From positions 1-20,394 of the IMG/VR virus record IMGVR_UViG_3300029813_000031: DNA of 20,394 nucleotides. The stretch is one strand, 5' to 3'. Position 1 is the stretch's first letter, and each line of letters begins with the position of its first letter. Origin of the DNA: a virus. The position numbers were made by a program, and so were the translations under genes. The notes beneath the pieces are model-generated. The model was not told the origin of the DNA. It made no database searches and saw only the letters and a list, made by a program, of their open reading frames with translations. This document shows, piece by piece, positions 1 through 20,394 of the stretch.

Positions 1-14
1 ATTGTTACCGCCAT
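1..14 (-). CDS. Start of a CDS cut by the window edge
   Basis: An ATG at 14 on the minus strand is preceded by AGGAGG nine bases upstream, just after the tail tube stop, and reads Met-Ala-Val-Thr before the window ends. The position right after the tail tube gene is where siphophages usually keep a tail assembly chaperone, but nothing in these few codons shows that. Confidence 0.6.
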
Positions 15-34
15 ATTCCTTTACCTCCTCTCTT

Positions 35-1105
35 TTATACTGTGTTGTCCACTATCGTACAAACGTCACTAGCGCCTTTCAGAGCCTGGATTGTGACAGG
101 AACTATTGTCTTTTCGCCCTTCTTATAAGCCATCCCAACTATTCCCGTGCTGGTTGCTAACGGAACGAAGATTTCACGGTTGAATCCGTCTGGATTAGTT
201 CCCGCTATCTTGAGGTTCATTGTCTTGTTTATACCATCGCCCAGTGTCACGACACTGCCAGCTAACACAGCGCCAGCTATCGCATTGTTGATATTGGTAA
301 GCGAGCTTTCCGCCATATTGCAGGTGATAGCCAGAGTTTCCTTCGCTATTACCCGGTTAATGGGGAACGTCTCTTCCTCAACATCAATGTCCATTTCGTC
401 AGCGGTATATTCAAAAACCACACCGTCTTCAGTGTAACCTACTTCAGCGTATGGACTACCTAGCGACATACCTGGTGCGGTTCCGCCTGGCTCTATCGTG
501 TAGCTGACATCGTTGATTTTTACAGTATCAACATACATGGTTCTCAATGGTGATGCTTCCCAGAGTTCGATTCGGACTCTTTTGAGTATCCAGTTGTTCA
601 TATCCCCAGCAAGAAGAGCGTTAATTGTAGCAACAACAGAAGCCAGAGTATCCCCTAAATCCCAATCGAAGAATGAACTGCCATCTTCCTTATGACCACC
701 ATATCCAACCTTATCGGCGGATGCTGATGTCTGTTGCACCCAAGCTGCAGTTCCAAGATAATTCTGTAATGGTATGGCAGTTATCTCAGCCCAGCCAACA
801 GAATCAGGGTCTTCAAACCTCCATTCGACTTGTGCGAAGTTGCCCGTAACGGCTGAGCAATAATGATAATACTCATACTTGTTGGCAGCGATGGCAGCCG
901 TAAAGCCACGGCCCAGTATCCCCGCTGGTGGGATAATCTCAAGATGCGTACTGCCAGCGTTTCCTGAACCTCCCTTATAGAGTTTCACCGAATGCGTGCC
1001 CGCTCCTTGATGCTGATCGGTCGACCATTCCGCAATGGCATCATTCGGCTGCCTGATCCCCAGCGATGCCACCCCCACTAAAACGTTCGCTATCGTTAAA
1101 GCCAT
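35..1105 (-). CDS. Major tail tube protein with inserted N-terminal domain
   Basis: The 356-residue protein is the probable subunit of the phage tail tube. The C-terminal part (about residues 215-350) has the usual tail tube layout: an LGSPYAEVGYTEDGVVFEY strand region, an acidic DMDIDVEEE stretch, then a strand-rich segment ending in VPVTIQALKG. In ordinary members that core follows soon after a first short strand. Here the first strand (MALTIANVLVGVASLGI) is separated from it by about 185 residues rich in aromatic and beta-forming residues (about 25-208), so a domain appears to be inserted. It could be a surface-exposed binding domain on the tube. An AGGAGG site precedes the ATG, which shares a base with the stop of the upstream 34-codon gene (TAATG). 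Family assignment rests on recognised pattern and gene order, not on a search. Alternative: another tail structural protein. Confidence 0.72.
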   Translation of the reverse strand: MALTIANVLVGVASLGIRQPNDAIAEWSTDQHQGAGTHSVKLYKGGSGNAGSTHLEIIPPAGILGRGFTAAIAANKYEYYHYCSAVTGNFAQVEWRFEDPDSVGWAEITAIPLQNYLGTAAWVQQTSASADKVGYGGHKEDGSSFFDWDLGDTLASVVATINALLAGDMNNWILKRVRIELWEASPLRTMYVDTVKINDVSYTIEPGGTAPGMSLGSPYAEVGYTEDGVVFEYTADEMDIDVEEETFPINRVIAKETLAITCNMAESSLTNINNAIAGAVLAGSVVTLGDGINKTMNLKIAGTNPDGFNREIFVPLATSTGIVGMAYKKGEKTIVPVTIQALKGASDVCTIVDNTV

Positions 1106-1209
1106 TATTTGCCTCCTCTAAACAGATCCTCGTAGTATTTGCCCTTTGACTGTATATCGACCTTTGGTGTGCCTATGACTTCCTTCTTCACCTTCTTCTT
1201 TTCACGCAT
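1105..1209 (-). CDS. 34-residue lysine-rich small protein
   Basis: This short gene fills the space between the tail completion gene and the tail tube gene. It has an AGGAGG site five bases before its ATG, and its TAA overlaps the tail tube ATG as TAATG, so translation of the two is probably coupled. The peptide begins MREKKKVKKEV and ends YYEDLFRGGK; it is basic and has no membrane segment or recognised domain. The tight fit and strong ribosome binding site argue that it is real. Function unknown. Confidence 0.62.
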   Translation of the reverse strand: MREKKKVKKEVIGTPKVDIQSKGKYYEDLFRGGK

Positions 1210-1219
1210 GCTTACCTCC

Positions 1220-1645
1220 TTATTCTGCCCTTATCATTATGCTAAACATCGCTAATACCCTGAAATACTCAGGTATATCTATATCCTGCAAATCTTGTGC
1301 GTGCACTTCCTCTTCAGCACTCAGTATCATATAATCATTGCCGTCGACCGTAACCGTCTGATTCTGAATACCCTGAAGCACATCGTATAATGCCCTGTAA
1401 ACCTGCCGTGCGATTATCGGGCTGCTTCCCCAACAGTCAAACTGGACGCTGGGAGTAACTATGCCAGGAATATATGGAGTAGAGCTGCCCCCCCGAGTGA
1501 AGAATCCCAACGCGGGCAATAAAGATATATCGCCCACTGGATTCTCCGGCAATCGCGGGCAGTATATCTTTTCATCGACTATATCCGTCAGGGTTGCCTG
1601 CAGAATCAAATATTCCCTTAACACAACGTTCGTGTCTATTATCAT
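1220..1645 (-). CDS. Tail completion / terminator protein (DUF3168-like)
   Basis: The 141-residue protein has the usual length and layout of the DUF3168 / gp17-like tail completion family, which caps the tail tube and joins it to the neck. The middle segment PSVQFDCWGSSPIIARQ, followed by an amphipathic helix (VYRALYDVLQGI), is the characteristic strand-helix unit of that family, and a strand-rich C-terminus follows. The start overlaps the stop of the gp10-like gene as ATGA. It lies last in the neck gene set, just before the tail tube, which is the usual place. Assigned by pattern and synteny. Confidence 0.7.
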   Translation of the reverse strand: MIIDTNVVLREYLILQATLTDIVDEKIYCPRLPENPVGDISLLPALGFFTRGGSSTPYIPGIVTPSVQFDCWGSSPIIARQVYRALYDVLQGIQNQTVTVDGNDYMILSAEEEVHAQDLQDIDIPEYFRVLAMFSIMIRAE

Positions 1646-1968
1646 CTTAAGTTTGCCTTTATCCCTTTGGGTAATTCCCCAATATGCCTATCTAAAGCTG
1701 GTTTGAAATAAGGTCTGGCTACCATCTTTGAAGTTCCCGTCTCAAGGAAGCCTCCATAACCGCTCGTGCTGTAAACCGATGCACTGAGTTCCTTTATATC
1801 AAACTTGATAGACCGCCGGTTGTTGCCTGTTAATAATGGTGAGCCTTTAATGGCATCTCCTGTGATAGCCGCGGTAACATCCTTCAGAGACTTTTCCGCC
1901 GCTTTGTGCACCTCTTTGCCAGCCTCTTTGGTTCTCAGATTCATTATTGTTTTGATATTTATCTTCAT
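1642..1968 (-). CDS. HK97 gp10-like neck/tail-joining protein
   Basis: A 108-residue protein of the HK97 gp10 family, which acts at the head-tail junction. The family core is visible: SPLLTGNNRRSI, then YGGFLETGTSKMVARPYFKPAL, where the glycine-threonine turn and the ARPxFxPAL helix are typical. I chose the ATG at 1968, which has AAGGA about nine bases upstream, over an upstream TTG at 1998 that has no ribosome binding site. The stop overlaps the next ATG (ATGA). The gene sits between the head closure and tail completion genes, in canonical order. Confidence 0.82.
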   Translation of the reverse strand: MKINIKTIMNLRTKEAGKEVHKAAEKSLKDVTAAITGDAIKGSPLLTGNNRRSIKFDIKELSASVYSTSGYGGFLETGTSKMVARPYFKPALDRHIGELPKGIKANLR

Positions 1969-1987
1969 GCCTCTAATTCCTTCAAAA

Positions 1988-2311
1988 TTACCTAACAACT
2001 CGGAGGTAGCACTCTTTGTGATGTCCTTGTATGCCGTCCTGCCTGTCCGCTACCAACAAAACCTCATAAGTTACTAAGCCAATTATCACCTTATCCTGCT
2101 CCGTAATATCCACATCACCACCGATAAAGAGCTTATAATCGGCAATGACCACTTCGGCTCCAACCTTAATCTCTTTGCCTGTGCCAGCCATTAGTCTGCA
2201 CGCTTCGTCTGAGTCGTCCCAGGTCCCAGTCGGATTGCCATAGTCATCAATATCATCTGCGGTAAACCGCTGAACAGTGCAGGTGTTGATAAGCAATGTG
2301 GTAAATGTCAT
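1988..2311 (-). CDS. Head-closure / head-tail joining protein
   Basis: A 107-residue protein matching the small beta-barrel head-tail joining family (SPP1 gp16 / HK97 gp9 type). It starts MTFTTLLINTCTVQR, contains the DYGNPTGTWDD turn typical of this family, and ends with strands for a small barrel. The ATG at 2311 overlaps the upstream stop (ATGA) and has AGGAG seven bases upstream; an in-frame extension to 2344 would run inside the previous gene and is not preferred. In such phages the protein docks under the connector and closes the DNA channel. Call based on pattern and position. Confidence 0.75.
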   Translation of the reverse strand: MTFTTLLINTCTVQRFTADDIDDYGNPTGTWDDSDEACRLMAGTGKEIKVGAEVVIADYKLFIGGDVDITEQDKVIIGLVTYEVLLVADRQDGIQGHHKECYLRVVR

Positions 2312-2655
2312 TCTTCTTCTCCTGTCAAGTCCATCTCCGCCCACTCTAACGCTGGGGTTGCCGCTTCTGTCTCCCTGAATTCCTTTGCCAGCTTGAGCAT
2401 CTTATCAACATTCTTCTGCGTGTATGCGTAATCGCCTATCTTCTCACTATCAGCACTGGCGGCATATTTAGCCGCCCACGCTTCTAAAGCATCGGCAGAA
2501 GCTAGGTTGATATTATCCGAGTTCTTAGTCAGAAAATACTCTAACTCTTGGTCACTAAATACAGCATCGGTGGTTGGGTCTACATCCGTATCGCCTATTT
2601 TGAGGCGGACTTTACCAACATTTGTATCAAGGTCATAGTTATACGTTATAGCCAT
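2308..2655 (-). CDS. Head-tail connector (gp6-like)
   Basis: The 115-residue, mainly helical acidic protein fits the gp6/YqbG-like head-tail connector family that forms a ring under the portal. The N-terminal KVRLKIGDTD followed by FSDQELEYFL is the family hallmark, and helices with AWAAKYAASAD follow. The gene has a GGAGG site eight to nine bases upstream and its stop overlaps the head closure start. It begins the four-gene neck module (connector, closure, gp10-like, tail completion). Confidence 0.82.
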   Translation of the reverse strand: MAITYNYDLDTNVGKVRLKIGDTDVDPTTDAVFSDQELEYFLTKNSDNINLASADALEAWAAKYAASADSEKIGDYAYTQKNVDKMLKLAKEFRETEAATPALEWAEMDLTGEEE

Positions 2656-2664
2656 AACACCCTC

Positions 2665-4101
2665 CTAATCTATCCTGTGGCACCTTATTGTTTCCACCTT
2701 CGATGCCTCCAGCCTTGAAGCATCTATCCTTGACGGTCTTATCCTCGACGGAGCCATCCTTGACGGATTTAACCTTGATGCCTTCACTCTCGACGGACTC
2801 ACTCTCGATGGCGTTAATCTCGACGGCGTTAACCTTATCGGTTCTAACCTTGCCCGATTCACCCTAGTGAGGAAGCACCTGATAAGGTAGGCGTCTATTA
2901 CTTGTCCTGTTCCTACCCCGCTAGCCTGAGCCTCAGCGAGCACTTCTAGCAAAGCATCGGCCATCCCGCTACCGACTCCCGATGCCTGAGCTTGTGCAAT
3001 CACATCCAGAAGAGCATCGCCACTACCTATACCCACACCATTCCCCTCAGCCTGTGCGATTACATCCAGAAAGGCATCACCGCTGCCTATGCCCACGCCG
3101 CTGGCGCTGGCTTGCCCGAAAACATCGAGACGGGCTGTCGCTTCAGCTAATCCTATACCTGAGCCTGAAGCGGAACCTTCAACTACTGCTGGTGCTGTAG
3201 CATACCCAACAACGTGGAAGTCAAGGTCATTAGTTAGTATTTTGCCCTCTATAATTCGGTTAGCATCGCACTCAACGAGACCCCAATTATGTGCTGCGGC
3301 TGTATAGTAAATATTCTCTGCTGAGCCGTTCTCACGCAAGCCATAGTAATAATTCGCTCCCGTTGTTACACAGTTAACCTCGATGAATCCCATAACGGCG
3401 GTAGCAGGTAACGCTGGTAAGTCAGTCCATTCGCTATAAGGGGGAACGCTTAAGCTAACATCAGTTGCATTGGTGTTGAAGGTAGCACCATCGGTGATAT
3501 AGCCTACAAGAGCAAAGTATTGCCAAAAGCTCTCACGATAGCCTTCGCAAATCTGGGAGTCGTCACAGCCGATAATAGCTCCAAAACAAGTATGCCCTAT
3601 ATGCTCGCCAAGATGATTATCCGTGCTTCCGTTCTTACGCAGACCAGTATCATAAAAAATAGAAGCATGACCAATTACCTCAAAAATTAGCCCGACAGCG
3701 TTAGGAGCTTCAGCACTACAATCTATGTCATTCCAAGCACCAGTCGCTGGTGTTTTAACAGCACCATTAGTAAGAAAAGTAACCCCAGACATAGTATAGC
3801 CAACGACATAAATATCTTGGTCAGTGGTGCTTCCCACATAAGCCTCAAATATCCTGTTGGCATCCACGCCTATAGCTGCCCAGAAATGGTTTATCTCATG
3901 CATATTCTGGTATGTGTTGCTGGTAGAGCCGTTCTTGCGTAACCCGATAGCGTATTGAGTGGGGGCATTAGTATTCACTATATGCAGTATTACGTCAGTA
4001 GCGTTCACTGGAATATGAGCGCTAATATCAACGTCTGTCCACGCTAAAGTAGCTCCAACAGCCACCTCAACAGGGTCAATCGGAAAGAAAGTTTGCGACA
4101 C
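2665..4101 (-). CDS. Three-domain repeat protein with Gly/Ala repeats and an Arg-every-fifth tail
   Basis: I do not recognise this 478-residue protein as a named family. It has three tandem domains of about 95 residues (about 10-102, 112-201, 210-301), each with GLRKNGS or GLRENGS (53, 153, 254), a D[AD][NS][RQ]I element and a closing VGY. Strand-rich sequence suggests a beta-sandwich. Residues 311-398 are four and a half copies of a 20-residue Gly/Ala unit (SGVGIGSGDALLDVIAQ type). Residues 413-473 have Arg or Lys at exact five-residue spacing. The start is a GTG with AAGGTG upstream, sharing a base with the preceding stop (TAGTG). Its position beside the lectin-like genes suggests an external capsid or neck decoration (inference). 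The basic tail could bind DNA or a negatively charged surface. Confidence 0.7.
   Translation of the reverse strand: MSQTFFPIDPVEVAVGATLAWTDVDISAHIPVNATDVILHIVNTNAPTQYAIGLRKNGSTSNTYQNMHEINHFWAAIGVDANRIFEAYVGSTTDQDIYVVGYTMSGVTFLTNGAVKTPATGAWNDIDCSAEAPNAVGLIFEVIGHASIFYDTGLRKNGSTDNHLGEHIGHTCFGAIIGCDDSQICEGYRESFWQYFALVGYITDGATFNTNATDVSLSVPPYSEWTDLPALPATAVMGFIEVNCVTTGANYYYGLRENGSAENIYYTAAAHNWGLVECDANRIIEGKILTNDLDFHVVGYATAPAVVEGSASGSGIGLAEATARLDVFGQASASGVGIGSGDAFLDVIAQAEGNGVGIGSGDALLDVIAQAQASGVGSGMADALLEVLAEAQASGVGTGQVIDAYLIRCFLTRVNRARLEPIRLTPSRLTPSRVSPSRVKASRLNPSRMAPSRIRPSRIDASRLEASKVETIRCHRID
2696..2860. repeat. Eleven tandem 15-bp units (five-codon repeat)
   Basis: Eleven degenerate 15-base units run back to back. 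On the plus strand each resembles atccttgacggattt or actctcgacggactc. On the minus strand they encode R-[LVIM]-x-[PA]-S units at the end of the large repeat protein. On the plus strand, in the frame starting at 2696, they read xLDGx pentapeptides. Period and phase are exact throughout. Confidence 0.9.
2908..3171. repeat. 60-bp tandem repeat, four and a half units
   Basis: Units at 3171-3112, 3111-3052, 3051-2992 and 2991-2932 (minus reading) plus a partial one encode 20-residue Gly/Ala-rich segments. The two central units are nearly identical at protein level (NGVGIGSGDALLDVIAQ and SGVGIGSGDAFLDVIAQ), which suggests recent duplication or homogenisation. The plus strand shows recurring catccagaa-aggcatc blocks. 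Confidence 0.85.
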
Positions 4102-4439
4102 TACTTCACCTTTTCAGTCTTTTCCTTGACCTCTAGGAGTGGCTTTTTGAGTTCAGCCCGTATGAGATTTATTTGCTCAACTTGCATAGTCAATCCAACC
4201 TCAGCCTCACTTAGTTGTTGCTCAGGAGTAACCTCCTCGTATATGTCAAAGCCTTTAGACCATTCCACATAATCGTTCCATAAAACAGCCTTTTGAGATT
4301 GCTTCTCTTCTGTTATCAGGGATTTGTCTGCATAGATATTCATAACGGCAATCTCATACTCACTGTCCTTTTTGAGCTTCTCTTGCTTCTGCTTCTCAGT
4401 AAGCAAATGAGGGCTTTTCGGTCTCCAGATAGTTTTCAT
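4101..4439 (-). CDS. Small coiled-coil phage protein, function unknown
   Basis: A 112-residue charged protein with high predicted helix content. It has a Lys/Glu-rich first third (LLTEKQKQEKLKKDSEYE) and a second helical stretch after TPEQQLSEAEVGL. No catalytic motif or membrane segment is visible. GGGAGG lies seven bases before the ATG, and the stop shares a base with the GTG of the large repeat protein, so the two are probably translated together. It may be a chaperone or assembly partner for that protein, but this is inferred only from adjacency. Confidence 0.7.
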   Translation of the reverse strand: MKTIWRPKSPHLLTEKQKQEKLKKDSEYEIAVMNIYADKSLITEEKQSQKAVLWNDYVEWSKGFDIYEEVTPEQQLSEAEVGLTMQVEQINLIRAELKKPLLEVKEKTEKVK

Positions 4440-4460
4440 AACGCTTCCTCCCTTAAACTC

Positions 4461-4850
4461 CTAAGCCAAATTTAATACCAATGCATCAATCGGCAACTTA
4501 AACGTATCGCCCGCATTGCACGCTTTTTCAGCAGCCAATGGAGCCCAGTAAAGTATATTACCTGCAGTGGCGGCATCGCACACGATGGCGTATTTTACTG
4601 TCACGGCGGGCATCACTAAGAACTCCAGTGCCACCGAGTTCTTAATAGTCGCCTTCCCTGCTACCTGTGCTATGGCGCCGAAAGTTATCGCCTTTCTATT
4701 ACCAGTATAGGCAGTGATTTCGTGAGTAAGCGTGCCTGCCTCCAATTCAGCATCATAATCTCCAGTTTCTATCAACCCACAATAGGTAACAACATCCTTG
4801 AATGTTTCCTGCAGCCACTTTTCCTCTTGATAATCGGATATATTCGCCAT
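4461..4850 (-). CDS. Gp80-like small structural protein
   Basis: A 129-residue protein. It contains the pattern common in a family of small siphophage structural proteins (gp80 / tail-fibre-like): an RKAITFGA strand, then VKYAIVCDAATAGNILYWAPL, then NAGDTFKLPIDAL. In that family the aspartate-alanine-GGN-LLYW turn and the GDTF-IP element are the most constant parts. The biological role is unproven; members are annotated as tail fibre or head decoration. AGGAGA precedes the ATG. It is one of a run of beta-rich small genes between the capsid and connector genes. Confidence 0.62.
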   Translation of the reverse strand: MANISDYQEEKWLQETFKDVVTYCGLIETGDYDAELEAGTLTHEITAYTGNRKAITFGAIAQVAGKATIKNSVALEFLVMPAVTVKYAIVCDAATAGNILYWAPLAAEKACNAGDTFKLPIDALVLNLA

Positions 4851-4861
4851 AATTTATCTCC

Positions 4862-5377
4862 TCATGCTGTCCACGGCCAGGTAGTTAATAGGGGTATTGG
4901 ATTAGTGATTTCTATATGTCTTATTAAAACCACGCTGACTTCCAATTCATCTTCATTAGTTGAAGCTGTCTTTACTCTGCCCCATAACTTAGCGTTCGTA
5001 GGGCAATCCTGGCTATAAAAAGCAAACAGTTCTGTTGCCCTTACCACAGGGGTGGGTAATAGTGTCCGCCTTTCGCCTAATATCTGGGCAGTGGTAGGAT
5101 CAGAACCACCGACAGTGCTAAACCCTAGCTGAACGAAATAGGTTGTCGCTGCATTCGCCTCTTCTATAACTAGGCCAACCACCTCGTAAATAAATCCAAT
5201 AGTGCCTAGCGGAACTATCTCCGTCCAGCTACCGAAGGTATTAGCCGCCGCATTCGCAGCCAGAGTTATCGTGGCTCCTACATCCTGTGGATAGACACGG
5301 CACCGTGAATGCTCATGGTGTTCCTCAATTGCTATATTACCAAGTGCATCTCTAATTCTTCCTATTATATCTATCAT
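4862..5377 (-). CDS. Beta-rich decoration-type protein, unknown
   Basis: A 171-residue protein with a short N-terminal helix (MIDIIGRIRDALGN) followed by a strand-rich body that looks like a single beta-sandwich or jelly roll; no named family is recognised. I place the start at the ATG at 5377, which has GAGGTGG eight bases upstream and overlaps the stop of the LamG gene, rather than at an in-frame GTG at 5389. The segment from WTEIVPLGTIGFIYEVVGL to a later EVSVVLIRHIEI resembles phage virion surface proteins in general. Its partners are probably the adjacent lectin-like genes (inference). Confidence 0.65.
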   Translation of the reverse strand: MIDIIGRIRDALGNIAIEEHHEHSRCRVYPQDVGATITLAANAAANTFGSWTEIVPLGTIGFIYEVVGLVIEEANAATTYFVQLGFSTVGGSDPTTAQILGERRTLLPTPVVRATELFAFYSQDCPTNAKLWGRVKTASTNEDELEVSVVLIRHIEITNPIPLLTTWPWTA

Positions 5378-6090
5378 GATAAGAACCACCTCAATTCTCG
5401 TTCATATACCCATCTCCAATCAGCTTCGGTCAATGCTCTACCATTCCAAGCCCTCGGTCGCCAGAGTCCGCCCTTATAGGAGTTAAAAGCTGGAACAGCC
5501 TCACGCCCGATATAAAGATTTCGGTTACAAGTATCGGCATTAACCAAACCACCGTTGCATATTGTGGTAAGGGCTGCAAAACCATCCACGTCACCCCTGT
5601 AAAATTGCCCAACAGCCCCAATTCGGCTAAACCCCATAAAATACCAGTTACCATAAGCCCAGCCATGAGAATAAGCGGATGTGCGGAGATTCGGAGCTTG
5701 ACTCAGATGATGGTGACGCATTTGTAGCGTCAGAGTCGTATAGTGGTATAGCTCCCAGCCATCGACGCTTACAAGAAACCGACTCATCAGGGTTTTGTCA
5801 TCAGCTCCACCACTATCAATTCTGAACCATCCCCCAACACTATAATCCTGTGAAGTGAAATTCAGGTTTGCAGTATCGGCAGCCGAAGCCCACAAATACT
5901 CGGTAGCCCCATCAAGCGTAAGGAAGGGCAAATGGGAATCAAGTATCGACCACGGAGCCGTATTAGGAACTATCGTAACAAGAGGATGTGTCTTGGCTAC
6001 ACTGTGAGTAATAACCCCAGCCCCTTCCCTGAATGGAAGGTCCAGAACAATATCCCTGTTTATGTCCAAAGCGTCATAGTGCACACTCAT
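5374..6090 (-). CDS. LamG / concanavalin A-like lectin domain protein
   Basis: The 238-residue protein is a single concanavalin A-like (LamG, Laminin_G_3) domain. The DLPFREGAG start, LTLDGATEYLW, FTSQDYSVGGWFRID, the central WELYHY strand, WYFMGFSRI, the LYIGREA strand and the closing KGGLWRPRAWNGRALTEADW are the ordered hallmarks of this fold. Such domains bind glycans, and on phage capsids or tails they decorate the virion and may help it stick to cells or mucus-like polymers. No signal peptide or anchor is visible, as expected for a virion protein. It starts with GAGGAGG seven to eight bases upstream and overlaps its neighbours by ATGA-type junctions. The fold is fairly certain; the ligand and virion location are inferred. 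Confidence 0.82.
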   Translation of the reverse strand: MSVHYDALDINRDIVLDLPFREGAGVITHSVAKTHPLVTIVPNTAPWSILDSHLPFLTLDGATEYLWASAADTANLNFTSQDYSVGGWFRIDSGGADDKTLMSRFLVSVDGWELYHYTTLTLQMRHHHLSQAPNLRTSAYSHGWAYGNWYFMGFSRIGAVGQFYRGDVDGFAALTTICNGGLVNADTCNRNLYIGREAVPAFNSYKGGLWRPRAWNGRALTEADWRWVYERELRWFLS

Positions 6091-6560
6091 TATGGAGCCT
6101 CCTCGTAAAAAACCTCAAAATCGTAATCTCGGTTTGTGCCCGCCGTCTTTTGAATCGTTACCTTGATTCCATAACGATTAGGTTCTAAGTCAATATTGAT
6201 TAGTGGTTCGGCTGGCACTCCCGCATAAGTTACCGAGTCCTGTTCTCTATGGACACCCCCGGGTGCTATGCGATAATGAGTCTTCACAACCACAGTCTCC
6301 GTAGCAGTATGGTTAGTGAAGTCTATCTTGACGCATACAGATCTGAAAATCCCCGCGGGCGCTTCGGCGATATAGAGGTTCTGTACATTGCCGTCGGTTG
6401 TCAGTTGCCCCGCAATTTCGGTAAGTATAGCCTCAGCATCGGTGACTTCCCTGATAGCGTCAGAATCTTCAAGGACAGCATCAACATCTGTTTGTAGAGT
6501 AGCCAAATCAGCCAGTATTTCAGTTTCGTCCAGTGGGTTGCAAATACCTTCGCCGCTCAT
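6090..6560 (-). CDS. Helical-stalk plus beta-domain structural protein, unknown
   Basis: A 156-residue protein in two parts: an acidic helical stretch (about 10-52, rich in DLATLQTDVDAVLED and EAILTEIAGQL) and a C-terminal beta domain (about 60-156) ending in YDFEVFYEEAP. The layout is that of a short fibre or spike: a trimerising helix followed by a globular head. No family is recognised with confidence. The start overlaps the preceding stop as ATGA. It precedes the LamG gene and may carry or position it (inference). Confidence 0.62.
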   Translation of the reverse strand: MSGEGICNPLDETEILADLATLQTDVDAVLEDSDAIREVTDAEAILTEIAGQLTTDGNVQNLYIAEAPAGIFRSVCVKIDFTNHTATETVVVKTHYRIAPGGVHREQDSVTYAGVPAEPLINIDLEPNRYGIKVTIQKTAGTNRDYDFEVFYEEAP

Positions 6561-6856
6561 GGGTGCGTACCCTCACTTACTGCTAGATTTGTTTCATCTT
6601 CCGCTATACCATAAATATCACCAAGAAACAGATTATTTGTGCCTATATGGTAAGTGCCACCATTCGGATTGAGTCGTTGTCCCATACCCATAACCGCAGC
6701 ATGCCCTCTGGCTAAATAGACAACATTGTCTCCGTCATTCGTAATATCGGCATCCGCCCTAGCTTCATTCGCTGCCAATGCCAGCATCGAACCTGGCCCG
6801 ACTATGGCTTGGGTATCTATAGCATTATCTACTGGAAATATTGTTGGATCAGGCAT
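6557..6856 (-). CDS. Small phage structural protein, unknown
   Basis: A 99-residue protein with a small beta-rich body. The MPDPTIFPVDN opening and the NDGDNVVYLARG strand recall small capsid-associated proteins that carry an ITNxGxxxVYL-like strand. AAGGAGG lies nine bases before the ATG, which overlaps the stop of the 53-residue cysteine-containing gene. No membrane segment or catalytic residue is apparent. It belongs to the decoration gene run; its role is not known. Confidence 0.65.
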   Translation of the reverse strand: MPDPTIFPVDNAIDTQAIVGPGSMLALAANEARADADITNDGDNVVYLARGHAAVMGMGQRLNPNGGTYHIGTNNLFLGDIYGIAEDETNLAVSEGTHP

Positions 6857-7010
6857 CTTCTGTATCCTCCTTGAGTATCACACCGTGCGTCTCCCAATAT
6901 ACTATCCGCTTGCGGTTATGCACGCATATATCAACAATGCATTTATTCCCAGACCGCTTAGAGCATTTCACCGCTTTGCAGTATTTGGCGTTATAAGGCT
7001 TTCTATTCAT
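6849..7010 (-). CDS. 53-residue four-cysteine small protein
   Basis: This short ORF fills the space between two clear genes. It begins one base after the stop of the upstream 99-codon gene and its stop overlaps the next ATG (ATGCCTGA). The peptide starts MNRKPYNAKYCKAVK and has cysteines at 11, 16, 24 and 29, then a strand-like KRIVYWETHGVIL. The four cysteines could bind zinc, although the spacing (C-x4-C-x7-C-x4-C) is not a standard ribbon. No good ribosome binding site is seen, so translation would rely on coupling. Function unknown. Confidence 0.55.
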   Translation of the reverse strand: MNRKPYNAKYCKAVKCSKRSGNKCIVDICVHNRKRIVYWETHGVILKEDTEDA

Positions 7011-7011
7011 G

Positions 7012-7311
7012 CTACTTAAACATCACCGTGAAGTTGCCGACCAATCCGACATATTCAAGATAAATACCCGTTGCCATCTCGCAATCATAAAGAAAGGTCA
7101 TTGGCTGGCAACTAACATGGACAGCACTTCTGAGAATAAGCGTGCCGATAAGAATCCCTCCATTGTCCACCCCATCAAACACATTGACATTCCCGACAGT
7201 GGTCATCCCGTTGAATTGGATAGAGTGAAGCACGCATCGCCCAGTATGAACAAGGGCATTACCCGCTACGATTATCTTTTCCCATGGGAAATCTACCGCA
7301 GGATTAGGCAT
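7012..7311 (-). CDS. Small phage structural protein, unknown
   Basis: A 99-residue strand-rich protein directly downstream of the capsid gene and its hairpin. Segment LHSIQFNGMTTVGNVNVFDG followed by a GILIGTL strand resembles small virion-surface beta-sandwich proteins found near capsid genes in many uncultured phages. AGGAGG is six bases upstream of the ATG. It is the first of the run of small beta-rich genes, so a capsid decoration role is plausible but unproven. Confidence 0.65.
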   Translation of the reverse strand: MPNPAVDFPWEKIIVAGNALVHTGRCVLHSIQFNGMTTVGNVNVFDGVDNGGILIGTLILRSAVHVSCQPMTFLYDCEMATGIYLEYVGLVGNFTVMFK

Positions 7312-7329
7312 ATCATACCTCCTTATTAT

Positions 7330-7378
7330 CTAGCCGAGGCAAGGGGAAAAGGAGCTTAAACACCCTCGCCCCGACTAG
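7330..7378 (-). promoter_or_regulatory. 16-base-pair RNA hairpin after the capsid gene
   Basis: In the minus-strand transcript CUAGUCGGGGCGAGGG (7378 down to 7363) pairs with CCCUUGCCUCGGCUAG (7345 down to 7330) over all 16 positions, 13 Watson-Crick and 3 G-U pairs, with a 17-base loop. On the plus strand the three wobble positions become mismatches. No U-tract follows; ATAATAAGGAGG and the next start codon come directly after. It is probably an mRNA stabiliser, processing site or partial attenuator setting capsid expression apart from the genes behind it (inference). Confidence 0.72.
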
Positions 7379-7386
7379 CGTTAAAC

Positions 7387-8514
7387 TTACCTTACGTTGT
7401 CTCCGCCACAATAGGTGGCTCTCCAGTCAAGCGTGGTTCCACCGAAGACCAAGCGGACTCGGTAGAAGACGTTATCAGTAGCAAAATCACCCGACATCGG
7501 GTTGATCGCTCCGCCACCGACAGTCACCTTGTCTGAAGCCTTCATGCAAATCTCAGGCCTCTCGTGCCCTTTGAGATGAGCAAACTCCAGAGCGGCAATA
7601 TCCTTCGGGTCAGCGAACAGATACCACTGAGTGTTGAGCATACCAGCACTACCGTATATTGCCAGATATGGGTCAACTATTAACTGTAGTCCATATTGAG
7701 CTATCGTGTTGGTCATTGGATAAGCACGGGGACCAGCTCCGGCTGCATTTTCCTGCCACATCTTAGTGGATGAGGTCAGGATTTGGCGTGCCGTCATCTC
7801 CAGGGCTGGAGGCACTACGAGGTATTTAGCCCTGTTCATTATCGGGTTGCCAGCAGCATCCAGGAAACTCGACAGTGTCTCTACCCCTGTTTCAAGGGCG
7901 GCTATACTCAAAGCAGTTGCCACACAATTAAGTTGCCCAGCAACACTGCTATAGAGCGCTACGCTCGTAGCATACGTAGAAGTGACTAAGTCATGTTCAG
8001 TCCTTATCGCAGCACGGGCAAACCTCTCTGGCGTGTCCTTCAAAGCCCCCAGGTCATCATTGATTAGAGCTTCCCAGGAGATGTCGAATTGGCGCCCATA
8101 CTTGTCAACCGACAGGGGAAATCGCTCCTCAGCCCTATCGCTCGCCAGGTATTCGCCCTTCTCAGCTACCTTAGCGAGTTTCTGGTCTCCACCGGTGATG
8201 GCAAACCTGTATCCGCCCACCTGCGGGGATATTCTTGGTACGGTAGACATCTTTACAAACGCCTTCCAGACCGGGTCGACAGCCTTATAGGATGCCAGAA
8301 CCTGTCTATCCAGAACATCACCGAACAGGTTAGGGAAGTCGGATGTGGTCAGTGCTTCCCTTAAAAGGTACTCGTATTTATGAGGAGGAAGGTTATTGGC
8401 GTTTGAGAGCAAGTCGATGGTCTCTTTTAACCTCAGCTCATAGCCCTCGCCTCTCTGAATATCGGAAAGAGAGACATATCCCTTCCAATCCTCCATTAAT
8501 TTCATCAGTTTCAT
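7387..8514 (-). CDS. Major capsid protein (HK97 fold, Mu gpT-like)
   Basis: The 375-residue protein is the probable major capsid protein. It has an N-terminal helical arm, then TTSDFPNLFGDVLDRQVL and the segment VGGYRFAITGGDQKLAKVAEKGEYLAS, which resembles the E-loop region of Mu gpT-like capsid proteins. RQFDISWEALINDDLGAL follows, then the peripheral-domain helix with YLVVPPALEMTARQIL, and finally YGLQLIVDPYL and WYLFADPKDIAALEFAHL, the axial-domain strands. GGGAGG precedes the ATG. It is preceded in the operon by the protease-scaffold fusion and a decoration-type gene and followed by a strong hairpin, as expected for the most expressed gene. No separate N-terminal delta domain beyond about 60 residues is seen. 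The fold is confident; cleavage by the upstream protease is inferred. Confidence 0.9.
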   Translation of the reverse strand: MKLMKLMEDWKGYVSLSDIQRGEGYELRLKETIDLLSNANNLPPHKYEYLLREALTTSDFPNLFGDVLDRQVLASYKAVDPVWKAFVKMSTVPRISPQVGGYRFAITGGDQKLAKVAEKGEYLASDRAEERFPLSVDKYGRQFDISWEALINDDLGALKDTPERFARAAIRTEHDLVTSTYATSVALYSSVAGQLNCVATALSIAALETGVETLSSFLDAAGNPIMNRAKYLVVPPALEMTARQILTSSTKMWQENAAGAGPRAYPMTNTIAQYGLQLIVDPYLAIYGSAGMLNTQWYLFADPKDIAALEFAHLKGHERPEICMKASDKVTVGGGAINPMSGDFATDNVFYRVRLVFGGTTLDWRATYCGGDNVR

Positions 8515-8537
8515 GTTATCCTCCCTGTGTTTATTTT

Positions 8538-8903
8538 TCAGGCTACCGTGATGAACTTATCTAGCATCATCAAGGTAACAGGTTCAACCTCCAACATATC
8601 AGGTAGTGTCACCTTCTCAAAAACAATCTCAACTTCCTGAGACATCAGTTCCCCTAACTCTGATGCAAACTTCGGGAAGCCCTTATTTTGGGGGTCAACT
8701 CTAATTTGCATAGGATTGTTAGGGTTTTTTTCGCCATAGGTTTGGATTAGTCCTTGCCGCACTTTCTCAATGACCTGTAATTGGTCATTGAGTTTAGCTG
8801 CAAGTTTAGCCAAACCATAGCTAACCTTAACTGGCATCTTTTCAGCCATCAGTTTTTGTAATGGTTCCTTTGCGTTAAAGATTTCACCATTTGTTAGCTT
8901 CAC
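8538..8903 (-). CDS. Small conserved phage protein (DUF1617-like), unknown
   Basis: A 121-residue protein starting MKLTNGEIFNAKEPLQKLMA, followed by a helix PVKVSYGLAKLAAKLNDQLQVIEKVRQGLI and a C-terminal acidic strand region (EVEIVFEKVTLPDML). This N-terminal pattern is typical of a small family of phage proteins annotated DUF1617 or hypothetical. The start is GTG with AAGGAG seven bases upstream. It lies between a decoration-type gene and the capsid gene, so it may act in head assembly; no activity can be read from the sequence. Confidence 0.68.
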   Translation of the reverse strand: MKLTNGEIFNAKEPLQKLMAEKMPVKVSYGLAKLAAKLNDQLQVIEKVRQGLIQTYGEKNPNNPMQIRVDPQNKGFPKFASELGELMSQEVEIVFEKVTLPDMLEVEPVTLMMLDKFITVA

Positions 8904-8930
8904 TTTCTTACTCCTTTTTTTACTTTAGTT

Positions 8931-9959
8931 TTAGGCAGCAGCATCGCTATAAAGTCTGATATACTTTGTTGCTCCGCCACCGGTATGGAAGAATGGGATA
9001 CTCCCACACACATTTGTGACGTCTGTGCCAGCAATATAACCCATGAGCGCCGGGTTGTTGACCTCAAACAGTGCGGTTAAGGTCTGTGTTAGATTAAGAT
9101 TCCATAGGTTATACATCCCAAAGCCAGCCGAGACCATCTGGTCAGTGAACTTACCAGCAAGAGCAATCGTAGCTCCGGTAAGGGTTGCACCGGCTACTTC
9201 GTAGATACCGTCAGTGTGTGGAGTTATCAGACCACCACCAGGCATTACCTCAAAGTCGGCTGCTAGATTGAGCCAGTCTGATCTCGCCGCAACGAATCCA
9301 GGAGATGCTCCAGCTACATTAGCATTGGTCTCAAAAAACCCATAACCATCAGCTAATGCCGCAGCAGATATAGCCATTTCAAGGCCAACCGCCTTACTCA
9401 CTGCCTCTATGGCTATCGCCAGAAAAGTCTCGTTCCATTGAACGCTGACATCCTTAGCATCGCCGAAGAAAAGCGGTTCTTGGTCGAGCACCCAGTTGTC
9501 AATCGGGTCCCAATGAACCTTGACGGCTATTCTCTCTTTATTACCTGGTGTAGTGATAGTTCCTAGCGCATAACCGAAGGGGATATTTGTCGCAGCACTA
9601 GCTATCTTACTAACAACGCAACTGCCGGGTGTAATATCAATGTATAGGTCATCACCACCAGCTACAGCAACAGCACCACCATCATCTTGTGCCCAAACAT
9701 CAACAATCCATATCCCTTCGGTATCTATGGCTACAAGGTCAGTAGCCACGGCAGTCGTATTGAAGGCTATTCCAACCCCCATTAATCCAGTAGGCCCGAA
9801 TATAACAGGTAGCCCTTTGACGCATTGCGATGCGCCTGCTGCACTGATTAAATCCTGAGCCTCTAGTGTTACATGTCTACCCTCATAAGTAGACGAGATT
9901 TGTTCGCCCTCTGTCAGGGCATCTGCTGTTGGATATACTCCAAATGTAGTCCTAGGCAT
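8931..9959 (-). CDS. DUF2190-like capsid decoration protein with C-terminal extension
   Basis: The 342-residue protein has an N-terminal half of capsid-cement type: VKGLPVIFGPTGLMGVGIAF, a DDLYIDITPGSCVVSK strand pair, then IPFGYALGTITTPGNKERIAVKVHW. This resembles DUF2190/trimeric decoration proteins, where the PVGYAL-like strand is typical. The second half (about 180-342) is a separate beta-rich region with SVQWNETFLAIAIEAVSK and ALTALFEVNNPALMGYIAG, unrecognised, and longer than the usual 110-residue decoration protein. AGGAGGT lies seven bases upstream of the ATG. Position between scaffold and capsid supports an outer-capsid role. Alternative: a head fibre base. Confidence 0.65.
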   Translation of the reverse strand: MPRTTFGVYPTADALTEGEQISSTYEGRHVTLEAQDLISAAGASQCVKGLPVIFGPTGLMGVGIAFNTTAVATDLVAIDTEGIWIVDVWAQDDGGAVAVAGGDDLYIDITPGSCVVSKIASAATNIPFGYALGTITTPGNKERIAVKVHWDPIDNWVLDQEPLFFGDAKDVSVQWNETFLAIAIEAVSKAVGLEMAISAAALADGYGFFETNANVAGASPGFVAARSDWLNLAADFEVMPGGGLITPHTDGIYEVAGATLTGATIALAGKFTDQMVSAGFGMYNLWNLNLTQTLTALFEVNNPALMGYIAGTDVTNVCGSIPFFHTGGGATKYIRLYSDAAA

Positions 9960-9986
9960 TTTATGTACCTCCTAGTTTATTTTTAC

Positions 9987-12098
9987 TTAGCGCCCAGAGA
10001 CGGCGGTCTCAAGTTGAGCCTCGTCCCATTCTGGGTGCAGTTTCTTGAAGGACTCTTTAAGTGCTTCCCTATCCTTTTCAGGGCTGGATTGAGTAGCACC
10101 CAAGCCCTTCACCTTGCCGCTTTCGGCGAGTTTGGCGATATAATCAATCTCCATCTTTATCGCCTCCTCGATTCCGTCAGCAGACTCGGCGTCCTTGAAC
10201 CTCTCGATAAGACGCTCTTTGGCAGCCTCGGGTAGCTCAGCCTTGTCTACAGCCTCTTTTATAACAGCTTGTGCTTCAGCCTTCGCCCTATCCTTCTCCG
10301 CCTTTTCAGCAGCTTCTTTGAGGTCGTCTCGCTCTTTGGTCAGCGTCTCTATCTGACCCTCCAGTTCCGTAATCTTTGCTTCGTTTTCCATGTGTTTTTG
10401 AACCTCCTTGGTTATTTCTGCCCTGATATTAGCCTCGATAACCTTGACTAAATCAGGGCGCTTCTCCTTTAAGGTAGCCAATTCCACTAAATCAATGTCG
10501 TATCTTTCCGACTCGTAAAATGTGACGATACCGCCAGCCCCAGGCTCGGTTACAAAATCAACCGACCTGGCAGCCACGAGTTTCTCTATCACCAGAGTTT
10601 CCTTGCCGTCGATGGTGCCTTTGGAAGCGCTGCCTACTGCGTTGATTGAAATGCCCATCTCTGACAGCATATCTTTCTCCCGCAATGAGGCTAACTTCTG
10701 CATCAACCACGGCTCGACAATCTCGGCAATGCCGGTAACTACGCCGTTCTCATCACACTTGACTCCAGTTAATGTAGCAACCCAGTCCTTTATCGACCTT
10801 TCAGGACGAGCCTTGTCCTCCTCTTCCGTCGGATGGTCGGCATACATCTTCATGCCCTCGAATATCTCATAATCCCGCTTTAATACTTCAGCGGGATAAT
10901 ATCTATCTTCAGTAGCATTGAAGCCAGCCTTGATGACAATTACGGTAGCCCTCCCTTTATCAAAGGTGGCTTCGGTAAGAGGAATATAGTTTTGTATCAG
11001 TTCCCGCGTCTCCGCCTCCTTCACCCACCTCGGTATTTCTTCCTCCTCCACATCGAACTTGCGGTATTCCGCCTTTATCTTCCTTTTGACAGCGGATAGG
11101 TCAGTAGCGGGTATTGCTACCTTCTGCCCCCTGAATCCACCAGGGCTCAATGCGGCAGCCGCCCTCCCTAACTGCGCACGCGTGACCTTCTTCGTCGGGT
11201 CTTCCCATAATCTGAGCTTCCACCCTGAAGGCTTGTCAGCCTCGGGCGTATAGGCAAAGGCGGAAGCGGGGTATTTCACGCCATCCTCGGTCTTCATTGC
11301 CGCCTGCTCTTTAATCCAGACTAAGACCGAATTAGCCTCTTTCAAGACTTCCTTGGTTTTCTTTTCCTCTGGCTCTTCAGACGATAGTAACTCCTGGCAT
11401 AGAGCGACAATCTGCTTTATGCGTACGGAGTCCAGGTCAGCGTTCCGCCTACCCGCCTCTTGTATAATCTCGGAGTATGCGGACTGCAGTGATTCCATGG
11501 ACTTATAGACTATCTGTTTCAATACTTTCTCAGGCTCGCCGATTACAGCCTTGCCATCCTCATCTAATTTGTAACTCACCTTATATGACTGCCCATCAAT
11601 GTTATAGGTAAGTTCTTCGTCAAACACCTCTTCGATAGATAGCTTCTTGGGGATAGGGTCTTCAATTGCCAGCCCATATTCTTTGACTAACGCCGATTGC
11701 AATAGATTCCTCTTATTCTCGTCACTTAGACTCATAGATTCCCTCCGTTCCCCAATATCCTTTGCCCTCATTTTAGCCCCACATTCAGGACAGGACTGGG
11801 TATTGCATTTTATATTTTCAGCAACAGTTATTTCCTTATCGCATTCAGGGCAAATACAAACATGACTACCGTGAACATGAGTTGCCTCTTGTGCCTCTCT
11901 AGCCGTCCATTTTCCATCAGCATTCTTCTTATAAGATTTCTTGACTTGTGCCCACGCACTCGCTGCTGCTAAAGCCTCTTGGTCTTCCCTGTCTTTGTAT
12001 TGCTTGAAGGCTGAATTAAATACCTTAATCCACATCTCCCTCGCCTTCACAGGCAATCCCTTTATTGCGTCTGGATAATCACTTATTGTGTACGGCAT
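9987..12098 (-). CDS. ChaB - zinc ribbon - prohead protease - scaffold fusion
   Basis: This 703-residue protein combines several head-assembly parts. Residues 1-65 match ChaB (AFKQYKDREDQEALAAASAWAQVK), often found at the front of phage prohead proteins. Residues 81-106 hold a zinc ribbon (C83-x2-C86, C103-x2-C106). Residues 270-345 resemble a phage domain with KYPASAFAY and SGWKLRLWED (DUF6582-like). Residues 365-530 look like a Mu I/S78-type maturation protease: H422 in YADHPT and S484 in MGISINAVG are the likely catalytic pair. Residues 550-625 form a charged coiled coil and the rest is a scaffold tail. It would cleave itself and head proteins during prohead maturation, and the C-terminus would guide capsid assembly. 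AGGAGG is eight bases before the ATG, inside the end of the HNH gene. Confidence 0.82.
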   Translation of the reverse strand: MPYTISDYPDAIKGLPVKAREMWIKVFNSAFKQYKDREDQEALAAASAWAQVKKSYKKNADGKWTAREAQEATHVHGSHVCICPECDKEITVAENIKCNTQSCPECGAKMRAKDIGERRESMSLSDENKRNLLQSALVKEYGLAIEDPIPKKLSIEEVFDEELTYNIDGQSYKVSYKLDEDGKAVIGEPEKVLKQIVYKSMESLQSAYSEIIQEAGRRNADLDSVRIKQIVALCQELLSSEEPEEKKTKEVLKEANSVLVWIKEQAAMKTEDGVKYPASAFAYTPEADKPSGWKLRLWEDPTKKVTRAQLGRAAAALSPGGFRGQKVAIPATDLSAVKRKIKAEYRKFDVEEEEIPRWVKEAETRELIQNYIPLTEATFDKGRATVIVIKAGFNATEDRYYPAEVLKRDYEIFEGMKMYADHPTEEEDKARPERSIKDWVATLTGVKCDENGVVTGIAEIVEPWLMQKLASLREKDMLSEMGISINAVGSASKGTIDGKETLVIEKLVAARSVDFVTEPGAGGIVTFYESERYDIDLVELATLKEKRPDLVKVIEANIRAEITKEVQKHMENEAKITELEGQIETLTKERDDLKEAAEKAEKDRAKAEAQAVIKEAVDKAELPEAAKERLIERFKDAESADGIEEAIKMEIDYIAKLAESGKVKGLGATQSSPEKDREALKESFKKLHPEWDEAQLETAVSGR

Positions 12099-12663
12099 CT
12101 CTATTGCCTCCTCTTGTTAAAATCAATTCGCCCTCTAGTTGTATCACTCGTTCCTCAAGGTGGGTGATTCTGCTTTCTAGTTTGCTAATATGTCTTTTTG
12201 TTTGCGTATCCACCATATGAAAGTTTCGGCTAGGTAGTAATTGAAGATTCTCTAAGCAGTTATCATCCTTGATACCATTTCTGTGATGAACAATTTCCCA
12301 AGGCAACAAACAACGATTAAGAGATTTCGCCATTACAAAACGATGCTCATATACCATCCCGCGGCTAGTCATAGAATAGAAGAAATTATCAGGCTGCAGT
12401 TTGATTAGAATATAGCCACGCCCATCTCCATATCGGCCACCTTTCCAAGCTGGATTATCAGCACCTCTCTTGCTACGCCCTAGTTCGTGATTAGCACAAT
12501 AGAGACACCGCTTAGAGCATGGTTGCCTGTTATAAAATTGAACCCATCTTGCTTTACCACATATCTCACAAGCGTGCCAAATATACCGACAGGATTTACT
12601 AGGACGTCCTATTTCACGACCTCTTCTAATTTCACCCACTTCAGGTATCTTTTGTTCGTTCAA
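12079..12663 (-). CDS. HNH homing endonuclease, copy 2
   Basis: A probable free-standing HNH homing endonuclease of 194 residues. An N-terminal cysteine cluster (C32, C35, C49, C53, C56) may bind zinc. The HNH_3-like core is NPAWKGGRYGDGRGYILIKL, VYEHRFVMAKSLNRCL, PWEIVHHRNGIKDDN and LENLQLL, with H126-H127 central. The C-terminus is a leucine-rich coiled coil. I chose the TTG at 12663, with GAGGAGG just upstream; an ATG at 12699 lies in the loop of the terminator and is not preferred. The gene ends inside the ribosome binding site of the ChaB-protease gene, so the insertion supplies its neighbour's translation start. It is clearly related to the HNH gene inside the terminase (KLxPDxFFYxMT, YEHR, CLxPWEIVHH shared). 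Confidence 0.85.
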   Translation of the reverse strand: MNEQKIPEVGEIRRGREIGRPSKSCRYIWHACEICGKARWVQFYNRQPCSKRCLYCANHELGRSKRGADNPAWKGGRYGDGRGYILIKLQPDNFFYSMTSRGMVYEHRFVMAKSLNRCLLPWEIVHHRNGIKDDNCLENLQLLPSRNFHMVDTQTKRHISKLESRITHLEERVIQLEGELILTRGGNRDAVHNK

Positions 12664-12678
12664 TATCCTCCTCAATAA

Positions 12679-12714
12679 TAAAAAAAGAACGATAAACATT
12701 TCTGCCTATCGTTC
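12679..12714 (-). terminator. Rho-independent terminator before the second HNH gene
   Basis: In the minus-strand RNA GAACGATA (12714 to 12707) pairs perfectly with TATCGTTC (12694 to 12687) around a 12-base loop, and a run of seven T follows (12686 to 12680). The stem may extend by G-U and A-U pairs. It lies just after the stop of the 115-codon unknown gene, so it could lower transcription of the capsid half of the operon unless read through. Confidence 0.78.
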
Positions 12715-12741
12715 CTCGATTCAGCTAGATTGTAACTAAAA

Positions 12742-13089
12742 TTATTTAATCATTATAGTAGGCCAAATCTTCTTTCTAAAATTATCAATCCCATGAACCC
12801 CAGCTTGCGTTAATTCCTTTATCAAATCTAATGTCATATTTTGCCGAGTTTCAAGTGGAATATCTTTGTGAATATACCTTTGCAGGATATATACATCATC
12901 GTAGGGATAGGCAAGTTTCTTGAATGTTTCTAATGAACCTTCTGGGATATAGAACTCGCCCCCTTTATCTGGTGTTTGCCCAAAGCCGTATTCTTCAAGT
13001 TTGATAATAATATCTTGGGGTGTATCCTTTGGTAGCCAGATTTCTAACCAAATGCTTTCCCCATCCTGTAGATAGCTTTTATCTTCCAT
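12742..13089 (-). CDS. Phage protein of unknown function, 115 residues
   Basis: A soluble acidic protein with SIWLEIWLPKDTPQDIIIKLEEYGF, GGEFYIPEGSLETFKKLAYPY and a C-terminal helix pair. The alternating strand-helix order suggests a small alpha/beta fold. No family is recognised. GAGG lies seven bases before the ATG. A terminator follows directly, making it the last gene of the packaging half of the operon. Confidence 0.65.
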   Translation of the reverse strand: MEDKSYLQDGESIWLEIWLPKDTPQDIIIKLEEYGFGQTPDKGGEFYIPEGSLETFKKLAYPYDDVYILQRYIHKDIPLETRQNMTLDLIKELTQAGVHGIDNFRKKIWPTIMIK

Positions 13090-13101
13090 TAAGATTCCTC
13101 G

Positions 13102-13293
13102 TCAATCTAGCTTAACCGTCCTCTCTATCGCCAAAAGCGTTACTTTGCCCTGCCTTATCTGTATTTTAACATTTCCGTAATCAAGATGCCAATTTACTTT
13201 CTCAAGTTCCTTCTTGAGCTCAAGGTCTTGGTCATTCCCCCTTGGCCAAGGAGAGGGTGGTTCTATTCTTCTACCACTATGCCTTTCTACCAT
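13102..13293 (-). CDS. YezD-like (DUF2292) small protein
   Basis: A 63-residue protein whose last 32 residues (VNWHLDYGNVKIQIRQGKVTLLAIERTVKLD) follow the YezD / DUF2292 pattern of a short helix then two strands, usually written as LxxLxYGSVxIxIQDGKVVQIERTEK. The first 30 residues are charged and Pro-rich (HSGRRIEPPSPWPRGN). Members occur in Firmicutes, other bacteria and phages, with unknown role. The start overlaps the previous stop (TAATG). AAGG lies four bases upstream. Confidence 0.72.
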   Translation of the reverse strand: MVERHSGRRIEPPSPWPRGNDQDLELKKELEKVNWHLDYGNVKIQIRQGKVTLLAIERTVKLD

Positions 13294-13436
13294 TATACCT
13301 TCTTCTTATCGCCAAAAACAATCCACCAAGCTATCCTGAAACGAACCTTAAATGGGAAATCTCTGATTTCCTTTAAGTAGGAACGCCAATTCCGCCTATT
13401 CACCTGGCGTATTTTACGGGATATTTGTGCTCTCAT
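13293..13436 (-). CDS. 47-residue basic protein with aromatic segment
   Basis: This small gene joins the minor head gene to the YezD-like gene. Its ATG overlaps the preceding stop (ATGA) and its TAA overlaps the next start (TAATG). The peptide starts MRAQISRKIRQVNRRNW, is strongly basic, and ends in FRIAWWIVFGDKKKV, a short aromatic amphipathic or membrane-touching segment. There is no strong ribosome binding site, so translation is probably coupled. Function unknown. Confidence 0.6.
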   Translation of the reverse strand: MRAQISRKIRQVNRRNWRSYLKEIRDFPFKVRFRIAWWIVFGDKKKV

Positions 13437-14296
13437 TTGCTCAATATCGCTGGCGCTAACGCGCACCTGCATCTCGGGTGACCTGGTGGTGCATCGTGAC
13501 CGCTTTGGAATGCCTCATCAACAGCAATAACTCCTTGGGCTTCATTCGGCGCACAAATTGTTTTACTCACCCTATCATCTCCTGAAGTCACCCATTCCTT
13601 GCCTTCGATGCCCATATCCTTCATTCTACCTAACGAAGCTTGGGAGAGAGCATTAGATGTCTCAGTGCGTGCAATCATTTCAGCCCTAGAAGCTAATGTA
13701 AGACCTTTAATGTCCGATGGAGCACCTCTAGCCATCCAATCAAATTTGTGCCTTATATCACTTTTAATCCCTGGTATCCCTCGTTTATTCTTTATGCCAT
13801 CCGATATGACATTGGAAATCTGTTTCACGGTTTCCTCATTAAGTCCATCAACTAATTTAATCTTGGCTATATACTTTTTCGCCCAATCTATCGCTTCTTG
13901 CATAGGTGGTCCCTCAAAATCCCCTGGTTCAACTTCTTTAACTATATAAGTTGACTCCCTGGTCTTATTGCCCCATGCTACCATTTCATCACTCCCAGCC
14001 TTGTAGATGGTTGCTAAATGACTTATCAATTTATCAGTCAAGATACTGTCAAAGGTAGCCAATAGAGGATTAAGCATATCTTCCGTCTCCGAACCCAAGC
14101 TTTCCTTTATACCATATCTGTTATAAATCCCCGCCAGTTTACCATAAGGGAACGCATCCTCGAGCGACTTGAAGTATCTAGCGAGTTCCCTTTCGAGCCT
14201 TCTTCTTAGTTTTAGATTCTTTGCGCTGTTTGGATTTGCTGGTATCTCCGCCTCTAGCAGATTTATCAGCTCGTTCAATTCCGCTATCACCTTCAT
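13433..14296 (-). CDS. Mu F-like minor head protein (head morphogenesis)
   Basis: The 287-residue protein carries the Phage_Mu_F / SPP1 gp7 C-terminal block: RAEMIARTETSNALSQASL (about 206-224), then EWVTSGDDRVSKTICAPNEAQ, and finally PPGHPRCRCALAPAI with the invariant HPxCRC motif. The first 130 residues are helical. Such proteins sit near the portal inside the head and are injected or help DNA delivery. The ATG at 14296 has GGAGA six bases upstream and overlaps the zinc-finger gene by 119 bases in another frame. It follows the portal genes as usual. Confidence 0.88.
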   Translation of the reverse strand: MKVIAELNELINLLEAEIPANPNSAKNLKLRRRLERELARYFKSLEDAFPYGKLAGIYNRYGIKESLGSETEDMLNPLLATFDSILTDKLISHLATIYKAGSDEMVAWGNKTRESTYIVKEVEPGDFEGPPMQEAIDWAKKYIAKIKLVDGLNEETVKQISNVISDGIKNKRGIPGIKSDIRHKFDWMARGAPSDIKGLTLASRAEMIARTETSNALSQASLGRMKDMGIEGKEWVTSGDDRVSKTICAPNEAQGVIAVDEAFQSGHDAPPGHPRCRCALAPAILSK

Positions 14297-14393
14297 CTAT
14301 CTCTCCTGTGCCGTCGCAGTCAGAACATTTAACCTGTATTAAGCCATGCTCTAACTCAGTAAAGCCTTTTCCCTGACAAGTCTCGCATTTCAT
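14178..14393 (-). CDS. DnaJ-type zinc finger small protein
   Basis: A 71-residue protein with two CxxCxGxG knots (CETCQGKGF and CSDCDGTGE), the half-unit of the DnaJ cysteine-rich zinc domain. After residue 34 it becomes a Lys/Arg/Ser-rich, disordered tail (KSARGGDTSKSKQRKESKTKKKARKG). GGAG lies nearby upstream and the start overlaps the stop of the neighbouring 94-codon gene (ATGA). The last third overlaps the start of the minor head gene in another frame. Such mini zinc knots are common in phages; the partner is unknown. Confidence 0.75.
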   Translation of the reverse strand: MKCETCQGKGFTELEHGLIQVKCSDCDGTGEIDEGDSGIERADKSARGGDTSKSKQRKESKTKKKARKGTR

Positions 14394-14674
14394 CCTGCGC
14401 TCCTTTTTACAGTCATTTGGTGAAGCTCTTTTGCCAAGCGTGCAATATTCACTCCCTCATACATATTGAACAACCCATCTATATAGCACTCGTAGCAAAT
14501 ACCAACATGGCACTCACCCTTTCCATCGCTATACTTACCCAACTGGAGATTGTTATAGGCGATGGTTTCCTGTGTTCTGTTTGGTTTATCAATGATAACA
14601 TCTACCACAATCCCCTTCATGGTTCCATTGCTATCTGCTCGTTCCATTTCCTTGCTACACTTAAAACATTTCAT
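14390..14674 (-). CDS. Zinc-binding small phage protein
   Basis: A 94-residue protein with CFKCSKEM at the N-terminus and CYECY near residue 60, giving a CxxC...CxxC pair likely to bind one zinc, with a strand-rich middle (GIVVDVIIDKP). GGAGG lies six to seven bases upstream; start and stop overlap the portal and next gene (ATGA). It is not assigned to a named family. Confidence 0.72.
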   Translation of the reverse strand: MKCFKCSKEMERADSNGTMKGIVVDVIIDKPNRTQETIAYNNLQLGKYSDGKGECHVGICYECYIDGLFNMYEGVNIARLAKELHQMTVKRSAG

Positions 14675-16095
14675 TTAGGTTCCTCCTTTCTCTTTATAAT
14701 TTCCCTGAGTAGTCTCGTCACTTTAAGCAAAGCAACGTTAGTATCACTCTCTGTTTTCTTCTCTACCTTATCAAGAGCGTCTAATACCTCAGCGGTATCG
14801 TTTATGCCCAGAGTCACTAGTGCCAACTGCTGAATATCCTGCGAGCCTGCGAACTCGGGCAAAACCCCGATGATGTCTACAATCGCCTTTGAGACAAGGG
14901 CAACATCCTGAGGTGCTATCGGTGGGAAATCTCTGTCGACATACCATTTATCCGGGGGAATATTAGCGTGCGCCAATACAATCTCGTCAATATCCTGATA
15001 AGCAGCATTCCAAACAGCTTGATAGGATTGAATCATCTTTGCTACAGGCAGTTCTACGGTCTTCGCAGTGGCAAGATTCCCGATTGATATGTCCCCGAAA
15101 TATTGTTCTGGCCAACCTACACCTGAATGGAACATCAATTTAATCATCCGCCCGTCAGTATAGGCTACCTGCCCGCCTGTTTCGGTCTTTATGGGGATAG
15201 TATCCACGCCCAAATTCTCTACTAAGACTGAGCCTGCCTCTACCTCTTTGTCATGTGTCTTGGCCTTAATGGCATCCACAGCTGCCTGCCCGCCTTTTAC
15301 TTTCTGCCGCCAAGCGAACTTAGCCAATGCTAGCATTATAGCTATGCGGCTAGCTAAGAACTTCGTGTTATATTTCAACCAGGGTAAGGCGGGTAACAAT
15401 AATGGGTTGCCTCTTTGGGTAGTGGTATTGTATGGAAAATGATAAATCAGAGCATCCTGCGACTTTTGAACACTCGTACCTAGCGCATCTTTTGCGCCTG
15501 CACCTTTAGGGTTGGTCACACTACAATAATGGTCTTTATGTGATTTACCCTGTGCATCCGACCATTCCCTACGGTAGAACATCACCTTTTCCTTATCGTC
15601 AAGATCGGTGATTATCTCGGTTATCTCCAATGGGTCAATCCACCTGATTGTAATCATACCCTTGGCACCCAAAAAGAGAGCAAAGAACAATTCGCCATCT
15701 ACTAATAGTTTGTCGGATGATTTACGCTGCCCCCGAGCGGAGAGCACGGTCTTATTATCTTTTGCGTCCCAGAACGCCTTTAGTACCTTCTTAGCCCCTT
15801 CGTCTTCCGCCTGCCAAGTCATACCCGGACCAAAGGTATAGTCTGTCCATAACCTAATAGCCTGCTTCCCCAATGGGTCTTTGAGGGCATAGAGGCGTGA
15901 TAGTTTGAGGTTTGCTATTCGTTCTGCTGGCTGGATAACATCAGCCGTTGTACCGCTCAAGTTCACCCACCCTTCGTCCTCTAGTGCTAAAGTAGCCTCA
16001 ACACTGGCGATAGCTTCTCTTATGAATAATTCTAACTCATCCTTTGGTGCGAGCTCTCTTAAATGTGTTTCCTGTTTTGTTTCTATTTTAGCCAT
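14671..16095 (-). CDS. Portal protein
   Basis: The 474-residue protein has the size and layout of a siphophage portal (SPP1 gp6 / HK97 gp3 type). It starts with helical residues, then LYALKDPLGKQAIRLWTDYTFGPGMTW, a classic portal clip entry, followed by LLVDGELFFALF and ITIRWIDPLEITEI strands, DALIYHFPYNTTTQRGNPLLLPALPWLKYN, and AIMLALAKFAWRQKVKG. The C-terminal helical crown ends in a coiled, charged tail. The dodecameric ring at the head vertex would bind terminase during packaging. It overlaps the serine protease by eight bases (ATGGCTAA) and the zinc-finger gene by ATGA. The identification is strong by pattern and by order. Confidence 0.9.
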   Translation of the reverse strand: MAKIETKQETHLRELAPKDELELFIREAIASVEATLALEDEGWVNLSGTTADVIQPAERIANLKLSRLYALKDPLGKQAIRLWTDYTFGPGMTWQAEDEGAKKVLKAFWDAKDNKTVLSARGQRKSSDKLLVDGELFFALFLGAKGMITIRWIDPLEITEIITDLDDKEKVMFYRREWSDAQGKSHKDHYCSVTNPKGAGAKDALGTSVQKSQDALIYHFPYNTTTQRGNPLLLPALPWLKYNTKFLASRIAIMLALAKFAWRQKVKGGQAAVDAIKAKTHDKEVEAGSVLVENLGVDTIPIKTETGGQVAYTDGRMIKLMFHSGVGWPEQYFGDISIGNLATAKTVELPVAKMIQSYQAVWNAAYQDIDEIVLAHANIPPDKWYVDRDFPPIAPQDVALVSKAIVDIIGVLPEFAGSQDIQQLALVTLGINDTAEVLDALDKVEKKTESDTNVALLKVTRLLREIIKRKEEPK

Positions 16096-17077
16096 CTAAC
16101 TGCAACGCCTCCTTGATATTGGAGTATTTGTTCAGTATCGACAATTTATCACTTCCCGCAAAGCCTCCCCCAACAACCCTATTGTCTTCGGTCAATATAA
16201 TCATACCGCTATCCCCGCCTAGTAACATCGGCCCCTTCGTGATAAGCTGGTCTTCAAGAAAGATTTGGCCTGAATTATACATAACATTGGCCGTACCATC
16301 TATTGCGGCTATCTCATCATGAACGAGCGCCGATGTTCTACCGCTTCCCTTTATCTTCATGCCCACTTCGCCTTCAGTCCTCCCTTTTGGCTCGCCTATC
16401 TCCAGGATGCTATCCAGGAATTCCGCATCATCGAGAGGGCGAGCCAAGGCAACATCGACTTTGTTTATGCCTTCTCTGGTTTCTTTGGGCACAATAGCTT
16501 GAAGTCTGGTTTCTCTTCCTGCTATTAGGGCAATCCAATTACAGATATCAACGATAAAGTTCGCCACCGGGCAATCGCTCGGAGGAGGAGGAGGTTCTGG
16601 CTCTTCCCCCTCGAAGCCTATGAGCGGGATGAATTCAGCCAATTTCGCCCGCTCCTTGACTCCACCATCCAGCTTCCCAGGCTGGAAGATAGAATCTCCA
16701 ATAACCGCCTTGTTCTCATTAGCCAAGCCATGATTATTCGACAATATATACCGCACGCTCGTCTTCCATACCATAATACCATGTGTTCCAGCGCTTACAT
16801 CCTTATGACCAATAGATACTCCACCAGGAGCAGGATTCCATTCGTCCGTTCTAGCTTGTAAGGCACGGATTACCCCTGCCTCAATCACATCAGTTTCCTT
16901 ATCATCGACTTTCGCTGGGATTACATCCTCTATCTTCAAGGCGTGCAATGGTAGTTTTTTGATTACGCCGACCACTATAGCGTCCCTCCCTGTATCTTCA
17001 CCTCGAACTATCTTGTGCCCTTTGCCTACCAAAACCACGTTAGGCTTGGTAAACAGCCATTTAGTTATCTCGTCCAT
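16088..17077 (-). CDS. Trypsin-fold serine protease (Nal1-like)
   Basis: The 329-residue protein has a chymotrypsin-type core. H116 lies in YILSNNHG, D208 in KVDVALA and S290 in GGDSG, followed by a VVGGGFAG strand. This is the order and context of the catalytic triad. An insertion (about 156-181) with a proline run and two cysteines interrupts the barrel. No signal peptide is seen, so the enzyme acts inside the cell or in the virion. It sits between terminase and portal. It is a second protease beside the prohead-type one downstream. Possible roles are cutting a head protein, DNA delivery or a host-directed task; none can be chosen from sequence. AGGAGG precedes the ATG. Confidence 0.78.
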   Translation of the reverse strand: MDEITKWLFTKPNVVLVGKGHKIVRGEDTGRDAIVVGVIKKLPLHALKIEDVIPAKVDDKETDVIEAGVIRALQARTDEWNPAPGGVSIGHKDVSAGTHGIMVWKTSVRYILSNNHGLANENKAVIGDSIFQPGKLDGGVKERAKLAEFIPLIGFEGEEPEPPPPPSDCPVANFIVDICNWIALIAGRETRLQAIVPKETREGINKVDVALARPLDDAEFLDSILEIGEPKGRTEGEVGMKIKGSGRTSALVHDEIAAIDGTANVMYNSGQIFLEDQLITKGPMLLGGDSGMIILTEDNRVVGGGFAGSDKLSILNKYSNIKEALQLDG

Positions 17078-17087
17078 TTATTGCCTC

Positions 17088-17231
17088 CTAATGAGTGCTT
17101 AACATACCAACCCAAAACATGCTTATCACTATGATAAATAGAACAACGATAATAATAGTTTCATGTCGGTATCGCCTCTTCTCCTCTGACGTTTCTGCAC
17201 TAGGTCTTTTAGTCACATCTGGTAACTTCAT
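17088..17231 (-). CDS. 47-residue single-pass membrane peptide
   Basis: This small ORF lies between the terminase nuclease gene and the protease. It begins MKLPDVTKRPSAETSEEKRR, a polar cytosolic part, and continues into one hydrophobic helix TIIIVVLFIIVISMFWVGML. GGGAGG lies ten bases upstream, and it ends next to the AGGAGG of the protease. It could be a small membrane anchor or holin-like protein, but single-pass peptides of this kind are also found in phages with no known role. No coupling overlap supports the call. Confidence 0.58.
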   Translation of the reverse strand: MKLPDVTKRPSAETSEEKRRYRHETIIIVVLFIIVISMFWVGMLSTH

Positions 17232-17250
17232 TCTATTTTTGCCTCCCTTA

Positions 17251-17343
17251 TCACCAACAAATTAATTCATTACCTGTAGTTATATACCATCCTATGCAGG
17301 GATGCACATAAATTACTCTCCTCCAATCTCTTATCCAATTCAT
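17251..17343 (-). CDS. 30-residue Trp/Cys-rich micro-ORF
   Basis: A very short ORF begins with MNWIRDWRRVIYVHPC and ends WYITTGNELICW. GGGAG lies six bases before the chosen ATG, and an ATG directly upstream is in the same frame. It starts just after the terminase nuclease stop and has two cysteines and four tryptophans. Spacing and ribosome binding site favour translation, but length alone makes this uncertain. Confidence 0.42.
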   Translation of the reverse strand: MNWIRDWRRVIYVHPCIGWYITTGNELICW

Positions 17344-17355
17344 CATTATCTCCCT

Positions 17356-18045
17356 TTATAAGTCTAAGTTCACCTCTTTCATTGTATCATAAATCACAAT
17401 CATTTCTTGCTCTAATTTACCCCTCATAAATGATAGCACCTGAGTCGTGCTATCCACCTGATCATCATGTGTAGCATTGGGGAAAGCTGACAGTTCCTCA
17501 ATATAATCAAATAGCCAAGGAGCATTCTCAGGCAAGAAGACTCTACCAGCTTCTATTAAAGGAGTGATAGCATAAACGCGAGCAACTTTATCACTATCCA
17601 CCTTAAACGGGATAACAGGGATTTTAGTATCCCGTTGTAGTTCCTGTATTAAAGACTGCCCACTTGCTTTATCTTCCACTAATACAGCACTAGGTTTATC
17701 GCGTGCATCCAAAGCCATGGCAACCCGTTTTAACTCAGGGAATTCTACTTTAGCACGCCACACATCAAGCAAATAATAGCCATTCTGTGTTTCACCCCAT
17801 ACTGTACAAACTGAATAATCGTTCTGTGTCTTATCTTTGAATGCCGTATCCCAGCTATGGATTATCCTTGCAAATTGTGGCGGTTCTCTGAAATATCTCC
17901 ACCATTCTCGCTTAATTATCTGACCCTCAGCCACAGTAGGATTACCCTGATATAATGATTCGAATGCCCTGCTACCTATGCTACTTCTTATGTTTTCCAA
18001 TACCTCTAGTGGATACCTCTCGGGCCACAAAGCTATCTTAGACAT
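17356..18045 (-). CDS. Terminase large subunit, C-terminal nuclease part
   Basis: The 229-residue ORF is the RNase H-like nuclease half of the packaging terminase. The start MSKIALWPERYPLEVLENIRS directly matches the ordinary mid-terminase ALWPERF segment, and GSRAFESLYQGNP follows. Acidic residues fit the metal site: D66 in HSWDTAF, E124/D125 in VEDKASGQ, and D194/D195/D198 in HDDQVDS. It cuts concatemeric DNA at packaging start and end. The gene begins inside the last codons of the HNH gene (ATGTCTAA overlap), with AGAGG ten bases before the ATG, so it may be made by coupling. The ATPase half is a separate ORF upstream in another frame. Confidence 0.88.
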   Translation of the reverse strand: MSKIALWPERYPLEVLENIRSSIGSRAFESLYQGNPTVAEGQIIKREWWRYFREPPQFARIIHSWDTAFKDKTQNDYSVCTVWGETQNGYYLLDVWRAKVEFPELKRVAMALDARDKPSAVLVEDKASGQSLIQELQRDTKIPVIPFKVDSDKVARVYAITPLIEAGRVFLPENAPWLFDYIEELSAFPNATHDDQVDSTTQVLSFMRGKLEQEMIVIYDTMKEVNLDL

Positions 18046-18529
18046 TCTGTAACACCCTCTCAGCCTCTAAGAGCAAGATACGCTTAGAAAGAGATTGATT
18101 TTCAACTTCCAATCTTTTGACTCTTTGCTCTAGTATGGTTATCTGATTATGACCATTGACTAATTCTAGAGATAAGTTCTCTGGATACCTATTATCCTGT
18201 TTATCTTCTGTACTCCCTGCTGGATATTTGTTATGCTTATGATGAACTATCTCCCAGGGATGTAGACAGCGACCTAATGCCTTCGCTACTACAAGACGAT
18301 GCTCATAGACATATCTCTGTTTATTCGTCATAGGGTAGAAGAAATCATCAGGGTGAAGTTTTATCCAGAAATAACCATTATGCAAGGTGTGTCCACCCCT
18401 CCAACTAGGGCAAAACTCACCCATATGTTTCCCCTTGCGTGTTTGGCTCATCTTTAATTTTTCAATATCAGAGCGTCTTTTCCCTTTATTACCGTGTTCC
18501 TTCTTTATAGTATTTGGTGTAGAACTCAT
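18038..18529 (-). CDS. HNH homing endonuclease inside terminase, copy 1
   Basis: A 163-residue HNH endonuclease sits between the two terminase halves. KLKMSQTRKGKH (residues 25-35) looks like a NUMOD3-type DNA-binding helix. The HNH_3-like core has PSWRGG, KLHPDDFFYPMT, VYEHRLVVAKALGRCL and PWEIVHHKHN with H96-H97, then ENLSLE, and a coiled coil follows (about 127-163). I chose ATG 18529, with AGGAG six bases upstream; that site is encoded by the terminase Glu-Gly-Glu-Gln codons. An extension to 18598 would run in terminase sequence. It overlaps the terminase ATPase stop by 41 bases and the nuclease start by eight. No untranslated intron sequence remains. It is likely to spread by cutting uninterrupted terminase genes (inference from family). 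Confidence 0.87.
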   Translation of the reverse strand: MSSTPNTIKKEHGNKGKRRSDIEKLKMSQTRKGKHMGEFCPSWRGGHTLHNGYFWIKLHPDDFFYPMTNKQRYVYEHRLVVAKALGRCLHPWEIVHHKHNKYPAGSTEDKQDNRYPENLSLELVNGHNQITILEQRVKRLEVENQSLSKRILLLEAERVLQNV

Positions 18530-19325
18530 ATTGCTCTCCTTCTTCACTGATAGCTCTAAAATGTAGAATTTTCCATTGATCGGATTCAGGACTTTCATCT
18601 GCTAATTCTATTAAACGCCCTACCAAATCTGAAATATGCCACCTCGTCATCACCACTATGATCGCAGCATCAGGCTCCGCCCGGGTGCGGAAGACTTTTT
18701 GATACCAATCCCAGACCTTCTCTCTAACAGTCAAGCTCGCTGCTTCTTCCTCGTCCTTCACAGGATCGTCTATAATCCCTATATTAAAGCCTCTACCAGT
18801 CAAGCCCCCACCAATACCGACCGCATAATATGATCCGCCTTGCTTCGTTCCCCATTCATGGGCAGCTTGTCTTTCAGGTATGATTGTCTCCTGTCCTGCA
18901 CGTTCAGGACGATGATAGATAGTAGGAAAGAGTCTCCTCATCTCCGGTAATATAAAGATGTCTCTCGCTTGGCGTGAGTGTGTTAAGGCGATAGATTCAG
19001 CATAGCCTGCTTGGACTATATAATCTTCAGAATGTTTCGCCAAATACCAGCAGGGGAATCGAAGGGATATAAGCTCTGACTTACCGTGTCTTGGCGGCAT
19101 CAATACTATCAACCGCTTTAATTCTCCCCTCTCTACAGCTTCTAACGCCTCTGACAATGCTATAAGATGCGGCGGTGTTGAATATGCTGGAAAGGTAAAC
19201 TGGCAAAAAGGCAGAAGGTTCCTGCGTGCCTTCCTTCTTCTTAGAAGTTCCTCAGCCGCGGCGACGCTCGATAATTGCGGCGAGCTCCTCATCTGATAGG
19301 TTCTCGGCTTTATTAATGTTTCCAC
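18489..19325 (-). CDS. Terminase large subunit, N-terminal ATPase part
   Basis: The 278-residue ORF is the packaging ATPase half of the large terminase. Walker A lies in LIVLMPPRHGKSE (G81-K82-S83) and Walker B in NIGIIDDPVKDEEE (D186-D187). VVMTRWH near 224-230 is the coupling motif, and the arginine-rich GRGFNIGI region precedes Walker B. The natural sequence continues to ISEEGEQ and then ends in a 14-residue, out-of-context tail (YEFYTKYYKEGTR) read from HNH-gene DNA. The start GTG at 19325 has AAGAGGT about eight bases upstream; an internal ATG at 19292 is an alternative. It overlaps the small subunit by 74 bases, or 41 with the ATG. Confidence 0.9.
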   Translation of the reverse strand: METLIKPRTYQMRSSPQLSSVAAAEELLRRRKARRNLLPFCQFTFPAYSTPPHLIALSEALEAVERGELKRLIVLMPPRHGKSELISLRFPCWYLAKHSEDYIVQAGYAESIALTHSRQARDIFILPEMRRLFPTIYHRPERAGQETIIPERQAAHEWGTKQGGSYYAVGIGGGLTGRGFNIGIIDDPVKDEEEAASLTVREKVWDWYQKVFRTRAEPDAAIIVVMTRWHISDLVGRLIELADESPESDQWKILHFRAISEEGEQYEFYTKYYKEGTR

Positions 19326-19641
19326 TATGCTCTACCTCTTGTTTGTCTGCCATACCGAGCCAGTTCTTAGCCAGGAAAATGGCGACTGCTGGCTGCTTTT
19401 CACTCATCCTTAGCAAGTTGCGACGAAGAGCTATTTTACCTCCTACTCTCTTTTTGGCAAAATAAACCGCAAAAGTAGCTTGCTTCTCTTCTGCAAGTCG
19501 CCGTTCAAGAGTATCTGGCGAACAATGAAACCAGTCTGCTATCTCCTGTAAGGTACACTGCAGAAAACAGAGCTTATCAAATTCCTTCCAATCTATTTGG
19601 ATTTTAGGTCTCCCGCCATTCTTATTATTAGGTCTAGCCAT
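19252..19641 (-). CDS. Terminase small subunit
   Basis: The 129-residue protein opens MARPNNKNGGRPKIQIDW, a common opening of phage small terminase subunits. A helix-turn-helix follows (KLCFLQCTLQEIADWFHCSPDTLERRL, about 24-50), which would recognise the packaging start site. Then comes a helical oligomerisation part (VGGKIALRRNLLRMSEKQPAVAIFLAKNWLGM), and the C-terminus (NLSDEELAAIIERRRG) probably touches the large subunit. The ATG at 19641 has GAGG five bases upstream; an ATG directly before it is in frame. First clear gene of the late operon. Confidence 0.87.
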   Translation of the reverse strand: MARPNNKNGGRPKIQIDWKEFDKLCFLQCTLQEIADWFHCSPDTLERRLAEEKQATFAVYFAKKRVGGKIALRRNLLRMSEKQPAVAIFLAKNWLGMADKQEVEHSGNINKAENLSDEELAAIIERRRG

Positions 19642-19648
19642 CATTACC

Positions 19649-19735
19649 TCATGACGCTACTTTTGAAAAGCGGTCAGGCGTACTTGTTCGTCCTCCCGCC
19701 GGTGAGCGATATTGCCTCCCCTTGACGGTTTTCAC
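19649..19735 (-). CDS. 28-residue micro-ORF ahead of terminase
   Basis: A GTG-start ORF, MKTVKGRQYRSPAGGRT..., ends TGA five bases before the small terminase start, and the TAA of the preceding micro-ORF lies four bases upstream. The tight tandem spacing is suggestive, but the ribosome binding site is weak (AATAAGG) and the peptide has no recognised domain. Confidence 0.3.
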   Translation of the reverse strand: MKTVKGRQYRSPAGGRTSTPDRFSKVAS

Positions 19736-19739
19736 CTTA

Positions 19740-19883
19740 TTAAAGACTTACTGGCCCAAGGACTTCCACCTTGAGACGATGGTCTTGCTCAATACCATCT
19801 CGCAAGACTTGTTTTCCTACTGGGGGCGCCAGAGCAACTAGCGTCTTATCTTCCGCCACCAGTAAGCCCATCAATATCATCAT
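19740..19883 (-). CDS. 47-residue micro-ORF ahead of terminase
   Basis: A minus-strand ORF starts MMILMGLLVAEDKTLVALAP and ends KVEVLGPVSL. It has no ribosome binding site and, if the promoter proposed here is right, its first codons would precede the transcript start, so an internal start would be needed. It is kept because it is followed so closely by another small ORF and then terminase. Could also be only a structured leader. Confidence 0.25.
   Translation of the reverse strand: MMILMGLLVAEDKTLVALAPPVGKQVLRDGIEQDHRLKVEVLGPVSL
19757..19808 (-). promoter_or_regulatory. Overlapping inverted repeats in terminase leader
   Basis: Three short inverted repeats cluster here: CAAGG/CCTTG (19757-19761, 19769-19773), GATGGT/ACCATC (19778-19783, 19794-19799) and GTCTTGC/GCAAGAC (19782-19788, 19802-19808). 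The second and third share bases and cannot form together, as expected for a leader that switches between two folds. No known riboswitch is recognised. Confidence 0.4.
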
Positions 19884-19908
19884 AGCATATACAAAAGCAT
19901 ATTAACAA
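19879..19908 (-). promoter_or_regulatory. Candidate leftward promoter for the late operon
   Basis: On the minus strand TTGTTA (19908-19903) is followed after 18 bases by TATGAT (19884-19879), matching sigma-70-type boxes in 4 of 6 and 5 of 6 positions. It lies upstream of the small terminase gene with a leader of about 230 bases. Only sequence resemblance supports it. Confidence 0.38.
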
Positions 19909-20052
19909 GCATCTTCATGGCGTGCGTCACTACGCTCTCATCCCCTACTATTTCCTTGACAATTTAGACCATTAAAAGAAAATATCACTTTAGCTATAAA
20001 CCTCACGCCTAGCATAGCTGAACTATTTATACCTATTATTATCCTTAACCCC
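19909..20052. other. AT-rich intergenic stretch between divergent units
   Basis: Together with the leader above this is the only gene-poor stretch over 300 bases. It holds no convincing ORF. A TTGACA at 19956-19961 (plus) lacks a good -10 box. It is the likely switch point between the two transcription units; I see no tRNA, att site or iteron repeat in it. Confidence 0.5.
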
Positions 20053-20082
20053 TTGACAAACTTATTGACGATTTGCTATTCT
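20053..20082 (+). promoter_or_regulatory. Rightward sigma-70-type promoter
   Basis: TTGACA (20053-20058) matches the -35 consensus fully and is followed after 18 bases by TATTCT (20077-20082), 4 of 6 for the -10. The AAAGGAGGT ribosome binding site of the first rightward gene begins about 10 bases later, so the leader is very short. It would drive the plus-strand small genes. Confidence 0.6.
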
Positions 20083-20104
20083 GTGCATAGTAAAGGAGGT
20101 GGCA

Positions 20105-20200
20105 ATGTCAAGAAAGCATCATGTAAAGCTAGGCGAGAGACATAACAAGCGTGATAAGGCACGCACGCCAAAGCATCCAAATGCGAAGAAAGGAAGGTGA
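20105..20200 (+). CDS. 31-residue Lys/Arg/His-rich protein
   Basis: The first rightward gene has a very strong AAAGGAGGTGG site before its ATG. It encodes MSRKHHVKLGERHNKRDKARTP and more, with about half of its residues basic and hardly any hydrophobic ones. It could bind nucleic acid. It is followed after four bases by the next start codon. Function unknown. Confidence 0.62.
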   Translation: MSRKHHVKLGERHNKRDKARTPKHPNAKKGR

Positions 20201-20204
20201 GTAA

Positions 20205-20366
20205 ATGAAAAGGTATGATTCGGCAAAAAGAAATATTGATTGGTTCAAAGCACATGGTTATCTTCTCGGACAACGCAAGGATAAGGTTTATCTTGTTCAC
20301 CCACAAGATGGCGAAAAGGAATTTGATTCCATTGAACATGCCCAACAATATGTCGAGGCGCGGTAA
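20205..20366 (+). CDS. 53-residue small protein, unknown
   Basis: A short gene four bases after the basic gene, with GGTGAG upstream. The peptide begins MKRYDSAKRNIDWFKAHGYL and continues GQRKDKVYLVHPQDGEKEFDSIEHAQQYVEAR. The hydrophobic pattern fits a small helix-strand-strand-helix fold. Small soluble proteins like this occur in early regions of many phages. No named family recognised. Confidence 0.65.
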   Translation: MKRYDSAKRNIDWFKAHGYLLGQRKDKVYLVHPQDGEKEFDSIEHAQQYVEAR

Positions 20367-20383
20367 AAGTAGGAGGTAGCTAG

Positions 20384-20394
20384 ATGATAAGAGC
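20384..20394 (+). CDS. Start of a third rightward CDS, cut by window end
   Basis: ATG at 20384 has AGGAGGT six bases upstream and reads Met-Ile-Arg before the window ends. It continues the same plus-strand unit as the two small genes before it. Confidence 0.6.

Follow-up and report, generated by a model that had tools for sequence, protein, structure and literature searches.

A large terminase gene probably interrupted by a free-standing HNH homing endonuclease gene at a site shared by three phage contigs

Selfish endonuclease genes usually occupy essential genes by means of an intron or an intein. The locus studied here raises the question whether such a gene can reside in the large terminase gene (terL) of a phage with neither of them, leaving a terminase made of two chains. 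It is located in an IMG/VR fragment of 20,394 bases, further referred to as the window (the whole stretch of DNA that was analysed). On the minus strand of the window the genes follow in the order small terminase subunit-like (terS-like) gene, N-terminal part of terL (TerL-N), HNH endonuclease gene, C-terminal part of terL (TerL-C), protease and portal. We consider it probable that a free-standing HNH homing endonuclease gene was inserted in the terL coding sequence without an intron or intein, and that the terminase is a two-chain protein.

TerL-N (positions 18489–19325, minus strand) encodes the ATPase core: Walker A and Walker B (GIIDDP) are present, as is the coupling motif VVMTRWH. In translation, the Walker A motif MPPRHGKS occupies positions 19077–19100 (minus strand), and its residues G81 and K82 are invariant in the alignment. 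The product matches PHROG_38 at 251–479 (E 6e-55), PHROG_4758 (E 8e-57) and Pfam Terminase_6N. TerL-C (17356–18045, minus strand) encodes the end of the ATPase domain (~34 residues) and the RNase H-like nuclease. It matches PHROG_38 at 486–715 (E 9e-62) and Pfam Terminase_6C (E 2e-21), and retains in the alignment the acidic residues D66, E124/D125 and D194/D195/D198. The features of a phage large terminase, that is, Walker A and B, the coupling motif and the RNase H-like acidic residues, are present across these two ORFs, and the ATPase motifs and the nuclease lie in separate ORFs and different frames exactly as an earlier sequence-only reading had stated. The free-standing HNH gene (18038–18529, minus strand; 163 aa; PHROG_20891 and PHROG_10730) is situated between the halves; the overlaps of 41 and 8 bases given by that reading are reproduced by the HNH ATG at 18529, the HNH stop at 18038 and the TerL-C start at 18045. 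It is possible that the HNH ORF starts further upstream, from 18598.

Directly upstream of TerL-N lies the terS-like gene (19252–19644, minus strand; PHROG_309, E 3e-6, and PHROG_606). The TerL-N ORF as listed shares 74 bases with it (19252–19325), and the ATG at 19292 is probably the conserved TerL-N start. Downstream of TerL-C are two genes of the head module, a protease-like gene (16088–17077, minus strand) and the portal gene (14671–16095, minus strand), with matches to PHROG_20754 and PHROG_10963. The whole window record, a 20 kb fragment of a genome, yields one terL match. A DNA-level comparison of the window with annotated phages gave no match.

The cut point was defined by comparison with intact genes. 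In scans of viral contigs, terL of dozens of close relatives runs through this point continuously in a single frame, and more than 40 close relatives have an intact terL with no HNH gene there. The distance between the N- and C-terminal matches in close intact relatives is nearly always one codon. The intact junction peptide is LHFxAI-xxGx-ALWPERYP, mostly with four variable residues between LHFxAI and ALWPERYP (LHFKAI-KDGQ-ALWAERYP in L007, for example). The window reads ISEEGEQ, followed by the insert, and all junction residues of intact terL are present. Uninterrupted relatives had been expected to join at EEGEQ/ALWPER, and the junction is indeed found there, as EEG(E)/ALWPER. The suggestion that mid-terminase sequence had been lost between ISEEGEQ and ALWPERYP is not upheld, given that the variable residues of the intact relatives are all kept in the window.

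Relative to intact terL, the insert covers positions 18034–18533 (minus strand), 500 bp in total. In two other IMG/VR contigs, L032 and L082, terL is interrupted at this point by a relative of the HNH gene, also with no intron, in inserts of 476 and 473 bp, respectively. All three lengths equal 2 modulo 3; hence the terL halves are in different frames. An assembly artefact is excluded, as both of these further metagenome contigs show the arrangement.

A profile search of the PDB with the sequence gave nothing at E 0.001, weak terminase matches appearing only above this value; therefore a predicted structure was used, namely an AlphaFold model of the intact homologue L030 (mean pLDDT 86.7). The model matches known large terminases: the P74-26 ATPase domain (residues 4–254) aligns to model residues 35–297, and the G20c nuclease (257–442) aligns to 299–467. 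The cut falls between residues 263 and 264 of the model, in a short connection ahead of helices 272–290. Thus the split is not at the ATPase/nuclease boundary: the cut precedes the end of the ATPase domain (~297), and therefore the last piece of the ATPase joins the nuclease chain. According to the model, the ATP-binding core would lie on TerL-N, and the nuclease together with the final portion of the ATPase domain on TerL-C. Judging by P74-26 and T4 gp17, we take this final portion to be the lid region. A two-chain motor is possible; it would need re-association within the ATPase domain.

Both overlaps carry translation signals. The HNH gene starts inside the end of TerL-N, within the sequence GAAGGAG-AGCAAT-ATG. 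At the other end, the motif RTG-YCT-AA(R), combining the HNH stop and the TerL-C start, is found 9–10 bases past AAGG or GAGG in the window, L032 and L082, so that in all three split genes the start codons for TerL-C lie inside the insert. In the window this restart signal (18034–18060, minus strand) reads GAGAGG-10 nt-ATG TCT AAG. The insert also encodes the 13-residue tail of TerL-N, YEFYTKYYKEGTR (18492–18530, minus strand), which overlaps the HNH start and has 12 of its 13 residues identical in L032. Five base differences separate the window and L032 in this 13-codon overlap, and four of them are at terL third positions (three silent) and HNH second positions (all changing HNH). A simple binomial count by hand over these few sites gives p ~0.045; the pattern is only suggestive that the TerL-N tail is really translated.

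The history of the insertion was addressed with a maximum likelihood tree built from both parts (N and C) of 44 terL proteins, 41 of them intact and three split. The split proteins fall in three places on the tree, requiring three changes. Forcing them into a single clade costs 107 log units and is rejected (p-AU 1.1e-5). The L082 protein pairs with that of intact L090 (support 100/99), and the window protein is placed among intact L002, L005, L006, L007, L010, L011 and L035 (98/94). The L032 protein is placed with less support, close to intact L020 and L029; its contig covers only the end of its terL N part, and fewer than half of its alignment columns are present. As the split proteins do not group together, the element has either moved repeatedly or been repeatedly lost; their non-monophyly supports mobility between lineages at the same site. 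Instead of repeated gains, there could have been one old gain followed by losses, and either history would mean exchange at one precise site. A co-conversion tract was sought between the window and L032, and identity was no higher beside the insert.

The window HNH protein has an HNH_3-type core (~18170–18304) and a C-terminal heptad-like helix. Its score against Pfam HNH_3 (PF13392, cutoff 24.8 bits) is 10.3 bits (E 0.59), compared to 26.6 bits for L032 and 44 bits for L082. Residues H77, H96, H97 and N113 are invariant in the three proteins, and the nuclease loop of the window protein is ~9 residues longer than in the other two, owing to an in-frame insertion; this protein may be heading towards inactivity. 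Identity to the window protein equals 63% for L032 (long ORF) and 47% for L082, the figures for aligned residues being 69% and 53%, respectively. Outside terL, members of the family occur commonly in IMG/VR contigs, at scattered loci. One relative of the window protein (L192, ~2340–2870) is encoded at a gene junction, upstream of a terS-like gene and next to a small gene, representing a free-standing form; it was considered as another gene split by this family and rejected, as the insertion is located between two genes. In the search for other genes split by HNH relatives, the terL cases were the only ones found. The genome IMGVR_UViG_3300014613_000065 (L012, L124, L146) has an intact terL and two other copies of the HNH family elsewhere.

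Interruptions of another kind were seen in the terL genes of five relatives or more remote members. L021, L042, L292, L325 and L353 have an intein at the coupling motif (VM/C...HN/TRW), with NCBIfam intein N- and C-terminal domains found in L021 and L042. An endonuclease VII-like HNH gene (PF02945, E ~1e-19, tested in L021 and L042) runs across the middle of the intein in another frame, and its frame relative to the intein is shared by all five. The intein-containing gene and the overlapping endonuclease are at 2402–4687 and 3322–3798 in L021, and at 2426–4708 and 3307–3789 in L042; the remaining inteins are at ~2980–3930 (L292), ~1050–2000 (L325) and ~1490–2440 (L353). Identity between members in the overlapping stretch is 46–67% in the endonuclease frame and 27–42% in the intein frame. 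The intein frame is stop-free in all five, and synonymous shuffles keep it open in 7–55% of cases each. By these comparisons the endonuclease frame is conserved, and the intein frame simply stop-free. Being inteins, L292, L325 and L353 were rejected as HNH-type splits; among other candidate interruptions, L300 was rejected as a stretch of Ns, and L270 and L316–L318 represent shorter upstream frames.

Could a single full-length TerL still be made? This would be so if the insert were an undetected self-splicing intron carrying the HNH gene, and removal of the whole insert does restore a single frame. Moreover, two phages with introns have a terL that consists of two ORFs and is accompanied by a homing endonuclease gene: Lelliottia phage phD2B (PMC4246154) and ICP1, where splicing was demonstrated by RNA-seq and RT-PCR (PMC10448857). 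In phD2B, however, 173 and 37 bases separate the annotated ORFs, whereas the window ORFs overlap, with only about ten insert bases outside the HNH ORF. A permissive Rfam search detected no intron, either in the window (E up to 5) or in L032 and L082 (E up to 1); the group I intron ribozyme core RF00028, absent from all three inserts, was recovered from the split terL of phD2B (KM370384), used as a positive control, with 58 bits and E 1e-13. RNA folding of the inserts is no better than that of shuffled sequences (z −0.55, −0.39 and −1.23), and on these grounds the insert was judged to contain neither a group I intron nor another structured RNA. Differences between the window and L032 are distributed over HNH codon positions as 31/24/72 of 154, a coding-type pattern along the whole insert, with silent changes in every block except the last four codons; besides, all three inserts contain the TerL-C start with AAGG or GAGG. 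An intron is therefore quite unlikely, and the earlier claim that there is no room for a group I intron stands. Alternatively, the halves could be joined into one TerL chain by ribosomes bypassing or shifting over the HNH gene, as T4 gene 60 bypassing occurs next to mobA, or by a split intein. Against this, the gap is ~500 bases long and has its own ORF, and TerL-N is conserved as a protein through its tail up to the stop; a split intein was rejected, as neither half has intein sequence (the additions are the 13-residue tail and a four-residue leader). Such joining appears extremely improbable.

Nor does the split gene look like a relic. The phage may be defective, or package its DNA with another terminase, given that insertions in essential genes are frequently lethal and that a 20 kb fragment leaves room for another terL. 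However, the record has its single terL match adjoined by head genes, and the same arrangement is present in three phages, with invariant motifs and no stops or frameshifts in the covered parts of the halves. The pN/pS ratios between the window and close intact relatives (0.15–0.19 for the N part and 0.11–0.18 for the C part, with synonymous sites near saturation) indicate strong purifying selection on both halves and resemble those of intact–intact pairs, being indirect for the split state, as most terL divergence may be older than the insertion. For the window and L082, the terminal branches show no clear excess in length over their intact neighbours. Both terL pieces look functional from these data, and decay of the gene is unlikely. 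In HK97-type phages, an HNH protein encoded beside the terminase genes helps with cos cleavage (PMC10448857), so the HNH protein could likewise be a working part of packaging for which the split is kept. This is very unlikely: the close relatives with intact terL lack it there, the family is scattered, and the split genes have a patchy, non-sister distribution.

We thus return to the insertion of a free-standing gene. The compact cassette of ~475–500 bp adds a short tail and a stop to the upstream ORF, encodes the HNH protein, and gives the downstream ORF a likely ribosome-binding site and a start codon. The insertion removes no terminase residue, and related cassettes occupy the same codon in three non-sister phages. 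In mixed infections, the HNH protein would cut intact terL alleles at the conserved site, and repair would copy the cassette into the cut gene. From one mRNA, three ORFs would be translated through overlap-coupled starts, and the ATPase-core chain would associate non-covalently with the chain carrying the rest of the ATPase and the nuclease to form a working packaging motor. On balance we favour a recurrent intron-less cassette, with a stop upstream and a start downstream, that colonises one terL codon repeatedly, and a motor that works with the core and the lid region on different chains.

The closest parallel, as proposed earlier and as confirmed by the tested features (HNH gene between the halves, no intron or intein), is nrdA of Aeromonas phage Aeh1, split by the free-standing HNH gene mobE (PMC2988022). 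In both systems an HNH homing endonuclease gene inside an essential gene leaves separate coding regions and two polypeptides. In contrast to Aeh1, the target here is the packaging ATPase/nuclease, the protein is of the HNH_3 type, and the site has been entered or lost repeatedly; two-chain function was demonstrated for Aeh1, whereas here it is inferred from sequence conservation. The T4 topoisomerase genes 39/60 with mobA and the Aeromonas phage genes 43A/43B (PMC2988022) also encode two-chain enzymes linked to homing endonuclease insertion; the enzymes are different, and the endonuclease as the cause of the 43A/43B split is uncertain (PMC2988022). The fractured genes of Dassa et al. (2009), as cited in PMC10448857, similarly have a free-standing endonuclease gene between two gene halves; as described there, those halves bear split inteins, unlike the window halves. 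Our literature search retrieved no report of terL split by a free-standing HNH gene without an intron, although such absence is not proof.

The locus represents a coding-only cassette in a packaging motor gene, present in more than one lineage and cutting within the ATPase domain. It illustrates how a selfish gene can persist in an essential gene with neither an intron nor an intein. Phages of this kind would be overlooked or misinterpreted by annotation pipelines that rely on terL as a marker. A naturally split motor for probing communication between the ATPase core, lid and nuclease would be available if the two chains assemble.
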